A stretch of DNA of 64,000 bases. Source: Sphingobium sp. TKS (lineage in GTDB: Bacteria; Pseudomonadota; Alphaproteobacteria; Sphingomonadales; Sphingomonadaceae). This document shows, piece after piece, positions 1 through 64,000 of the stretch (its first letter is position 1; each line of letters starts with the position of its first letter). The notes beneath the pieces were generated by a model. It was not told the DNA's origin. It searched no databases and saw only the letters and a program-made list of their open reading frames with translations. The DNA lies in the NCBI RefSeq assembly GCF_001563265.1, contig NZ_CP005083.1, positions 3,289,001-3,353,000 on the forward strand. The letters run 5' to 3'. Position numbers and translations under genes: made by a program.

Positions 1-1717
1 CGATCTCGACGGGGTATACGATCCCTGTCGACCAAACGATCGATTGTTGTTGGGCATGAAGGGCAGCATCAGCGAGTTTGAGCTTGGCATTTTGCGAACA
101 CGCATGCTTGACGCGGCGCGCGCCAAGGCAAGGCGGGGAGAACTGCGCCTCAGTGTTCCGATCGGCTATATCTGGCACCGCGAATACGGCCTGGGGCTGG
201 ATCCCGATATCCGGGTACAGGAGGCGATCCGCCTCATCTTTTCGCGTTTCCGCGAGCTTGGCAGCGCCCGCCAGGTGCTGATTTCGCTGACAGCTGACAA
301 TTTCCATTTTCCCCGCCCTTCTGACGGCCGCAAAACGGTGTCCTTCGACTGGGTGCCGGTTCGCTATCGAAGCGTTATTTCGATCCTGAAGAACCCCTTC
401 TACGCTGGGGTCTATGTCTATGGTAAAAGCGAGAAGCGAACCGAGATTGTCGATGGCAGGGCACGCAAAAGTTACGGCCACAGCAAGCCCTTTGGAACGT
501 GGGAAGTGCTGCTCCAGGATCATCACGAAGGCTATATCGATTGGAGTGAGTTTGAGAGGAACCAGAGCCATATCGCCGTCAACGCGTTCGGACAGAAGGG
601 CGGCATCAAGTCGGGTCGTGGTGGCCGCGCGTTGCTCGCGGGCCTGCTCACCTGCGGCCGATGTGGAAGACGGTTGGGCGTTGTCTATTCGGGCCGGCCT
701 CCGGGTCATCCCTATTACCGCTGCGAACGTATCAACCAGATGCTGGCCAAGCCACGATGCATGACTTTTGGCGCATCTCGCATCGACCCTGCCATAGGCA
801 AAGAGATATTGAGAGCCGTGACGCCGATGGCGATCGAGGCCGCAATGGAAGCTGATCGGGCGCATCGGGATAATCTGGAAGAACGGCACCGCATGGTGGA
901 GCTGGACTTGCAGCAAGCCCGATACGAGGCATCCCTCGCTGAACGTCGCTATGCTGCCTGCGACCCTGATAACCGCCTGATCGCTGCCCAACTTGAGAAT
1001 AGCTGGGAAGCAGCGCTCAGGCGTGTTGAAGCCTATGAAGCGGGTTTGGCCCAAGCGCGACAAATCGATCTGGCCGCGCCGGCGCCCGATTTTGCTGGCA
1101 TTGCCACCGACCTGGAGACCGCTTGGCGCTCGCCTAACGTCGACATGCGTTGTCGTCAGCAGCTCCTCCGCACGCTCGTGACCGATATCATCGCTGATGT
1201 CGATGAAGAGCAACGTGAAGTCATTTTGACGATCCACTGGAAAGGTGGCCAACATTCTCAGCTGCGCATTCGCAAACCCAAAGCAGGCGAACATGGCCAG
1301 AGTACGCCCGAAGCCGCCCTTGCCATCATCCGCTCCATGGCCACCCGGTGGTCCGATGCAGACATTGCCGCCACTCTCAACCGGATGGGAATGCAAACCG
1401 GACAAGGCAAGACCTGGACAGCGCGCCGTGTCGGCTCGCTGCGCACTGTCCACAAAATCCACGGCTACCGATCCGCCGAAAAGAATGGAGAGTGGCTCAC
1501 GCTGACCGAAGCCGCCAAAAAGCTTGGGGTTACTGCCCATCGGGTCCGTCGACTGATCAAGGAGGGCGTGCTCCCTACCGAGCAAGTTGTACCCGATGCG
1601 CCGCACCAAATCCGAGCCACGGACCTGGAAAAGGACGAAGTGACCCAGTTCCCGCGTCACAGAGGCCCGTGTCACATCAAAATGGAAAACCAAAAGTCCC
1701 TGTTTCCGGACATTTGA
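1..1717 (+). CDS. Large serine recombinase, 5' end outside window
   Basis: Site-specific recombinase of the large serine (resolvase/invertase) family. The frame is open from base 2 (DLDGVYDP...NDRLLLGMKG), the end of the resolvase catalytic domain, so the catalytic serine lies left of the window and the first in-window start codon is not the real start. Then come the long E helix (SISEFELGILRTRM), the Recombinase domain, a zinc ribbon (LTCGRCGRRLG...YYRCERI, about codons 205-235 in the window), a coiled-coil stretch, and a C-terminal MerR/excisionase-like helix-turn-helix (LTLTEAAKKLGVTAHRVRRL). Such enzymes integrate and excise phages or islands. Its 3' end is followed at once by a ribosome binding site and then by a cut IS66 element, so it belongs to an eroded accessory region. 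Whether it is still functional cannot be judged without the N-terminus. Confidence 0.9.
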   Translation, partial: DLDGVYDPCRPNDRLLLGMKGSISEFELGILRTRMLDAARAKARRGELRLSVPIGYIWHREYGLGLDPDIRVQEAIRLIFSRFRELGSARQVLISLTADNFHFPRPSDGRKTVSFDWVPVRYRSVISILKNPFYAGVYVYGKSEKRTEIVDGRARKSYGHSKPFGTWEVLLQDHHEGYIDWSEFERNQSHIAVNAFGQKGGIKSGRGGRALLAGLLTCGRCGRRLGVVYSGRPPGHPYYRCERINQMLAKPRCMTFGASRIDPAIGKEILRAVTPMAIEAAMEADRAHRDNLEERHRMVELDLQQARYEASLAERRYAACDPDNRLIAAQLENSWEAALRRVEAYEAGLAQARQIDLAAPAPDFAGIATDLETAWRSPNVDMRCRQQLLRTLVTDIIADVDEEQREVILTIHWKGGQHSQLRIRKPKAGEHGQSTPEAALAIIRSMATRWSDADIAATLNRMGMQTGQGKTWTARRVGSLRTVHKIHGYRSAEKNGEWLTLTEAAKKLGVTAHRVRRLIKEGVLPTEQVVPDAPHQIRATDLEKDEVTQFPRHRGPCHIKMENQKSLFPDI

Positions 1718-1720
1718 AGA

Positions 1721-1744
1721 GGAGGTGTAGTATGAATCGGTCGT
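1721..1744 (+). pseudogene. First codons of a gene cut off by IS66 remnant
   Basis: An AGGAGGTG ribosome binding site (1721-1728) is followed by an ATG at 1732, four bases after it. The reading frame gives only MNRSL before it runs into IS66 tnpC sequence (antisense) near 1745. The spacing and SD quality look like a genuine second gene of the recombinase operon whose body has been lost. Its identity cannot be told from so few codons. Confidence 0.4.
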
Positions 1745-3151
1745 TGCTATGCCTCGAAGCGCCCGTTCCGCCGCGTTGTTCGAGAGGCAGATGCGGCCAT
1801 CATCGAGGAACGCAGCGAAGGCTGGCCATGCCTTGAGCATGTAATCCATGGCCTCGGCCACATCGCTGTTCTTCGATAGCTTGGACCGGTTGTCGCGCAT
1901 CCATTCTTCCAGATCGGCAACGAGCGGGGCGCTGAGTTCCTGTCGAAGGGCGTGGCGCTCCTGGGCCGGTCTGCCGTTGATGGCGCGCTCAATGTCCAAG
2001 ATCGCGTCGATACGGCGGACCGCCTCCACTGCCAGCGGCGAGATAACGGCCTTTTTGCGGCGCTTCTTGAGCTGCGCGGCGATATCGGCCAGCTCGAAGA
2101 AATAGCGGCGCGCGTGGCTCCAGCATAAGGCGCGGGTCAGCGGCGCCGGCAGTCTGTCGGCATGGAACAACGCATTGTAGCCGGCATATGCGTCAGCCTG
2201 AAGGATGCCTCTCCAACTGCGCAGATGTCCCACGGGATGCTCGCCCCGCCGGTCCCGGGAATAATGGAAGATCGCTGCGGGCGGTGCCGGTCCGCCAAAA
2301 GGTCGATCATCCCGAACATAGGTCCAGATCCGGCCCGTATCGGTCTTGGTCTTGGTCAGCACTGGCACCGTCGTATCGTCGCCATGCAATCGCTCGGCGG
2401 CAAGGACGTGGGCTTCGATCAGGAGATAGAGCGGCATCAGCGCGGCGGTGCAGGTGCCGACCTGATCGGCCAGAGTGGAAAGGCTCAGGTCCACGCCTTC
2501 CCGGGCATAGCGATCACGCTGGCGGTTAAGCGGTTGATGCGCGCCGAACTTCTCGAACAACAGCATCGCCAGGAAGCTGGGGCCAAAGAGCCCGCGGGGC
2601 GTGACGTGGAACGGCGCCGGCGGTTGGGTGATCTTCTCACAATCCCGGCAGGAGAACTTCTCCCGCACGGTCTGAACCACCTTCCACTGTCGCGGCACGA
2701 CCTCAAGCGTCTCGGTGATATCCTCACCCAGCTTGCACAGCCGTTCTGAGCCGCAGCAGGGGCAGGCATCGGGCGCGGCGATGACGACGCGCTCGCGCGG
2801 CAGATGCTCGGGCAAGGCCTTGCGGGCGGGCCGCTTGCGCTCGAACGGTGCGACGTTGGTCTTCGCCGCTGCCAGGGCAGCCAGGAACTCATCTTCGCTG
2901 GCAGCGGTCTCGCACTCCTCGAAGGTCAGTTCCATCTGGTCGAGCAGATGGCGCGTGCGTTCGGATCGCTGGCCAAAAAGGGTGCGGCGCATCTTCTCGT
3001 TCTGCAGTTCGAGAAGGGCGTTGCGGGCTTCCAGGTCAGCGTTGATGGCCTTGATGCGGGCGACTTCAGCGGCGACAGCCTCGGCAGCGGCAAGCCGCTC
3101 GCGAAGGCTGTCGATCTCTGCTTGCGCTTCGGTCCCCATGGTCAATGACAT
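1745..3151 (-). pseudogene. tnpC: IS66 transposase TnpC, 3' truncated
   Basis: DDE transposase of IS66. Starts at ATG 3151 (alternative in-frame ATG at 3139). I read the frame codon by codon and it is uninterrupted for about 468 codons: N-terminal coiled-coil/leucine-rich region, a zinc-finger-like CPCCGSERL and CRDCEK pair, the catalytic blocks GDDTTVP, QADAYAGYN and NNAAERALRGIA. The three acidic catalytic residues are therefore kept, but the roughly 50-residue C-terminal tail normal for the family is replaced by unrelated sequence (TTDSYYTSS...). There is no stop codon in this frame all the way to base 1 because the antisense of the serine recombinase happens to be open, so the protein would have a very long junk tail. 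Non-functional by inference. Confidence 0.85.
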
Positions 3152-3199
3152 AGCCGAAAAGCACCGGAATCCCTAGCTTCTTAGGTCATGCCGGGGCTT

Positions 3200-3547
3200 T
3201 TATCCGGCCAATGTCGGACGCCAGGTGGCCTGCGGATTACGCCAGTCGATCGCCTCCAACATGCAAGCCATCTGCGAGGGGGAAATGGCAATCACCCCGT
3301 CCACGGCCGAAGGCCAGATGTACTTCCCGCGCTCGAGACGCTTGGCATAAAGCGACATGCCGACACCATCATGCCAGATGATCTTGCAGAGGTCGCCGCG
3401 GCGTCCCCTGAAAATGTAGAGATCCCCGGCGAAGGGATCACGTCCGAAACTCTGCTGCACCTGCAGAGCCAGGCTGCGCATGCCGCGCCGCATGTCCGTG
3501 TGCCCCGTTGCGATCCATATCCGAACGCCGGAAGGAACTGGGATCAC
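3200..3547 (-). CDS. tnpB: IS66 accessory protein TnpB (IS66 Orf2)
   Basis: 115-residue IS66 Orf2-type protein. Recognised by TDMRRGMRSLALQVQQSF, the DLYIFRGRRGDLCKIIWHDG block and the closing WPSAVDGVIAIS. Full length for the family (about 115 residues). It overlaps tnpA by four bases (ATGA), which indicates translational coupling, and lies 48 bases before tnpC. Its exact role in IS66 transposition is not known; it is needed together with TnpA and TnpC in the elements that have been studied. Confidence 0.92.
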   Translation of the reverse strand: MIPVPSGVRIWIATGHTDMRRGMRSLALQVQQSFGRDPFAGDLYIFRGRRGDLCKIIWHDGVGMSLYAKRLERGKYIWPSAVDGVIAISPSQMACMLEAIDWRNPQATWRPTLAG

Positions 3548-3873
3548 GGCTTGACCGACCGCAGCACTGCCGACACCAGCCCAGGTGATGCGCCAGCGGG
3601 AATGCGCACGATCGCCCGCTCAAACTCGACGGTGATCGCCGATCCGATCACTGGCACCGGATCGGCTTGCACCTGCACCTCGGCAAAGCCCTGCGCTGCC
3701 TGCCCCATCTGCCGCCGCCATCTGTAGATCTGGTTCGGCCGCAGATCGGCACGGCGGGCAATCTCCGCCACGTTCGCACCGGGCGCCGAAACCGCCGCGA
3801 CCAGTTCGCGCTTCTGCTGGTCGCTCCATACCCGCCGCCGCTCCGGCCCCGAAATTACCGTGATCTGACTCAT
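3544..3873 (-). CDS. tnpA: IS66 accessory protein TnpA (helix-turn-helix)
   Basis: 109 residues with an IS3/IS66 orfA-like helix-turn-helix near the N-terminus (WSDQQKRELVAAVSAPGANV, then EIARRADLRPNQIYRWRRQM). First gene of the IS66 set, overlapping tnpB by four bases. Length is normal. The upstream region to about 3972 is the non-coding terminal segment of the element. Confidence 0.92.
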   Translation of the reverse strand: MSQITVISGPERRRVWSDQQKRELVAAVSAPGANVAEIARRADLRPNQIYRWRRQMGQAAQGFAEVQVQADPVPVIGSAITVEFERAIVRIPAGASPGLVSAVLRSVKP

Positions 3874-3972
3874 CGCACCGTCCTTAGTATCGGTGCAAAC
3901 ACCGGCGCTTGCACCGGTGCCATGTCAAAATATCAGCGGATCACCGCAAGGCGGCCCTCACCGGAGCGATAC

Positions 3973-4760
3973 CTTCGATCCTCGTGAACCGCTTGACCGG
4001 ACCTGTGAACAAAAAACCAGCGGCTGAACGACCACAAAGGGTCGAGAGTGAAAGCTGTGGAAAACATAAATTTGCCGATAGACGATTCGCTCGGTCGGAC
4101 GCTACTCGCCGCCGGATGAGCATCGTAGCAACCATAATGAATTCGACCACCGGCCAACCAATCCAGAAGATGACCTTCGGCCGGATGCCAAAGCCTTGGG
4201 CCACTTTCCATCTGGAAAATGGAGAGCGCGTGACGGCGGACCGCGTGAATGTTGGGAAACCGGCGCCCGGCAAATTCGTCGCCCCCGTCGAAGTCTGGGT
4301 CACACCCAAGAACTGAAATCTGCCCTATCGTTGGAGAACGAGATTTTCACACCTCAACGGCCGCCCTTACCCTTCCACGTCAAAGTATCTGATGAACAAC
4401 GTTGCGCCGCGCAATGAGTGCCCTAAAAAAGCGAGGCCTGCTTTCTGCCTTACTCGATTTGAACGCATCCGCGTTTCGGACGATGCGATCCGATTTAACT
4501 CCATTTGCTCCGATTTGGACCAGTGACATAGTCGGCGGATTGCAGAACCATTGGTTGAGTTATTGGGAGTATGCCCGTGCCTCGCAATGCTCTGCCCAAA
4601 CAGGACGACCGGATGATCACTGGCCGATTTTGGGGAACTCGCCTGCCTTTCGCGCCGCCAGATTGATCGTTTGCGCGCGAAACGCCCAAGCAATTTCCTC
4701 CGGGAATTCGAGCTGGGCACCGGGAGCAGCAAATTCCACCGCTGCCCCCGGTTCCGACTT
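3973..4760. other. Gene-poor stretch between IS66 and integrase remnant
   Basis: No gene I can support. An ATG at 4117 opens a 66-codon plus-strand frame (to 4316) with a moderately protein-like end (WATFHLENGERVTADRVNVG) but no ribosome binding site. On the minus strand, about 4615-4760 reads FPEEIAWAFRAQTINLAARK... to a stop, possibly the tail of a decayed gene, with no start. Base composition is visibly less GC-rich than the core genes, in keeping with foreign or decaying DNA. Confidence 0.5.
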
Positions 4761-5034
4761 TCAGAGGGTCAAGCCTGGCTCGATACCAGAGCCTTGTGGT
4801 GATCGCCCACCATCCATACGGTCGTCTGGCGCTTCGAGCAATTCGGCGACGCTGGCACGACGCGCGATAGTCAGCACTTCCTGTTCCCATCGCGCGAACC
4901 AGCGCCGCTTCTCCTCTTCGAGATCGTACCCGTATAGGTTCGCTCCAGCCCGGTCTTCAGATGATTCAGCATCGCTTCTAGGGAGAACCGGATCCAACCC
5001 TCTTCGATAGAGATCTTTACATAAGTCACTGGAA
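4761..5034 (-). pseudogene. Tyrosine integrase C-terminal remnant, frameshifted
   Basis: Two minus-strand frames together spell the end of a phage/island tyrosine recombinase: LEAMLNHLKTGLERTYTG in one frame and, after loss of one base near 4938, YDLEEEKRRWFARWEQEV in the other. The tyrosine of ERTYTG fits the catalytic position, and the GYDLEEEKRxWF helix is typical of the C-terminal tail. The N-terminal and most of the catalytic domain are gone. It lies about 30 bases from the 3' end of tRNA-Gln, the usual place for an integrase whose attachment site is the tRNA. The frame 4761-4997 alone gives 78 residues, of which only the second part is integrase-like. Confidence 0.65.
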
Positions 5035-5059
5035 ATGGGCCGAAACTAGAGGATTCGGC

Positions 5060-5134
5060 TGGCTGGGGCGGCAGGATTCGAACCTGCGAATGGCGGCATC
5101 AAAAGCCGCTGCCTTACCGCTTGGCGACGCCCCA
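5060..5134 (-). tRNA. tRNA-Gln (anticodon TTG)
   Basis: 75-nt cloverleaf on the minus strand. Acceptor TGGGGCG pairs with CGCCCCA followed by G and an encoded CCA. The anticodon stem GCGGC/GCCGC holds loop TTTTGAT with anticodon TTG. The T arm is GCAGGTTCGAATCCTGC. The 3' end faces the mobile remnants at 1-5059, so the tRNA is the probable attachment site. Confidence 0.96.
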
Positions 5135-5223
5135 GCATCGGCCGGATATCGCCGGCGCGGACCGCCATATAGCGTGTGCTGCGCGAAAGGAAAGCCTAGT
5201 CATTATTTTCCGAAACGGCCAAT

Positions 5224-5784
5224 ATGCGCCCCGCCCTTCCCTTCAGCCTGGAATTGCCCGGCATGTCCGCTCCGAATTCTCCATCAGCCGTCTCGACCTC
5301 CCAGATCTCGCCTGCTTCGCCGCTATTCCTGCGCGAAGACGAGATTCGCCGGGGCATAGAGATGCTCTATTTCGGCTATTCCGCGCTGACCCGGTCGATC
5401 GACGAGGGGCTCTCCGCGCAAGGGCTGGGCCGGGCGCATCACCGCGCGCTCTATTTCATCTCGCGTCAGCCCGACCTTACCGTCAAGGATCTGCTGCGCC
5501 TGCTGGCGATCACCAAGCAGTCGCTGGGGCGCGTGCTCAACGACCTGATCGAGCAGGGCTATATCGAAACCCGGCAGGGCGCTAATGACCGGCGGCAGAA
5601 ATTGTTGCGGCTGAGCCCCGCCGGGGTTGCGCTGGAGGCAGAGCTGTTCCGCGCGCTGCGGGAAAAAATGGCGGCCGCCTATGCCCAGGCGGGTCAAGGC
5701 TCCGTCACCGGGTTCTGGCGCGTGCTGGAAGGGCTGATCCCCGATCAGGATCGATCGATGGTGTTCGGCCTGCGCGGCCGCTGA
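5224..5784 (+). CDS. MarR-family transcriptional regulator
   Basis: Winged helix-turn-helix repressor of the MarR type. The core IEMLYFGYSALTRSIDEGLSAQGLGRAHHRALYFI is followed by the HTH (LTVKDLLRLLAITKQSLGRVL) and the wing with the family DRRQKLLRLSPAG signature. The first about 35 residues are low-complexity; the ATG at 5263 is an equally plausible start because neither has a clear ribosome binding site. It stands alone between tRNA-Gln and a small lipoprotein gene, so its target and ligand are unknown. Confidence 0.88.
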   Translation: MRPALPFSLELPGMSAPNSPSAVSTSQISPASPLFLREDEIRRGIEMLYFGYSALTRSIDEGLSAQGLGRAHHRALYFISRQPDLTVKDLLRLLAITKQSLGRVLNDLIEQGYIETRQGANDRRQKLLRLSPAGVALEAELFRALREKMAAAYAQAGQGSVTGFWRVLEGLIPDQDRSMVFGLRGR

Positions 5785-5856
5785 AAGATCGTTACGCAAC
5801 CTTATCACCGCAGCAACGCTTATTAGACCTTCGTTGATGGCAAATGAGGGTAAACC

Positions 5857-6171
5857 ATGCGCAAATCATATCTGGCCGCCATGTCGGTGCTGACCGTCCT
5901 GAGCGCGTCCGCCTGTTCGGAAAAGGCCTCCAACAATCTGGAAAATGCAGGCTCCGCCATCGGCAATGATGTGAGCAACGCGGTCGACCAGGCGGGAGAG
6001 AAGATCGACAGGGGGCTCGACAAGGCAGGCAATGCGATAGACGAGAGTTCTGACCGGATGGGCGCGGCGATGGACAATGCCTCCCGCGATGCCGAACGAG
6101 AGGCGCACGAGGCCAAGCAGGATGTCGGCTCGGCAATGGAACGCGCGGGCAACGACATCCGAAAGGACTGA
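5857..6171 (+). CDS. Small lipoprotein with amphipathic helical repeats
   Basis: 104 residues. Signal peptide with lipobox LSASAC (cysteine at about residue 20), then a highly charged, alanine-rich helix with loose 11-residue periodicity (NAVDQAGEKIDRGLDKAGNA, then repeats such as DRMGAAMDNASRDAE). This is the pattern of entericidin/LEA-like small envelope lipoproteins, often stress-related. No catalytic motif. Monocistronic: it is closed by a strong hairpin at 6183-6220. Function unknown; the outer envelope is the likely location. Confidence 0.75.
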   Translation: MRKSYLAAMSVLTVLSASACSEKASNNLENAGSAIGNDVSNAVDQAGEKIDRGLDKAGNAIDESSDRMGAAMDNASRDAEREAHEAKQDVGSAMERAGNDIRKD

Positions 6172-6182
6172 CCCGAACGGAA

Positions 6183-6220
6183 AAGCGCCGCTCCCCGGCC
6201 CCCGCAAGGGAGCGGCGCTT
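6183..6220 (+). terminator. Hairpin terminator after lipoprotein gene
   Basis: Perfect 13-bp inverted repeat AAGCGCCGCTCCC / GGGAGCGGCGCTT with a 12-nt loop, starting 12 bases after the stop codon. There is no long T tract on the plus side, so it may also act as an mRNA-stabilising stem. Confidence 0.7.
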
Positions 6221-6254
6221 GACCTGAGCGGCCATCGGCAGCACCAGCGATGGC

Positions 6255-7145
6255 ATGCATGGCGCCACTTCCAAAACCCCCTCCCCCTCCCGGCTGATGA
6301 TCGGACGCCCGGAACTGGCGCTGATCGGCATTACCCTGTTGTGGGGCGGCACATTTCTGATCGTCCATCAGGCGATGCGCCACAGCGGTCCGCTGTTCTT
6401 CGTCGGGCTGCGTTTCGGCACCGCCGCGCTGATGGCGCTGCCGTTCGCGTTGCCCCTGTTGCGTGGCGTCACCCGGCGCGAATGGCTGGCCGGGGTGATG
6501 ATCGGGGTCGGCATCTTCACCGGCTATTCGCTACAGACATGGGGGCTTCAGACGATCGCCAGCAGCACGTCGGCCTTCATCACTGCCGCCTATGTGCCGC
6601 TGGTTCCCATCCTGCAATGGATCATCCTGCGCAGGCGGCCCCGGCTGGCGAGTTGGGCGGGCGTGGCGCTGGCCTTCATCGGGTTGTTGCTGATCGCGGC
6701 GCCGAAGGATGGATTGTCGCTGGACCGGGGCGAGACGCTGACGCTGATCAGCACGCTCGCCATCGCGCTGGAGATCATCTTCATCAGCCTGTGGGCGAGC
6801 CGCGTCGACGTGGCGCGGGTCACGTTCATCCAACTGGCGGTGACATCCCTGCTGGCCTTTGCCTGCATGGTTCCGGCTGGAGAGGTGATTCCGCCCTTTT
6901 CCTGGACGGTGGTGCTGTCGGCCTGCGGCCTGGGGCTGATGACGGCGCTGATCCAGTTCGTCATGAACTGGGCGCAGCAGAGCGTGTCAGCGACCCGGGC
7001 GACGCTGATCTATGCGGGCGAGCCGGTCTGGGCGGGCCTGATCGGCTGGATCGCAGGCGACCGACTGCCGGCCATCGCCCTGCTGGGCGGCGCGCTGGTG
7101 GTCGCCGCCGTCATTGTCAGCGAAATCCGGTTCGGGAAGCGTTAG
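6255..7145 (+). CDS. DMT-superfamily (EamA) transporter
   Basis: 296-residue inner-membrane protein with ten predicted hydrophobic helices in two EamA repeats, for example LALIGITLLWGGTFLIVHQA at the start and ATLIYAGEPVWAGLIGWIAG near the end, the latter a typical second-repeat signature. Metabolite or drug export is usual for the family, but the substrate cannot be told from sequence. An internal ATG at 6297 (MIGRPELALIG) sits right before the first helix and could be the true start. It converges on the enoyl-CoA hydratase gene, with a shared hairpin between them. Confidence 0.88.
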   Translation: MHGATSKTPSPSRLMIGRPELALIGITLLWGGTFLIVHQAMRHSGPLFFVGLRFGTAALMALPFALPLLRGVTRREWLAGVMIGVGIFTGYSLQTWGLQTIASSTSAFITAAYVPLVPILQWIILRRRPRLASWAGVALAFIGLLLIAAPKDGLSLDRGETLTLISTLAIALEIIFISLWASRVDVARVTFIQLAVTSLLAFACMVPAGEVIPPFSWTVVLSACGLGLMTALIQFVMNWAQQSVSATRATLIYAGEPVWAGLIGWIAGDRLPAIALLGGALVVAAVIVSEIRFGKR

Positions 7146-7211
7146 AGTGATTTCGAAGCAAGTGGAATCACCTGCTGACTCGGAAATCACGGAAAACAAA
7201 AACTCCCCTGG

Positions 7212-7243
7212 AAACATTCCGGTTCAATCAGACCGGAATGTTT
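7212..7243. terminator. Bidirectional terminator between convergent genes
   Basis: Perfect 12-bp stem AAACATTCCGGT / ACCGGAATGTTT with an 8-nt loop. The A-rich left flank and T-rich right end make it usable from both strands. It lies between the EamA transporter (plus) and the enoyl-CoA hydratase (minus), whose stop codon directly abuts it. Confidence 0.8.
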
Positions 7244-7999
7244 CTAGCGCCGGAACACTGGCGGGCGTTTCTCGAAAAAGGCCGCGAATGCCTCCTGCGC
7301 CTCGGCGGAGCGAAGCGTTTCCTGAAACAGTCGCGCTTCCTCCTCGATCCGCTGGTTCAGCACGGCCGGATCGCCCTTCATCAGCCGGCGCGTCACGGCA
7401 AGCGCCTGGGGCGGCTTGGTCATCAGCAGGGCCGCTTTCCGCCGCGCATGATCCAACAGGCTATCGGCGGGGACGATCGCCGTGACGAAACCCACCTGAT
7501 CGGCCGTCTGCGCGTCCATCGGCTCGCCCAGAAGCAGCATCGACGCAGCCTTGGCATAGCCGAATGTGGCGGGCGCCAGCAGGCTGGAGCCTGCTTCAGG
7601 CACGATCCCCAGATTGACGAAGGGCGTGATGAAGCGCGCATCGGGCGAAGCATAGACCAGGTCGCAGTGGAACAGCATGGTCGTGCCCACCCCCACGGCG
7701 AGTCCCTGAACAGCGGCGACCATCGGCTTTTCAAAGGCGGCGATGGCGCGGATGAAGGCAAAGGCAGCCTCCCCGCCCTGCGGGCCAGCCATGAAATCCT
7801 TCAGGTCGTTGCCCGCGCAGAAAGCGTCGCCCTTCCCGGCGAAAAACACGACGCCGATCTCGTCCCGCGCGGACGCATCGGCCAGCGCGGCGGTCATGGC
7901 ACGGTACATGGCGGCGGTCAGCGCATTCTTCTTGTCAGGCCGGTCGATGTGGATTTCGATGACGCCCTGATTTTCGACGATGGCGATCCCTTCGCTCAC
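7244..7999 (-). CDS. Enoyl-CoA hydratase/isomerase family protein
   Basis: 251-residue crotonase-fold protein. Shows GVIEIHIDRPDKKNALTAAM at the N-terminus, the oxyanion-hole blocks AGKGDAFCAGNDLKDF and AVQGLAVGVGTTMLFHCDLV, and PFVNLGIVPEAGSS, where glutamate sits at one of the usual catalytic positions. Start chosen at GTG 7999 because an AAGGAG lies nine bases upstream; the frame stays open further upstream but looks non-coding. A role in fatty-acid or other acyl-CoA turnover is likely; the precise substrate is not predictable. Confidence 0.9.
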   Translation of the reverse strand: MSEGIAIVENQGVIEIHIDRPDKKNALTAAMYRAMTAALADASARDEIGVVFFAGKGDAFCAGNDLKDFMAGPQGGEAAFAFIRAIAAFEKPMVAAVQGLAVGVGTTMLFHCDLVYASPDARFITPFVNLGIVPEAGSSLLAPATFGYAKAASMLLLGEPMDAQTADQVGFVTAIVPADSLLDHARRKAALLMTKPPQALAVTRRLMKGDPAVLNQRIEEEARLFQETLRSAEAQEAFAAFFEKRPPVFRR

Positions 8000-8106
8000 G
8001 GCCCGACTCTCCTTCACTTTTGGCTGCGGTGATTGACCGGGCGACTGTTGGCCGATCGGCGCTGGGACGTCTATTCTTTTTCGACCATTCTGCCTAAAGC
8101 CGAGCC

Positions 8107-9090
8107 ATGCAACGCCTGCGCGAGATTCTGGACCCTTTCCTGCTGCTGCTGATCTGCACGGTGGCGCTCGCATCCTTGTTGCCCGCGCGGGGCGAGGCCG
8201 CCGGTATCGCCGGAGCCGCCGCGGATGCGGGCATCGTTCTGCTGTTCTTCCTGCATGGCGCCAAACTGTCGCGGGAGGCGATCTGGGGCGGGGCCAAGGC
8301 CTGGAAATTGCATCTGGCGACATTGGGAACGACCTTTGCGGTCTTTCCGTTGATCGGCCTTGCGACGCAGCAGGTGACGGCGATTCCCCCGTCGATGCGC
8401 GCAGGATTGCTGTTCCTGACCCTGCTGCCGTCCACGGTGCAGTCCTCCATCGCCTTTACGGCGATTGCGCGGGGCAATGTCGCCGCCGCGGTGGTGAGCG
8501 CATCCTTTTCCAATCTGCTGGGCATCGCGCTGACGCCGGCGCTGGTCGCCCTGATGATGGAGAAAAGCGGAACGGGAAATCTGATTTCGCTGTCCTCGAT
8601 CGAGGACATAGTGCTGCAATTGCTGCTGCCCTTTGTCGTGGGACATCTGGCACGGCCATGGATCGGCGGCTTCGTGAACCGGCACAGGGCGATGCTGGGC
8701 CGGGTGGATCGCGGGTCTATCCTGCTGGTGGTCTATTCCGCCTTCAGCGCGGCCGTCGTGGAGGGGCTGTGGCACAAGGTGTCGCGGGGCGATCTGCTGC
8801 TGCTGGCCGCGCTGTGCATCGCGATGCTGATCGTCGTGCTGCTCTTCACCTTCTTATTGGGGCGGCTGATGGGCCTTTCGCGACAGGATGCGATCGTGCT
8901 GCAATTTTGCGGATCGAAGAAAAGCCTGGCAACGGGCGTGCCAATTGCCGGCGTGCTCTTCCCGGCCAGCGCGGTCGGACCGATTCTGCTGCCGGTCATG
9001 CTGTTCCACCAGATACAGTTGATGGCCTGCGCGGTGCTGGCGCGGCGCTATGGCCGGAGACAAGCTGCTGTTCGTCGACGATATCAATGA
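8107..9090 (+). CDS. Bile acid:sodium symporter (BASS/YfeH-like) family
   Basis: 327-residue membrane protein with about ten helices, SBF-like family (YfeH/SLC10A7 branch): FFLHGAKLSREAIWGGAKAWKLH early, LLPSTVQSSIAFTAIARGN in the crossing region and LQFCGSKKSLATGVPIAGVL near the end. Length is normal. The last residues (RRQAAVRRRYQ) are read out of frame from a phosphoribosyltransferase gene beginning at 9050, which suggests that the 3' end was joined to that sequence by a deletion. Substrate unknown. Confidence 0.88.
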   Translation: MQRLREILDPFLLLLICTVALASLLPARGEAAGIAGAAADAGIVLLFFLHGAKLSREAIWGGAKAWKLHLATLGTTFAVFPLIGLATQQVTAIPPSMRAGLLFLTLLPSTVQSSIAFTAIARGNVAAAVVSASFSNLLGIALTPALVALMMEKSGTGNLISLSSIEDIVLQLLLPFVVGHLARPWIGGFVNRHRAMLGRVDRGSILLVVYSAFSAAVVEGLWHKVSRGDLLLLAALCIAMLIVVLLFTFLLGRLMGLSRQDAIVLQFCGSKKSLATGVPIAGVLFPASAVGPILLPVMLFHQIQLMACAVLARRYGRRQAAVRRRYQ

Positions 9091-9322
9091 CAGCGGGCGA
9101 ACGATCAATGCGGTGCGGGACGCCATGGCGGCGGCTCCGGCTGAGGCGGTGCGCTTTGCCGTTCTGATGGACAATGTCCGGTCGGCGGCGGCGGTGAACT
9201 ATCGCGCGGAGGCCATCGACCGGGCGGTGACCAAGGACTGGTTCGTCTTTCCCTGGGAAACCGTGGCAAGCCGGGAGAGCATATTGGCCGATTGGGGCGA
9301 TGTGCCGGAAAGGACACAGTAG
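9050..9322 (+). pseudogene. Phosphoribosyltransferase, C-terminal half only
   Basis: 90 codons beginning with the PRPP-binding motif LLFVDDINDSGRT (about residues 6-18) and continuing as the C-terminal half of a type I phosphoribosyltransferase (VTKDWFVFPWE). The N-terminal half, normally 70-100 residues including the hood and first strands, is absent. The fragment begins inside the 3' end of the BASS transporter, overlapping it by 41 bases. Probably a remnant of a deletion that fused two neighbouring genes; a short functional protein is possible but unlikely. Confidence 0.65.
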
Positions 9323-9374
9323 CTTTCCAAAGAACGGAGTTTCCGGCCGCCCTTGTTGCCCGCGAACCGTTACT

Positions 9375-9392
9375 GTTATACGAATGTATAAC
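9375..9392. promoter_or_regulatory. Palindrome upstream of Rieske gene (operator candidate)
   Basis: GTTATACGAATGTATAAC: perfect 7-bp arms around a GAAT spacer, 26 bases before the ATG at 9419. AT-rich in a GC-rich setting, and its size fits a dimeric TetR- or GntR-type operator. No regulator gene lies next to it. Confidence 0.45.
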
Positions 9393-9418
9393 TTCGGCGA
9401 CGTGTGGGGCTCGCGATA

Positions 9419-10576
9419 ATGGACGGCAGCGGGCAAGAGGATGATCCCGACGCGGCATGGAGCCTGCCCGGCTGGACCTATCGCGATCCCGAATTTTTCC
9501 ATGCCGAACTGCGCCGGGTGTTCCGGCCATCCTGGCAGATCGCAGCGCATGAAAGCGACATCCCCTCCCCCGGCGACTTCCATCGGCTGGATTATATCGG
9601 GGAAAGCGTGATCGTAATGCGGGGCGAGGATCAGGCCATCCGCGCCTTCACCAATGTCTGCCGCCATCGCGGGGCGCGGATCGTCGATGCGGCGTCGGGC
9701 TGCGCAAGGAAGCTCACCTGCCCCTATCATGGCTGGACCTATGACAGCGGCGGGCGGCTGACCGGGGTGCCGATGGGGGCGAGCTATGCCTTCGACATGG
9801 CCGATCATGGGCTGGCGACTGTGGAAGTCGAGAATTTCCACGGCTTCCTGTTCGTGCGGCTGGAGGATGATGGCGGGCCTTCCGTGGCGGAGATGCTGGC
9901 GCCTTATCTGAGCGAGATCGCAGCCTATCGCTTCGAGGAATTGCGGGCGCTCGGTCGAGTGACGCTGCGCCCGCGGGCGGTTAACTGGAAGATTATCGGA
10001 GACAATTATTCGGACGGGCTGCATATCGCGGTGGCGCATCCGGGGCTGAAGCGGCTGATGGGCGATGGCTATGGCGTCGAGGCAAGCTCATATGCCGACA
10101 GGATGTGGGGACCGATCCTCGACCGGCCTTCCAGCCACCTTTCCGAGCGGGCCTATCAGCATTTCCTGCCGCGCATACCGCATCTGGGGGATGAGCGGCA
10201 GCGGCTTTGGGCCTATTTCAAGCTGTGGCCCAATATCGCTTTCGACATATATCCCGACCAGATCGATTTCATGCAGTGGTTGCCGCTGTCTCCGACGCAG
10301 ACGCTGATTCGGGAGATTCCCTATGCGATTCCTGATAAGCGCCGGGAAATGAGGGCGGCGCGCTATCTTAACTGGCGGATCAACCGGCAGGTCAATGCCG
10401 AGGACAGGACATTGATCGATCGGGTGCAAGCGGGCGTGGCTGCGGAAAGCTTCACCGTGGGGCCACTGTCCGATCGGGAGGTGGCGCTCCGGCATTTTTG
10501 CAAGCGGATGCGGCAGATCATTCCGCAGGCGCGGCTGCATCGGGCGCCCGCGGCAGGGTGGAGCCGGGCCGCATGA
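9419..10576 (+). CDS. Rieske ring-hydroxylating oxygenase, alpha subunit
   Basis: Rieske non-heme iron oxygenase, 385 residues from ATG 9419 (a GTG at 9404 is possible; neither has a good SD). Rieske [2Fe-2S] ligands: C81 and H83 in CRHRG, C101 and H104 in CPYHGW. The mononuclear iron motif GDNYSDGLHIAVAHP gives H202 and H207, with D195 as the bridging-type aspartate. The C-terminal SRPBCC domain is present. Its stop overlaps the start of the next gene (ATGA), so the two are co-translated. No reductase or ferredoxin gene is adjacent. Substrate unknown: it could be an aromatic, an alkyl-ammonium or another hydrophobic compound. Confidence 0.93.
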   Translation: MDGSGQEDDPDAAWSLPGWTYRDPEFFHAELRRVFRPSWQIAAHESDIPSPGDFHRLDYIGESVIVMRGEDQAIRAFTNVCRHRGARIVDAASGCARKLTCPYHGWTYDSGGRLTGVPMGASYAFDMADHGLATVEVENFHGFLFVRLEDDGGPSVAEMLAPYLSEIAAYRFEELRALGRVTLRPRAVNWKIIGDNYSDGLHIAVAHPGLKRLMGDGYGVEASSYADRMWGPILDRPSSHLSERAYQHFLPRIPHLGDERQRLWAYFKLWPNIAFDIYPDQIDFMQWLPLSPTQTLIREIPYAIPDKRREMRAARYLNWRINRQVNAEDRTLIDRVQAGVAAESFTVGPLSDREVALRHFCKRMRQIIPQARLHRAPAAGWSRAA

Positions 10577-12183
10577 CGAAACGCTATGACGCCGTCATCA
10601 TCGGGGGCGGGCATAATGGCCTGGTCTGCGCCTTCTATCTGGCGCGGGCGGGGTACAAGGTGCGAATCCTCGAACGGCGCGCCATCGTCGGCGGCGCCGC
10701 CGTCACCGAGGAGTTCCACCCCGGCTTCCGCAATTCGACGGCGAGCTATACCGTCAGCTTGCTCCACCCCAAGGTGATCCGCGACATGGCTCTGGCCGAA
10801 CATGGCTATCGCGTGATCGAGCGCCCCATCAGCAATTTCCTGCCGCAACCCGACGGCCGCTATTTGAAGCTGGGCGGCGGGGTCGAGCGGACGCAGGCCG
10901 AGTTCGCCAAGTTCAGCGCGAAGGACGCCGCCACCCTGCCCGCTTATTATGATGCGCTGGAGGTGGTCGCGGACGTGCTGCGCGACATGACGTTGAAGGC
11001 ACCGCCCAATGCGGGCGATGGGCTGGCGATGGTGGTCGCCGCGCTCCGGCAGGGACGGCGGATCGGCGGGCTGACGCTGGAGCAGCAACGCGACGTGCTG
11101 GAGTTGTTCACCAAATCGGCGCGCGGCTTTCTGGACGGCTGGTTCGAGAGCGAGGCGGTGAAGGCCGCCTTCGGCTTCGACGCGGTGGTGGGCAATTATG
11201 CTTCGCCCGACACGCCGGGCAGCGCCTATGTGCTGTTGCACCATGTCTTTGGCGAGGTGAACGGGAAGAAAGGCGTCTGGGGCCATAGCGTCGGCGGCAT
11301 GGGAACGATCACCCGGATCATGGCGCAGGTGGTGCGCGCAATGGGAGTGGAGATCAGCCTGGAGGCGCCGGTCGCGTCGGTGCTGGTCGACGGAAAGCGC
11401 GCCGTCGGCGTCCGGCTGGAAAGCGGCGAGGAAGTAATGGGCAAGACCATCATCGCCAATGTCGGGCCGAAGCTGCTTTATGAACGGCTGATGGACCCCG
11501 GCGACCTGCCGGACGATTTCCTGAAGCGCATCCGGGGGTTCAAGACGGCATCAGGCACCTTCCGCATGAATGTGGCGCTGTCGGCGCTGCCGGACTTTTC
11601 CTGCCTGCCGGGCGTGGGCGAGCATCACCAGTCGGGGATCATCATCGCGCCGACGCTGGATTATATGGACCGCGCCTTCATGGATGCGAAGCGCGATGGC
11701 TGGTCGCGCGAGCCGATCGTCGAGATGCTGATTCCTTCGACGGTCGACGAGAGTCTCGCCCCGCACGGATGCCATGTGGCGAGCCTCTTCTGCCAGCAAT
11801 TCGCGCCGGTTTTGCCGGAGGGCCGCAGTTGGGATGATGAGCGCGAAGCGGCGGCGGACCATATCATCGCGACGGTCGATGCCCATGCGCCCGGCTTCGC
11901 GCGTTCGGTGATCGCGCGGGACATACTCTCGCCGCTCGATCTGGAGCGGAAATTCGGGCTGGTGGGCGGCGACATCATGCACGGCAATATGACGCTGGAC
12001 CAGCTTTGGGCAGCGCGGCCGGTGCTGGGGCATGGGGCGTATCGCGGGCCGTTGAAGGGGCTCTATATGTGCGGCGCCGGGACGCATCCGGGCGGTGGCG
12101 TGACCGGCGCGCCGGGGCATAATGCGGCGCGAGAAGTGATGAAGGACGGAACGCTGCTGGGGCGGTGGTTCGGGCGCGCTTGA
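10573..12183 (+). CDS. FAD-dependent oxidoreductase, PYROXD2/phytoene desaturase-like
   Basis: 536-residue flavoprotein. The N-terminal dinucleotide-binding fold is VIIGGGHNGLVCAFYLARAG, followed by the carotenoid-desaturase-like block IVGGAAVTEEFHPGFRNSTA and the C-terminal signature LYMCGAGTHPGGGVTGAPGHNAA. Closest in layout to the PYROXD2/CrtI-like amine-oxidase superfamily found in many bacteria outside carotenoid clusters. Starts at ATG 10573, overlapping the Rieske gene by four bases. No carotenoid genes are nearby, so a carotenoid role is not indicated; co-translation with an oxygenase points to a shared pathway that I cannot name. Confidence 0.88.
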   Translation: MTKRYDAVIIGGGHNGLVCAFYLARAGYKVRILERRAIVGGAAVTEEFHPGFRNSTASYTVSLLHPKVIRDMALAEHGYRVIERPISNFLPQPDGRYLKLGGGVERTQAEFAKFSAKDAATLPAYYDALEVVADVLRDMTLKAPPNAGDGLAMVVAALRQGRRIGGLTLEQQRDVLELFTKSARGFLDGWFESEAVKAAFGFDAVVGNYASPDTPGSAYVLLHHVFGEVNGKKGVWGHSVGGMGTITRIMAQVVRAMGVEISLEAPVASVLVDGKRAVGVRLESGEEVMGKTIIANVGPKLLYERLMDPGDLPDDFLKRIRGFKTASGTFRMNVALSALPDFSCLPGVGEHHQSGIIIAPTLDYMDRAFMDAKRDGWSREPIVEMLIPSTVDESLAPHGCHVASLFCQQFAPVLPEGRSWDDEREAAADHIIATVDAHAPGFARSVIARDILSPLDLERKFGLVGGDIMHGNMTLDQLWAARPVLGHGAYRGPLKGLYMCGAGTHPGGGVTGAPGHNAAREVMKDGTLLGRWFGRA

Positions 12184-12222
12184 GCTTGCCCTCGCCCCCA
12201 CCCTCGCCTAAAGGGTCGGTTC

Positions 12223-13233
12223 ATGCCCGACATCATCGTTCCATCCGCCCAGTCCGATCTTAAAGGGGGCGACCTGACTGGCCGGGCGTTGTTTCCGCAT
12301 CGGCATCTGCTGTCCATCGCGGACCTCAAGCCCTGGGAAATCCGTTTCCTGCTCGATGAGGCGGAACATTGGGCGAAGAGCAACCGGGGCGGCGCGCGCA
12401 AGCATGACGATCGCCTGGCAGGCATGACGCAGATCAACGCCTTTTTCGAGAATTCGACGCGGACGCTGCTGTCCTTCGAGATTGCGGGCAAGCGGCTGGG
12501 CGCGGACGTGGTCAACATGGCGGCGGCCACGTCCAGCGTGAAGAAGGGCGAGACGCTGATCGACACCGCCATGACGCTGAACGCCATGGCCGCCGACGTG
12601 ATCGTCATCCGCCATGCCAGTTCGGGCGCGGTGGCGCTGATCGCGGACAAGGTGGATTGCCCGGTACTGAATGCAGGCGACGGCTGGCACCAGCACCCGA
12701 CGCAGGCCTTGCTCGACGCGCTGACCATCCGGCGGCGCAAGGGCGGTTTCGAGGGGCTGATCGTGGCGATCTGCGGCGACGTGCTGCACAGCCGGGTGGC
12801 GCGGTCGAACATGCTCTGCCTCGCCGCGCTGGGCGCGCAGGTGCGGGCGGTGGCGCCGCCAACGCTGATGCCGCCCGAGGTCGAGATGCTGGGCGCGACG
12901 CCATACACCCGCATGGACGAAGGGCTGGAGGGCGCCGACGTCGTGATGATGCTGCGGCTCCAGAATGAGCGCATGGACGGGGCTTTCATCCCCTCGGCGC
13001 GGGAATATCATATGTTCTACGGGCTGACGCCCGAGCGGCTCGCCATCGCCAAGCCCGATGCGCTGGTGATGCATCCCGGCCCCATGAACCGGGGCGTCGA
13101 GATTTCAAGCGTGGTGGCCGATCATCCCGAGCGCTCCGCGATTACCGAGCAGGTGGAAATGGGGGTCGCCATTCGCATGGCCTGTCTGGACGTGCTGACC
13201 CGAGGCGCGCGTGGCGTGGAGGGATGGCAATGA
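12223..13233 (+). CDS. pyrB: Aspartate carbamoyltransferase catalytic subunit
   Basis: 336 residues; condenses carbamoyl phosphate with aspartate, second step of pyrimidine synthesis. Carbamoyl-phosphate site [20 protein letters not shown], then [12 protein letters not shown] and the aspartate-loop region [15 protein letters not shown]. Preceded by AAAGGG. Overlaps the following dihydroorotase-like gene by four bases, and the partnership of pyrB with a non-catalytic dihydroorotase-like subunit is known in other proteobacteria (class A2-like complexes). No pyrI is present. Confidence 0.97.
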
Positions 13234-14453
13234 CAAAGCTCGCCATCATCAACGGGAAGCTGGCCGATCCGGCAGGCAAGGATGTCGACAGCGGCGTCAT
13301 CCTGATCGAAGGCGACCGGATCGTCGCGGCGGGCGATGTGGCCGTGCCGAAGGATGCGGAGACGATCGATGCGGGCGGACTGGTGGTCGCGCCGGGGCTG
13401 ATCGATCTGGGCGTCTTTGCGACCGACAAGCCTGCTTTTCATTTCGGCGGGATTACGCGAGCGGCGCTGATGCCGGACCAGTCCTCCCCTCTGGACGATG
13501 CAGGCCTCATCCGGCAGGCGACGCGGGCGGGGAAACCGGATTTCTGGGTGCACCCCATCGCTGCGGCGACGCGAGACCTCAAGGGCACCGAACTGGCCGA
13601 GATCGGCATGATGCAAGCGGCAGGCGCCAAGGCTGTCGGCACCGGACGCCAGTGGATCGCGGATTCGGGCGTGATGATGCGGGTGCTGTCCTATGCTTCC
13701 GGCCTTGGACTCACCGTCATCACCCATGCCGAAGATGGCGGGCTGGCGGGCAAGGCCGTGGCGACCAGCGGGGAGACGGCGACGCGCCTTGGCCTGCCGC
13801 ACGCACCCGCCTGCGCCGAAGCCATGGCCATCGCCCGCGACATCATGCTGGCGCGCGCCACCGGGGCGGCGCTCCACTTCCGGCTGGTGACGACCAAGGC
13901 GGGCTTCGACCTGATCCGCGCCGCCAAGGCCGAAGGATTGAAGGTCACTTGCGGCATCAGCCCGGCCTATCTGTTCCTGGCCGACAATGCGGTGACGGAT
14001 TTCCGCACCTTTGCGCGCCTCTCGCCGCCGCTGCGGTCGGAGGACGACCGTAAGGCATCGATCGCGGCGGTGGCCGACGGCACGGTCGACGTCATCACCT
14101 CCAGCCACGATCCGCGCGGACCGGAGGACAAGCGCCTTCCCTTCGCGGACGCTTCGCCGGGCATGGCAGGGGCGGAAACGCTGCTTGCGCTGTCGCTCAA
14201 TCTCGTGCGCGAAGGACATGTGTCGCTGGGTCGCCTGATGACCCTGCTCAGCGCCAATCCGGCGAAGATTCTGGGCGTCAATGCGGGCAGCTTCGCGCCG
14301 GGCAGCGCGGCGGACCTGATCTTTGTCGATCCCGACATGCCGTGGATCGTCGATTCGACGAAAATGGCCGCGCAGGCAGGGAATACGCCCTTCAATCGCA
14401 TGCCTGTGCAGGGCCGCGCGCGCAAGATCATGAAGGGTGGCGTTTTCCTCTGA
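13230..14453 (+). CDS. pyrC: Dihydroorotase-like subunit (PyrC', probably inactive)
   Basis: 407 residues of amidohydrolase fold. Start at ATG 13230, with GGAGGG six bases upstream; ATG 13224 is also in frame. Where active dihydroorotases carry the zinc ligands HxH after APGL(I/V)D, this protein reads [19 protein letters not shown]. The TDHAPH catalytic block is [20 protein letters not shown], so the catalytic aspartate is gone. ITHAEDGG is kept. The pattern matches the pseudo-dihydroorotases that serve as structural partners of PyrB. Translationally coupled to pyrB. An active dihydroorotase must be encoded elsewhere if this reading is right. Confidence 0.88.
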
Positions 14454-14521
14454 TTTCTCCCCTTGCCCTCCCAGGCGGGCCACGCTAAAGCGCCCTCCTT
14501 CGCTGGCACAGGCCAAAGTGC

Positions 14522-14597
14522 AGGAGTGTAGCTCAGCTGGTAGAGCGTCGGTCTCCAAAACCGAATGCCGGGGGTTCGAGTCCCTCCACTCCTGCCA
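14522..14597 (+). tRNA. tRNA-Trp (anticodon CCA)
   Basis: 76-nt cloverleaf: acceptor AGGAGTG/CACTCCT with encoded GCCA end, D arm GCTCAGCTGGTAGAGC, anticodon stem TCGGT/ACCGA with loop CTCCAAA (anticodon CCA), T arm GGGGGTTCGAGTCCCTC. Located directly upstream of secE, a common bacterial arrangement. Confidence 0.97.
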
Positions 14598-14766
14598 AAG
14601 ATTTTGCCGTGAAACCTTGATAAACCAAGGGTTCGCGGCTAAGTGCGCAGACGAAGATGGGTCGCGGAGCAGGCGGCCGCACCCCCGGACGCCAATATGG
14701 GCGGGATCGGGAGGGCGGACTGTTGCTTCGCGCTTTGGTGTTTGTTCGAAGGGTTTGAGACAGGCG

Positions 14767-14973
14767 ATGGCGAAGGTTTCTCCGGGCGAATTCGTCAATC
14801 AGGTGCGGACCGAAGCCAACAAGATCGTGTGGCCCACCAGCCGCGAAACGATCATGACTGGCGTGATGGTGGTCATCATGACCTCGCTGCTGGGCCTCTT
14901 CTTCTTCGGCATCGACACCTTCTTCGGTGCGATCGTGCAATGGCTGCTGGCCTTTGCGGCCGGTCAAGCCTGA
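14767..14973 (+). CDS. secE: Protein translocase subunit SecE
   Basis: 68-residue single-helix form of SecE, the essential clamp of the SecYEG channel in the inner membrane. Start at ATG 14767 (MAKVSPGEFVNQVRTEANKI). The cytoplasmic amphipathic helix with the conserved KIVWPTSRET motif is followed by one membrane helix (TGVMVVIMTSLLGLFFFGID). Length is normal for alphaproteobacteria. Followed by nusG after 62 bases, the usual secE-nusG order. Confidence 0.96.
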   Translation: MAKVSPGEFVNQVRTEANKIVWPTSRETIMTGVMVVIMTSLLGLFFFGIDTFFGAIVQWLLAFAAGQA

Positions 14974-15035
14974 GTTTTTATTGATTGCCGCGATTTTCAA
15001 GTAAATCGCTAAGATCGGGAGTTTGAGACGGTAAC

Positions 15036-15572
15036 ATGGCGCGCTGGTACATCATCCACGCCTATTCGGGCTTCGAGAACAAGGTCAAGGAATCGATCCT
15101 GTCCGAAGCCGAGCGCATGGGCCTCTCCCAACTGGTCGAGCAGGTGGAAGTCCCCACCGAGACCGTGACCGAGGTGAAGCGCGGCAAGAAGGTGCAGGTC
15201 GAGCGCAAGTTCATGCCCGGCTATGTCCTTGCCAAGCTGGCGATGAACGACGACATCTACCACCTCGTCAAGAACACGCCGAAGGTGACGGGTTTCCTGG
15301 GTTCGTCGGGCAAGCCTCAGGCGATCAGCGAGGCCGATGCCGCCCGCTATTTCGGCGCCCAGAAGGAAGCCGAGGCCGCGCCCAAGCACAAGGTCAGCGT
15401 CGATTACGAAATCGGCGACAGCGTCAAGGTGCTGGACGGCCCCTTCGCGAGCTTCAACGGCACCGTCGAGGAGCTGGATTTCGAAAAGAACCGGGTCAAG
15501 GTGTCCGTGTCGATCTTCGGCCGCGCCACGCCGGTCGAGCTGGACTTCGAGCAGGTCGAGCTTTCGAAGTAA
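15036..15572 (+). CDS. nusG: Transcription termination/antitermination factor NusG
   Basis: 178 residues; binds RNA polymerase and links it to Rho or to the ribosome. N-terminal NGN domain [20 protein letters not shown] with [15 protein letters not shown]-terminal KOW domain [20 protein letters not shown]. Normal length. Sits between secE and rplK. The 184-base gap to rplK contains a repeat element (15577-15659), so the two may be transcribed or processed separately. Confidence 0.98.
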
Positions 15573-15576
15573 TTCA

Positions 15577-15659
15577 CGTCATCCCAGCACAGGCTGGGAT
15601 CTCGTGCCTCGGGTCGTTCCCTTGCGGCCTGAGATGCCAGCTTCCGCTGGCATGACGAC
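15577..15659. repeat. REP-like inverted repeat (GTCATCCCAGC family)
   Basis: Two small hairpins facing each other: GTCATCCCAGC-acagg-CTGGGATCTC on the left and GAGATGCCAGC-ttcc-GCTGGCATGACGAC on the right. The outer ends (GTCAT... / ...ATGAC) are complementary. The same family occurs at 29294-29374, and a relative lies at 58353-58380. Placed between nusG and rplK. Confidence 0.8.
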
Positions 15660-15756
15660 AAGGGGAAGTGCGGGAGGGTTTCTTCGGAAACCCGTCTGAC
15701 CGCTAAACTTGAACCGGGCGCGTCTTCGGACACGTCCAGCAACAGAGTGAGTGACA

Positions 15757-16188
15757 ATGGCCAAGAAGATTACGGGCTATATCAAGCTCCAGGTGCCCGC
15801 TGGAGCCGCCAACCCCTCGCCGCCGATCGGTCCGGCGCTGGGTCAGCGCGGTGTGAACATCATGGAATTCTGCAAGGCGTTCAACGCCTCGACGGAAAAG
15901 ATGGAAAAGGGCACCCCGCTGCCGACCATCATCACCGTCTATGCGGACCGTTCGTTCAGCTTCGTCACGAAGCAGCCGCCCGCCACCTATCTGATCAAGA
16001 AGGCCGTCAACCTGAAGTCGGGTTCCAAGGAACCGGGCAAGGTCGTCGCCGGCAAGATCACCCGCGCCCAGCTCGCTGAAATCGCCCAGGCTAAGATGGT
16101 TGACCTGAACGCGAACGACATCGACGCGGCGACGAAGATCATCGAAGGCTCCGCTCGCGCGATGGGCCTCGAAGTGGTGGAGGGCTAA
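15757..16188 (+). CDS. rplK: 50S ribosomal protein L11
   Basis: 143 residues. [20 protein letters not shown] with the proline-rich [20 protein letters not shown], then the rRNA-binding C-terminal domain. Start set at ATG 15757; a GTG six bases earlier (15751) is in frame but adds only two residues. Part of the GTPase-associated centre of the 50S subunit. Followed by rplA after four bases. Confidence 0.98.
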
Positions 16189-16192
16189 GACC

Positions 16193-16891
16193 ATGGCAAA
16201 GCTGACCAAGAAGGCCAAGGTTCTGGCCACTGCCGTTGACAAGGAAAAGCTGCACGGCGTCGATGAGGCGCTGGGCCTGATCAAGACCCACGCGACCGCC
16301 AAGTTCGACGAAAGCGTCGAAATCGCGATCAACCTGGGCGTCGATCCGCGTCACGCCGACCAGATGGTCCGTGGCGTCGTCACCCTGCCCGCCGGCACCG
16401 GCAAGGACGTCCGCGTCGCCGTGTTCGCCCGTGGCGACAAGGCTGAAGCCGCGACTGCCGCTGGCGCCGACATTGTGGGTGCCGAAGACCTGCTGGAATC
16501 GATCCAGGCCGGCAACATCGACTTCCAGCGCGTGATCGCCACCCCCGACATGATGGGTCTGGTCGGCCGTCTGGGTAAGGTTCTGGGCCCCAAGGGTCTG
16601 ATGCCGAACCCGAAGCTGGGCACCGTCACCCCGAACGTCGCTGAAGCGGTCAAGGCCGCCAAGGGCGGTCAGATCGAATTCCGCGTCGAAAAGGCCGGCA
16701 TCATCCACGCTGGCTTGGGCAAGGCGAGCTTCTCGGCTGCCGACCTGCGCAAGAATTTCGACGCGTTCGTCGACGCGATCGTCAAGGCGAAGCCGTCGGG
16801 TTCGAAGGGCAAGTACGTCCGCAAGATCGCCCTGTCGTCCTCGATGGGTCCGGGCGTGAAGGTCGACGTGGCGGAAGTCGCTTCGGTCTGA
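16193..16891 (+). CDS. rplA: 50S ribosomal protein L1
   Basis: 232 residues, full length. Family hallmarks: [20 protein letters not shown] and the signature [20 protein letters not shown], then [11 protein letters not shown]. Lines the L1 stalk and in many bacteria represses its own rplKA message. Here the transcription unit ends with a strong terminator 25 bases later, so rplJ-rplL-rpoBC, which follow in many bacteria, are not adjacent. Confidence 0.98.
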
Positions 16892-16915
16892 TCCCAGACT
16901 ATAACAGTTAAGGGG

Positions 16916-16958
16916 AGCCTCCTTCCTCCGCGCGGGGAAGGAGGCTTTCTTCTTTTTT
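16916..16958 (+). terminator. Rho-independent terminator after rplA
   Basis: Perfect 11-bp stem AGCCTCCTTCC / GGAAGGAGGCT, 9-nt loop, followed by TTCTTCTTTTTT. Closes the secE-nusG-rplK-rplA unit. Confidence 0.93.
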
Positions 16959-17234
16959 GGGGAGGCTTCTGATAAGAGGCTCTCCTGTCCTTCCCTGCTT
17001 CACTGAAGAGACGGACGAAATTGCCTCTTCAAAGGAGGCAAAGGCACGGGCCATTCCACCCTTCTGCACTTCAAAAGAGCAGGGCTTGAAAGAGCAAAAC
17101 GCACTTTCAGACAGCCCCAACGGATGAGAGAGTGGAGCGCACCCGAAACGTTGGGCCAAATGACATCAGGTCAGGCCCGACATCAGAATAAAGATGCCGT
17201 CAGCAGAGACGGGTCGCACTCCACGGATATTATC

Positions 17235-18980
17235 ATGAGTTTTGAACACCTTCCTTCCCTTCTCTCCGATGCGCTGACACGGAAGGGCTATGAAAATCTG
17301 ACCCCAGTACAGGCGCAAGTCACCCAACCCGAAGCCGAAGGCCGCGACCTGATCGTGTCGGCGCAGACCGGATCGGGCAAGACCGTCGCTTTCGGCCTGG
17401 CCATGGCGGGGGAACTGCTGGGCGAGCAGAGCCGCCTTCCCGTCGCGGGCAAGCCGCTGGCGCTGGCGATCGCGCCGACGCGCGAACTGGCGTTGCAGGT
17501 CAGCCGCGAGCTGGAATGGCTCTATGGCGAGGCCCGCGCCCGCATTGCCACTTGTGTAGGCGGCATGGATGCTGCCAAGGAACGCCGGGCGCTCAGCCAT
17601 GGCGCGCATATCGTCGTCGGCACGCCGGGCCGTCTGCGCGACCATCTGGAGCGTGGCGCGCTCGACCTTTCAGGCCTCAAGACCGTGGTGCTCGATGAAG
17701 CCGACGAAATGCTCGACATGGGCTTTCGCGAGGATCTGGAAGAGATTCTCGACGGCGCACCGGACGAACGGCGCACGCTGCTCTTCTCCGCCACCATGCC
17801 CAAGCCGATCGTGGCGCTGGCCAAGCGCTATCAGAAGGATGCGCTGCGCATTTCCACCGTCAGCGACGAGCGCGGCCATGGCGACATCAGCTATCAGGCG
17901 CTGACGGTTGCCCCCGCCGACATCGAGAACGCCGTGGTCAACCTGCTGCGCTATCATGAGGCGGAGACGGCGATCCTCTTCTGCGCCACCCGCGATAATG
18001 TGCGACACCTCCACGCCAGCCTGACCGAGCGCGGCTTTGCCGCCGTGGCGCTGTCGGGCGAGCATAGCCAGAATGAGCGCAACCACGCCCTGCAAGCCCT
18101 GCGCGACCGCCGGGCACGGGTGTGCGTGGCGACCGACGTGGCGGCGCGTGGCATCGACCTCCCCAATCTCAGCCTCGTCGTGCATGTCGAACTGCCGCGT
18201 GATGCGGAGACGATGCAACACCGTTCGGGCCGCACCGGGCGCGCGGGGAAGAAGGGGACGGCCGTGCTGATCGTGCCCTATCCGCGCCGCCGCCGGGTCG
18301 AATCCATGCTGCGTGGCGCAAAGATTCCGGTTGAATGGGGCACCCCGCCGAGCAAGGAAGCGATCCAGGAGCAGGACAATGCGCGGCTGCGCGCCAGCCT
18401 GATGGAGAAGGCCGAGCTGGACGAGCAGGACTGGGCGCTGGGCGCCGAGCTGCTGGCCGAAAAGTCCGCCAAGGAAATCGCGGCGATGCTGGTGCGCAGT
18501 GCCCGTGCCGCCCTGCCCGCCCCCGAGGAGCTGCTGGATGCCAGCGAAGCGCCTGCGCGGCGGGACGGACCGCGTCCGGGCTTTGAGGACACCATCTGGT
18601 TCCGCATGGACATCGGCCGCAACCAGAATGCCGATCCGCGCTGGATATTGCCGCTGATCTGCCGTCGCGGGCATGTCAGCCGGGGCGATATCGGCGCGAT
18701 CCGCATTGCCGCCAATGAAACGATGTTCGAAATTCCCTCCGCCATCGCTTCGAAGTTCGTCGGCGCGGTGCAGCGCACCGGCCAGGCCAATGACGAAGGC
18801 GCCGAAGTTGCCATCGAGCAAATCGAGGGCAAGCCACGCGAAATGGCGCGGGAGAATCGGCGCGAAGGACCGCATGGCAAGGGACGGCCCAATAGCGAGC
18901 GCGGCCCGCGCCCACCCGCACACAGCCCGCGGCCCTTCAAGGGCGGCCCCAAGCGCGCTGGGCCTCGCAAGCCCCGCTAA
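17235..18980 (+). CDS. DEAD-box RNA helicase with DbpA-type RNA-binding domain
   Basis: 581 residues from ATG 17235 (MSFEHLPSLLSDALTRKGYE); an in-frame extension to 17124 is open but not protein-like. Q motif LTPVQAQ, Walker A AQTGSGKT, PTRELA, GTPGRL, DEAD as VLDEADEMLDMGF, SAT, then helicase C with VATDVAARGIDL and HRSGRTGRAG. A C-terminal DbpA/RNA-binding domain (FRMDIGRNQNADPRWILPLI) is followed by a basic Arg/Gly/Pro-rich tail. Likely ribosome assembly or RNA decay in the cytoplasm. Monocistronic, with terminators on both sides. Confidence 0.95.
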   Translation: MSFEHLPSLLSDALTRKGYENLTPVQAQVTQPEAEGRDLIVSAQTGSGKTVAFGLAMAGELLGEQSRLPVAGKPLALAIAPTRELALQVSRELEWLYGEARARIATCVGGMDAAKERRALSHGAHIVVGTPGRLRDHLERGALDLSGLKTVVLDEADEMLDMGFREDLEEILDGAPDERRTLLFSATMPKPIVALAKRYQKDALRISTVSDERGHGDISYQALTVAPADIENAVVNLLRYHEAETAILFCATRDNVRHLHASLTERGFAAVALSGEHSQNERNHALQALRDRRARVCVATDVAARGIDLPNLSLVVHVELPRDAETMQHRSGRTGRAGKKGTAVLIVPYPRRRRVESMLRGAKIPVEWGTPPSKEAIQEQDNARLRASLMEKAELDEQDWALGAELLAEKSAKEIAAMLVRSARAALPAPEELLDASEAPARRDGPRPGFEDTIWFRMDIGRNQNADPRWILPLICRRGHVSRGDIGAIRIAANETMFEIPSAIASKFVGAVQRTGQANDEGAEVAIEQIEGKPREMARENRREGPHGKGRPNSERGPRPPAHSPRPFKGGPKRAGPRKPR

Positions 18981-19066
18981 AGCGCGCTGCGTTAAATCCG
19001 ACGCAGGACGCATGCACTAAATTTTTGTGATCGCATCGTTTTTGCGCATGATGCTCCAAGGTAAAC

Positions 19067-19091
19067 GGGCCGCTCCTCGATGGAGCGGCCC
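19067..19091. terminator. Hairpin between helicase and Kef-type antiporter genes
   Basis: Stem GGGCCGCTCC / GGAGCGGCCC with a 5-nt loop (TCGAT), followed by TTCCTGTTT on the plus strand. It lies between two convergent genes and can serve both. Confidence 0.75.
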
Positions 19092-19106
19092 TTCCTGTTT
19101 GCAGGG

Positions 19107-20744
19107 TCAGCCCGCGCCGCAGAGCGCCAGCATCTTGGCGGCCAGTTCGCGCTCGCCCATGACGACGTGGGGGACGCCCAGCCCTTCCAGATGAGCGACT
19201 TCCGCGTCCGAATGCGCTCGGGCGATGACCTGAAGATTCGGGTTCAGGCGGCGCGCATGTTGGTGGATCGCACCGCCTTCAAAACCCTCCGGCACCGCGA
19301 TCAGCAGGCGGCGGGCTTCGCAGATGCCCGCTGCGGCGAGGTAGCGGTCCTCCAGCGCGTTACCGCGCACCACTGACAGGCCGGCCTCCTCCGCTGCGTC
19401 GGCGCGGTCGGCATCGCCCTCCAACACCACGAAGGGGGCTTGCCGCTCGGCCAGCCGGGTAGCGATCAGCTTGCCGACGCGGCCATAGCCGACCAGGATG
19501 ACATGGCCGGTGCGCGGTTTTTCCGGCGCCTTTTCCGGCTTCGCTTCCTCTTCATCCTCCGCCTTGTGGCTGCGCACGATAACCGAAAAGATCAGCGGGT
19601 TGAGGAAGATCGACACGATCGCGCCCGCGAGGATCAGGTCGCGCGCCTCGGCGGGCAGCACGCCCAATCCCGTGCCCAATGAGGCAATGATGAAGGAAAA
19701 TTCCCCGATCTGCGCCAGGCTCGCCGCGATGGTCAGCGCCGTGTCGCCGGGATGACCGAAGGCGCGAACGATGGCGAAGGCGGCGATGGACTTGCCGACG
19801 ATGATGATCGCCACGGTGGCGAGCAGCGGCAGCGGCTGTTCGATCAGCACTGCCGGATTGAACAACATGCCGACCGAGACGAAGAAGAGCACCGCAAAGG
19901 CATCCCGCAAGGGGAGCGTTTCCTCCGTCGCCCGGCGGCTGAGCGGCGTTTCGCCCAGAATCATGCCCGCGAAGAAAGCGCCCAGCGCGAAGGAGACGTC
20001 GAAGGCGACCGCCGCGCCGAAAGCGACGCCGAGGGCGATGGCAAGGACGGCGAGGCGGAACAGCTCACGCGAGCCGCTATGGACGACCCAGTGCAGCGCC
20101 CAGGGAATGACGCGGCGGCCGACGACCAGCATCAAAGCGACGAAGCCCGCAACCTTGAGAAAGGTGATGAGCAACGGCGCGAGCAAGGCTCCTGCTCCAC
20201 CGCCCGCGTCGGCATTGTTCATGACCCCGGCCAGCGCGGGAAGCAACACCAGCGCCAGGACCATCACCAGATCCTCCACGATCAGCCAGCCCACCGCGAT
20301 ACGCCCCCGGTAGGTTTCGACCAGATCCGCCCCTTGCAACGCGCGCAGCAGGACGACCGTACTCGCCACCGAAAGCGAGAGGCCGAAGACCAGCCCGCCC
20401 ATCAGCGGCCAGCCCATATAATGGGCAAGCCCCATGCCCATCAGTGTCGCCACGGCGATCTGCCCGATGGCGCCGGGCACCGCGATATTCTTGACCGACA
20501 GCAGGTCGCGCAGGGAGAAATGCAGGCCGACGCCGAACATCAGCAGGATCACGCCGATTTCCGCCAGTTCATTGGCCAGCCCCGCATTGGCAACGAATCC
20601 GGGGGTGAAGGGACCGACGATGATGCCGGCGACCAGATAGCCGACCAGCGGCGATAATTTCAGGCGATGGGCGATGGCGCCCATGATGAAGGCAACGACA
20701 AGGCCCGCTACGATCGTTCCGATCAGGGGCGTGTGATGGGGCAT
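19107..20744 (-). CDS. Kef/YbaL-type cation:proton antiporter with TrkA-N domain
   Basis: 545 residues. About 12-13 membrane helices form the CPA2 Na+/H+ exchanger domain (LVGYLVAGIIVGPFTPGFVA at the start, FDVSFALGAFFAGMILGETP in the core). After an acidic/proline linker (EDEEEAKPEKAPEKP) comes a cytosolic RCK/TrkA-N Rossmann domain (GHVILVGYGRVGKLIATRLA, about residue 405 on). No C-terminal TrkA-C is visible, as in YbaL. Likely potassium or sodium efflux controlled by nucleotide binding. Two small minus-strand ORFs lie upstream. Confidence 0.93.
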   Translation of the reverse strand: MPHHTPLIGTIVAGLVVAFIMGAIAHRLKLSPLVGYLVAGIIVGPFTPGFVANAGLANELAEIGVILLMFGVGLHFSLRDLLSVKNIAVPGAIGQIAVATLMGMGLAHYMGWPLMGGLVFGLSLSVASTVVLLRALQGADLVETYRGRIAVGWLIVEDLVMVLALVLLPALAGVMNNADAGGGAGALLAPLLITFLKVAGFVALMLVVGRRVIPWALHWVVHSGSRELFRLAVLAIALGVAFGAAVAFDVSFALGAFFAGMILGETPLSRRATEETLPLRDAFAVLFFVSVGMLFNPAVLIEQPLPLLATVAIIIVGKSIAAFAIVRAFGHPGDTALTIAASLAQIGEFSFIIASLGTGLGVLPAEARDLILAGAIVSIFLNPLIFSVIVRSHKAEDEEEAKPEKAPEKPRTGHVILVGYGRVGKLIATRLAERQAPFVVLEGDADRADAAEEAGLSVVRGNALEDRYLAAAGICEARRLLIAVPEGFEGGAIHQHARRLNPNLQVIARAHSDAEVAHLEGLGVPHVVMGERELAAKMLALCGAG

Positions 20745-20820
20745 AGAGTATGTTTTCCTTGGCGCCGCCGGCGGAGTGCGCTGAGTTCGTGCGTCCCACC
20801 ACCGGCAGCTTATCCTATTT

Positions 20821-20961
20821 TCATTCAGCGACAGCCAGCATGGCCGCCGACAGCAGCGCGCCGGCCGCGCCCAGTCCCGCCAGGACGGCAGGCATGAACC
20901 ACGGGGGCGGGCGGCGGCGAGACGAATCGTGGTCGCCGCGGCGCGATCTTCTGCGGGTCAT
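20821..20961 (-). CDS. Small single-helix membrane protein (46 aa)
   Basis: Short ORF supported by its ribosome binding site: AAAAGGAG ends eight bases before ATG 20961. The product begins with an arginine-rich segment (MTRRRSRRGDHDSSRRRPPP) and ends in one hydrophobic helix (WFMPAVLAGLGAAGALLSAA...). Inside-positive topology predicts a cytoplasmic N-terminus. It sits 76 bases upstream of the Kef-type antiporter, same strand. No recognised family. Confidence 0.55.
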   Translation of the reverse strand: MTRRRSRRGDHDSSRRRPPPWFMPAVLAGLGAAGALLSAAMLAVAE

Positions 20962-21018
20962 GAAGAAGCTCCTTTTCCTGACGGCGGTTCCCAAAGGGTC
21001 CGCCCTGAGAGCGATACG

Positions 21019-21420
21019 TCAGGAAAAGGCAGGCGGCGCGCGGGCGCGCTGGCGGGAAAGCAGGTGGAAGGGCTTGGGGGACGGGAAAGAAGGAGAAAGG
21101 CGACGAGCAGGCAGGAGAAGCGCGGCGCCCGGCGGCAACGCCGCCACGGGCAGGAACCAGATCGCGGCGGGCGCCAATGCCGGTGCCCGCCCATCGCCAT
21201 CCGGCTCGGTCACCCGGAGCGCGATGGGATTCGCATCAGCGCGGGCCTTCAGCACGACGCCGGTGGTCGCCGGGTTGAAGGCGGAGCCGGTGATCCTGCT
21301 GGACGGCGGCCCCAGGGGTGCCAGGGCGCTCAACAGCGCCACGCCGAGCGACAGCCACAGAGACAGGATGAAGGGCAGGCCGCCCGGCCCGGCTTCATTC
21401 CTGTATGGCGTCGGCGTCAT
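21019..21420 (-). CDS. Hypothetical membrane-anchored protein
   Basis: 133 residues: one N-terminal hydrophobic helix (LPFILSLWLSLGVALLSALA), then SSRITGSAFNPATTGVVLKA and a proline/alanine-rich second hydrophobic stretch, ending in RARAPPAFS. The arrangement resembles short uncharacterised sphingomonad proteins with a helix, a mobile linker and a RAPP tail, but I cannot confirm homology by eye. Ribosome binding site weak (GGAAGGG 14 bases before the ATG). Could be a chance frame in GC-rich DNA. Confidence 0.4.
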   Translation of the reverse strand: MTPTPYRNEAGPGGLPFILSLWLSLGVALLSALAPLGPPSSRITGSAFNPATTGVVLKARADANPIALRVTEPDGDGRAPALAPAAIWFLPVAALPPGAALLLPARRLSPSFPSPKPFHLLSRQRARAPPAFS

Positions 21421-21672
21421 GCGTGATAATATCCCTTCCGCGATGCAAGATAGGAACGGGTGAGCCGAAAAACCAGCCCTGAAAGCCGGTCGGATGGTGG
21501 TCGTATTTTCGAACCGAATGATGGCTTTGCCGCCAATCTGAAAATGCTCTTGCCGGTTGACAGAAGCGAGTCATTCCAGTAGCGGGCCACATTCCCGCGC
21601 GGGTCGGTAAGGGCTTCATGTCCTCGACGATCTGCGTAAAGCAGATTTGAACGAGAAGAGAAGAGAAGAGCC

Positions 21673-21969
21673 ATGTTCGCAATCGTGCGCACGGGCGGCA
21701 AGCAATATCGCGTCGCCGCCGGAGACAAGATCGTCGTCGAAAAGCTGGCCGGTGAGGCTGGCGACAAGGTGACCCTGGATGACATCCTGTTCGCCGGTGA
21801 AGGCAGCGATGTGAAGGACGCAGCCAAGCTGACCGTCGCCGCTGAAATCATAGCGCAGGCGAAGGGCGAGAAGGTCATCGTCTTCAAGAAGCGTCGTCGT
21901 CACAACTACCGCCGCAAGAACGGCCATCGCCAGAATCACACGATCCTCAAGATCGTGTCGATCGCCTGA
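21673..21969 (+). CDS. rplU: 50S ribosomal protein L21
   Basis: 98 residues, full length. [20 protein letters not shown] at the N-terminus and the family end [20 protein letters not shown]. First gene of the rplU-rpmA pair, with a purine-rich leader (GAGAAGAGAAGAG) before the start that overlaps the ribosome binding region. Confidence 0.98.
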
Positions 21970-21999
21970 GCCGCAGCTAAGTCACGAGGAGTTTGAGTC

Positions 22000-22269
22000 A
22001 TGGCACATAAGAAAGCTGGCGGTTCATCGCGCAACGGTCGCGATTCGGAATCGAAGCGCCTTGGCGTGAAGAAGTTCGGCGGTCAGGAAGTGATCGGCGG
22101 CAACATCATCATTCGCCAGCGCGGCACCCGCGTATACCCGGGCCGCAATGTCGGCATGGGCAAGGACCATACGCTGTTCGCGCTCGGTGAAGGCCGCGTG
22201 GTATTCCACACCGGCAAGCTCGGCCGCAAATATGTGTCGGTCGACGCCATGGCCGAAGCAGCCGAATAA
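22000..22269 (+). CDS. rpmA: 50S ribosomal protein L27
   Basis: 89 residues, full length. [20 protein letters not shown] with the mobile N-terminal tail that reaches the peptidyl transferase centre, and [20 protein letters not shown]. 30 bases after rplU with AGGAG upstream. The unit is closed by a hairpin at 22361-22392. Confidence 0.98.
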
Positions 22270-22360
22270 CGGACGATTGATGACGGATCGTCCCTCGCAA
22301 TCGGGGCGATCCTCCTGGCGGAACGGCTTTTAGTCCACCGTCAGCGTTCGAGGAAAACAA

Positions 22361-22392
22361 GGGGCGCCCCGTCCGGGAGCGCCCCTTTTTCC
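22361..22392 (+). terminator. Rho-independent terminator after rpmA
   Basis: Stem GGGGCGC / GCGCCCC with an inner CCCG/CGGG pairing, followed by TTTTT. Placed 92 bases after the rpmA stop. Confidence 0.88.
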
Positions 22393-22543
22393 ATTTGTCG
22401 GCGTCTCCCCTCATTTTCCCTCAAGCCTCTGGAACTCCACCTCCCCCTCGCGCGTCGAGGCGGCGGGCCCAGCCAGAGACAAAGCGTCGTCAAGCCGTAA
22501 CTTTTTGCGGCCAGAGGCGCGCCAGAAATCAGGAGACGTTTGA

Positions 22544-23119
22544 ATGTTCGCCCGTACCCCTCGCCTGTTGCTGCGGCCCGGCTGGATGGAAGATGCGCCC
22601 GCCCTGGCCGAAGCGATCGGTGATCCTTCGATCCTGCGCAACCTGACGCGTGCGCCCGCCCCCTATGCGCAGGCTGATGCCGAGGCTTTCCTCGCCACGC
22701 CGCAGGATCCGCGCCTGCCGCGCCTGCTGGCCTTCACCCGCACCAACGGCGCGCCGCGTCTGGTGGGCGGCTGCGGCATTCATCTGGAGGAGGATGGCAC
22801 AGCGGAACTGGGCTATTGGATCGCCCGCCCTTATTGGGGTCTGGGTTTTGCCACGGAGGCCGCGCGCGCTGTCATGCACATGGCGCGGGCGTCGGGAATC
22901 CGCGATGTCCGTGCAGCCCATTTCACGGACAACCCGGCATCGGGCAACGTCCTGCGCAAGATCGGCTTCCGCTATACCGGACGGATCGAAACGCGCTTCA
23001 GCCTGGGCCGGGGCGCAGCGGCGGACTGCCTGATTTTCGAGGAAGGTGAGGCCGCGCGCATGGCGGCGGATTCGTCAATGGACCTTTACGGGGATTCTGT
23101 GCCCGCATTGGCGGCCTGA
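22544..23119 (+). CDS. GNAT-family N-acetyltransferase (RimJ/RimL-like)
   Basis: 191 residues. N-terminal FARTPRLLLRPGWMEDAPAL, acetyl-CoA binding region ELGYWIARPYWGLGFATEAA (Q/RxxGxG/A-type loop) and DNPASGNVLRKIGFRYTGRI, which are typical of the RimJ/RimL branch. Good SD (AGGAG) 11 bases upstream. Lies between rpmA and obgE as in many alphaproteobacteria. Substrate not known. Confidence 0.9.
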   Translation: MFARTPRLLLRPGWMEDAPALAEAIGDPSILRNLTRAPAPYAQADAEAFLATPQDPRLPRLLAFTRTNGAPRLVGGCGIHLEEDGTAELGYWIARPYWGLGFATEAARAVMHMARASGIRDVRAAHFTDNPASGNVLRKIGFRYTGRIETRFSLGRGAAADCLIFEEGEAARMAADSSMDLYGDSVPALAA

Positions 23120-23341
23120 TCCTGCAACGCCGGGGGAAGCGACGGGCGCTGCTTCCTCCGTCCCCCTTAAAGGGCACCCGCTGGCTGCGCCAGGCGATTC
23201 GGCGCTGGACGAACCGATGACGGCTGGGATCGGCTCCGCGAAATCGTCACGCGGCGGCTGGTTTTGGCGCTGACGGAAGAAGCGACCGCTTTTACTGAGC
23301 GCGTGGTTTAATTTCGCCGCATAAACCGCTATGGGCGCGCC

Positions 23342-24442
23342 ATGCATTTTCTTGATCAAGCGAAGATTTACATCAAATCCGGCTGGGGCGGTCCCGGCGC
23401 GGTCAGTTTCCGGCGTGAAAAATATGTCGAATATGGCGGCCCGGACGGCGGCAATGGCGGCAAGGGCGGCGACATCATCTTCGAGGCGGTGGCGGGGCTG
23501 AACACCCTGATCGACTTCCGCTACACCCAGCATTTCAAGGCGCAGCGCGGCCTGCCCGGCGCCGGCAAGAATCGCTATGGCGCGGGCGGCAACGATCTCG
23601 TCATCAAGGTGCCGGTGGGGACGCAAATCCTGTCCGATCCCACACCCATAGAGGGCACGGAGGATGAAGACGGCTATCCTGAATATGAGGATCAGGAAGT
23701 GCTGGCCGACTTCACCGAGGTCGGGCAACGCATGATATTCCTGCGCGGCGGCGATGGCGGGCGCGGCAACCTGTCCTACAAGACCAGCACCAACCGCGCC
23801 CCGCGCCAGCATGGGACGGGCTGGCCGGGGCAGGAAATGTGGGTGTGGCTGCGGCTGAAGCTGCTGGCCGACGTGGGCCTGGTCGGCATGCCTAATGCGG
23901 GCAAGTCGACCTTCATCAATCAGGTCACCAACACCAAGGCGAAGGTGGGAGCCTATGCGTTCACCACCACCAAGCCGCAGCTCGGCGTCGTGCTGCATCG
24001 CGACCGGGAGTTCGTTCTGGCGGATATTCCGGGGCTGATCGAAGGCGCCGCCGAAGGCGCGGGCATTGGCGACCGCTTCCTGGGGCATGTCGAGCGGTGC
24101 CGGGTGCTGCTGCACCTGATCGATGCGACCGGCGACGATCCGGTCGAACAGTTCCGCATCGTGCAGGATGAGCTGGCGGCTTATGGCGGCGGGCTGGACG
24201 AAAAGCCGCAGATCGTAGCGCTCAACAAGGGCGACCTGCTGGGGCAGGAATTGATGGAAGACATTGCCGAACAGCTTCGGGACGAGGCTGACGTGGAGGA
24301 TGTATTCATCATCTCCGGCGCGACCGGCGAAGGCGTACCGGCTCTGCTGGACGCGGTGCTGCCGCTGCTGGACCAGCCCAGCGACAATGAAGAGGAGGAT
24401 GAGGCCGGTGAGGAAGGCGAGGCGCCGTGGTCTCCGATCTGA
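23342..24442 (+). CDS. obgE: Obg-family GTPase (ObgE/CgtA)
   Basis: 366 residues. N-terminal glycine-rich Obg fold (YIKSGWGGPGAVSFRREKYV, then GGPDGGNGGKGGD), G domain with Walker A GMPNAGKST at about 181-189, ADIPGLIEGAAEGAG (G3) and NKGDL (G4). The C-terminal tail is short and acidic (DNEEEDEAGEEGEAPW) as in E. coli-like Obg. Essential ribosome-assembly and stress GTPase. Followed after a repeat-containing 73-base gap by proB. Confidence 0.97.
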   Translation: MHFLDQAKIYIKSGWGGPGAVSFRREKYVEYGGPDGGNGGKGGDIIFEAVAGLNTLIDFRYTQHFKAQRGLPGAGKNRYGAGGNDLVIKVPVGTQILSDPTPIEGTEDEDGYPEYEDQEVLADFTEVGQRMIFLRGGDGGRGNLSYKTSTNRAPRQHGTGWPGQEMWVWLRLKLLADVGLVGMPNAGKSTFINQVTNTKAKVGAYAFTTTKPQLGVVLHRDREFVLADIPGLIEGAAEGAGIGDRFLGHVERCRVLLHLIDATGDDPVEQFRIVQDELAAYGGGLDEKPQIVALNKGDLLGQELMEDIAEQLRDEADVEDVFIISGATGEGVPALLDAVLPLLDQPSDNEEEDEAGEEGEAPWSPI

Positions 24443-24471
24443 CCGGCAAATCAGGCTCGCTTCGATCGCTA

Positions 24472-24506
24472 CCCTCCCCCGACCTCTCCCTGCAAGGGAG
24501 GGGAGG
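24472..24506. repeat. Palindromic repeat (CTCCCTGCAAGGGAG family)
   Basis: CCCTCCCCCGACCTCTCCCT-GCA-AGGGAGGGG, in the gap between obgE and proB. Reverse-complemented, it matches the element found in frame inside hrpB at 48187-48221: both end GGTCGGGGGAGGG after a CTCCC..GGGAG hairpin. Confidence 0.75.
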
Positions 24507-24515
24507 AAGATATAG

Positions 24516-25646
24516 ATGACCCCTTCCCTCTCCGGCTTTCCGCCGTCTCAAATCCGCCGTCTGGTCATCAAGATCGGGTCCGCGCTGCTGGTCGACCCGC
24601 AGGGACAAGTGCGCGAAGCCTGGCTGCGCACGCTGATCGCGGATGTCGCGGCACGCAAGGCTGCGGGGCAGCAGATCATCATCGTCTCCTCCGGCGCCAT
24701 TGCGCTGGGCGCGCGGCGGTTGAAGCTGCCCAAGGGCGGGCGTGGTTCCCTGGAGGATGCCCAGGCGGCAGCAGCGACGGGGCAAATTGCGCTGTCGCAA
24801 TGCTGGGCGAGCCTGCTGCACGAGAACGGCATCACAGCCGCACAGATGCTGGTGACGCTGGACGATCTGGAGAATCGCCGCCGCTATCTTAACGCCTCCG
24901 CCACGCTGGAGCGGCTGATGGCGCTGGACGTCGTGCCGGTGGTGAATGAAAATGACAGCGTCGCCACGGCGGAGATCCGCTTTGGCGACAATGACCGGCT
25001 GGCGGCGCGTATCGGACAGGCGGCACGGGCTGACGCAGTTGTGCTGCTGTCGGACGTCGACGGGCTTTACACCGCCAACCCGCATGTCGATGCGAACGCC
25101 ATGCTGATAGAGACAATCGAGCGCATCGATGCGCGCATTGCCGGGATGGCGGACAGCGGCTCCGCCTCGGGCATGGGATCAGGGGGCATGACCTCCAAGA
25201 TCGAGGCGGCGCGCATCGCCACGGGGGCTGGCGCGCATCTGGCGATCATTTCCGGCAAGGTGGATTCGCCGCTGTCGCATTGGAGCGATGGCGGCAAAGG
25301 CTCGATCTTCCTCGCCGCGCAGGCGAAGGGCGCGCGCAAGGGCTGGCTGGCCGGGCGCCTGACGGTGCGGGGGCGGATCGTGGTCGATGCCGGGGCGGAG
25401 GCGGCGCTGGGGCGCGGCAACAGCCTGCTGCCCGCTGGCGTGGCGCGGATCGAGGGCATCTTCGCCCGCGGCGACGTGGTCGACATATTGGCCGAGGACG
25501 GACGGGTGATCGCGCGCGGCCTGATCGAATATGACAGCGATGAAGCGGCGCGCATCGCGGGCAAGCGCAGCGAGGACATCGCCGCTTTGCTGGGGCACCT
25601 CCCCCGCTCCGTGCTGGTCCATCGCGATCATATGGCGATGGTCTGA
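24516..25646 (+). CDS. proB: Glutamate 5-kinase
   Basis: 376 residues; first step of proline synthesis. Amino-acid kinase fold (RLVIKIGSALLVDPQGQVRE, VSSGAIALGARRL, VPVVNENDSVATAEIRFGDN, GSGGMTSKIEAARIAT) plus a C-terminal PUA domain (NSLLPAGVARIEGIFARGDV). Starts 10 bases after the palindromic repeat. proA is not adjacent. Three bases separate it from the following epimerase gene. Confidence 0.97.
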   Translation: MTPSLSGFPPSQIRRLVIKIGSALLVDPQGQVREAWLRTLIADVAARKAAGQQIIIVSSGAIALGARRLKLPKGGRGSLEDAQAAAATGQIALSQCWASLLHENGITAAQMLVTLDDLENRRRYLNASATLERLMALDVVPVVNENDSVATAEIRFGDNDRLAARIGQAARADAVVLLSDVDGLYTANPHVDANAMLIETIERIDARIAGMADSGSASGMGSGGMTSKIEAARIATGAGAHLAIISGKVDSPLSHWSDGGKGSIFLAAQAKGARKGWLAGRLTVRGRIVVDAGAEAALGRGNSLLPAGVARIEGIFARGDVVDILAEDGRVIARGLIEYDSDEAARIAGKRSEDIAALLGHLPRSVLVHRDHMAMV

Positions 25647-25649
25647 TCC

Positions 25650-26567
25650 ATGGCCCTACGCATTGCGATGACGGGCGCGACGGGTTTCGTCGGCGCCGAA
25701 ACGCTGAATCAGGCCTTGGCGGCGGGACATCATGTCTCAGCCATCACCCGCCGGGCTCAGCCGCCCCGCGCCCATCTGAAATGGGTGCCGGGCGCGCTGG
25801 AGGATCGGGCGGCGCTCAACACGCTGGTGCGCGACGCCGATGTGGTGATCCATATCGCGGGCGTAGTGAACGCGCCGGATCGCGAGGGGTTCGAGATCGG
25901 CAATGCGCGCGGCACCATGGCGGTGGTCGACGCCATGCGTCAGCGCGGGGTCAAGCGGCTGCTCCATGTCTCCTCGCTCTCGGCGCGGGAACCGGGGCTG
26001 TCGGACTATGGCTGGTCGAAGGAACTGGCCGAACGGCATGTGAAGGCAAGTGGGCTCGACTGGACCATTATCCGGCCGCCCGCCATCTACGGACCGGGCG
26101 ACCGGGAGATGCTGGAGCTGTTCCGCATGGCCAAGCGCGGGATCATGCTGATGCCTCCGGGTGGGCGGCTGTCGGTGATCGAGGTGAGCGATCTGGCGCG
26201 ACTGTTCCTGACGCTGGCGGTCGAGAAGGACATGAAGAGCCTGACCCATGTCTATGAAGTCGATGACGGTACGCCGGGCGGCTGGGACCATATGGAGTTC
26301 GCGCAGGCGATCGGCCGGGCGGTCGGGCGACCAGTGCGGACTTTCGCGACGCCGAGCTGGGCGCTGGGACTGGGCGCCCGGCTGGATCGGATGGTGCGCG
26401 GCAGGAATGCCAAGCTGACGCTCGATCGGGTGAGCTATTTCTGCCATCCCGACTGGGTTGTGGCAAAGCGCAAGCAACCGCCCAAAAAGCTGTGGGTGCC
26501 CAAAGTGACGACCGAAGACGGGTTGAAAGCGACGGTCGATGCCTATCGGGCGAAGGGGTGGCTGTAG
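25650..26567 (+). CDS. NAD-dependent epimerase/NDUFA9-like SDR protein
   Basis: 305 residues, extended short-chain dehydrogenase fold. TGATGFVGAETLNQALAAGH nucleotide site, VIHIAGVVNAPD, and YGWSKELAERHVK carrying the YxxxK pair. Family members act as nucleotide-sugar epimerases or, in alphaproteobacteria, as NDUFA9-like complex I-associated proteins. Follows proB with only three bases between, so probably co-transcribed. Ends 29 bases before the IS256-family element. Confidence 0.85.
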   Translation: MALRIAMTGATGFVGAETLNQALAAGHHVSAITRRAQPPRAHLKWVPGALEDRAALNTLVRDADVVIHIAGVVNAPDREGFEIGNARGTMAVVDAMRQRGVKRLLHVSSLSAREPGLSDYGWSKELAERHVKASGLDWTIIRPPAIYGPGDREMLELFRMAKRGIMLMPPGGRLSVIEVSDLARLFLTLAVEKDMKSLTHVYEVDDGTPGGWDHMEFAQAIGRAVGRPVRTFATPSWALGLGARLDRMVRGRNAKLTLDRVSYFCHPDWVVAKRKQPPKKLWVPKVTTEDGLKATVDAYRAKGWL

Positions 26568-26653
26568 CGCGGCTTGCTGGTTCGGGTGGAGAGCGGGGGA
26601 CTGTCAGGAATTTCGTGTGCGACGAGGCATAATGGGGAACAAGGAGACCCGGT

Positions 26654-27877
26654 ATGTCACGACGCAAAGAACCCTCGATACCGAACGACATTCTCGATCA
26701 GCTGCTTGCCGGCACTGACGCGGCCGCGGCGCTCAGCCAGGGCGGCCTGCTCGATACATTGAAGAAGGCATTTGCCGAACGGGCGCTCAATGCGGAGATG
26801 GATCACCATCTTGGCCAGGAGGAGCAAGGGAACAACAGCCGGAACGGCTATGGCCGCAAGACGGTGACGACCGACGGGGGACGGATCGAGATCGAGGTGC
26901 CGCGTGATCGGGCCGGCAGTTTCGATCCGCAGCTGATCGCCAAGTACCAGCGACGCTTCCCTGGCTTTGATGACAAGATCATCTCGATGTACGCGCGTGG
27001 CATGAGTACCCGGGAGATCACCGGGCATCTGCGCGATCTGTACGGGATCGACGCCTCGCCCGATCTGATCAGCACGATCACCGACGCGGTGCTGGAAGAG
27101 GTTGCAGCCTGGCAGCAACGCCCGCTGGACCCAGCCTATCCGCTGGTTTTCTTCGATGCGATCCGGGTCAAGATCCGCGACGAAGGCATGGTCCGCAACA
27201 AGGCGATCCATATTGCCCTGGGCGTCATGGCCGACGGCACCAAGGTGGTCCTGGGGCTATGGCTGGAACAGAATGAAGGCGCCAAGTTCTGGCTGCGCGT
27301 CATGAACGAACTACGCAACCGCGGCGTCGAGGATATCATGCTGGCCGTCGTTGACGGTCTGAAGGGCTTCCCCGACGCCATCACCGCCGTCTTCCCCGAA
27401 GCGATGGTCCAGACCTGCATCGTCCATCTGCTGCGCAACTCGATGGATTTCGTGGCATGGAAAGACCGTAAGGCGCTCGGAACGGCCCTGAAGGCCATCT
27501 ACCGTGCTGTCGATGCCGCGGCCGCCGAGGAAGCGCTGACGGCCTTCGAAGCGAGCTTCTGGGGGCAGCGCTATCCTGCCATCGGCCAGAGCTGGCGTCG
27601 GGCATGGCCCGAGGTCATCCCATTTTTCGCCTTCCCCGACGAAGTCAGGCGGATCGTCTACACCACCAATGCCATCGAGGCCTTGAACTCCAAGCTTCGT
27701 CGCGCTGTTCGTGCGCGGGGCCATTTCCCCAATGATGAGGCGGCCACCAAGCTGCTCTATCTGATCTTGAACCGATCGGAAAAAGAGTGGAAAATGCCGC
27801 CGCGCGAGTGGAACATGGCGAAGGCGCAATTTGCCGTTCTCTTCGGCGAACGCTTCATCAGGGCCATGACGGCCTGA
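26654..27877 (+). CDS. IS256-family transposase (mutator type)
   Basis: 407 residues, full length. Mutator-type transposase: N-terminal DHHLGQEEQGNNSRNGYGRK, catalytic blocks VFFDAIRVKIRDEG (D), AVVDGLKGFPDAI (D) and VYTTNAIEALNSKLRRAVRA (E), and the C/H-containing CIVHLLRNSMDFV. Good SD (AGGAG) before ATG 26654. Apparently intact, so the element may still be able to mobilise IS256-type ends in trans even though its own right repeat is interrupted. Confidence 0.95.
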   Translation: MSRRKEPSIPNDILDQLLAGTDAAAALSQGGLLDTLKKAFAERALNAEMDHHLGQEEQGNNSRNGYGRKTVTTDGGRIEIEVPRDRAGSFDPQLIAKYQRRFPGFDDKIISMYARGMSTREITGHLRDLYGIDASPDLISTITDAVLEEVAAWQQRPLDPAYPLVFFDAIRVKIRDEGMVRNKAIHIALGVMADGTKVVLGLWLEQNEGAKFWLRVMNELRNRGVEDIMLAVVDGLKGFPDAITAVFPEAMVQTCIVHLLRNSMDFVAWKDRKALGTALKAIYRAVDAAAAEEALTAFEASFWGQRYPAIGQSWRRAWPEVIPFFAFPDEVRRIVYTTNAIEALNSKLRRAVRARGHFPNDEAATKLLYLILNRSEKEWKMPPREWNMAKAQFAVLFGERFIRAMTA

Positions 27878-27918
27878 TGGTCAACCGCCTCGCCGCACAC
27901 GAACGTATGGCCCGCCCC

Positions 27919-28151
27919 GTTTGCAAGAGGATTTTACGTTGTTCTGATCAGTCTGCGTCAACGTATACGGTCTCATGGGTGAACCCATGGCCAAGATGGA
28001 CATCCGCGCGATTGGGGCTCCATAAATTCCGCGGTATCAAGTACCGTTCGTGTGCTCGGGCTCTCCAAACGCCGGTCGACTGTCAGGCCATCTTCTCGAT
28101 CCTTCCCGCAAACCTCTTTGGCCACCGCGCGCTGGCGTGCGGCCGATCTGA
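27919..28151 (-). ncRNA. Predicted bridge/seekRNA of the IS1111-type element
   Basis: Non-coding segment between the transposase stop and the subterminal repeat. It contains TCCATAAATTCC (28019-28030), identical to the right element/target junction (29254-29265), and CGTTCGTGTGC (28045-28055), the exact reverse complement of the left junction (27895-27905). The two lie 14 nt apart around a hairpin GGTA-tcaag-TACC. Same orientation as the transposase gene assumed. This is the layout expected of the guide part of the RNA that selects targets for IS110/IS1111 transposases. Exact RNA ends cannot be seen. Confidence 0.7.
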
Positions 28152-29186
28152 TCAGGCAGCCATGCAAGCGTGCCCGCGTTCAAAGGACTGATCCTTGCGC
28201 AGGACAGCCCACGCGATCCGTGCCAGTTTGTTGGCCAGCGCCACCACGATAGCATTGCGATGTACGCCTCTCTCGATCATCGCCTTCAGCCAGTGACCGA
28301 GAGGCGTGTTGCTCTGGGATAAAGACGGCAACGCGGCTCTTGCACCGTGAATGAGCAGGGTACGCAAATAGGTGTTGCCGCGCTTGGTGATCCCGAACAA
28401 TCGCGCCTTCCCTCCGGTGGTGTGCTGACGCGGGACAAGTCCCAGCCAGGCCCCCAGGTCCCGAGCTTTGGCAAAAGAGCTCGCATCGCCGACTGCCGCC
28501 ACCAGCGCGGTAGCATTGAGGACACCGATTCCCGGCACCGATATGAGCCGGCGCATGCTTTCATCCTGGCGAGCCAACGCAACAAACTCCCCGTTCAGCG
28601 CGTCGATCCGTGCATTAAGCTCCTGCCATTCGGCACGCAAATCCGCGACCATTTGACGCATCCGCGACGATAGGCTTTCCTCCCCATCGCCCAGTAACGC
28701 ATCCACGCCCATTTCCAGTTTGCGGCGACCGGCTGCAAAGATCACGCCGCGTTCGAGCAGGAAAGCCCGCAATTGGTTGATCAACATCGTACGTGATGCC
28801 ACCAACCGCGAACGAGCTCGGTGCAGACTCTGAATATCCAGCTGCTCCTGGCTCTTGAGTTCGACAAACCGCATTGTCGGGCGCGACGCAGCTTCGGCGA
28901 TCCCTTCGGCATCTCGATCATCGTTCTTCTGGGCTTTAATATAGGGGCGAACATATTCGGGCGACATTAGCCGGATCTCGTGTCCTTGCGCTGCGAACAG
29001 CCGCCCCAGATGATGCGCACCGCAGCACGCCTCCATCGCAATTACACAGGCTGGGAGCTTGCGCACATAGTCGATCAGACCCTGACGGCGCATTGATCGA
29101 CGCACCACCACCGCGCCGTTACCGTCCACGCCTACCACACTGCAAACGTTCTTGCCCAGATCAACGCCAAGGATCACAATAGACAT
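28152..29186 (-). CDS. IS110-family transposase (IS1111-type)
   Basis: 344 residues. DEDD RuvC-like N-terminal domain: D9 in GVDLGKN, E52 in AMEACCGAHH, and the DDRDAEGIAEA block with acidic residues at 89-92. C-terminal Transposase_20 domain: ISVPGIGVLNATALVAAVGD, GAWLGLVPRQHTTGGKAR and LFGITKRGNTYLRTLLIHGA, which carries the conserved region around the catalytic serine in this family. Appears intact. Family members act with a short guide RNA made from the element's own non-coding end. Confidence 0.95.
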   Translation of the reverse strand: MSIVILGVDLGKNVCSVVGVDGNGAVVVRRSMRRQGLIDYVRKLPACVIAMEACCGAHHLGRLFAAQGHEIRLMSPEYVRPYIKAQKNDDRDAEGIAEAASRPTMRFVELKSQEQLDIQSLHRARSRLVASRTMLINQLRAFLLERGVIFAAGRRKLEMGVDALLGDGEESLSSRMRQMVADLRAEWQELNARIDALNGEFVALARQDESMRRLISVPGIGVLNATALVAAVGDASSFAKARDLGAWLGLVPRQHTTGGKARLFGITKRGNTYLRTLLIHGARAALPSLSQSNTPLGHWLKAMIERGVHRNAIVVALANKLARIAWAVLRKDQSFERGHACMAA

Positions 29187-29293
29187 CGGTCCGCTCCTTT
29201 CCCTTTTCGAGCACCAGCATCATATCCGATGCCGGGGAAAAGGGGCGGGCCATTCCATAAATTCCTGACAGCCCCGAGAGCGGAGATCATTTC

Positions 29294-29374
29294 CGTCATC
29301 CCAGCGAAAGCTGGGATCTCAGGCGATAGCGCACGACCTGGCCTCACGAGATCTCAGCTTTCGCTGGGATGACG
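29294..29374. repeat. REP-like inverted pair (CGTCATCCCAGC family)
   Basis: 27-bp arms CGTCATCCCAGCGAAAGCTG... (29294-29320) and its reverse complement (29348-29374) with one mismatch, 27 bp apart. Each arm itself folds (CCAGC-gaaa-GCTGG). Same family as 15577-15659. Located between the right end of the IS256 element and the 3' end of dnaE2. Confidence 0.85.
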
Positions 29375-29407
29375 ATTGTTGGCGTTCACTCCTGGCCATT
29401 TCCATCC

Positions 29408-32400
29408 TCAATGAAAATCCCGCGATTGCGGCAAGATCCGCACATTGCGCGGATGCCCTGAGGCACGTGCATGAGGCTTGCGAGAAGGCTCCTCCACACC
29501 TGTTTGCGAAAGCCGCCCCAACTCCACCGTCCGATCATGCACTCGGGCAGCCATCAGGTGGACGACTCCCTCCTTGCTGCGCTGCACTTCCCCTTCGACC
29601 AGCATCAGCCGCGACGCCATGACCGGCCGCCGCTGCATTTCGAACAATCGCGCCCAGAGCAGGATGTTGGTGATGCCCGTCTCATCCTCGATCGTAATGA
29701 AGACCGCATTGCCCTTGCCCGGCCGCTGTCGCACCAGCACCACGCCGGCCGTCTTCACCAGCGTCCCGTTTTTCACCGCCGATGTCTGCGCGCAGCTCAG
29801 CACGCCCTCCGCCGCGAAGACCGGGCGCAGGAATTGCATCGGATGCCCCTTGAGCGACAGCCGCGTCACCAGATAATCGGCCTCGACATGCTCTGATAAC
29901 GCCATGGCGGGCAGCATCGCATCCGGCTCATCGCCCAGTTCCCGCGCCTTGGCCGCGGCGAACAGGGGTAATTCATCCGAAGGCGTCCGCCGCGCTTCCC
30001 AGAGGGCAGCCCGCCGGTCCTGCCCCAGCGACCGGCAGGCGTCGGCGTCCGCCAGCAACCGCAAGGCCCGCGCCGGCAATCCCGCCCGCCGCGCCAGATC
30101 CTCCATAGTGGCAAACAGCCCGTCCGCCCGCGCCGCGACCAGTTGCTTCGCCCAATCCTCGCGAAAACCATCCACCTGCCGTAAACCCAGCCGCAGCGCC
30201 AAGGCCCGCCCCTGCCCCTCGCCCCGCTTGCCGTGCCGCGATCGCAGCAACGGTTCGAGCGCATTGTCCCAGCCGCTCATGTTCACATCGACATCATGCA
30301 CGGTGACGCCATGCTCCCGCGCATCCCGCACGAGTTGCGCCGGGGCATAGAAACCCATGGGCTGCGAATTCAGCAGCGCGCAGGCGAACACGGCGGGCTG
30401 GTGGCATTTGATCCAGGCCGAGACATAAACCAGCCGCGCGAAGGACAGCGCATGGCTTTCCGGAAAACCGTAACTGCCGAACCCCTCGATCTGCTTGAAG
30501 CAGCGCTGGGCGAACTCCGCCTCATAACCGCGCTCGACCATGCCCTTGATCATCTTCTCGCGAAAATGATGGATGGTGCCGACATTGCGGAATGTCGCCA
30601 TGGCGCGACGGAGCCGGTTGGCGTCCACGTCGCTGAAATCGGCCGCAACGATCGCCAGCCGCATCGCCTGCTCCTGAAACAGCGGCACGCCCTTGGTCTT
30701 GTCGAGGATTTTTTCCAGCTCGTCCTTCGGCCCATGGTCCGGCGCGGGCGAGGGATAGGTCACCTTTTCCTCTCCACAGCGCCGGCGAAGATAGGGATGG
30801 ACCATATCGCCCTCGATCGGCCCCGGACGGACGATCGCCACCTGGATGGTGAGGTCATAGAGGGTGCGCGGCTTCAGCCGTGGCAGCATGTTGATCTGCG
30901 CCCGGCTTTCCACCTGGAACACGCCGATGCTGTCGCCCTTGCACAGCATGTCGTAGACGGCATCGTCCTCCGCCTCCATATCGACCGTCAGTTGATGGTC
31001 GCCCAGCCCCTGCTCGCGCATCAGGTCGAAGGCCCGGCGGATGCAGCTCAGCATCCCCAGCGCCAGCACGTCGACCTTCATCAGGCCGAGGGCGTCGATG
31101 TCATCCTTGTCCCACTCGATGAAGCTGCGATCCTCCATCGCCGCATGGTGCAGCGGAACCGTCTCGTCGAGCCGGTTCTGGGTCAGCACGAAGCCGCCCA
31201 CATGCTGCGACAAGTGACGCGGAAAAGGCCGATGCAGCAACTGGTCGACAATGGCCTTCAACTGCACGATCTGCGGATTGTCGAGCGCAAAGCCCGCCTC
31301 CACGATCCGCGCATCGCCCATGTCGCCGGAATAGCTGCCCCAAACCGTGCTGGACAGGCGCGTCGACACATCCTCGCTGAGGCCCAGCACCTTCGCCACT
31401 TCCCGCACGGCGCTGCGCGAACGGTAATGGATGACGGTCGCGGCGATCCCGGCGCGATGGCGGCCATAGCGCTCATAGATATATTGCATGACCTCCTCGC
31501 GCCGCTCATGCTCGAAATCAACGTCGATATCGGGCGGCTCGTTGCGCTCTTCGGATACGAAGCGGGAAAAGAGCAGGTCATGCTTGCGCGGATCGACGGA
31601 GGTCACGCCCAGCAGGAAGCAGACCATGCTGTTCGCCGCCGAACCCCGGCCCTGGCAGAGGATGCCCTTCGTCCGGGCAAAGGCCACGATGTCGTGAACG
31701 GTCAGGAAATAATAGGCATAGTTGCGCTTGGCGATCAGTTCGAATTCCTGCCGCAGCGATTCACGCACCTTCCGGGGAATGCGCGGACCATGGCGGGCAT
31801 GGGCGGCCGACCAGGTCAGCTCCTCCAGCCATTGCTGCGCCGTCCAGCCCTCCGGCACCGGCTCATGGGGATATTCATAGGCAAGCTGGTCGAGCGTGAA
31901 ATGCACCTGACTTAAGAAACGCCCGCTTTCCGCCACCGCCTCCGGACAATCACGGAACAGATGGGCGATTTCGGCAGGGCTATGGACATGCCTCTCCGCA
32001 TTCGCCTCCAACAGGCGCCCTGCTTTGGCGATGCCAGTGCCTTCGCGGATGCAGCTCAGCACATCCTGCAAGGGACGCTGCGCTGGACTGGCATAGAGGG
32101 CGTCCATGGTCGCGAGCAAAGGCACGCCCGCCGCCGCCGAAAGCGCCTTGAACCGCGCCAGCCGCCGCGCATCCCGTCCATCCCGACCCAATGCCGCCCC
32201 CAGCCAGACCCGGCGCGGCGCCAAGCGCGACAATCGGACCAGAAGCCCCTCCAGATCGGCCGGAGGCGGCGGCGGCACAAGGCTGAGATGGCCCTGCCTG
32301 ATCGCCTCCTTCGGCGGCCGGTCATCATAATCATACTCCACCGGCTTGCGATGCGCCGTCTGCTCGGTCGCGGTGGAACCGGGCATCACGATCAACAGCA

Positions 32401-32977
32401 GATCGTCGAGATAGGCGGTCAGATCCTCATAGCGCAGGATGCAGTCGCCCTTCACCGACCGGAGATTGCCGACGGTCAGCAATTTGGTGAGTTCGCCCCA
32501 GCCCCGCCGCGTCGCGGGATAGGCAACGATGTCCGGCGTGCCGTCGGCAAAGACCAGCCGCGCCCCGACGACCAGCCGCAGATCGGTCCGGCAGGCGCGC
32601 TCCTCTTCATCGCTGAGTTCCAACGGCTGGCCTGCTTCCTTGCGCGCTTCCAGCAGCGCCTCGCGCATCCGTTCGGGCCAGCGCTTGCGCGCGACATGGG
32701 CGCGGACCACGCCGGCGACCGTGTTGCGATCGGCAATACCCAGACCCTGAAGGCCCAGCATGATAGCACGCGTCACCATGTCCTGCGCATGGGACGCGCC
32801 GCGCAGGAAGGAGAAATTGGTCGCGGCCACCAATTCGGCAAAGGGTGGAGCCTCAGTCGGCGGGGATTGGCCCGGTGGTTTACGCCGCGCTTTCTCCCGC
32901 ACGGCTTCCAGCGCCTCCTGCTCCCGCCGGTCGATGGATTTGGGTTTTGCCGGATCGGGTCCGCTGCCCCGTTTCAT
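29408..32977 (-). CDS. dnaE2: Error-prone DNA polymerase DnaE2 (ImuC)
   Basis: 1189 residues from ATG 32977, which overlaps the imuB stop (ATGA). C-family polymerase: PHP domain (FAELVAATNFSFLRGASHAQ), polymerase palm with PPDIDVDFEHERREEV, then FGSYGFPESHALSFARLVYV, and a C-terminal OB fold (GNAVFITIEDETGITNILLW). Carries out damage-tolerant synthesis with ImuA and ImuB. The frame is open further upstream but that part lies within imuB. Third gene of the SOS cassette controlled from 35331-35345. Confidence 0.96.
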   Translation of the reverse strand: MKRGSGPDPAKPKSIDRREQEALEAVREKARRKPPGQSPPTEAPPFAELVAATNFSFLRGASHAQDMVTRAIMLGLQGLGIADRNTVAGVVRAHVARKRWPERMREALLEARKEAGQPLELSDEEERACRTDLRLVVGARLVFADGTPDIVAYPATRRGWGELTKLLTVGNLRSVKGDCILRYEDLTAYLDDLLLIVMPGSTATEQTAHRKPVEYDYDDRPPKEAIRQGHLSLVPPPPPADLEGLLVRLSRLAPRRVWLGAALGRDGRDARRLARFKALSAAAGVPLLATMDALYASPAQRPLQDVLSCIREGTGIAKAGRLLEANAERHVHSPAEIAHLFRDCPEAVAESGRFLSQVHFTLDQLAYEYPHEPVPEGWTAQQWLEELTWSAAHARHGPRIPRKVRESLRQEFELIAKRNYAYYFLTVHDIVAFARTKGILCQGRGSAANSMVCFLLGVTSVDPRKHDLLFSRFVSEERNEPPDIDVDFEHERREEVMQYIYERYGRHRAGIAATVIHYRSRSAVREVAKVLGLSEDVSTRLSSTVWGSYSGDMGDARIVEAGFALDNPQIVQLKAIVDQLLHRPFPRHLSQHVGGFVLTQNRLDETVPLHHAAMEDRSFIEWDKDDIDALGLMKVDVLALGMLSCIRRAFDLMREQGLGDHQLTVDMEAEDDAVYDMLCKGDSIGVFQVESRAQINMLPRLKPRTLYDLTIQVAIVRPGPIEGDMVHPYLRRRCGEEKVTYPSPAPDHGPKDELEKILDKTKGVPLFQEQAMRLAIVAADFSDVDANRLRRAMATFRNVGTIHHFREKMIKGMVERGYEAEFAQRCFKQIEGFGSYGFPESHALSFARLVYVSAWIKCHQPAVFACALLNSQPMGFYAPAQLVRDAREHGVTVHDVDVNMSGWDNALEPLLRSRHGKRGEGQGRALALRLGLRQVDGFREDWAKQLVAARADGLFATMEDLARRAGLPARALRLLADADACRSLGQDRRAALWEARRTPSDELPLFAAAKARELGDEPDAMLPAMALSEHVEADYLVTRLSLKGHPMQFLRPVFAAEGVLSCAQTSAVKNGTLVKTAGVVLVRQRPGKGNAVFITIEDETGITNILLWARLFEMQRRPVMASRLMLVEGEVQRSKEGVVHLMAARVHDRTVELGRLSQTGVEEPSRKPHARASGHPRNVRILPQSRDFH

Positions 32978-34605
32978 GCGAACAGGCCATGAATATACCA
33001 GCCCGGATGCACCGCTTCGATCCCGTAAAGCCCGTGGCGGAAAATCCAGTAGCGCCGCCCGCGTGCATCCTCGACCCGGTAATAGTCCCGCGTCAGCCCG
33101 ACGCTTTCCCCCTCCAGCGCGCCGTCCTTGGCCGTCCACCATTCGGGCGCGATGCGTTCGGGGCCTTCATAGCGCGTCACTTCATGCAAAGCCCGCCGCC
33201 AACGGAAGCGATGCGGCGGGCCGTCGGGCACTTGCGCCACCACATCGATCGGCTGGGGCGGATCGAACAGATGCAGCGGGCGCAGGGGCGGGTCGCCTGC
33301 CTCCTGGCTTTGCGGCCAGTTCATGGGCGCGCGGCTTTCCATGGCGGGCAGGGCAAGCTGGGCCTGTTCGGGAATATGGCTGTCGCTTGGGTGAAGCCGC
33401 TGGATACGCGCCCGCCCCGCCCGGATCGACAGCCGGTCCACCAGCGCCGCGACGCTTTCTTCGCGACGCGCCTCTCCCCCTTCCAGCGCCAATTGCGTCG
33501 GCGCCATCGGTTCAGCCTGCGGCACGGTGAGGCGCAGCATGTCGAAGCCGAAACCGGGGTCAAGTGGATCGGACAGCGCATCGATCCGTTCCTGCACCAG
33601 CCGCATGATCGCGGGCGCATCGCGCACCGGCAGGCTGGTTTCGACCCGCAGCGGAAAGGCGAGGCCATCGCTGCGGAAGAACAGCGCTTCGAACCGCCTA
33701 CCGCCTTGGCCGCGTTCACCGAGCCGCTCTCCCGCCTCCGCCGCCATCTCTTCCAGCACTTTCAGGGCAAAGGCGGTGCTGCCCATCGGTTCGGCAAAGC
33801 GCCGTTCGATCCGGATCGCCGGGCGCGACCGCCGGGGCGCAAGCGGCCGCCGCCCCAACCCAAGCAGGCCATGCAACGCATCCACCGCTTCCTCACCGAA
33901 GCGCGACGCCAGGATCGCCGCCGGTCGCGCCGCCAGATCGCCCACGGTACGCAGCCCCGCCCGGCGCAGCGCCACCACGCTTTCCTCCTCCAGCCGCAAT
34001 GCCTCGACCGGCAGGCGCCGCAGCGCCGCATCCTCGTCCGCCGCAGCGCCGACCGAAAAACGGCACAGCGCATGGGCGCCCTCCGCCGTTCCGGCGAGGG
34101 CATGGCGCACCCGCATGCCATGGCGCTCCAGCCGCTCCGCCGCCTCCCGCGCCAGCATGTCCTCCCCGCCCCAAAGATGCGCGCAACCCGTAATGTCGAG
34201 CATCAGGCCGAAGGGGGAATCGAGCGCCGCAACCGGCGTATAGCGGGCGCAACCGTCGCACAGCCGCTCCAGCCAGTCCTGATCGCCATGGGGATCGGCA
34301 TCGAACATACGCAGACCGGGTTCCCGCGCGCGGGCGTCGGCCAGCGTCATGCCGGGCGTCAGGCCCAGCGCCAGGGCATCGGCGTCCAGCGTCGCCAGCC
34401 GCATCGCGCCGCGCACCTGCTCGACGACGACCGCAGGCCCTTCGCCCTGCGCTGCCCAAAGGTCAGGCCGCGCGATCCGCAGCCGGTCGACCGGCAGGAA
34501 CGGAAACCACAGCGCCAGATAGCGGCGCTTGCCGATCGCGTCCTCCGCCATCCTGTCTCCTGCCATCCTGTTCCCTGCCGCTCTGGCCAAGGTCATGGCG
34601 TTCAT
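32974..34605 (-). CDS. imuB: ImuB, catalytically degenerate Y-family polymerase-like protein
   Basis: 543 residues from ATG 34605, chosen for its GGAGGT eight bases upstream. Y-family fold: KRRYLALWFPFLPVDRLRIA, SPFGLMLDITGCAHLWGGED, LRRAGLRTVGDLAARPAAIL (HhH). The acidic catalytic residues of true Y-family enzymes are not evident, as is usual for ImuB, which serves as a platform joining the beta clamp, ImuA and DnaE2. Overlaps imuA by 143 bases and dnaE2 by four. Confidence 0.93.
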   Translation of the reverse strand: MNAMTLARAAGNRMAGDRMAEDAIGKRRYLALWFPFLPVDRLRIARPDLWAAQGEGPAVVVEQVRGAMRLATLDADALALGLTPGMTLADARAREPGLRMFDADPHGDQDWLERLCDGCARYTPVAALDSPFGLMLDITGCAHLWGGEDMLAREAAERLERHGMRVRHALAGTAEGAHALCRFSVGAAADEDAALRRLPVEALRLEEESVVALRRAGLRTVGDLAARPAAILASRFGEEAVDALHGLLGLGRRPLAPRRSRPAIRIERRFAEPMGSTAFALKVLEEMAAEAGERLGERGQGGRRFEALFFRSDGLAFPLRVETSLPVRDAPAIMRLVQERIDALSDPLDPGFGFDMLRLTVPQAEPMAPTQLALEGGEARREESVAALVDRLSIRAGRARIQRLHPSDSHIPEQAQLALPAMESRAPMNWPQSQEAGDPPLRPLHLFDPPQPIDVVAQVPDGPPHRFRWRRALHEVTRYEGPERIAPEWWTAKDGALEGESVGLTRDYYRVEDARGRRYWIFRHGLYGIEAVHPGWYIHGLFA

Positions 34606-35323
34606 CGCGCCCACCTCCACTTTCTTCAAACATGCCCCGGCCATTGTCCCAGACCAGCCGCCAGCCGAGCCCATCCCGCCCCGCCCGCCGCCGCAACAGG
34701 CTGAGATCGAAGGCGCACATGCCCGGCCCGTTCCCCGGCACGGGCAGCGAAGGCGCAGCCGCCACGCGCCACCGCGTATCCGCCGCGCTCGGCACCGGAT
34801 CGCCGCCCACCCGCAACATGAAGGCCGTCACGCCCGATGCCTCCGCCGCCAGCGCCAACCGCCGGCTGGCCGTCAGGTCGAGCAAGGGCGCGGAACCATG
34901 CAGTTCCACCACCAGCCCGCCCAAGGCCGGACAGCGCAGCGCATCCACCGCAGCGCGCAACAGCATCCCGTCATCGGCCATCACGCCGATCACCAGCCGC
35001 TCGGGATCGACTCCCAGCGCCGCCAGTCCCGGACCATAGGGCATGCCCCCTGCCCGCCCCGCCGCCGCCGTCCGCAGCCAGAGCAGAGGCGCATCCCCTG
35101 CCGCCAGCCGCGCCAGGATTAACGCCAATCCCGCCCCCGCCGCCGCTTCCTCCACCGCAGCGAAGAATTCATGCACCCGGCCACGCGCCAATCCGCCATC
35201 CAGCGCCTGATCGATCGCCGCATGGCCGGTTTCCACCCGCGCATGAGGCTGCGAGGCTGGAACGCCCTCCAGCGATGCAATATGCCGCCTGAGGGCGGCG
35301 AGGGACTTCACCGACTCGACCAT
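34463..35323 (-). CDS. imuA: ImuA, RecA-like mutagenesis factor
   Basis: 286 residues from ATG 35323 (MVESVKSLAALRRHIASLEG). SulA/RecA-like fold: HAAIDQALDGGLARGRVHEF and the strand-rich core APLLWLRTAAAGRAGG. First gene of imuA-imuB-dnaE2, starting 8 bases after a LexA-type box. The last 45 residues are charged, glycine/arginine-rich and overlap imuB, so the native C-terminus may tolerate variation. Partner of ImuB and DnaE2 in SOS mutagenesis. Confidence 0.93.
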   Translation of the reverse strand: MVESVKSLAALRRHIASLEGVPASQPHARVETGHAAIDQALDGGLARGRVHEFFAAVEEAAAGAGLALILARLAAGDAPLLWLRTAAAGRAGGMPYGPGLAALGVDPERLVIGVMADDGMLLRAAVDALRCPALGGLVVELHGSAPLLDLTASRRLALAAEASGVTAFMLRVGGDPVPSAADTRWRVAAAPSLPVPGNGPGMCAFDLSLLRRRAGRDGLGWRLVWDNGRGMFEESGGGRDERHDLGQSGREQDGRRQDGGGRDRQAPLSGAVVSVPAGRPAADRAA

Positions 35324-35330
35324 ATTGTTT

Positions 35331-35345
35331 GTTCCTGATTTGTTC
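35331..35345 (-). promoter_or_regulatory. LexA (SOS) box of imuA-imuB-dnaE2
   Basis: GTTC-CTGATTT-GTTC on the plus strand (GAAC-N7-GAAC as read toward imuA). This is the direct-repeat LexA site of alphaproteobacteria, placed 8 bases upstream of the imuA start codon, where bound LexA would block the promoter or ribosome access region. Confidence 0.9.
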
Positions 35346-35525
35346 TTTTCGACGCAATGACGGACGCTGTCAATTGAGCGTGGCGACCCGATCCAGAAAA
35401 TGCGCAAGGCGGCGCATCTGCCGGTCCATCAAAGGTTCAAGGATGAGGCCGCCCGTTCGGCCACCGTCATCCCGGTCAGGATGAGGAGCTGATATCCCAA
35501 GGCCGATAATTGAACCGAAACCGAC

Positions 35526-36041
35526 CTATTCGGCTTCCATAGACTTGTGCGCCCGGCGCTCTGCCACGAATTCGCTGATCGCCTGACCGCTGGCATTGAG
35601 CAGCGGATAGGTGCGCGCGTCGGACAACCAATCCGGGCGTCGGGCACCACTGCCGTAGAAAGTGTCGTAGACGAGGCTGAACGCCAGAAACACCAGAGTC
35701 GCGCCGATCAAGCCCTTGACCGCGCCGAAGCCCGCGCCCAGCACGCGGTCGACGGGACCGAGCACCGACTGGCGCGTGCGGCGGCCGATCGCATGGGCCA
35801 GCAGCTTGCCCGCGCCGAAGGTGATGCCGAACACCAGCGCGAAGGCGAGCACCGCCGCGCCGCTGGTGCTGCCGATGAAGGGTGTGACCAGCTCGGTGGC
35901 CGAAGCGTGGAACAGGCGGATTGCGAAGATCGCCAGCACCCAGGCGATCAGCGACAGGGTTTCCTGCACAAAGCCGCGCATCAGGCCGAAGATCGCACAA
36001 CCGCCGATCAGGAGCAGGACGAGAATATCGATCGCGTTCAT
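35526..36041 (-). CDS. cvpA: CvpA family membrane protein
   Basis: 171 residues, four hydrophobic helices: MNAIDILVLLLIGGCAIFGL, RGFVQETLSLIAWVLAIFAI, AAVLAFALVFGITFGAGKLL and GAVKGLIGATLVFLAFSLVY. Normal length. Implicated in envelope or colicin V functions in other bacteria; biochemical role not settled. Begins 11 bases after the radA stop codon on the same strand, so probably co-transcribed with it. Confidence 0.93.
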   Translation of the reverse strand: MNAIDILVLLLIGGCAIFGLMRGFVQETLSLIAWVLAIFAIRLFHASATELVTPFIGSTSGAAVLAFALVFGITFGAGKLLAHAIGRRTRQSVLGPVDRVLGAGFGAVKGLIGATLVFLAFSLVYDTFYGSGARRPDWLSDARTYPLLNASGQAISEFVAERRAHKSMEAE

Positions 36042-36052
36042 CGCGTTGCTGG

Positions 36053-37420
36053 CTATCCGCGCCCGAGCATCTGGTCAACAAGTTGCGCGAGGGCGCGATA
36101 GCCGCTGACGGAAATGCCCTTCACCCCATCGGCCACGGCGGCAGGCACGAAGGCGCGATTGAAGCCCAGCTTGGCAGCTTCGCGCAGGCGGAGCGGCGCA
36201 TGGGCGACCGGGCGGATTTCGCCGGACAGCGCGATTTCACCGAAGAGAACGACGTCGGCGGGAACCGGGCGTTCCGACAGCGCGGACATCAGCGCGGCGG
36301 CGACGGCCAGGTCGGCGGCGGGGTCCGACAGGCGATAGCCGCCCGCGACGTTGAGATAGACTTCGCAGGTCGAGAAACTGAGCCCACAACGCGCCTCCAG
36401 CACGGCAAGCACCATGGCAAGCCGCCCGCTGTCCCACCCGACCACCGCACGGCGGGGGGTAGCGCCGCTGGAAAGGCGGACGACCAGCGCCTGTATCTCC
36501 ACCAGCACCGGGCGCGTGCCTTCCAGCGCCGGAAAGACGGTGGCGCCTGTTACCGTTTCATCGCGGTGCGTCAGGAACAGGGCGGAAGGATTGCTCACCT
36601 CCTCCAGCCCCTCCGCCACCATGGCGAAGACGCCAATCTCGTCCGTGCCGCCGAAGCGGTTCTTGATCGCGCGCAAGATGCGATATTGATGGCTGCGTTC
36701 GCCCTCGAAGCTCAGCACCGTGTCGACCATATGTTCCAGCACGCGCGGTCCCGCGATGCTGCCATCCTTGGTGACATGGCCAACGAGAATCAGCGCCGTG
36801 CCGCGCTGCTTGGCGAAGCGGATCAGTTCCTGGCTGGAAGCGCGCACCTGGCTCACCGTGCCGGGCGCGCCTTCGATCAGGTCGCTGTGCATGGTCTGGA
36901 TCGAATCGATGATGAGCAAGGCGGGCGGCGTTTCCTCTCCCAGCGTCGTCAAAATATCGCGGACGGAGGTGGCGCTGGCGAGTTGCACCGGGGCATTGCC
37001 CAGGCCCAGCCGCTGGGCGCGCAAGCGGACCTGATCGGCCGCTTCCTCGCCGCTGATATAGGCGACGCGGTGTCCCGCCATGGCGATGCGAGCGGCGGCC
37101 TGCAACAACAGCGTCGACTTGCCGATGCCGGGGTCACCGCCGATCAGCGTGGCGGAGCCGGAGACGATGCCGCCGCCCAAAGCGCGGTCGAACTCCGCAA
37201 TGCCGGTGGTGGTGCGGGGCGGCAATTCGACCTTGTCGTCCAGGCCCACCAGCCTCAGCGCGCGGCCGCCGCTGTGCAGATCATGGCGGGCGGAAAAAAT
37301 TGTTTCGGCCACTTCCTCAACGATGCTGTTCCATTCGCCGCAATCGTCGCATTGCCCCTGCCAACGGTTTGAAACAGTGCCGCATTGCTGACAGACGAAT
37401 TTGCGCTTTGCCTTTGCCAT
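36053..37420 (-). CDS. radA: DNA repair protein RadA
   Basis: 455 residues, full length. N-terminal zinc finger FVCQQCGTVSNRWQGQCDDC, RecA-like core with Walker A GGDPGIGKST (about 93-102), the RadA-specific KNRFG motif (about 251) and a C-terminal Lon-protease-like domain (VGWDSGRLAMVLAVLEARCG). Acts as a DnaB-like branch-migration helicase in recombination. Together with cvpA probably one operon, downstream of the divergent EEP gene at 37510. Confidence 0.97.
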   Translation of the reverse strand: MAKAKRKFVCQQCGTVSNRWQGQCDDCGEWNSIVEEVAETIFSARHDLHSGGRALRLVGLDDKVELPPRTTTGIAEFDRALGGGIVSGSATLIGGDPGIGKSTLLLQAAARIAMAGHRVAYISGEEAADQVRLRAQRLGLGNAPVQLASATSVRDILTTLGEETPPALLIIDSIQTMHSDLIEGAPGTVSQVRASSQELIRFAKQRGTALILVGHVTKDGSIAGPRVLEHMVDTVLSFEGERSHQYRILRAIKNRFGGTDEIGVFAMVAEGLEEVSNPSALFLTHRDETVTGATVFPALEGTRPVLVEIQALVVRLSSGATPRRAVVGWDSGRLAMVLAVLEARCGLSFSTCEVYLNVAGGYRLSDPAADLAVAAALMSALSERPVPADVVLFGEIALSGEIRPVAHAPLRLREAAKLGFNRAFVPAAVADGVKGISVSGYRALAQLVDQMLGRG

Positions 37421-37509
37421 GGGGCACGCATATCAGAACATATGCGGAACACAAATCCCCTTTGCATCTTCCCATGGAAACCGGGCGCGGAGTGGGGCAT
37501 TGTTTCGAC

Positions 37510-38208
37510 ATGAAGACCGTTCGTGTCGCGAGCTATAATATCCGCAAGGCCATTGGCACCGACCGCCGCCGGGTTCCGGAACGGGTGATCGACGTGCTGA
37601 ACGAACTGGACGCCGACATCATCGCGCTGCAGGAGGCGGACCGGCGCTTCGGCGTGCGGTCGGCGGCACTGCCGCCCTGGCTGCTGGAGAGCATCAGCCC
37701 CTACAAGCCGGTGCCGCTCAACGTGCATGTCGATTCCATGGGCTGGCACGGCAATGCCATATTGGTGCGCAAGGAAGCGCAAATCGGCACGCATGACGTG
37801 CTGCACCTGCCTTGCCTGGAACCACGCGGCGCCACCATGGCGGAGGTGACGCTGGGCAAGGCGAGCCTGCGCATCTTCGGCATGCATCTCGACCTGTCGG
37901 GGCTGTGGCGGCGCAAGCAGGCGGCGGCGGTGATCCACGCGGCGGGCCTGCGCGACACCATGCCGACGGTGCTGATGGGCGACCTCAACGAATGGAGCGC
38001 GGAACGGGGGTGCCTCGCGGATTTCGCGCGGCATTACAGCTTCGCGCCCTGCGGCCGGTCCTTCCATGCGCGGCGGCCAGTGGCGCGGCTCGACCGCATC
38101 ATGCATTGCGGGCAGTTGAAGCTGGCCGATTGCGGCGTGCATGAAAGCGCGGCGGCGCGGCGGGCTTCGGACCATCTGCCGATCTGGGCGGAGTTCAAGC
38201 TGGGGTGA
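37510..38208 (+). CDS. Endonuclease/exonuclease/phosphatase family hydrolase
   Basis: 232 residues from ATG 37510 (MKTVRVASYNIRKAIGTDRR). EEP-fold signatures in order: SYNIRK, ALQEAD (metal-binding glutamate), FGMHLDLSG, MGDLNEW and the final SDHLPIWAEF (catalytic histidine). Could act on phosphodiesters of nucleic acids, lipids or sugar phosphates; the sequence does not decide. Divergent from radA. Confidence 0.9.
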   Translation: MKTVRVASYNIRKAIGTDRRRVPERVIDVLNELDADIIALQEADRRFGVRSAALPPWLLESISPYKPVPLNVHVDSMGWHGNAILVRKEAQIGTHDVLHLPCLEPRGATMAEVTLGKASLRIFGMHLDLSGLWRRKQAAAVIHAAGLRDTMPTVLMGDLNEWSAERGCLADFARHYSFAPCGRSFHARRPVARLDRIMHCGQLKLADCGVHESAAARRASDHLPIWAEFKLG

Positions 38209-38289
38209 TGCGCGATTCCCGTGGGACAAACGCGCATACCCATCAACGCTCTCTCGACAAGCGGCTCTTGCTCTGCAACTCTCAACCCC

Positions 38290-40623
38290 ATGAAAGAGCG
38301 GGAACTCAGGCTCGCACTGGTCTGCTATGGCGGGATCAGCCTGGCCGTCTACATGCACGGCATCACAAAGGAAATCTGGCATCTGGCTCGGGCCAGCCGG
38401 GCTTTTCATGACGGCGCGCCATCGGGCAACAGCAGCGAGGCGGTCTATCGCAAACTGCTGAAGGATCTTGAACAGGCCTGCGGCGTCAAATTGCGCGTGA
38501 TGCCCGATATCATCGCGGGCGCGAGCGCGGGCGGGATCAACGGCATCTTCCTGGCACAGGCGATCGAGACGGGCCAGTCGCTCGACCCGCTGACCGACAT
38601 GTGGCTGGACAATGCCGATGTCGAAAGGCTGCTCGACCCCGACGCCCGGCCCGCCCGGCGGATCACCAAATTCTGGGCGACCCCGCTCGTCTGGATGGCG
38701 GCGCGGCATCCGGGCGACACGGTCGAGCGCACCGTCGCCCCCGACACGCGGGAGGAGGTGCGGCACAAGCTGTCGCACTTCATCCGCTCCCGCTGGTTCG
38801 AGCCGCCCTTTGGCGGCGAAGTCTTCACCGCCATGATCCTGGACGCCTTCGATGCGATGGAGGCGACCGGGCGCGGCCCCGCGCTGCTGCCCGCCGGTCA
38901 TCCGCTGGACCTGTTCGTCACCGTCACTGATTTCGAAGGGCATCCGCAGAGCCTGAACCTCCACAGCCCGCCGCAGGTGGTGGAGACGGAGCATCGCCTG
39001 TCGATCGGCTTCCGCGCCCATGGTCAGGTCGGCCGCAGCCTTGCCGATCCTGCCGAGTTGGTCTTCGCCGCGCGCGCGACCGCCAGCTTCCCCGGCGCCT
39101 TCCCGCCCTTCACCGTGCGCGAGCTGGACCGGGTGCTGAAACGCCGCCATCGCGCCTGGCCGACGCGGGACGCCTTCCTGACGCGCGCCCTGCCCCGCCA
39201 CGCCGCGCGGGGCCGCGTGGAGGATGCCGTGCTGATCGACGGATCGGTGCTGGCCAACGCCCCCTTCGCGCAGGCGATCGGCGCGCTCAAGAACCGTCCG
39301 TCCCGGCGGGAGGTCGATCGGCGCTTCGTTTATATCGACCCCAAGCCCGGGCACCGCTCGATCCAGCTCAACCGGCAGGGCGAGGCGGAGGAGGCGCCTT
39401 CGGGCGAGGAGGCGCCCCTGCCTGGCTTCTTCCGCACCATATTCGGCGCCTTGAGCGACATTCCCCGCGAACAGCCGATCCGCGACAATCTGGAGGCGAT
39501 CGACCGGCACAGCGCCCGCATCCGGCGCATGGTGCGCATATTGAACGCGCTGCGGCCGGGGATCGAGGCCGAGGTGGAGGGCACCATCGGCGGTATGCTG
39601 TTCCTCGACCGGCCGACGCCTGCCCGGCTTTCCGCCTGGCGCGGCAAGGCGCAGCAGCGGGCGGCCAACTCCGCCGGTTTCGCCTTTCCGGCTTACGGGC
39701 ATCTCAAGCTTTCCGGCATTGTCGAGGATCTGGCCGACCTGCTGTTCCGCCTGAGCGGGGAGGAAAGCCCGCTGATGCGCGAAAGCTACCGCCAGTCGCT
39801 GTGGAGCCATGTGCGCGCGATCGGTGCGGATCGATTGACCGAGGATGTCGGTCCCGCCTCCGCCCCGGTCGGCTTCTTCCGCCAGCATGACCTGCCCTTC
39901 CGCATTCGCCGCCTGCGTTTTCTGGCACGGCGGCTGGCCGAGACGCTGGAGGTGGAGACGACCACGGATGATGCCATCCTCCAGAAGATGCACGACGCCA
40001 TCTATGCCGCCCTGTCGCATTATACCGAATGCGAAGGCGTCGATTTCTATAATGGCGAAATCCGGGCAGCGGCGCGGGAGGTGCCCAATGATCCGGGCGC
40101 CGCGCTGGAGGCGGTGGCGCAACTGCGGGGCTTGCGCGAACGCGACGAGGCGGCGGACATGATGCTGGCCGATGCGCTGGCGGGGCTGCCCAAGGCGGCG
40201 CGGCGCACCATGCTGCTCGCCTATCTCGGCTTTCCCTTTTACGACATCGCCACCCTGCCGCTGCTGCAAGGCCATGGGATGGACGAATATGATCCGGTCA
40301 AGGTCGACCGGATTTCGCCGGAGGATTGCAGCGCGATCCGGCCCGGCGGGGCGGAAGCCACGCTGAAAGGCATTGAGTTCAACAATTTCGGCGCCTTCTT
40401 CAGCCGCGCCTATCGCGAGAATGATTATCTCTGGGGGCGGCTCCATGGGGTGGAGCGGCTTCTGGATATCGTGATTTCGGCATTGCCTGCGGCAAGCCGT
40501 CTTTCGCAGGAGGCGGTGCATCAGTATAGGCGGACCGCTTTCCTGGCGATCCTCGATGAAGAAGAAAAGCGGCTGGACCATGTCGCTGATCTGATCGCCA
40601 GCTTGCGAGAGGAGATTGGGTGA
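38290..40623 (+). CDS. Patatin-like phospholipase family protein
   Basis: 777 residues from ATG 38290 (MKERELRLALVCYGGISLAV). Patatin domain with anion hole CYGGISLAVYMHGITKEIWH, serine elbow GASAGG at about 77-82 (IIAGASAGGINGIFLAQAIE) and the catalytic DG in LIDGSVLANAPF near residue 316. The large C-terminal part and total length match the patatin-related family with a DUF3376 region. Probably a lipid acyl hydrolase. Stop codon overlaps the start of the following lipoprotein gene. Confidence 0.9.
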   Translation: MKERELRLALVCYGGISLAVYMHGITKEIWHLARASRAFHDGAPSGNSSEAVYRKLLKDLEQACGVKLRVMPDIIAGASAGGINGIFLAQAIETGQSLDPLTDMWLDNADVERLLDPDARPARRITKFWATPLVWMAARHPGDTVERTVAPDTREEVRHKLSHFIRSRWFEPPFGGEVFTAMILDAFDAMEATGRGPALLPAGHPLDLFVTVTDFEGHPQSLNLHSPPQVVETEHRLSIGFRAHGQVGRSLADPAELVFAARATASFPGAFPPFTVRELDRVLKRRHRAWPTRDAFLTRALPRHAARGRVEDAVLIDGSVLANAPFAQAIGALKNRPSRREVDRRFVYIDPKPGHRSIQLNRQGEAEEAPSGEEAPLPGFFRTIFGALSDIPREQPIRDNLEAIDRHSARIRRMVRILNALRPGIEAEVEGTIGGMLFLDRPTPARLSAWRGKAQQRAANSAGFAFPAYGHLKLSGIVEDLADLLFRLSGEESPLMRESYRQSLWSHVRAIGADRLTEDVGPASAPVGFFRQHDLPFRIRRLRFLARRLAETLEVETTTDDAILQKMHDAIYAALSHYTECEGVDFYNGEIRAAAREVPNDPGAALEAVAQLRGLRERDEAADMMLADALAGLPKAARRTMLLAYLGFPFYDIATLPLLQGHGMDEYDPVKVDRISPEDCSAIRPGGAEATLKGIEFNNFGAFFSRAYRENDYLWGRLHGVERLLDIVISALPAASRLSQEAVHQYRRTAFLAILDEEEKRLDHVADLIASLREEIG

Positions 40624-41243
40624 ACGCAGGCCGGACGCTGTTTCCGATGATGGTGCTGGCGCTGGTTGCCGGTTGTTCTCCAGCCCCCGACGAGCAGGTG
40701 AGCGCGAGAGAACGGCCTGGTGAACGGGCCGCCCTGCCCGATTCGTCGTTGACGCGGGATGCGCCGTTGCCCCGCGAAGCGGCGGCTCCGGCATCAGCCC
40801 CCGCCATTCTTCCCGACATCGATCCCGCCCTTGCCGACATGCAAGCGGCGCAGGGCGGCGAACGGAAGGCGAGAAATCGGACGCCCGCCGATCCGACCAG
40901 TAAAACGCCGTCGCAGTCGCTGCCGACAACACCATCTGTGGCCAACATCCGGCCCCCGGCCTATGTCCTGGACCTGCCACCCTCTGACGGTGCGGCCGAC
41001 GCCCAGCCCTTTCCCGATGAGGTGACGCGCTACATGGTGGACCGCGACAGTTGCGACCATTTTCGCGGCGAGGAAGCCTATGATACGGAGCGGCTTGCCT
41101 ATTTGCAGGAGAATATAGCGGAGCTTTGCACGGGCACCGACGCCCGGCTGGCGCTGCTGCGCCAGCTTTATGCCCGTGACCCGGCGGTCATGTCCGCGCT
41201 CAGCGGCTATGACGACCGGATCGAGGGCAACGCATCGCAATAG
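40620..41243 (+). CDS. Predicted lipoprotein, unknown function
   Basis: 207 residues, GTG start at 40620 overlapping the patatin-like gene stop by four bases. Signal peptide with lipobox LVAGC (cysteine near residue 19), a long proline/alanine-rich linker, then a small C-terminal domain RYMVDRDSCDHFRGEEAYDT with two further cysteines. No family recognised. Coupling to the patatin-like gene suggests a shared envelope-related role, but nothing in the sequence proves it. Confidence 0.75.
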   Translation: MNAGRTLFPMMVLALVAGCSPAPDEQVSARERPGERAALPDSSLTRDAPLPREAAAPASAPAILPDIDPALADMQAAQGGERKARNRTPADPTSKTPSQSLPTTPSVANIRPPAYVLDLPPSDGAADAQPFPDEVTRYMVDRDSCDHFRGEEAYDTERLAYLQENIAELCTGTDARLALLRQLYARDPAVMSALSGYDDRIEGNASQ

Positions 41244-41246
41244 CGC

Positions 41247-41534
41247 TTACAACAGAGCGTCGATCTGCGTGGCGAGGTCGATGTCGCGGCGCGACAGGCC
41301 GCCCGCATCATGGGTGGTCAATATGATGTCGACCCGGTTGTAGACATTCGACCATTCGGGATGATGGTCCGCCTTTTCCGCAAGCAGCGCCACCTGCGTC
41401 ATGAAACCGAAGGCGGCGGTGAAATCCTTGAACGTGAAGAGGCGGCGGATGCCGTCAGGGTCTTGAACGGCCGTCCATTCGGGCAAGTTCCTGAGCGCCA
41501 GAGCGCGTTCCTCTCCATCCAGTTTCGCGATCAT
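41247..41534 (-). CDS. 4a-hydroxytetrahydrobiopterin dehydratase (PCD/DCoH)
   Basis: 95 residues from ATG 41534 with an AGGAAAAAGAG purine tract upstream. Family core: [20 protein letters not shown], then [20 protein letters not shown] (paired histidines of the active site) and [13 protein letters not shown]. Normal length. Recycles the pterin cofactor of aromatic amino-acid hydroxylases; no hydroxylase gene is adjacent. Convergent with the lipoprotein gene, three bases apart. Confidence 0.95.
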
Positions 41535-41618
41535 CTCTTTTTCCTGACTTTTCCCCGCCTCATCCGACGGCATTAACCCATTTTCCGGTGCGTCGAGAGT
41601 TTGCAGACGATTCGGAAC

Positions 41619-42044
41619 ATGCTTTATGTCTTCCCTATGCATGATGCCGGTCAACCACCCCGATTTGCGCCGACGCGCGAGGATATCGAAAAGCTGGCGC
41701 TGAAGGCGCTGACGCGCCTGCCCGAACCGTTCCGGTCGCATCTTTCCGACGTCGTGCTGTTCGTTGAGGAATTTGCCGATCCCGGAATACTCAAGGAGAT
41801 GGAGATCGACGATCCCTTCGGCCTCACCGGCCTCTATTCCGGCCGGCCGGTGGGGGAAGCGGCGCAGACCGGCGACATGCCGCCGACCGTGCACCTGTTC
41901 CGCCGTCCGCTGCTGGACGAATGGGTGGAAACCGGCGTGCCGCTCGACATGCTGATCACCCATGTGGTGGTGCATGAAATCGGCCATCATTTCGGCCTCT
42001 CCGACCTCGACATGCATGTCCTGGAGGACATGGTCACCCTATGA
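41619..42044 (+). CDS. Minimal zincin-type metallopeptidase family protein
   Basis: 141 residues (ATG 41619; ATG 41637 also plausible, neither with a clear SD). Contains the zinc site [11 protein letters not shown] (HExxHxxGxxD) near the C-terminus, with [19 protein letters not shown] blocks of the short zincin family. Small cytoplasmic protein of unknown substrate. Overlaps ccmA by four bases (ATGA), so it is translated with the cytochrome c maturation genes. Confidence 0.9.
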
Positions 42045-42643
42045 GCCGGGTGGGATTGCACCTGTCGGACGTCGCCTGCGTGCGCGGCGGGCGGTTGCTG
42101 TTCCGCGGCGTCGATCTTGCCATGGAGCCGGGCGGCAGCGCGCTGCTGAAAGGGCCGAACGGCATCGGCAAGTCCAGCCTGATGCGGATCTGCGCCGGGC
42201 TGCTGCGCGCTTCGGCGGGAACGGTGGACCGCCATGGCAGGGTCGCGCTGACCGACGAACGGCTGGCGCTGGACATGGAACAGCCGCTCGGCGCGGCGCT
42301 CGGCTTTTGGGCGCGGCTGGATGCGGCGGCGCCGGGCGCGCTGGACGCGGCTTTGGCGGCGATGGCGCTGGAGGCGCTCCGCCAGGTGCCGGTGCGCATG
42401 CTGTCGACCGGCCAGCGCAAGCGCGCGGCGCTGGCGCGGGTGATCGCTGGGGGCGCGCCGATCTGGCTGCTCGATGAACCGGGCAACGGGCTGGACGATG
42501 CGGCGTTGGAACTGCTGGGCGATGCGGTGGCGGCGCATCTGGCCAAGGGCGGAATCGTCGTCGCTGCGTCGCATCAGCCGCTGCCGCTGGCGACGCCGGT
42601 GATATTGGCGATGCAGGATCATGTCGCGGAGGAGGACGCGTGA
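42041..42643 (+). CDS. ccmA: Heme exporter ATP-binding protein CcmA
   Basis: 200-residue ABC ATPase. Walker A LLKGPNGIGKSSLMRICAGL, signature motif LSTGQRKRAALARVI, Walker B WLLDEPGNGLDD and H-loop ASHQPL. Length and the STGQ(R/K)KR signature fit CcmA, which drives release of heme from the CcmC-CcmE complex in system I cytochrome c maturation. Overlaps ccmB by four bases. The remaining ccm genes are not in the window. Confidence 0.94.
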   Translation: MSRVGLHLSDVACVRGGRLLFRGVDLAMEPGGSALLKGPNGIGKSSLMRICAGLLRASAGTVDRHGRVALTDERLALDMEQPLGAALGFWARLDAAAPGALDAALAAMALEALRQVPVRMLSTGQRKRAALARVIAGGAPIWLLDEPGNGLDDAALELLGDAVAAHLAKGGIVVAASHQPLPLATPVILAMQDHVAEEDA

Positions 42644-43287
42644 ATATCCTCCTGACCCTGGCCAGCCGGGATTTGCGGCAGGCCTGGCAGTCCGCCGGGC
42701 TGTGGCTGCCCGTCGCCTTTCTGTTGCTGGTCGCCAGCCTCTATCCCTTTGCGGTGGGGCCCGATGCGGCCTTGTTGCGGCGGACTGGTGGCGGCATGCT
42801 GTGGATCGCGGCGCTGCTCGCCAGCCTCTTGCCGGTGGACCGGCTGGTGGCGCCGGACAGGGACGCGGGCGTGCTCGATCAGATCGCTCTGCGCGGCATC
42901 GGGGAGGAGATGGTCGTGCTGGCGCGGCTGATCGCGCATTGGCTGGGTTTCGGCCCGGCGCTCATGATCGCGACCCTGCCCGCCGCTGCCCTGTTGAAGC
43001 TGGATGGAGCGACCATCGGCTTGCTGGAGGCGGGACTGTTGATCGGCACGCCTGCGCTGGCGGCACTGGGGCTGCTGGTGGCGACATTGACCGCCGGGCT
43101 GCGATCGAGCGGCGCGCTGGCGGGGCTGCTGGCGCTGCCGCTGGCCGTGCCGCTGCTGATCTTCGGCGCGGGGACGCTGGGCGACGGCAGCGGCGCGGCG
43201 CTCAAATTCCTGGGCGCGGCATCGCTGCTGCTGGTCGCGATCACGCCCTTTGCCGGCGGTGCTGCGATCCGGGCGGGGCGGGAATAA
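42640..43287 (+). CDS. ccmB: Heme exporter membrane protein CcmB
   Basis: 215 residues, GTG start overlapping ccmA. Six hydrophobic helices; N-terminal LASRDLRQAWQSAGLWLPVA and LASLLPVDRLVAPDRDAGVL are typical of CcmB. Membrane partner of CcmA. Followed by a repeat-filled 214-base gap. Confidence 0.94.
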   Translation: MNILLTLASRDLRQAWQSAGLWLPVAFLLLVASLYPFAVGPDAALLRRTGGGMLWIAALLASLLPVDRLVAPDRDAGVLDQIALRGIGEEMVVLARLIAHWLGFGPALMIATLPAAALLKLDGATIGLLEAGLLIGTPALAALGLLVATLTAGLRSSGALAGLLALPLAVPLLIFGAGTLGDGSGAALKFLGAASLLLVAITPFAGGAAIRAGRE

Positions 43288-43351
43288 GCGAGACGGTTTC
43301 GGTTGGAAGGCGGACGATCTGCTTCGCGCTGCTTTCCTTGAAGCGCATCGC

Positions 43352-43432
43352 GCTCCTGCGAAGGCAGGAGCCCAGTTCCTACGGTGCGATGATCCACAAG
43401 CGGCGGAACTGGGTTCCTGCCTTCGCAGGAAC
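43352..43432. repeat. Inverted repeat pair (CCTGCGAAGGCAGG family)
   Basis: 28-bp arms beginning GCTCCTGCGAAGGCAGGAGC (43352-43379) and the inverted copy (43405-43432) with two mismatches, 25 bp apart. Each arm folds by itself (CCTGC-gaag-GCAGG). Related single copies lie at 45851-45870 and 54725-54745. Between ccmB and the DMT permease. Confidence 0.85.
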
Positions 43433-43501
43433 ACGGATCAATCAATGGCTTGCATTGGCCAAAACTCGACAACCGAGTGCCATTAGGCCAAAGGCGCGGA
43501 C

Positions 43502-44398
43502 ATGATTGCCGCCCTCGCCTCCCTTCTCTTCATTCTCATTTGGTCGACCGGCTTCATCGTCGCACGGGCCATGGTGCCCCACGCTGCGCCGGAGTTGATC
43601 CTTGCCCTGCGGCTGACGCTGACGACTCTGCTGCTGGCAGGGGCCGCGCTTTGTGCACGGCAAGCCCTGCCTCGCGGGCGGCGGTTGACGCTGCACTTGG
43701 CGGCTGGGGCGATGCTGCACGGCTTCTATCTGACGCTCAGTTGGTGGGCAGTGAACAACGGCATGCCCGCCGGAGTCATGGCGTTGCTGGGGGCGCTGCA
43801 ACCGCTGATGGTCGCGGTGGCGAGCGTCGCCTTTCTGGGGGATCGGTTACCGCCCCGCGCCTGGACCGGGCTGGCAATCGCGATTCTTGGGGTCGGCTGC
43901 GTGCTGCTTCCCGCGATCGGGCGGGCGGGCGCGGGATCGATCACGATATGGCCTGCGTTTGCGGGGATGGTGGCGGTGCTGGGCATGGCGGGCGGCACGC
44001 TGATCCAGCGCGGGGCGATTGCCGGCGATGGCATCGCGATTTCAGGCGCGGTGCAGAATGCGGGCGGCGCGCTGGTCGCGCTGATGGCGGCGCTGATCGT
44101 AGGCGAATATCGTTGGGATGGAAATCCCATCCTCTGGCTGGGTCTGGGCTGGTCGGTGCTGGGCCTGTCGGCGGGTGGACTGTCGCTGCTGGTGTGGCTG
44201 GTGCGGCATCAGGGGCCGACGCGCATGTCTATGCTGTTGCTGCTGGTGCCGCCGCTCGCCGCCATCGAGGCTTGGCTGCTGTTCGGGGAGCGGCTGGGGC
44301 CGGTGCAGCTCATCGGCTTCGCTTTGGCGCTCGGCGGGGTGATGCTGGGCCGATCGACACGGCCCGCGCGCGGCCAGGAAATCACCGAACCGGCCTGA
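43502..44398 (+). CDS. DMT-superfamily (EamA) permease
   Basis: 298 residues, ten hydrophobic helices in two EamA repeats: FILIWSTGFIVARAMVPHAA, LSWWAVNNGMPAGVMALLGA, and LLLVPPLAAIEAWLLFGERL near the end, the last typical of the second repeat. Likely metabolite exporter; substrate unknown. Distinct in sequence from the transporter at 6255-7145. Convergent with the chorismate mutase gene. Confidence 0.9.
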   Translation: MIAALASLLFILIWSTGFIVARAMVPHAAPELILALRLTLTTLLLAGAALCARQALPRGRRLTLHLAAGAMLHGFYLTLSWWAVNNGMPAGVMALLGALQPLMVAVASVAFLGDRLPPRAWTGLAIAILGVGCVLLPAIGRAGAGSITIWPAFAGMVAVLGMAGGTLIQRGAIAGDGIAISGAVQNAGGALVALMAALIVGEYRWDGNPILWLGLGWSVLGLSAGGLSLLVWLVRHQGPTRMSMLLLLVPPLAAIEAWLLFGERLGPVQLIGFALALGGVMLGRSTRPARGQEITEPA

Positions 44399-44401
44399 CG
44401 C

Positions 44402-44686
44402 TCAGCCCTGCTGTTCGCGCAGACGCTCATGGTGCCGGATCACCTCATCGATAATGAAGCGCAGGAATTTTTCCGTGAAGTCGGGGTCCAGATTAGCGTC
44501 GGTCGCAAGTTGGCGCAGACGCGTGATCTGGCGTTCCTCCCGGCCCGGATCGGCGGGGGGCAGGTCGTGGGTCGCCTTGTGCTCACCCACCGCCTGGGTG
44601 ATCTTGAACCGCTCGGCCAGCATGAAGACCAGCGCCGCGTCGATATTGTCGATGCTCTCGCGATAGCGCTTCAAAGTCTCGTCCAC
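44402..44686 (-). CDS. AroQ-type chorismate mutase
   Basis: 94 residues from GTG 44686, chosen because GGAGG lies six bases upstream. All-helical AroQ fold: ESIDNIDAALVFMLAERFKI (first helix with the arginine/glutamate positions of the family), TQAVGEHKATHDLPPADPGR and EERQITRLR. Converts chorismate to prephenate for phenylalanine and tyrosine. Free-standing, not fused to prephenate dehydratase. Divergent from the polyprenyl synthase gene. Confidence 0.92.
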   Translation of the reverse strand: MDETLKRYRESIDNIDAALVFMLAERFKITQAVGEHKATHDLPPADPGREERQITRLRQLATDANLDPDFTEKFLRFIIDEVIRHHERLREQQG

Positions 44687-44789
44687 TGTGGTCCTCCGAT
44701 CAATTGGGAGGCTTTTTGCCGCTTCCGCACGCCCGCGCAAGCTATTCCCGCTTGCCTTTAGCATTTTGGCCCGCCACATGGCGCTTGTC

Positions 44790-45818
44790 ATGACAGCATC
44801 CGCCACCGGCAATGTCCATCCCATCGGCCGCGCCAACAGCGCGCCTTCGCTCGCCCCCATGATGGCGCTGGTCGCTGAGGGCATGAATCAGGTCAATGCC
44901 GTCATCCTGGACCGGATGCAGTCGCGCATTCCGCTGATCCCCGAACTGGCGGGCCATCTGATCGCAGGCGGCGGCAAGCGGATGCGGCCGATGCTGACCC
45001 TCGCCTGCGCCGATCTGGTCGGCTATGCCGGGTCGCGCCATTACAAACTGGCCGCCGCCGTCGAGTTCATCCACACCGCGACCCTGCTGCATGACGATGT
45101 GGTCGACGGGTCGGGGCTGCGCCGGGGCCGCAAGACCGCCAATATCATCTGGGGCAACAGCGCCAGCGTGCTGGTGGGCGATTTCCTCTTCTCCCGCTCC
45201 TTCGAGCTGATGGTCGAGGCGGAATCGCTCAAGGTGCTGAAGATCCTCTCCAACGCCTCTGCCGTGATCGCGGAGGGCGAGGTCAACCAGCTCACCGCCC
45301 AGCGCAAGATCGACACCAGCGAAGAGCAATATCTCGACATCATCGGCGCCAAGACCGCCGCCCTGTTTGCCGCCGCGTGCCGGATTTCCGCCGTGGTGGC
45401 CGATCGCAACGAGGCCGAGGAGCAGGCGCTCGACGTCTATGGCCGCAATCTGGGCATCGCCTTCCAGCTGATCGACGACGCCATAGACTATGAGTCGGAC
45501 GGCGCGACCATGGGCAAGGATGCGGGAGACGATTTCCGCGATGGCAAGGTGACGCTGCCGGTGATCCTGGCCTATGCGCGCGGTTCGGACGAGGAACGCG
45601 CCTTCTGGAAGGCCGCGATCGCGGGCAACCGGGTGAGCGACGAGGATCTCGCTTATGCGACCGGCCTGCTGCGCAAGACGGGCGCGATTGCGGACACGCT
45701 GGCGCGGGCGCGGCATTATGGCCAGCGGGCGATCGACGCGCTCGGCATGTTCGACAACGGCAAGGCCAAGGCAGCGCTGACCGAAGGGGTCGAGTTCGCG
45801 ATTGCGCGAGCCTATTGA
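44790..45818 (+). CDS. ispB: Polyprenyl (octa/decaprenyl) diphosphate synthase
   Basis: 342 residues from ATG 44790 (ATG 44778 also in frame). Trans-prenyltransferase with GGGKRMRPMLTLACADLVG, first aspartate-rich motif LLHDDVVDGSGLRRGRKTAN and second motif FQLIDDAIDYESD. Makes the ubiquinone side chain; product length (C40 or C50) cannot be read with certainty. Follows the divergent chorismate mutase promoter region. Confidence 0.93.
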   Translation: MTASATGNVHPIGRANSAPSLAPMMALVAEGMNQVNAVILDRMQSRIPLIPELAGHLIAGGGKRMRPMLTLACADLVGYAGSRHYKLAAAVEFIHTATLLHDDVVDGSGLRRGRKTANIIWGNSASVLVGDFLFSRSFELMVEAESLKVLKILSNASAVIAEGEVNQLTAQRKIDTSEEQYLDIIGAKTAALFAAACRISAVVADRNEAEEQALDVYGRNLGIAFQLIDDAIDYESDGATMGKDAGDDFRDGKVTLPVILAYARGSDEERAFWKAAIAGNRVSDEDLAYATGLLRKTGAIADTLARARHYGQRAIDALGMFDNGKAKAALTEGVEFAIARAY

Positions 45819-45850
45819 GGGAACAGGCGCTCGGTTCGTTTGATTTCGGT

Positions 45851-45870
45851 GTTCCTGCGAAGGCAGGAGC
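45851..45870. repeat. Single copy of CCTGCGAAGGCAGG palindrome
   Basis: GTTCCTGCGAAGGCAGGAGC, same hairpin unit as at 43352-43432. Lies 33 bases after the polyprenyl synthase stop, ahead of the TSUP permease. Confidence 0.75.
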
Positions 45871-45906
45871 AGCGAATATTCTCCTCCAATCAGCGCATTT
45901 CCGCCC

Positions 45907-46686
45907 ATGATCCCCTCTCCCGAAACCATCGCCTTTCTGATGGCCGCCGCGCTGATGGCGGGATGCATCGACGCGATGGCGGGCGGCGGCGGGCTGATCG
46001 CCCTGCCCGCCTTGCTCGCCGCCGGGATCCCGCCCGTACCGGCCGTCGCGACCAACAAGCTGCAATCCTCGCTCGGCACGTTCGGCGCCTGCATCGCCTA
46101 TGCGCGGGCAGGGCATATGGACCTCAAGGCCTATCGCTGGCCGCTGATCGCCGCCTTTGTTGGCTCGGCGGGCGGGGCATGGCTGTTGCAGCGGGTCGAC
46201 CCGTCCATCCTCGCCGGACTAATGCCCGCGCTGCTGATCGCGCTGGCGGCCTATTTCACCTTTTCGCCCAAGATCAGCGAAATGGACCGGCACCAGCGGG
46301 TCGGCGTGGTGGCGCTCAGCCTGCTGATCGGCGCGATCGGCTTTTACGACGGCTTTTTCGGGCCGGGCGCTGGGGCGTTCTACACCACTATCTTCATCGC
46401 TTTGGGCGGCCTTGGCCTTGTCCGCGCAACGGCGCAGACCAAGGCGGCCAATTTCGCCAGCAACCTGGCCGGGCTGCTCATCATGATCGCGGGCGGGCAT
46501 GTGATCTGGATCGTCGGCCTCGCCATGGCGGTGGGCAGCATCACCGGCGGGCAGATCGGATCACGCCTGGCGATGCGCTTCGGCAGCCGGTTGATCCGGC
46601 CGCTGCTGATCATCATGTCGCTGGCGCTCACCGCCAAGATGCTGCTGGACCCCAAGAACCCGATCCACGCGCTGCTGTTCGGCTGA
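45907..46686 (+). CDS. TSUP (TauE/SafE) family permease
   Basis: 259 residues, about eight helices with the family's repeated glycine-rich blocks: MAGCIDAMAGGGGLIALPAL followed by ATNKLQSSLGTFGACIAYAR, and in the second half GFYDGFFGPGAGAFYTTIF with QTKAANFASNLAGLLIMIAG. Transports sulfite, sulfonates or related anions in characterised members; no sulfur genes nearby, so the substrate is open. Confidence 0.92.
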   Translation: MIPSPETIAFLMAAALMAGCIDAMAGGGGLIALPALLAAGIPPVPAVATNKLQSSLGTFGACIAYARAGHMDLKAYRWPLIAAFVGSAGGAWLLQRVDPSILAGLMPALLIALAAYFTFSPKISEMDRHQRVGVVALSLLIGAIGFYDGFFGPGAGAFYTTIFIALGGLGLVRATAQTKAANFASNLAGLLIMIAGGHVIWIVGLAMAVGSITGGQIGSRLAMRFGSRLIRPLLIIMSLALTAKMLLDPKNPIHALLFG

Positions 46687-46727
46687 ATCATTGCGTTGAG
46701 GCGCGAATGGCGCGAGAGGGGGCAGCG

Positions 46728-49208
46728 ATGACCGCCCTGCCGATCCCCTTGCCGATCCATGCCGTCCTGCCCGACCTGCTCGCCACCTTGCGCAAAGGCA
46801 GCAATGCCGTGCTGGTGGCGCCGCCGGGCGCGGGCAAGACGACGGCCGTGGCCCCCGCCCTGCTGAACGAGCCATGGTGCACGGGCCAAGTCCTGCTGCT
46901 GTCCCCCCGACGGCTGGCCGCGCGCGCGGCGGCGGAGCGGATTGCCGAGTTGATGGGCGAGGATGTGGGCGGCACGGTCGGCTATGCGACGCGCCTGGAT
47001 TCGAAGGCCTCCAAGGCCACAAGGCTGCTGGTGCTGACCGAAGGCATTTTCGTCCGGCGAATTCAGGATGATCCCGAGCTTTCAGGCGTCTCCGCCGTCC
47101 TGTTCGACGAAGTGCATGAGCGCAGCCTGGACAGTGATTTCGGACTGGCCTTGGCCCTTGATGCCCAGGGCGCGCTGCGGCCCGACCTGCGGATCGTGCC
47201 CATGTCCGCAACGCTGGACGGGGCGCGTTTTGCCGCGCTGTTGGACGGCGCTCCGGTCGTGGAGAGCGAAGGCCGCATCCAGCCGCTGGCGCTGCGCCAT
47301 GTCGGGCGCGCCGCCGAAAAGCGGATCGAGGATGAGATGGCGGCGACCATCCGCCGGGCGCTGAGCGAGGAAGCCGAGGGCGATCTGCTCGCCTTCCTGC
47401 CCGGCGTTGCGGAGATCGAGCGGACGGCGGAGCGGCTGGAGGGCGCAGGCGTGGAAGTCCACAAGCTGCACGGATCGCTCGACCCGGCGGCGCAGCGGGC
47501 GGCGATCCGGCCTTCGCGGGAGGGGCGGCGGAAGGTCATCCTCGCCACCTCCATTGCGGAAACCAGCCTCACCATCGACGGCGTGCGGATCGTCGTCGAT
47601 AGCGGGCTGGCGCGACGCCCGCGCTACGACCGGGCGGCGGGCGTCACGCGGCTAGTGACGGAGCGGGCGAGCCAGGCGGCGGCGACCCAGCGCGCCGGTC
47701 GCGCTGCGCGGCAACGGCCCGGCGTCGCCTATCGCCTGTGGGAAGCGGCGGCGACGGCGGGCATGCCGCCCTTCGACCCGCCGGAGATATTGGAGAGCGA
47801 CCTTTCCAGCCTGATCCTCGACTGCGCGCTGTGGGGCGTGAGCGATCCGGCGGAGCTGCGCTGGCTGGACGCGCCGCCGGGCGCTGCGGTGGCGGAAGCG
47901 CGCAAAAGGCTGACCGTGCTGGAGGCGTTGGACGCGGACGGGCGAATCACCGCGCATGGCAAGGCGCTGGCGAAGCTGCCGCTGGAGCCGCGCATCGGCC
48001 ATATGCTAGTGCGGGCTGGCGAAATGGGGCTGGCGGACATCGCGGCGGAGGTCGCCGTGCTGCTGGGCGAGCGGGGAGTTGGCGGACAGGACGTCGACCT
48101 GTCGCAGCGGCGCATGCGCTGGCGGCGAGAAAGCGGGAAACGGGCCGACGCGGCGCGGGCCATGGCAAAGCGCTGGAGCAAATTAGCTCCCCTCCCGCTT
48201 GCGGGAGGGGTCGGGGGAGGGAATGTCGGCGTAGGAGAGGGCCATGAAACCGGCCTCGCGCTTGCCCTCGCCTTCCCCGACCGCGTGTCCAAGCGCCGCT
48301 CCGCCGACGGCGCGGATTGGGCCAGCGTCGGCGGGCGCGGCTTCCGGCTCGATCCGCTCAGCCCGCTTGCCCGAGAGGAATGGCTGGCGGTCGGAGAAGT
48401 CCAGGGCAGCGCAGCAGGCGCTCGCATCCTGTCCGCCGCGCCGATCAGCGAGGCGGAGGTCATCGCCCTGTTCGGCGCTCGCATCGCGGAGCATCGCACG
48501 GTGCGCTTCCGCCCGGCCAATGGAGGGATCGAGGCGCTGCGGGAACGGCGGCTGGGCGCGGTCAGGCTATCCTCCGGCTCCGACGACCGCCCCGATCCGG
48601 AAGCGGTAGTCACCGCCCTGACCGAAGGCGTGGGGCAAGGCGGGCTGGACCTGCTCCCCTGGTCCGAAGCGGCGTGCTCGCTCAGGATGCGGGCGGATTT
48701 TGCCGGGGTGGAGGCGCTGTCCGACGCCGCGCTGATGGAGACGCTGGACGAATGGCTGCCGCCGCTGCTGCAAGGCAAGCGCCGCCTGTCCGACATCGAC
48801 CGCTCGCAGCTTTCCGGCGTCCTCGAAGGCCTGATCGGCTGGGACGGCAAGCAACAGATCGACCGGCTCGCCCCGCCCGATTTCCGTTCGCCCGCAGGCA
48901 GCGCCCATGAAATCGACTATGCCGCCGAAGGGGGACCGCGTGTCGAACTGCGCGTGCAGGCGCTGTTCGGCCTGGAGGAGCATCCGGTGGTCGGCAGCCA
49001 GCGCACTCCGCTGGTCCTGTCGCTCACCTCGCCAGCAGGCCGCCCGATCCAGACCACGCGCGACTTGCCCGGCTTCTGGGCGGGAAGCTGGAGCGCTGTG
49101 GCCAAGGAAATGCGCGGGCGCTATCCTAAGCATCCCTGGCCCGATGATCCGGCAGCGGCCAGCGCCACTTTGCGCACGAAACGCGCCGATGCCAAGGGGA
49201 AGCCTTGA
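46728..49208 (+). CDS. hrpB: ATP-dependent helicase HrpB
   Basis: 826 residues from ATG 46728 (GAGAGGGGG purines upstream; ATG 46707 also in frame). DExH helicase: Walker A VAPPGAGKTTAVAPALLNEP (about 29-36), DEVHERSLDSDFGLALALDA, SATLDGARF, IAETSLTIDGVRIVVDSG and QRAGRAARQRPGVAYRLW, then the HrpB-specific C-terminal domain. Around residues 485-508 the chain contains APLPLAGGVGGGNVGVGEGH, encoded by a palindromic repeat that elsewhere is intergenic (see 48187-48221). It lies in a linker after the helical bundle, so the enzyme may tolerate it. Confidence 0.94.
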   Translation: MTALPIPLPIHAVLPDLLATLRKGSNAVLVAPPGAGKTTAVAPALLNEPWCTGQVLLLSPRRLAARAAAERIAELMGEDVGGTVGYATRLDSKASKATRLLVLTEGIFVRRIQDDPELSGVSAVLFDEVHERSLDSDFGLALALDAQGALRPDLRIVPMSATLDGARFAALLDGAPVVESEGRIQPLALRHVGRAAEKRIEDEMAATIRRALSEEAEGDLLAFLPGVAEIERTAERLEGAGVEVHKLHGSLDPAAQRAAIRPSREGRRKVILATSIAETSLTIDGVRIVVDSGLARRPRYDRAAGVTRLVTERASQAAATQRAGRAARQRPGVAYRLWEAAATAGMPPFDPPEILESDLSSLILDCALWGVSDPAELRWLDAPPGAAVAEARKRLTVLEALDADGRITAHGKALAKLPLEPRIGHMLVRAGEMGLADIAAEVAVLLGERGVGGQDVDLSQRRMRWRRESGKRADAARAMAKRWSKLAPLPLAGGVGGGNVGVGEGHETGLALALAFPDRVSKRRSADGADWASVGGRGFRLDPLSPLAREEWLAVGEVQGSAAGARILSAAPISEAEVIALFGARIAEHRTVRFRPANGGIEALRERRLGAVRLSSGSDDRPDPEAVVTALTEGVGQGGLDLLPWSEAACSLRMRADFAGVEALSDAALMETLDEWLPPLLQGKRRLSDIDRSQLSGVLEGLIGWDGKQQIDRLAPPDFRSPAGSAHEIDYAAEGGPRVELRVQALFGLEEHPVVGSQRTPLVLSLTSPAGRPIQTTRDLPGFWAGSWSAVAKEMRGRYPKHPWPDDPAAASATLRTKRADAKGKP
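48187..48221. repeat. Palindromic repeat inside hrpB coding sequence
   Basis: Perfect 10-bp stem CCCCTCCCGC-TT-GCGGGAGGGG followed by TCGGGGGAGGG. Same unit as the intergenic copy at 24472-24506 (inverted). Here it keeps the hrpB frame open and adds about 20 glycine/proline/valine-rich residues. Confidence 0.75.
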
Positions 49209-49266
49209 CTTGGGTCCGTTCGCTGGTGCAACGCAGCGCCATATTCCCTCAGGAGTCTTTATCGCG

Positions 49267-49545
49267 ATGAGCGCGCGCATCTATCAGATCCAGAAGAACG
49301 CCCTGCAATCCGGCAAGGCGCTGACCCGTAAATGGGTGCTGGAATATGCGCCCGCCGAAGCGAAGAAGCCCGATCCGCTGACCGGCTGGGCCGGGTCCGG
49401 CGATACGAAGCAGCAGATCATGCTGAGCTTCCCCTCGCAAGAAGCGGCGCGCGCCTATGCGGAGCGGGAGGGCATTGCTTATACGGTGATCCCGACAGCG
49501 CCGAAGACGTTGAAAATTCAGGCCTACGCGGACAATTTCAGGTAA
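49267..49545 (+). CDS. NDUFS4-like complex I accessory subunit
   Basis: 92 residues, ATG 49267 with AGGAG 11 bases upstream. Matches the ETC complex I subunit conserved region: SARIYQIQKNALQSGKALTR, LTGWAGSGDTKQQIMLSFPS, EGIAYTVIPTAP and the end LKIQAYADNFR. Supernumerary NADH dehydrogenase subunit shared by alphaproteobacteria and mitochondria. Monocistronic here, 58 bases after hrpB and away from any nuo operon. Confidence 0.92.
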   Translation: MSARIYQIQKNALQSGKALTRKWVLEYAPAEAKKPDPLTGWAGSGDTKQQIMLSFPSQEAARAYAEREGIAYTVIPTAPKTLKIQAYADNFR

Positions 49546-49562
49546 TTTTCTGGCGCGCGCAT

Positions 49563-50087
49563 TCAATGCCACGCCAGCGCCAAATCGGCCACCAGCGCCG
49601 CAAAGCTCGCCACCACGCCAATCAGAAACAAGCGGTACGCATAACCCAGATAGCGATATTTCCGCCGCTGGAGCACCTGCCCATTCTGGTACATGTCACG
49701 TAGCATCGCCCGGCACAGCGCATCGTCATCCGCGACGAGCGCCATCATCCGCTCGCTGAACTCGGCCTCGCTGAGACTGGTGAAGATGCCGAAGAACAGC
49801 AGATTGTCACTCTCCTCCACTTGCCCCAACGGCCGCCCGACGCTCGGCAACACCGCGAGAATCGCGCAGGTCGCGGCCAGAAACACGCCCACCGCCAGCA
49901 CCGCCACCGGCCACACCAGCGCGCCCGACCGCAATTGCGCGACGCACAGGGTGAAGATCACCATCGAAGCGCCGATCAGCATGTTCGCCTTCTGATCGGC
50001 CATCTGGCTCAGTTGCATATTGGTCTGCACCGCCGTGCGCAGCAGGTGGATCGCATTGGGCACCGGAGCATTAACCGCGTCCATCAT
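49563..50087 (-). CDS. PycTM-type two-helix membrane protein (Pycsar effector family)
   Basis: 174 residues from ATG 50087 (GGAGGGGAAG directly upstream; ATG 50084 follows). The N-terminal helix HLLRTAVQTNMQLSQMADQK runs into the hallmark ADQKANMLIGASMVIFTLCV, the first membrane helix. A second helix (WPVAVLAVGVFLAATCAILA), a cytosolic SERMMALVADDDALCRAMLR segment, and a last hydrophobic helix follow. This is the layout of PycTM domain proteins, membrane effectors of pyrimidine cyclase antiphage defence; many family members are chromosomal and stand alone. No cyclase gene is next to it, so a defence role is not shown. Divergent from the ACP gene. Confidence 0.65.
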   Translation of the reverse strand: MMDAVNAPVPNAIHLLRTAVQTNMQLSQMADQKANMLIGASMVIFTLCVAQLRSGALVWPVAVLAVGVFLAATCAILAVLPSVGRPLGQVEESDNLLFFGIFTSLSEAEFSERMMALVADDDALCRAMLRDMYQNGQVLQRRKYRYLGYAYRLFLIGVVASFAALVADLALAWH

Positions 50088-50197
50088 CTTCCCCTCCCCT
50101 TTTTCGCGACACTCATGCCCGATTGCCGCCTTATTCCCTTGCCAAAGAGTGACGCTTGAGGGCAAAAGCCGCTCTTTCACGGAAAGCACCACGGATA

Positions 50198-50440
50198 ATG
50201 ACGGATCGCCAGCAGATTTTCGACAGCGTTTTGAGCCAGATCGCGCCTTTCAACAAAAAGGGCGCGGACCTGACCGAAGCCACCACTTTCGCGGGCGATC
50301 TGGAGTGGGACAGCTTGACCGTGATGGACTTCGTCGCCGCGATCGAGGACGAATTCGACATCATCATCACCATGAACATGCAGGCAGAGATCGAGACCAT
50401 CGGCCAGCTCGTGGAAGCCGTGGCGAAGCTTAAGGGCTGA
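50198..50440 (+). CDS. Acyl carrier protein (sphingolipid-type)
   Basis: 80 residues from ATG 50198 (MTDRQQIFDSVLSQIAPFNK). Phosphopantetheine attachment serine in LEWDSLTVMDF (about residue 38), and acidic helix II EDEFDIIITMNMQAEIETIG. Not the housekeeping ACP by sequence: lies 94 bases before serine palmitoyltransferase, the arrangement in which a dedicated ACP supplies the acyl chain for long-chain base synthesis. Confidence 0.92.
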   Translation: MTDRQQIFDSVLSQIAPFNKKGADLTEATTFAGDLEWDSLTVMDFVAAIEDEFDIIITMNMQAEIETIGQLVEAVAKLKG

Positions 50441-50534
50441 AGCCGGCTATACTGATCCTTGGCGCTGGCGACGGCGCCCGCATATTCGCTTAGCGTCCGG
50501 TTCTGCCCCGGACCAACGGCTATTGGGACCACAT

Positions 50535-51752
50535 ATGACGACCGAAACCCGTGACCTCTTCTCCAAATTCGACCCTTTGATCGCTGAGCGCGAGGCGCTG
50601 CTGGCTACCGGCGTGCGCGATCCCTTCGCGATCGTGATGGACGAGGTGAAGTCACCGACCCAGGCGGTCATCAAGGGCAAGGACACGATCCTGCTCGGCA
50701 CCTATAATTATATGGGCATGACCTTCGATCCGGACGTGGTCGCGGCGGGCAAGAAGGCGCTGGACGAATTCGGCGCGGGCACGACCGGCAGCCGCGTGCT
50801 GAACGGCACCTATCAGGGGCACAAAGAGGTCGAGGACGCGCTCAAGGAGTTTTACGGCACGTCCGGCGCTATGGTCTTTTCGACCGGCTATCAGGCGAAT
50901 CTGGGCATGATCTCCACGCTGGCGGGCAGGGGCGATTACGTCATTCTCGACGCCGACAGCCATGCCTCCATCTATGACGGCTGCTTCCTGGGCGATGCGG
51001 AAATCGTCCGCTTCCGCCACAACAGCGTCGAGGATCTGGACAAGCGTCTTGGCCGCCTGCCCGCCGACGCGCTGAAGCTGGTGGTGCTGGAGGGCGTCTA
51101 TTCGATGCTGGGCGATGTCGCTCCGCTGCCGGAGATGGTCGCGGCGGTGCGCAAGCATCCCAATTGCATGATCCTGGTCGACGAAGCCCATGGCATGGGC
51201 TTTTTCGGCCCCAATGGCCGTGGCGTCTATGAAGAGCAGGGCGTGGAAAAGGACGTCGATTTCGTCGTCGGCACCTTCTCCAAGTCGGTCGGCACGGTCG
51301 GCGGCTTCTGCGTCTCCAACCATCCGAAGTTCGAGGTGCTGCGCCTCGTCTGCCGTCCCTATGTCTTCACCGCCTCGCTGCCACCCAGCGTCGTCGCCAC
51401 GGCCGCGACCTCCATCCGCAAGCTGATGCATGCGGGCGAGAAGCGTGCCCATCTGTGGAAGAACAGCCAGCGGCTGCACAAGGGGCTTCAGGACCTCGGC
51501 TTCAGGCTCGGCACGGAAACCCCGCAATCCGCGATCATCGCGGTGATCCTGACCGACCAGACCCAGGCGGTGGCCATGTGGCAAGCGCTGCTGGAACTGG
51601 GCCTCTACGTCAACATGGCGCGTCCCCCGGCGACCCCGGCGGGGACCTTCCTGCTGCGCTGTTCGCTCTGCGCCGAACATAGCGACGAACAGGTGGGCCA
51701 GATCATTGCGATGTTCGAAGCGGCAGGCAAGGCCACGGGCGCCATCGGCTGA
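50535..51752 (+). CDS. spt: Serine palmitoyltransferase
   Basis: 405-residue soluble PLP enzyme of the alpha-oxoamine synthase family; joins serine to an acyl thioester to form 3-ketosphinganine. Features: GTYNYMGMTFDPDVVAAGKK, LVDEAHGMGFFGPNGRGVYE (PLP-stacking and aspartate positions) and the lysine in GTFSKSVGTVGGF at about residue 250. Length and sequence style match the sphingomonad enzyme. Alternative upstream in-frame start at 50523 adds four residues. Probably co-transcribed with the ACP gene. Confidence 0.95.
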   Translation: MTTETRDLFSKFDPLIAEREALLATGVRDPFAIVMDEVKSPTQAVIKGKDTILLGTYNYMGMTFDPDVVAAGKKALDEFGAGTTGSRVLNGTYQGHKEVEDALKEFYGTSGAMVFSTGYQANLGMISTLAGRGDYVILDADSHASIYDGCFLGDAEIVRFRHNSVEDLDKRLGRLPADALKLVVLEGVYSMLGDVAPLPEMVAAVRKHPNCMILVDEAHGMGFFGPNGRGVYEEQGVEKDVDFVVGTFSKSVGTVGGFCVSNHPKFEVLRLVCRPYVFTASLPPSVVATAATSIRKLMHAGEKRAHLWKNSQRLHKGLQDLGFRLGTETPQSAIIAVILTDQTQAVAMWQALLELGLYVNMARPPATPAGTFLLRCSLCAEHSDEQVGQIIAMFEAAGKATGAIG

Positions 51753-51874
51753 TCGCGCCTTCATCTCGACCGCACGACCGGACGGGCATTTAACGCGACG
51801 TATTTTCACGCGAAATCGGAACTTTCCACCTGTGGCATTTCTCGCTTAATATTGTTCGTCTAGTGTAACTGTCG

Positions 51875-53866
51875 ATGGCGGACGGGTTTTTCATGGATGA
51901 ACAGGTGACCGGGTGGCGAGCGATCACAGCCCGCTTCCTGCCGCTGGTGCTGGTCGTTCTGCTGGTCGGGTCGCTCGGCATATTGCTGTACAGCGCCAGC
52001 CACGCCGCGCGCGACCATGAGCGCGCGCTGAAGGAACAGCGCCGCAGTTTCGAGACCATTGCCCTCGCCCGCGCTTTCGAGGCCAAAACCGCAAGGGCGG
52101 AGGTGACTCTGGCCCGCTATGTCATTAGCCTCGACCCCGATACGGGCCGGCTGTTCCAGGATCAGTGGCGCACCGCCGCAAGCCAGCTCAAGACCCTGAA
52201 CTATACCACCCGCCATTCCGACTGGCAGCGCGGCAACGTACTGGCGCTGCAGGCGGCGTTCGACCAACGGGGCAAGACGTTGAGCGAGATCGGGCTGCGC
52301 ACCACCTATGATCAGAAGGTAGGCGCACTCGCCCAGTTCCATCAGGCGGGCAAATCGCGGGACCTGATGCGCATCACCGCCCTGCTGGACCGGGTCATCC
52401 AGGCGGAAAATGCCCGGTTGCAGGAACGCAGCGAAGCCGTGTCGCTGGCCGGGGACCGCAATGCGTGGTTCGGCAAGACCTCGCAACTTTTCGGCCTGGT
52501 GCTGCTGGTCTGCGTGCTGTTCGCGCTGTGGTTTGCCAATGCCGCCTATAGCGAGCGGCGCAATGCGCGGCGGCAGGCTGAGAATGAAGGCGAGCGCGCC
52601 GACCGGCTGGAAGCGGCGGTCGCCGCGCGCACGGCCGAACTGTCCGACGCCTATGAGCAGCTCAAGAAGCAAACCACCGAGCGCGCCGCCGCTGAGGAAA
52701 ATCTGCGCCAGATGCAGAAGATGGACGCCGTGGGCCAGCTCACCGGCGGCATCGCCCACGACTTCAACAATATGCTGGCGGTGGTGGTCGGCGGGCTGGA
52801 ACTGGCCAAGCGCAAGCTGCGCCTGAAACCGCAGGAGGCGAGCCGCCACCTCGACAATGCGATGGAGGGGGCCAATCGCGCCGCCGCCCTCACCCGCCGC
52901 CTGCTGGCCTTTGCCCGATCCGAACCGCTATTGCCCAATGCGGTCGATCCCGATGCGTTGGTGGCGGGCCTCTCGGATCTGATCGACCGGTCGATCGGTG
53001 ATCAGATCACCATGGCCTTCGAAAAGGAAGCGCAAGGCTGGCGGATCTTCGTCGACCAGCATCAGATGGAAAATGCGATATTGAACCTGTGCGTCAATGC
53101 GCGGGATGCGATGGATGGACGCGGCCGCTTGGTCATCAGGACCGGTCGCGCCCAACTCGCGCCCCAGGAGATCGGGGAATGCGCGGGCGGCGAATATGTG
53201 ATGCTGAGCGTCAGCGACGATGGCTGCGGCATGACGCCCGAAATCCTCTCCCGCGTGTTCGAACCCTTTTTCACGACCAAGCCGGTCGGCAAGGGCACGG
53301 GCCTGGGCCTCAGCCAGATTTTCGGCTTCGTGCATCAGAGCGAGGGCGAGATCCGCATCGAATCCGAACCCGGTCAGGGCACCAGCGTCCACATCTACCT
53401 GCCCCGCCATATCGGCGCGGAGGGTGAGGATGCGGTCGACGCGCATGCCCCCGACCGGGAACCTGTCCTGCATCCGCCGACGCGCATCCTGGTGGTGGAG
53501 GACGATCCCCGCGTCCTCAACCAGACGATGGCGGCGCTGGCGGAACTTGGCCATCTGCCGGTGGCGTGCGACCATCCTTCAAAGGCGGCGAAGCTGCTGA
53601 CCAGCCATCGCGACATCGGCCTCATCATGAGCGACGTGCTGATGCCCGACATGACCGGGCCGGAAATGATCCGCACCCTGCCCGCCGGCTGTGCGCATCT
53701 GCCGGTGCTGTTCGTCACCGGCTATGCGGGCGATACCATCGAAAGCGCGGATTTTGCGGGGCATGAAGTGCTGCGCAAGCCTTATACGCTAACGGGCTTG
53801 GCGCAGGCGCTGTCCCACGCGCTCAACGGATCGCACCACCCCGGAACAGCCGCGGCAGCAGAGTGA
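51875..53866 (+). CDS. Hybrid sensor histidine kinase/response regulator
   Basis: 663 residues. N-terminal membrane helix ([20 protein letters not shown]), a CHASE3-like periplasmic helical domain up to about residue 200, second helix [20 protein letters not shown], a coiled coil, H-box [14 protein letters not shown] (phosphorylatable histidine), ATPase with [30 protein letters not shown], and a C-terminal receiver ([11 protein letters not shown], aspartate in [12 protein letters not shown]). Signal and output partner unknown. Start uncertain between 51875 and 51893. Confidence 0.93.
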
Positions 53867-54704
53867 GCGCGCCGATCAGCGGCCAGCGCCGCTGCCAGGG
53901 CTTGATCTCGATTTGCGTGCCCGCGTGACGGTTGATCTTCCAGGCGAGATAATCGATGCCGCCCGCATAAGTGAAGCTGGCCTTGGCGAGACGGATGACG
54001 GAGAGCCATTTGCCCCGCCTTTGCAGCTGCCGCCAGCGGATAGCCGCCTGATCCGGCGCGAGCGATGGCGGAAGTCCCTGCGCCAGCGCAGCCTCCCCAA
54101 AGCGGCGATAGCGATCAGGATCGGCGTCGACGATGGAGAAAGAACGGCCTTTCCGCTCCGCGCGCAACTCCGCCCCATAGGTCAGCGTGAAGCCTGTCTT
54201 CCAGAGCGACAATGCATCCTGCTCCTCCGCCATCGGACGGGCGAGCGACAGCAGTGTCGGGGTGGCGCTGGCGACGGCACCGATGGCGCGCTGACGGGCG
54301 AGGTCGTCCGCTGCCCAGAGCAGCCGCGCCGGCTGGGCGAAACGCGCCCAGACCGAGACATTGTCGGCGGCCGGACTGTTCAGCCGCGCAAAATCCGCCT
54401 CCGACAGCACGGCATATTTGGCGATCAGGCCGTTATGCTCGAACGGGAACACATTGGGCGGAATCAGCCGGTTGGCGGTCGCGAGCCAGCGCTTTCCATA
54501 GGCGGTGCGATAGTCCGACACGATCAGATAGAAATCCAGCATCAACCCGTCGAGATTCTTCTCCCGCAGGCAGGAACCGTAGAAGAGCACGGCACGCGAG
54601 GCATGGGGGTATTTGGCCGCCAAAGCGCCAGCCATGGCAGCCGCTCGCGGATCGGCGGGGCCGGCGAGTTCGGCGGTGACGAGGGAGAGGAGAGTTTCGG
54701 GCAT
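53823..54704 (-). CDS. Tam41-like nucleotidyltransferase-fold protein
   Basis: 293 residues from ATG 54704 with CAGGA just upstream. N-terminal RAVLFYGSCLREKNLDGLML and DFYLIVSDYRTAYGKRW resemble the nucleotidyltransferase GS...D box as found in Tam41-type phosphatidate cytidylyltransferases; LSLWKTGFTLTYGAELRAER and IDYLAWKINRHAG follow. I am not certain of the family. Position next to sphingolipid genes on one side and the glycine cleavage operon on the other. It is on the same strand as the DUF938 gene, with 52 bases and a small palindrome in between. The 3' end overlaps the kinase gene by 44 bases, tail to tail. Confidence 0.5.
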   Translation of the reverse strand: MPETLLSLVTAELAGPADPRAAAMAGALAAKYPHASRAVLFYGSCLREKNLDGLMLDFYLIVSDYRTAYGKRWLATANRLIPPNVFPFEHNGLIAKYAVLSEADFARLNSPAADNVSVWARFAQPARLLWAADDLARQRAIGAVASATPTLLSLARPMAEEQDALSLWKTGFTLTYGAELRAERKGRSFSIVDADPDRYRRFGEAALAQGLPPSLAPDQAAIRWRQLQRRGKWLSVIRLAKASFTYAGGIDYLAWKINRHAGTQIEIKPWQRRWPLIGALTLLPRLFRGGAIR

Positions 54705-54724
54705 CGGTCCTGCTGGGCACTTCG

Positions 54725-54745
54725 CGCTCCTGCTTTCGCAGGCAC
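54725..54745. repeat. Single copy of CCTGC..GCAGG palindrome
   Basis: CGCTCCTGCTTTCGCAGGCAC, variant of the unit at 43352-43432 (CCTGC-tttc-GCAGG). Between the Tam41-like and DUF938 genes. Confidence 0.6.
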
Positions 54746-54756
54746 GCGCCGGTCTT

Positions 54757-55413
54757 TCAATCCCGCCGTTTAAATAGCAACGACAGGTTGTTGGCAGGCA
54801 TTTCCACAAGGCGGTCGAAGCGCAGCCCTTGGGCATCGGCGGCGGCGATCACATCCTCGACGCGGCGCAGGCCCCATTGCGGGTCGCGGGCCTTGAGCGA
54901 AGCATGGAATGCCAGATTGCTGGGCGCGGTTTCCACATCGTCACGCAGATAGGGACCGTAGAGATAAAGCAAGCCCTCGGGAGGCAAGCATGCCCCTGCC
55001 CCACGCAGCAGCCCGAGCGTCGCGATCCAGGGGGAGATGTGGACCATATTGATGCAGAGGATCGCGTTGGCGCGATCCACCGGCCAAGGCGCAGCAGCGT
55101 CGAGCCGGATCGGCGTGCGGAGATTGGTAAGGCCCGCTTCCTGACGCCACGCCTCGATGGATGCCAGCGCTGCCGGATCGGGATCGCTCGGTTGCCAATC
55201 GAGATCGGGCAAGGCTGCGGCGAAGTGGATCGCATGTTCGCCGCTGCCGCTCGCCACCTCCAGCACGAGGCCGGAGGATGGCAGTTCTTCGCGCAGCAGG
55301 CCAAGAATGGCGTCGCGGTTGCGCTCCGTGGCGGGAGCATAGCGCCTGAGATCGCCGCTGCCCGCTGCAACCGGGCCGGAACCGGGTTCCCACGGCTCCG
55401 GCTGGTCCGTCAT
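54757..55413 (-). CDS. DUF938 class I SAM-dependent methyltransferase
   Basis: 218 residues. RRYAPATERNRDAILGLLRE, SAM-binding glycine loop LVLEVASGSGEHAIHFAAAL, INMVHISPWIATLGLLRGAG and the ending MPANNLSLLFKRRD typical of DUF938. Start codon overlaps the gcvPB stop by four bases, so it is translated as the last gene of the glycine cleavage operon. Methyl acceptor unknown; the link with one-carbon metabolism is suggestive. Confidence 0.9.
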   Translation of the reverse strand: MTDQPEPWEPGSGPVAAGSGDLRRYAPATERNRDAILGLLREELPSSGLVLEVASGSGEHAIHFAAALPDLDWQPSDPDPAALASIEAWRQEAGLTNLRTPIRLDAAAPWPVDRANAILCINMVHISPWIATLGLLRGAGACLPPEGLLYLYGPYLRDDVETAPSNLAFHASLKARDPQWGLRRVEDVIAAADAQGLRFDRLVEMPANNLSLLFKRRD

Positions 55414-56981
55414 TCGGCGGCCTGCGCCAGCGTGGGTTCGCTCCAGGTCAGGACCGGCTTGCGCGCTGCCAGCGTCTCATCAAGGCGGCGGCGCGGGGCG
55501 AAATAGGGCGCGCCCTTCAGCGCTTCATCGCCCGCCTTGGCGCGTTCCGCCAGGCTGCGCAGCGCCATGATGAACTGGTCGAGCGCGGCCTTGCTTTCCG
55601 TCTCGGTGGGTTCGACCAGCATCGCGCCATGGACGACCAGCGGAAAATACATGGTCATCGGGTGGAAGCCCTCGTCGATCAGCCCCTTGGCGATGTCGAG
55701 CGTGGTGAAGCCCTCGGCCAGCCCCTTGTCGCTGAACAGAGCCTCATGCATGCAGGGGCCGCTGCCGCCGAACGGCGCGTCCAGCACATCGTCCAGGCTG
55801 CGCAAGATGTAATTGGCGTTCAGCACCGCGTCACTCGCCACCTGGCGCAGACCGTCCGCGCCGTGGCTGAGGATATAAGTCAGCGCGCGGGTGAACATGC
55901 CCATCTGGCCGTGGAAGGCGACCATGCGGCCGAAGCTGCTGGCATGATGCTCCCCGGCCGTCTCTTCCTCGACCAGCGCGAAACCATTGCCCTGCTTTTC
56001 CACAAAGGGCAGCGGCGCGAAGGGGGCGAGCGCTTCCGACAGCACCACCGGGCCGGAACCCGGACCGCCGCCGCCATGGGGCGTGGAGAAGGTCTTGTGC
56101 AGGTTGATGTGCATGGCGTCGACGCCCAGGTCGCCGGGACGGACCCGGCCGACAATGGCGTTGAAGTTCGCACCGTCGCAATAGACGAAGGCTCCGGCGG
56201 CGTGGACCGCGTCGGAGATCGTCTTCATGTCGCGCTCGAACAGGCCGCAGGTGTTGGGGTTGGTGATCATCACCGCCGCGACGTCAGGGCCAAGGCGGGC
56301 CTTCAAGGCTTCCAGATCGACGCGGCCGTCCGGGGTCGCCGGAATATCCTCGACCTTGTAGCCGCAAAAAGCGGCGGTGGCCGGATTGGTGCCATGGGCG
56401 CTTTCCGGGACGAGGATGACGCTGCGGGCGTCGCCACGGGCTTCCAGCGCGGCGCGGATCGCCAGCAGGCCGCACAGCTCGCCATGCGCGCCTGCCTTGG
56501 GGCTCATCGCGACCGAATGCATGCCAGTCAGCTTTATGAGCCATTCGGCCAGTTCATGGATCACCGCCAGCGCGCCCTGCACCGTCGATTGGGGCGCAAG
56601 CGGGTGGAGATCCGCGAAACCGGGCATCCGCGCGACCTTTTCGTTGAGGCGCGGATTATGCTTCATCGTGCAGGAGCCAAGCGGGAACAGGCCAAGGTCG
56701 ATGGCGTAATTCTGGCGGCTGAGGCGCGTATAATGGCGCACCGTTTCCTGTTCCGACAGGCCCGGCAGGCCGATGCCGTCCGTGCGGGCGAGATTGCCCA
56801 GGCGGCTGGCGACCTTCGGCGCTTCCGCGAAGTCGACGCCGGTGGTGTCGGTCGAACCGATCTCGAAGATCAGCGCCTCCTCCAGCATCAGCGCGCGGTT
56901 GCCCGTGGCGGTTGCGGGGGCCGTGTCGGCTTCGTCCAAGGCTTGCGGCGCGGTGGGGCGGCCTTCCTTCAGCATGGTCAT
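55410..56981 (-). CDS. gcvPB: Glycine dehydrogenase (decarboxylating) subunit 2
   Basis: 523 residues. C-terminal half of the P protein: [24 protein letters not shown] block, [40 protein letters not shown] and the PLP lysine (about 296) in [20 protein letters not shown]. Together with GcvPA it decarboxylates glycine and passes the aminomethyl group to GcvH. Overlaps gcvPA by four bases. Confidence 0.97.
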
Positions 56982-58336
56982 GCCAGTTCCTCCTCAAGTG
57001 CCTTGGCAAAACTCTCGATATCCTCCGGCGTCACGGTTTCGGTGACGGCGACGACGAGGCCGTGGCCGATATCCGGCGCATCCGGGAACAGGCGGCCCAG
57101 CGACACGCCGCCCAGCACGCCCTTGTCGGCAAGGGTGCGAACGATTTCGCGGGCGTCCTTCGACAGAACCAGCGTGAACTCATTGAAGAAGCTGTCGTTG
57201 AGCAGCTTCACGCCCGGCACCTGCGCCAAACGGTCGGCCGCCTGACAGGCAAGCCCATGGTTGAGCGTGGCGAGTTCGCGCAAGCCCTTCTCGCCCAGCA
57301 GCGTCATGTGGATGCTGAACGCCAGCGCACAGAGGCCGGAATTGGTGCAGATGTTCGACGTCGCCTTTTCGCGGCGGATATGTTGCTCGCGGGTCGATAG
57401 GGTCAGCACGAAGCCGCGCTTGCCCGCCGCGTCCACCGTCTCGCCGCAGAGGCGGCCCGGCATCTGGCGGACATATTTCTGCTTGCACGCGAACAGGCCC
57501 AGATAAGGCCCGCCAAATTGCAGGCCGACGCCGATCGACTGGCCTTCACCCACCACGATGTCCGCGCCCATATGGCCCGGCGCCCGACAAGCGCCCAGCG
57601 CAACCGGCTCCGTCACGACGGCAACCAGCAGCGCGCCCGCCGCATGGGCAGCGTCCGCGAGCGGGGCCAAGTCAGCGATGCGGCCGAGAATGTCGGGATA
57701 TTGGACGACGACGCAGCTCGTATCCTTGTCGATCCTGGCGATCAGCGCATCGATGTCCGTGACGGCGTCCAGGGTCGGCGCTTCATGCACCAGCGCGTCG
57801 CCGGTGAACTTCGCCATGGTGTTGGCGACCGAGACATAATGGGGATGCAGGCCGGAGGAGAGGATCGCCTTGCCCCGCTTGGTGATGCGGCGGGCCATGC
57901 CGATCGCCTCCCAGCAGGCGGTCGAGCCGTCATACATGGACGCGTTGGCGACATCGCAGCCGAGCAGGCGCGCCACCTGCGTCTGGAATTCGAACAGCAC
58001 CTGGAGCGTGCCCTGAGCGATTTCCGGCTGATAGGGCGTATAGGCGGTCAGGAACTCGCCGCGCTGGATCAGATGATCGACGCTGGCGGGGACATGATGC
58101 CTGTAGGCGCCTGCGCCCAGGAAGAAGGGCGCCTCCCCTGCCGACAGATTTTTCCGCGCCAGGGCCGCCATGTGGCGCTCGACCGCCAGCTCGCTGGCAT
58201 GATCGGGCAGGCCTGCGATCTTGTCGGAAAGCCGGGCTTCGGCGGGGACGTCCACGAACAGGTCATCGATGGAGGTCGCGCCGATGACAGACAGCATCTC
58301 CTGCCGGTCGGTGTCGGTAAGGGGTAGGTAGCGCAT
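56978..58336 (-). CDS. gcvPA: Glycine dehydrogenase (decarboxylating) subunit 1
   Basis: 452 residues. N-terminal half of the split P protein: [80 protein letters not shown]. The split gcvPA/gcvPB arrangement is common in alphaproteobacteria and Gram-positives. Separated from gcvH by 53 bases that contain a perfect hairpin. Confidence 0.97.
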
Positions 58337-58352
58337 GATGTTTTCCTGCGGG

Positions 58353-58380
58353 CGTCATCCCCGCCTTCGCGGGGATGACG
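58353..58380. repeat. Perfect hairpin between gcvH and gcvPA
   Basis: CGTCATCCCCGC-CTTC-GCGGGGATGACG, 12-bp stem. Sequence-related to the CGTCATCCC repeats at 15577 and 29294. In the operon it could stabilise the gcvT-gcvH message or lower read-through into gcvPA. Confidence 0.8.
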
Positions 58381-58389
58381 ATGATAAGA

Positions 58390-58761
58390 TCAGAGCGAGG
58401 CCACGAACTTCTTGTAAGCGGCTTCGTTCATCAGGCCTTCCAGCTCGCTCGCATCGGCAATGCGCAGCTTGAAGAACCAGCCGTCTTCCTCGGCGTCGCT
58501 GTTCACCAGCGCGGGTTCATCCTCCAGCGCGCCGTTGGTCTCGACGACTTCGCCGGAGATCGGCGCATAGACGTCCGAAGCGGCCTTGACCGACTCCACG
58601 ACGGCGGCGTCGTCGCCCTTTTCGAAGCTGGTGCCTTCGGCGGGCAGTTCGACGAACACGATGTCGCCCAACTGTTCCTGCGCATAGTCGGTGATGCCGA
58701 CGGTGGCGATTTCGCCCTCGACATCGATCCATTCATGTTCGTCGGTGAAATAACGGCTCAT
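58390..58761 (-). CDS. gcvH: Glycine cleavage system H protein
   Basis: 123 residues. Lipoyl domain with the modified lysine at K59 in [15 protein letters not shown], and [20 protein letters not shown] at the N-terminus. Carries the aminomethyl intermediate between the P and T proteins. 24 bases after gcvT. Confidence 0.98.
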
Positions 58762-58785
58762 GGATTTACTCCCCTCGGAAAACAG

Positions 58786-59937
58786 TCAAGCCTTGCGGCG
58801 GTAACGGTGCGGCACGAACGGCATCGGCGCGACGGTGGCGGCGATGCGCTTGCCACGCACCTCGATCTCCAGCGCTTCGCCCAGCCCGGCATGGGGCAGG
58901 CTGACCCAGCCCATGGCGATCGGCGCGCCCACGGTCGGCGCGAAGCCGCCCGACGTCACCTCGCCCACCAGCACGTCGCCGGCATAGATCGCCGCGCCTT
59001 CACGCGCAGGCAAGCGGCCTTCGATCTTCAGGCCCACACGCTTCGAACCCGGCCCGTCGGCCAGTTCCTTCATCACGCGGGCATGGCCGATGAAGCCGCC
59101 TTCCTCGCGGCGGCGCTTCTGGATGGCGAAGCCCAGATCCGCGCCGATGGTGCTGACGGCGGGCGTCAGATCGTGACCATAGAGCGGCAAGCCCGCCTCC
59201 AGCCGCAACGAATCCCGCGCACCAAGACCGATCGGCTTCACCTGCGGCAGTTCGCACAGCGCCTCCGCCAGCAGCGCCGCATCCTCGGCGGGAACGCTGA
59301 TCTCGAAGCCGTCCTCGCCGGTATAGCCCGAACGGCTGATCCATAGCGACACGCCGCGCCAGGTGAACGGGCCGGACTGCATGAAGATCAGCTCGGCGGT
59401 TTCAGGAATGAGCGCCGCCAGCGCCTCGCCCGCTTCCGGGCCTTGCAGGGCCAGCAGAGCCTGCTCGTCCATATGATTCATGACGACCTCATCGGGCAGA
59501 TGCTCGATCATCCAGCCGATATCGTCATATTTGGTCGCGCCGTTGACGACCATATAGATGGCCGCGCCATCAAAGGCGTCGCCGCCAAGGCGCGAGACCA
59601 TCAGATCATCGAGAATGCCGCCCTCTTCGTCCAGCAGCATCGAATAGCGCTGGCGGAAGGGTGTCAGTCCCTTGATGTCGCTCGGCAGCAGATGCTCCAG
59701 CGCCTCGTCCACGCCCTCGCCGGAGAAGGTGAGCTGACCCATATGGCTGACGTCGAACAGCCCGGCATGCTCGCGCGTCCAGGCATGTTCGGCCATGATG
59801 CCTTCATATTGGATCGGCATGTGATAGCCGGCAAAGCCGACCATTCGCGCACCCCTGCCACGATGCCAGGCATCCAGCGGCAGATCCTGCAGCGGCAATT
59901 CTTCTTCGAGATGAGCGATGTCGTCATTGCCGGACAT
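58786..59937 (-). CDS. gcvT: Glycine cleavage system T protein (aminomethyltransferase)
   Basis: 383 residues from ATG 59937. LPLDAWHRGRGARMVGFAGY, the folate-site region HAGLFDVSHMGQLTFSGEGV, DDLMVSRLGGDAF, RSGYTGEDGFEISVP and LGARDSLRLEAGLPLYGHDL. The frame is open upstream to 60045 but that part is riboswitch. First gene of gcvT-gcvH-gcvPA-gcvPB-DUF938, controlled by the tandem glycine riboswitch. Confidence 0.97.
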   Translation of the reverse strand: MSGNDDIAHLEEELPLQDLPLDAWHRGRGARMVGFAGYHMPIQYEGIMAEHAWTREHAGLFDVSHMGQLTFSGEGVDEALEHLLPSDIKGLTPFRQRYSMLLDEEGGILDDLMVSRLGGDAFDGAAIYMVVNGATKYDDIGWMIEHLPDEVVMNHMDEQALLALQGPEAGEALAALIPETAELIFMQSGPFTWRGVSLWISRSGYTGEDGFEISVPAEDAALLAEALCELPQVKPIGLGARDSLRLEAGLPLYGHDLTPAVSTIGADLGFAIQKRRREEGGFIGHARVMKELADGPGSKRVGLKIEGRLPAREGAAIYAGDVLVGEVTSGGFAPTVGAPIAMGWVSLPHAGLGEALEIEVRGKRIAATVAPMPFVPHRYRRKA

Positions 59938-60007
59938 GGGAGGTGGCCTTTCCGTACGAGTTACAGGCGACACACGCAGGCGTCCGGAGTCGGACCCATC
60001 GCGTCTG

Positions 60008-60206
60008 CCACCCCCTCTGTCACGGAACCTGAGAGCTTTGACCACCGGCCAATCGACCGGATGGCTTACCCCTTCGGTGGGACGGCGTTAAACCGTCCGC
60101 TTTCCAGAGTGCCTGCCCATGATGCGGTCCTTTGGCCTGAGAGATTCCGGGGCGGTTGCTCCTTCGGCGATGGGGTGGCCTGAAAGGCTTCCCATGCTCT
60201 CCCGCA
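60008..60206 (-). promoter_or_regulatory. Tandem glycine riboswitch
   Basis: Two aptamers on the minus strand ahead of gcvT. First: GGGAGAGC ... CCGAAGGAGCAA ... AATCTCTCAGGCCAAAGGAC. Second: ACTCTGGAAAGCGG ... CCGAAGGGGTAA ... GCTCTCAGGTTCCGTGACAG, closing with AGAGGGGGTGG. These are the conserved blocks of the cooperative glycine riboswitch. It should switch on the glycine cleavage operon when glycine is abundant. About 70 bases remain to the gcvT start for an expression platform. Confidence 0.95.
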
Positions 60207-60302
60207 TCAAGTCCGGCGCCGAATCCTCGGCAACGGAGACCTCTTCGCATTGCGTCAAACGCGCCCCGGCGTCAATCGGGCAATCGGAGAGTATGAGCGG
60301 TT

Positions 60303-61460
60303 TTAGGCAATCTCCAGCCTGCCGAAGATTTCCGCATGGCGCTTTTCCGCATAACGATCGGTCATGCCGGCGATGAAATCCGCGATGTGGCGGCTGCGCT
60401 GCGGTTCGGACGAGACGCAATCGTCGCGCCATTCCTCGGGCATCAGCTTCGGATCGGCCTGATAGGCGCGGAAGAGGTCGATGACGATCACCCTCGCCCG
60501 GTCGGCCGCCGCAAGCTGCGTGGGATGGTGGTAGAGCGTGGCGTACATGAAACGCTTGAGTTCGCGCTCCTGCGCCGCCAGTTCGGGCGAGAAGGCGACC
60601 AGCGTGCGTCCAGCCCCACGGACATCGTCGACCGTTTTCACGCCGGCGTCCGCGATATTGGCCCGGGTAGCGGCGATCAGGTCGTTCGCCATGACCCCGA
60701 TCTGCTCACGCACCAGTTCGCGCAGCAACCGGTCCTGGGGCACGTCGGGATAACGGACGCGAACGCGATCCCAGCAGATCCTGACCAGCGGAATGGTCAG
60801 CAACTGGTCCAGGCTCAGCAATCCGGCGCGCAGGCCGTCATCGATGTCGTGATTGTCATAGGCGATGTCGTCCGCGATCGCCGCCAACTGCGCCTCCAGC
60901 GAGGCATGGCTCGCAAGGTCGAGCGGAAACAGCGCGTCCACCTCTTGCATCGCCCAGCCGGGACGGGTGATCGGGCCATTATGCTTGGCCAGCCCCTCCA
61001 GCATTTCCCAGCTCAAATTCAGCCCCCGGAACAGCGGATAGGGGCTTTCCAGCAGCATCAGCGTGCGCAACGTATGGGCATTGTGATCGAAGCCGCCATG
61101 ATCGTCGAGCGCCGCCTCCAGCGCATCCTCGCCTGCATGGCCGAAGGGTGGATGGCCGATGTCATGGGCGAGGCAAAGCGCCTCAGTCAGATCTTCGTTG
61201 AGGCCCAGGGTCCGCGCCGTGGTGCGGCCGATCTGCGCGACCTCCAGACTATGGGTCAGGCGGACGCGGAAATGATCGCCGTCGGGGGAGACGAACACCT
61301 GCGTCTTGTGCCGCAGGCGGCGGAAGGCGATGCTATGGATGATCCGGTCGCGGTCGCGCTGAAACACGTCGCGGGGGCCGCGCATCTCGCCGCCGGGTTC
61401 GGCGTGGAGGCGGCCCCGGCTCTTGCCGGGGTGCGATGCATAGGAAGCAAGCAGCGTCAT
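60303..61460 (-). CDS. dgt: dGTPase-like HD-domain triphosphohydrolase
   Basis: 385 residues. RDVFQRDRDRIIHSIAFRRL with RLRHKTQVF, metal-binding histidines in RLTHSLEVAQIGRTTA and the HD pair in CLAHDIGHPPFGHAGEDAL. Matches the shorter dGTP triphosphohydrolase-like branch common in alphaproteobacteria. Acts on deoxynucleoside triphosphates in members studied. Ends about 97 bases upstream of the glycine riboswitch, same strand. Confidence 0.94.
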   Translation of the reverse strand: MTLLASYASHPGKSRGRLHAEPGGEMRGPRDVFQRDRDRIIHSIAFRRLRHKTQVFVSPDGDHFRVRLTHSLEVAQIGRTTARTLGLNEDLTEALCLAHDIGHPPFGHAGEDALEAALDDHGGFDHNAHTLRTLMLLESPYPLFRGLNLSWEMLEGLAKHNGPITRPGWAMQEVDALFPLDLASHASLEAQLAAIADDIAYDNHDIDDGLRAGLLSLDQLLTIPLVRICWDRVRVRYPDVPQDRLLRELVREQIGVMANDLIAATRANIADAGVKTVDDVRGAGRTLVAFSPELAAQERELKRFMYATLYHHPTQLAAADRARVIVIDLFRAYQADPKLMPEEWRDDCVSSEPQRSRHIADFIAGMTDRYAEKRHAEIFGRLEIA

Positions 61461-61549
61461 GCCGCGCCCTTTAAAGCTGTTTCCCGTAATTGGCTACGCC
61501 GGCCTCGCGGTTCCGAGTCTCCAGATGGTCCATCCGACCTGAAATCGCT

Positions 61550-63394
61550 CTACTTGGCCGGGAGCTGTTCAACGACCTCCCCGGCATCGCTTTTCCAGGC
61601 AAACACGTCCGCCCCTGCCGATTTGAGCTTGTCCGCCAGCGCCTTGGCGCGGGCGAAGCTGCTGAACGGTCCGACCAGCAGGCGGTTGGTTCGGCCCCAG
61701 CCCGCGACCCAGGCATCCTGGGGTTCGAGCGAGTCATATTTCTTGCGTAGCCCCTTCATGGTGAAGGCCAGCGCACCCTTGTTCGCTCCCGTACCCACCT
61801 GAAGCCAGTTGCGCGAGGGATTGGCGGCAAGGCGCGCCTTTTCCTCGGCGGCCTTCTTCTTTTCTTCTGCCAGTTGCTTCGCCTTGGCGTCTGCTTCCGC
61901 CTTTGCCTTGGCGGCAGCGGCCTTCTTCGCCTTTTCCGCGGCAACAGCGGCGGCGGTTTCGCGTTCGGCGCGGCGGGCTGCCTGCATCTGCGCGATTTCG
62001 GAAAGGTCCACCGCGACGACGCTCGATTGGCGTTCGGATTCCGGCACGTCGATGGCGTGGATGATGTCGGCCAGCGACCGGGTCACGGCGGGGTCGATCT
62101 GCGGCTGGGGCGCGGTTGCCGGAGGCGCGGCTTCAGCCATAGCGGCAGGAGGGGTGGCTGGCGGAGTAGGTGCGGGCGCCGGGACGGGCGCGCTCTGCGG
62201 TTGTGGCACGGGCGAACGAGGCACGGACGCCTGCGCCAGCGTGATCGCGTTGAGCTGACTGGCCGATGGGCTGGCGGGCGTGGCAGGCTGGGCCGGGACA
62301 GACTCGAAACCGGGCGCCGGTGGACCCTGCACATTCGCGGCAGGAATGGTGGCCTGTTGTGCTGCGCGGGGCGCAGCCTGAGGTGTGGAAGCGGGCGCCT
62401 GCGCTGGTCGAGCGGCGGCTTCCCGTGTCGGCGCAGGCTGATAGGAAGGCGGCGCGGCGACCGGACGAGGCGGCCCTTCCGCCTGGGCGAGCGTGGCGCT
62501 GCCCGCCCCATTGCGGCGCGAACGATCCTGCCGTCCGGCCTTGGCAGCTTGCGGCGTCTCGGCAACCGGCGGCCTGGCGGTTGACGCCGCTGACGCAAAG
62601 GCTGGCGGCGTCGGCGTCACGGCGGCGATGGTCGTGCCGACATTGGCCGGGAAATGCCCGAAATGCACGGCCGCCGCTTTCTGGGCCGCCGTCAGATAGG
62701 GCATTTTCTGCATATAGGGCAGGATCGCCGTGGCGAGTTGCGACGGCATGGTCTGCTCGGCAATCTTCTTCGCGTCGGCCTGCCGGTTGTTCATCGCCAG
62801 GATGAAGGCGCGGTAGCGCCAGGCGGCACGGTCGCTCTTGTAAAGCAGCGGTTTCAGCACCCGTTCCGCCGCATCCACCTGCCCCGATATGCCAAGGGAC
62901 GCCGCGTAGCGATGGGTCAGTTCCACATCATCGGGCGTCCGCTGGAGCGCCGCCTGATAATCGCGCTGCGCCCCGGCCTGATCGCCGGTCATGTCCTTGG
63001 CAAGGCCGCGATCGGACAGCAGCACCACTTCGGAATAGCCCAGCCGCGTTGCCTGATCGAACAGGCGCAGCGCCTCGCCCGGATTCTGGTTCTTGAGCAT
63101 CACCCGGCCAAGGCCCGCCTTCACCTTGCCATTATTCGGCTGGAGCATGTCGGCGCGCGCGAAAAAGCCCGCCGCCGCACGCGCGTCGTCCATGTCGAGC
63201 GCCGCCTCGCCCGCGCCGATCAGCGCTGCCACATCGCGCGGATTGGACGCCAGACGCGCGAGATTAGTGTTGAGATTTTCCGCGCTGGAAGGGCGCATCC
63301 CCTGCACCTGAGCCGGTTGTGCCAGAATTGGTTGTGCTGGCGCGAGGCCCGCTAAAAGCAGCCCGCCCAGAATCCATATGTCATAACGTCTCAC
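61550..63394 (-). CDS. TPR and SPOR-domain protein
   Basis: 614 residues. Signal peptide (IWILGGLLLAGLAPAQPILA), then TPR-like helical repeats from about residue 40 to 230 (PNNGKVKAGLGRVMLKNQNP, DLVELTHRYAASLGISGQVD-type), a long Pro/Ala-rich linker, an alanine/lysine-rich coiled coil (AEKAKKAAAAKAKAEADAKA) and a C-terminal SPOR domain (NRLLVGPFSSFARAKALADK) for denuded peptidoglycan. Periplasmic, likely at the division septum. Its closeness to ftsZ supports a division role. Confidence 0.88.
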   Translation of the reverse strand: MRRYDIWILGGLLLAGLAPAQPILAQPAQVQGMRPSSAENLNTNLARLASNPRDVAALIGAGEAALDMDDARAAAGFFARADMLQPNNGKVKAGLGRVMLKNQNPGEALRLFDQATRLGYSEVVLLSDRGLAKDMTGDQAGAQRDYQAALQRTPDDVELTHRYAASLGISGQVDAAERVLKPLLYKSDRAAWRYRAFILAMNNRQADAKKIAEQTMPSQLATAILPYMQKMPYLTAAQKAAAVHFGHFPANVGTTIAAVTPTPPAFASAASTARPPVAETPQAAKAGRQDRSRRNGAGSATLAQAEGPPRPVAAPPSYQPAPTREAAARPAQAPASTPQAAPRAAQQATIPAANVQGPPAPGFESVPAQPATPASPSASQLNAITLAQASVPRSPVPQPQSAPVPAPAPTPPATPPAAMAEAAPPATAPQPQIDPAVTRSLADIIHAIDVPESERQSSVVAVDLSEIAQMQAARRAERETAAAVAAEKAKKAAAAKAKAEADAKAKQLAEEKKKAAEEKARLAANPSRNWLQVGTGANKGALAFTMKGLRKKYDSLEPQDAWVAGWGRTNRLLVGPFSSFARAKALADKLKSAGADVFAWKSDAGEVVEQLPAK

Positions 63395-63518
63395 AGGCAG
63401 CCCTTTAGCGGAAGGAAGCGGGGCAAGGGAATATGTCGAAAGAAAAAGCGCGCCCGGTTGCCCATGGCAGCCGATAGCGCGCTTGTCCTGCTGAGGCGGG
63501 GCCGAAGCCCGCGTCCGA

Positions 63519-64000
63519 TTACTGGTTGCTCTGACGGTTCAGGAAACGCGGAATATCCGGAGTCGGCGCGCCATCATCGCTGGCCGCGGCGCCCTTGTCC
63601 GCGCCACGGGTAAGACCCGCCATCCGCTCGAACAGCGTCCCGCCGGTGGCGACACGCGGAGCCGCCTGCGGCGCGGGGGCCGGAGCCGGCTTGGCTTCGG
63701 CTTCCTCAGCGCCTAGCAGCAATTCGTCTTGCGAGGGGTCTTCATCCGAGAAGACGGCGGCCGGACGCGTCGGCGTGAAAGGCGCAGGCTTGGGCTGTTC
63801 CGCGACCGGCGGGGTCAGCGGCGCAGGGGCAGGCGCCGCAGGCACGTCCAGTTCCAGCGTTTCAGGTTCCGGCTCGGGCGCGGCGGCCGGCGCAGGGGCC
63901 GGAACCGGCTGCGGCGCGGACCTGGACGCGGCGGCAGTCGGCACAGCGACGGCCGGACGGCTGGCGAAGCTGAACGGCTGCGTCAACGGCGCGGCAGCGG
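63519..64000 (-). CDS. ftsZ: Cell division protein FtsZ, C-terminal part
   Basis: Partial: the frame enters from the right edge of the window, so the tubulin-like GTPase domain is outside. What is visible is the Pro/Ala/Glu-rich linker typical of alphaproteobacterial FtsZ, then GGTLFERMAGLTRGADKGAA and the C-terminal conserved peptide DIPRFLNRQSNQ, which binds FtsA and other partners. An internal TTG at 63986 is not the real start. Followed by the SPOR gene 125 bases downstream on the same strand. Confidence 0.9.
   Translation of the reverse strand, partial: AAAPLTQPFSFASRPAVAVPTAAASRSAPQPVPAPAPAAAPEPEPETLELDVPAAPAPAPLTPPVAEQPKPAPFTPTRPAAVFSDEDPSQDELLLGAEEAEAKPAPAPAPQAAPRVATGGTLFERMAGLTRGADKGAAASDDGAPTPDIPRFLNRQSNQ

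Follow-up and report, generated by a model that had tools for sequence, protein, structure and literature searches.

Why should one insertion sequence of Sphingobium sp. TKS lie inside the terminal repeat of another, and what chose that position? The locus was analyzed in a window of 64,000 nt, the whole stretch of DNA to which the positions below refer unless a contig is named. The outer element belongs to the IS256 family, and the inner one is called element A. The outer element and the target site comprise the following features.

26597..29275, plus strand: IS256-family element carrying element A in its right terminal inverted repeat, 1322 bp when uninterrupted
26654..27877, plus strand: IS256-family transposase, 407 aa (PF00872, E 2.6e-137)
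26589..26596, no strand: left copy of the 8-bp target duplication of the IS256 element (GAGAGCGG)
29276..29283, no strand: right copy of the same duplication
27895..27903, no strand: target half predicted to be read by guide 1, GCACACGAA on the plus strand (empty-site comparison)
29261..29265, no strand: target half predicted to be read by guide 2, ATTCC on the plus strand (empty-site comparison)

The genome (6.2 Mb) holds four uninterrupted copies of the IS256 element, 1322 bp each, and its 32-bp terminal repeats are identical at 30 of 32 positions. These four copies provided the empty site, CCGCACACGAAATTCCTGACAGCCCC. Comparison with it placed element A 15 bp inward from the tip of the right terminal repeat, with no bases added. 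The insertion lies inside the terminal repeat and the 8-bp duplication still flanks the composite of the IS256 element and element A on both sides; therefore, element A is the later arrival. The exact 14-bp target GGAATTTCGTGTGC occurs intact nine times in the genome, and all nine occurrences are in ends of this IS256 element. Element A itself was found as one copy in its own genome, among 94 genomes of the genus and among 397 sampled genomes of the family, and its own target preference therefore rests on one insertion. Beyond the right duplication, an imperfect hairpin repeat (TCATCCCAGCGAAAGCTGGGATCT...) dispersed in the genome occupies 29284-29382, and the region 29240-29420 has 62 genome matches on both strands, itself included. 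Three weak Rfam microRNA matches at 29284-29382 were false and came from this dispersed repeat.

Element A was delimited as follows; in transposase orientation, its left end is at 29260 and its right end at 27904.

27904..29260, minus strand: element A, IS1111 family, 1357 bp (inverted repeats, extensions and empty-site comparison)
28152..29186, minus strand: DEDD transposase, 344 aa (PF01548 and PF02371 above cut-off)
29242..29253, minus strand: left subterminal inverted repeat ATGGCCCGCCCC, perfect over 12 bp
27907..27918, minus strand: right subterminal inverted repeat GGGGCGGGCCAT, perfect over 12 bp
29254..29260, minus strand: 7-bp left terminal extension TTATGGA, from the repeat to the empty-site boundary
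27904..27906, minus strand: 3-bp right terminal extension ACG, from the repeat to the empty-site boundary

IS1111 transposases have 330-350 aa with PF01548 and PF02371, which agrees with the 344 aa and both domains found here, and inspection of the translation revealed the C-terminal motif GL-P----S(T)G as GLVPRQHTTG. The repeats match over 12/12 bp, within the 11-13 bp of the family. The extensions are of the 7/3-bp type, at empty-site boundaries that carry a 2-bp TT ambiguity. A non-coding region of 233 nt extends from the transposase gene downstream to the right repeat, and comparison with the uninterrupted IS256 copies revealed no target duplication, the 2-bp TT being readable either way. 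By those IS1111 criteria that sequence can address, element A is a member of the family. The initial annotation had recognized an IS1111-type element, and the Pfam domains, motif, repeats, extensions and non-coding region bear this out.

The non-coding region contains copies of both insertion junctions. The 12-nt TCCATAAATTCC at 28019-28030 is identical to the right junction (29254-29265), and the left junction (27895-27905) recurs as its reverse complement, the 11-nt CGTTCGTGTGC, at 28045-28055. The 14 nt separating them contain a GGTA/TACC hairpin. All of this had been described in the initial annotation, and every coordinate was verified. In dinucleotide shuffles of the 233-nt segment, a 12-nt match arose in 2/4000, an 11-nt match in 7/4000 and both in 0/4000, and the paired matches are not due to chance. 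Written in transposase orientation, the RNA reads 5'-GCACACGAA-CGGTACTTGATACCG-C-GGAAT-TT-ATGGA-3'. Its GCACACGAA segment is complementary to the right target half (9/9), and its GGAAT-TT segment has the same letters as the left target half with the core TT (7/7). Element A thus contains two segments that match both target strands, with the complement of the top strand first. This agrees with the guide order reported for IS1111 seekRNAs, a top-strand complement followed by a bottom-strand match (PMC11187229). The segments concerned are the following.

28047..28055, minus strand: predicted target guide 1 (9/9 against the empty site; covariation with flanks)
28032..28046, minus strand: hairpin between the two target guides (helix 5, columns 55-72; 4/5 pairs changed on both sides)
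28024..28030, minus strand: predicted target guide 2, the left target guide, 5'-GGAAT plus TT core, with the same letters as the top strand of the left flank and core (7/7 against the empty site; covariation)
28080..28087, minus strand: a third match, CTGTCAGG, conserved scaffold and not a guide

The earlier proposal of target halves of 9 and 5 nt proved correct, since both are identical to the halves of the empty site in the four uninterrupted IS256 copies. The remaining part of the long match, the bases from the end of the element, lies outside the target. This left-extension part matches 7/7 in element A, and across 45 aligned elements mostly just the first 4-5 bases match without interruption, so that it looks like similarity between scaffold and extension and not target reading; we rejected it as a part of the target guide. 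The weaker third match at 28080-28087, which had been taken to read the right flank, is real as a match. However, it lies within a AGATGGCCTGACAGTCG-like scaffold motif that relatives also carry beside other flanks, so that CTGTCAGG was rejected as a guide.

Relatives were gathered by their transposases, through a scan of genome contigs (80 of 94 loci kept), searches of family, class and genus genomes, and plasmids. The first set went from 82 rows to 52 with recognizable ends and 45 non-redundant elements, element A and a paralogue included, 44 of them distinct. The non-coding region could be aligned in all 45; the scaffold is conserved and the guide positions are variable. In permutation tests, which do not fully remove relatedness among the elements, guide 2 matched its own flank at 4.11/5 positions versus 1.52 for swapped flanks, and guide 1 at 5.57/7 versus 3.63 (n = 44; 0/20,000 permutations each). 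With poly-A guides removed (n = 16), the values for guide 1 were 5.62 and 2.97 (0/20,000). The fit of guide 2 was 5/5 in 22 elements, 4 in 10, 3 in 8, 2 in 3 and 1 in 1; some relatives therefore fit their sites poorly (at most 3/5 in 12/44). When each guide pair was represented by one row (37 rows), the own flank was best or tied for best in 15 cases for guide 1 and 26 for guide 2. TT starts the right flank in 42 of 44 elements and likewise begins the left extension, and so behaves as a core dinucleotide; owing to TT, the exact cut in element A is ambiguous by 2 bp.

A wider set, which included element A, IS4321 and IS5075, was reduced from 106 matches to 102, 95 and finally 89. The six left out of the 95 had unreliable repeat calls (L113, L072, L135, L086, L137 and one of two in L051). 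In this set, the left target guide scored 7.67 with its own flank versus 5.30 with swapped flanks, and the right target guide 7.02 versus 5.34 (0/5000 each). The covariation of guides and flanks among transposase relatives, which the initial annotation had proposed as a test, was thus seen in both sets. A 32-nt guide segment of element A, with at most 3 mismatches allowed, was found once among the 94 genus and 397 sampled family genomes, in its own genome. That sole match is the element A copy, and the same segment beside unrelated flanks, named beforehand as the case that would speak against guide function, did not occur in these genomes. The closest RNA regions on plasmids are at most 85.6% identical to that of element A.

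Several related copies were observed. The left end of L215, at a contig start, is 96% identical to that of element A and adjoins a different flank (CACACTAGCGTGAT); its guide region lies beyond the contig end. A paralogous IS1111 element, L028 (contig C1:3509779-3511135 of the own genome), is 75% identical to element A and carries the guides GCAAAAAAA/TTCCC, which were also found in copies at several T-runs in three other genus genomes and three plasmids. A broken third IS1111 copy lies at C1:935924-941034, and two weaker matches to the RNA model described below (66.8 and 34 bits) were obtained in the own genome, which also has entries at C1:288157-288312 and C1:3493381-3493537 for these matches.

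The same region was modeled as an RNA with the following extent.

27949..28093, minus strand: predicted seekRNA/bridge RNA scaffold, 145 nt (covariance model, 142.9 bits)

At E values up to 1, this was the single match of the covariance model in the window (27949-28093, 142.9 bits); the model was built on 42 sequences, element A and 41 relatives, and hence element A was scored by a model that contains it. The own genome contains five matching places including element A, and 38 more distant loci contain 25, including IS4321 (52.2 bits) and IS5075 (50.1 bits). The RNAalifold consensus of the 42 sequences has 32 pairs, and on 41 distinct rows 94.7% of cells were paired. Of these pairs, 18/32 changed on both sides, in 159 cells, versus shuffled means of 12.7 and 45.9 (0/500; 41 rows), and a control with slid partners gave far lower both-side change. 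The scaffold therefore shows strong compensatory change among relatives, contradicting the possibility, raised earlier as grounds for rejection, that no RNA structure is conserved here. An Rfam search at a loose threshold returned no match to a bridge-RNA family. The minimum-free-energy fold of element A was no better than that of shuffles (z -0.74) and differs from the consensus; folding of single sequences was uninformative for element A and for the paralogue.

These results bear on two other explanations of the junction matches. The matches could be ordinary repeats left by events at the DNA level, such as captured flank copies or a duplication upon insertion, without guide function; the 12-nt match does span 7 bp of the element's own end, as a copy of a junction would. 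However, relatives with other flanks carry different segments at the same scaffold position, matching their own flanks, and the guide segments lie within a covarying fold, so we consider this origin very improbable. It is similarly hard to credit that the transposase protein alone reads the target and that guide-like segments are merely co-inherited with target choice. Relatedness among the elements could yield some such association, which the permutation test does not remove, but in many of the listed pairs the transposase genes are 84-86% identical and yet the guides differ at at least 3 positions together with the flanks. In ISEc11, moreover, removal of the non-coding region abolished circle formation and transposition, and its supply in trans restored both (PMC11187229). 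Given the conserved scaffold, the guides that track their own flanks and the paired changes, the target guides of a seekRNA/bridge RNA very probably lie at 28047-28055 and 28024-28030. The idea that guide RNA and target can be read from one insertion is supported by the empty site, covariation and compensatory change.

Each RNA of the 89 elements was also compared with its own and other elements' ends in four orientations, and a further segment was found in element A.

27960..27966, minus strand: predicted left donor guide ATACGTT, identical to the right end together with the core (27902-27908)

The copy of right end plus core in the RNA scored 7.25 with the own end versus 5.49 with swapped ends (0/5000; n = 89) and sits near the RNA 3' end in a GCCGG-A.A....-GCA-like context. 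Of the 89 elements, 77 have a copy of at least 7 nt, and element A is one of them. These copies comprise 14 distinct 7-mers, which vary with the DNA end; element A has ATACGTT, IS4321/IS5075 have ATAGATT, and ACACATG and ACAAGAG are among the others. The 45 elements without the majority 7-mer gave 7.04 versus 5.10 (0/5000). Twelve elements lacked a donor 7-mer (L176, L067, L060, L145, L143, L136, L091, L132, L080, L158, L161 and L164), some of them with doubtful end calls. This covariation suggests that a left donor guide is likely across the sampled family, and ATACGTT probably recognizes the circular donor junction. For a right donor guide the signal was weak (5.18 versus 4.94, 10/5000), and its candidate, CCAT, is also part of the outer stem. 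TCCAT (27996-28000) was unsupported in this role, given the weak swap test and the pairing of CCATCT with AGATGG in the consensus. Potential donor-binding nucleotides had been reported earlier from predictions in IS1111 orthologues (PMC11208160).

Taken together, we hold with a probability of roughly 93% that element A is an IS1111 element whose seekRNA/bridge RNA, encoded downstream of the transposase, chose its site. Direct observation covers the anatomy, the empty site, the conserved RNA fold and three guide segments that covary with DNA of the target or the donor. For RNA production, transposase binding, RNA-directed strand exchange and the circle intermediate, we infer from published IS1111/IS110 work how insertion would proceed. 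The transposase and the RNA of element A would excise the element in circular form. The donor guide would read the circle junction, the two target guides would read both target strands, and strand exchange would take place at the TT core. The outcome would be the insertion seen here, which lacks a target duplication and lies 15 bp from the tip of the IS256 right repeat. The motif CTTGC stands beside the right repeat of element A (27919-27927, minus strand). In 75 of 89 elements it occurs no more than 40 nt from the right end repeat, and its commonest distance from the element end is 17 nt (38 elements). CTTGC is a possible -35 box; with it, a circle-junction promoter of the kind reported for ISEc11 might form.

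We further examined what the relatives had inserted into. L040 (Sphingopyxis flava), with a transposase 81% identical to that of element A, is inserted in another member of the IS256 family, within the left terminal repeat and a single base from the position homologous to that of element A; the guides of L040 follow its own IS256 target. The survey covered 59 distinct sites of relatives, 54 of them with an open-reading-frame fragment at the site. A transposase-type domain adjoins the insertion at 32 of these 54, mostly at A-runs, or at 29 of 54 without L061, L063 and L073, which rest on a helix-turn-helix only (L061 below the Pfam cut-off); the sites are not all independent, as several share one IS3 or IS630 subfamily. 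Left-side fragments had transposase-type Pfam matches in 24 of 48 cases. Right-side fragments, scanned where one existed (none for L044 and L098), gave eight more among sites without a left match (L073, L048, L054, L042, L122, L182, L129 and L040). One fragment was scanned per side, and hence matches can be missed. Control fragments 1.15-1.9 kb away at the same loci, nearly all on the left side, gave one transposase in 24 (Fisher test of 24/48 versus 1/24, p = 6e-5). The other domains in these fragments were those of reverse transcriptases (two), a phage integrase, TraC and LysR (one each); if the first two kinds are also taken as mobile, the control becomes 4/24.

Grouped by domains, 16 sites were IS3-type, all at runs of 5-7 A, and 9 were IS630-type, 8 of them at such runs; the ninth, L051, has another IS1111 end as its right flank. 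Six were of the DDE_Tnp_1/DUF772 (IS4/IS5) type, three at AAAA(A)GGGG and one at AAACGGGGG, the remaining two lacking an A-run. L040 is the IS256 site among the 32. Examples of relatives at A-runs of IS3-/IS630-type genes or at A-G stretches of IS4/IS5-type genes are L041, L043, L118 and L121. Such A-runs in IS3- and IS630-type genes probably serve programmed frameshifting. In left-side fragments, HTH_21 began at residues 44-55 and DDE_3 at residues 20-31 relative to the insertion; the matched domains thus tend to begin at similar distances, so that the insertions fall at comparable positions within the genes, separating the helix-turn-helix part from the catalytic part. A further copy of the target close to the insertion would point to terminal-repeat targeting, and such copies were sought. 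Among the best 16 rows, element A was strongest (29/32 versus a best of 21 in 20 shuffles), and L150 (25 versus 20), L136 and L049 (23 versus 19), L075 (21 versus 19) and L059 (20 versus 19) likewise scored above the shuffles of their own sequences.

Two readings of this pattern were weighed. The lineage of element A may comprise RNA-guided IS1111 specialists on other insertion sequences, a reading on which we regard the odds as even. Its guides would address conserved, functionally important positions in other families: the A-runs that separate helix-turn-helix and catalytic parts in IS3-/IS630-type genes and are probable sites of frameshifting, the A-G stretches in genes of the IS4/IS5 type, and IS256 terminal repeats. 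It would re-target through guide change in a fixed scaffold and spread by parasitizing, and usually breaking, abundant repeated mobile DNA while host genes are spared. It is also quite possible, though we hold this more tentatively, that poly-A guides simply prefer T/A runs and that insertion-sequence genes are struck because A-runs cluster there in GC-rich genomes, without selection for such targets. The multi-copy GCAAAAAAA/TTCCC group would fit this, as its copies occupy T-runs in a variety of settings, among them a TrbI gene, with no transposase in the scanned fragments. Against it, the second guide often suits a particular family, AGCCA at IS3-type and AGGGG at DDE_Tnp_1-type sites, and element A and L040 read IS256 ends that lack a long A-run. 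A strict specialization, in turn, is opposed by the guide pair CCAAAAAAA/CGTCT, which occurs both at IS630-type sites, where its fit is good, and at IS3-type sites, where its fit is poor, and by the same GCAAAAAAA/TTCCC group. A literature search over titles and the beginnings of abstracts, with few subscription papers, showed among the matches listed no IS1111 element that targets IS256 ends or the A-runs of other insertion sequences. If specialization on other insertion sequences is true, natural RNA guidance places a parasite within other parasites and disables them.

Every IS1111 insertion stores its own guide-target pair, so natural guide-target-donor triples could be read from genomes in bulk. 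Such triples would give rules for guide length, tolerated mismatches, the core dinucleotide (TT here) and the donor guide, and the RNA-guided mechanism of IS1111 is of interest for genome engineering. The initial annotation had included neither the donor guide nor the targeting pattern of the relatives, and had not recognized the target as part of an IS256 element.

The guide system as such is already known, and element A adds a new target to the IS1111 seekRNA/bridge-RNA kind. IS4321 and IS5075, both of the IS1111 family, reportedly insert in the terminal repeats of Tn21-type elements, according to a 2003 paper. Like them, element A lies inside the terminal repeat of another transposable element, and the same RNA scaffold and a donor guide were detected in both (L171 and L172). 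Unlike element A, they have another target and other guides, and their transposase is 39% identical to that of element A. Element A resembles ISEc11, ISPa11, ISKpn4 and ISPst6 in its subterminal inverted repeats with 7/3-bp extensions, in the non-coding region downstream of the gene, in having two target segments ordered top before bottom and in its lack of target duplication, but differs from them in its target, an IS256 terminal repeat, and in its own guide sequences (PMC11187229). The passages of PMC11187229 cited here contain no description of a donor guide; covariation for one was found in the present analysis. The covariation of the donor guide and the pattern of insertion sequences within insertion sequences go beyond the accounts in PMC11187229 and PMC11208160, as far as the passages cited here extend. 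Element A also resembles the IS621/IS110 bridge RNA in having target guides on both strands, an overlapping core and a donor guide (PMC11208160). It differs from the IS110 group, in which, as described there, the RNA is mostly upstream and the guide order is reversed.
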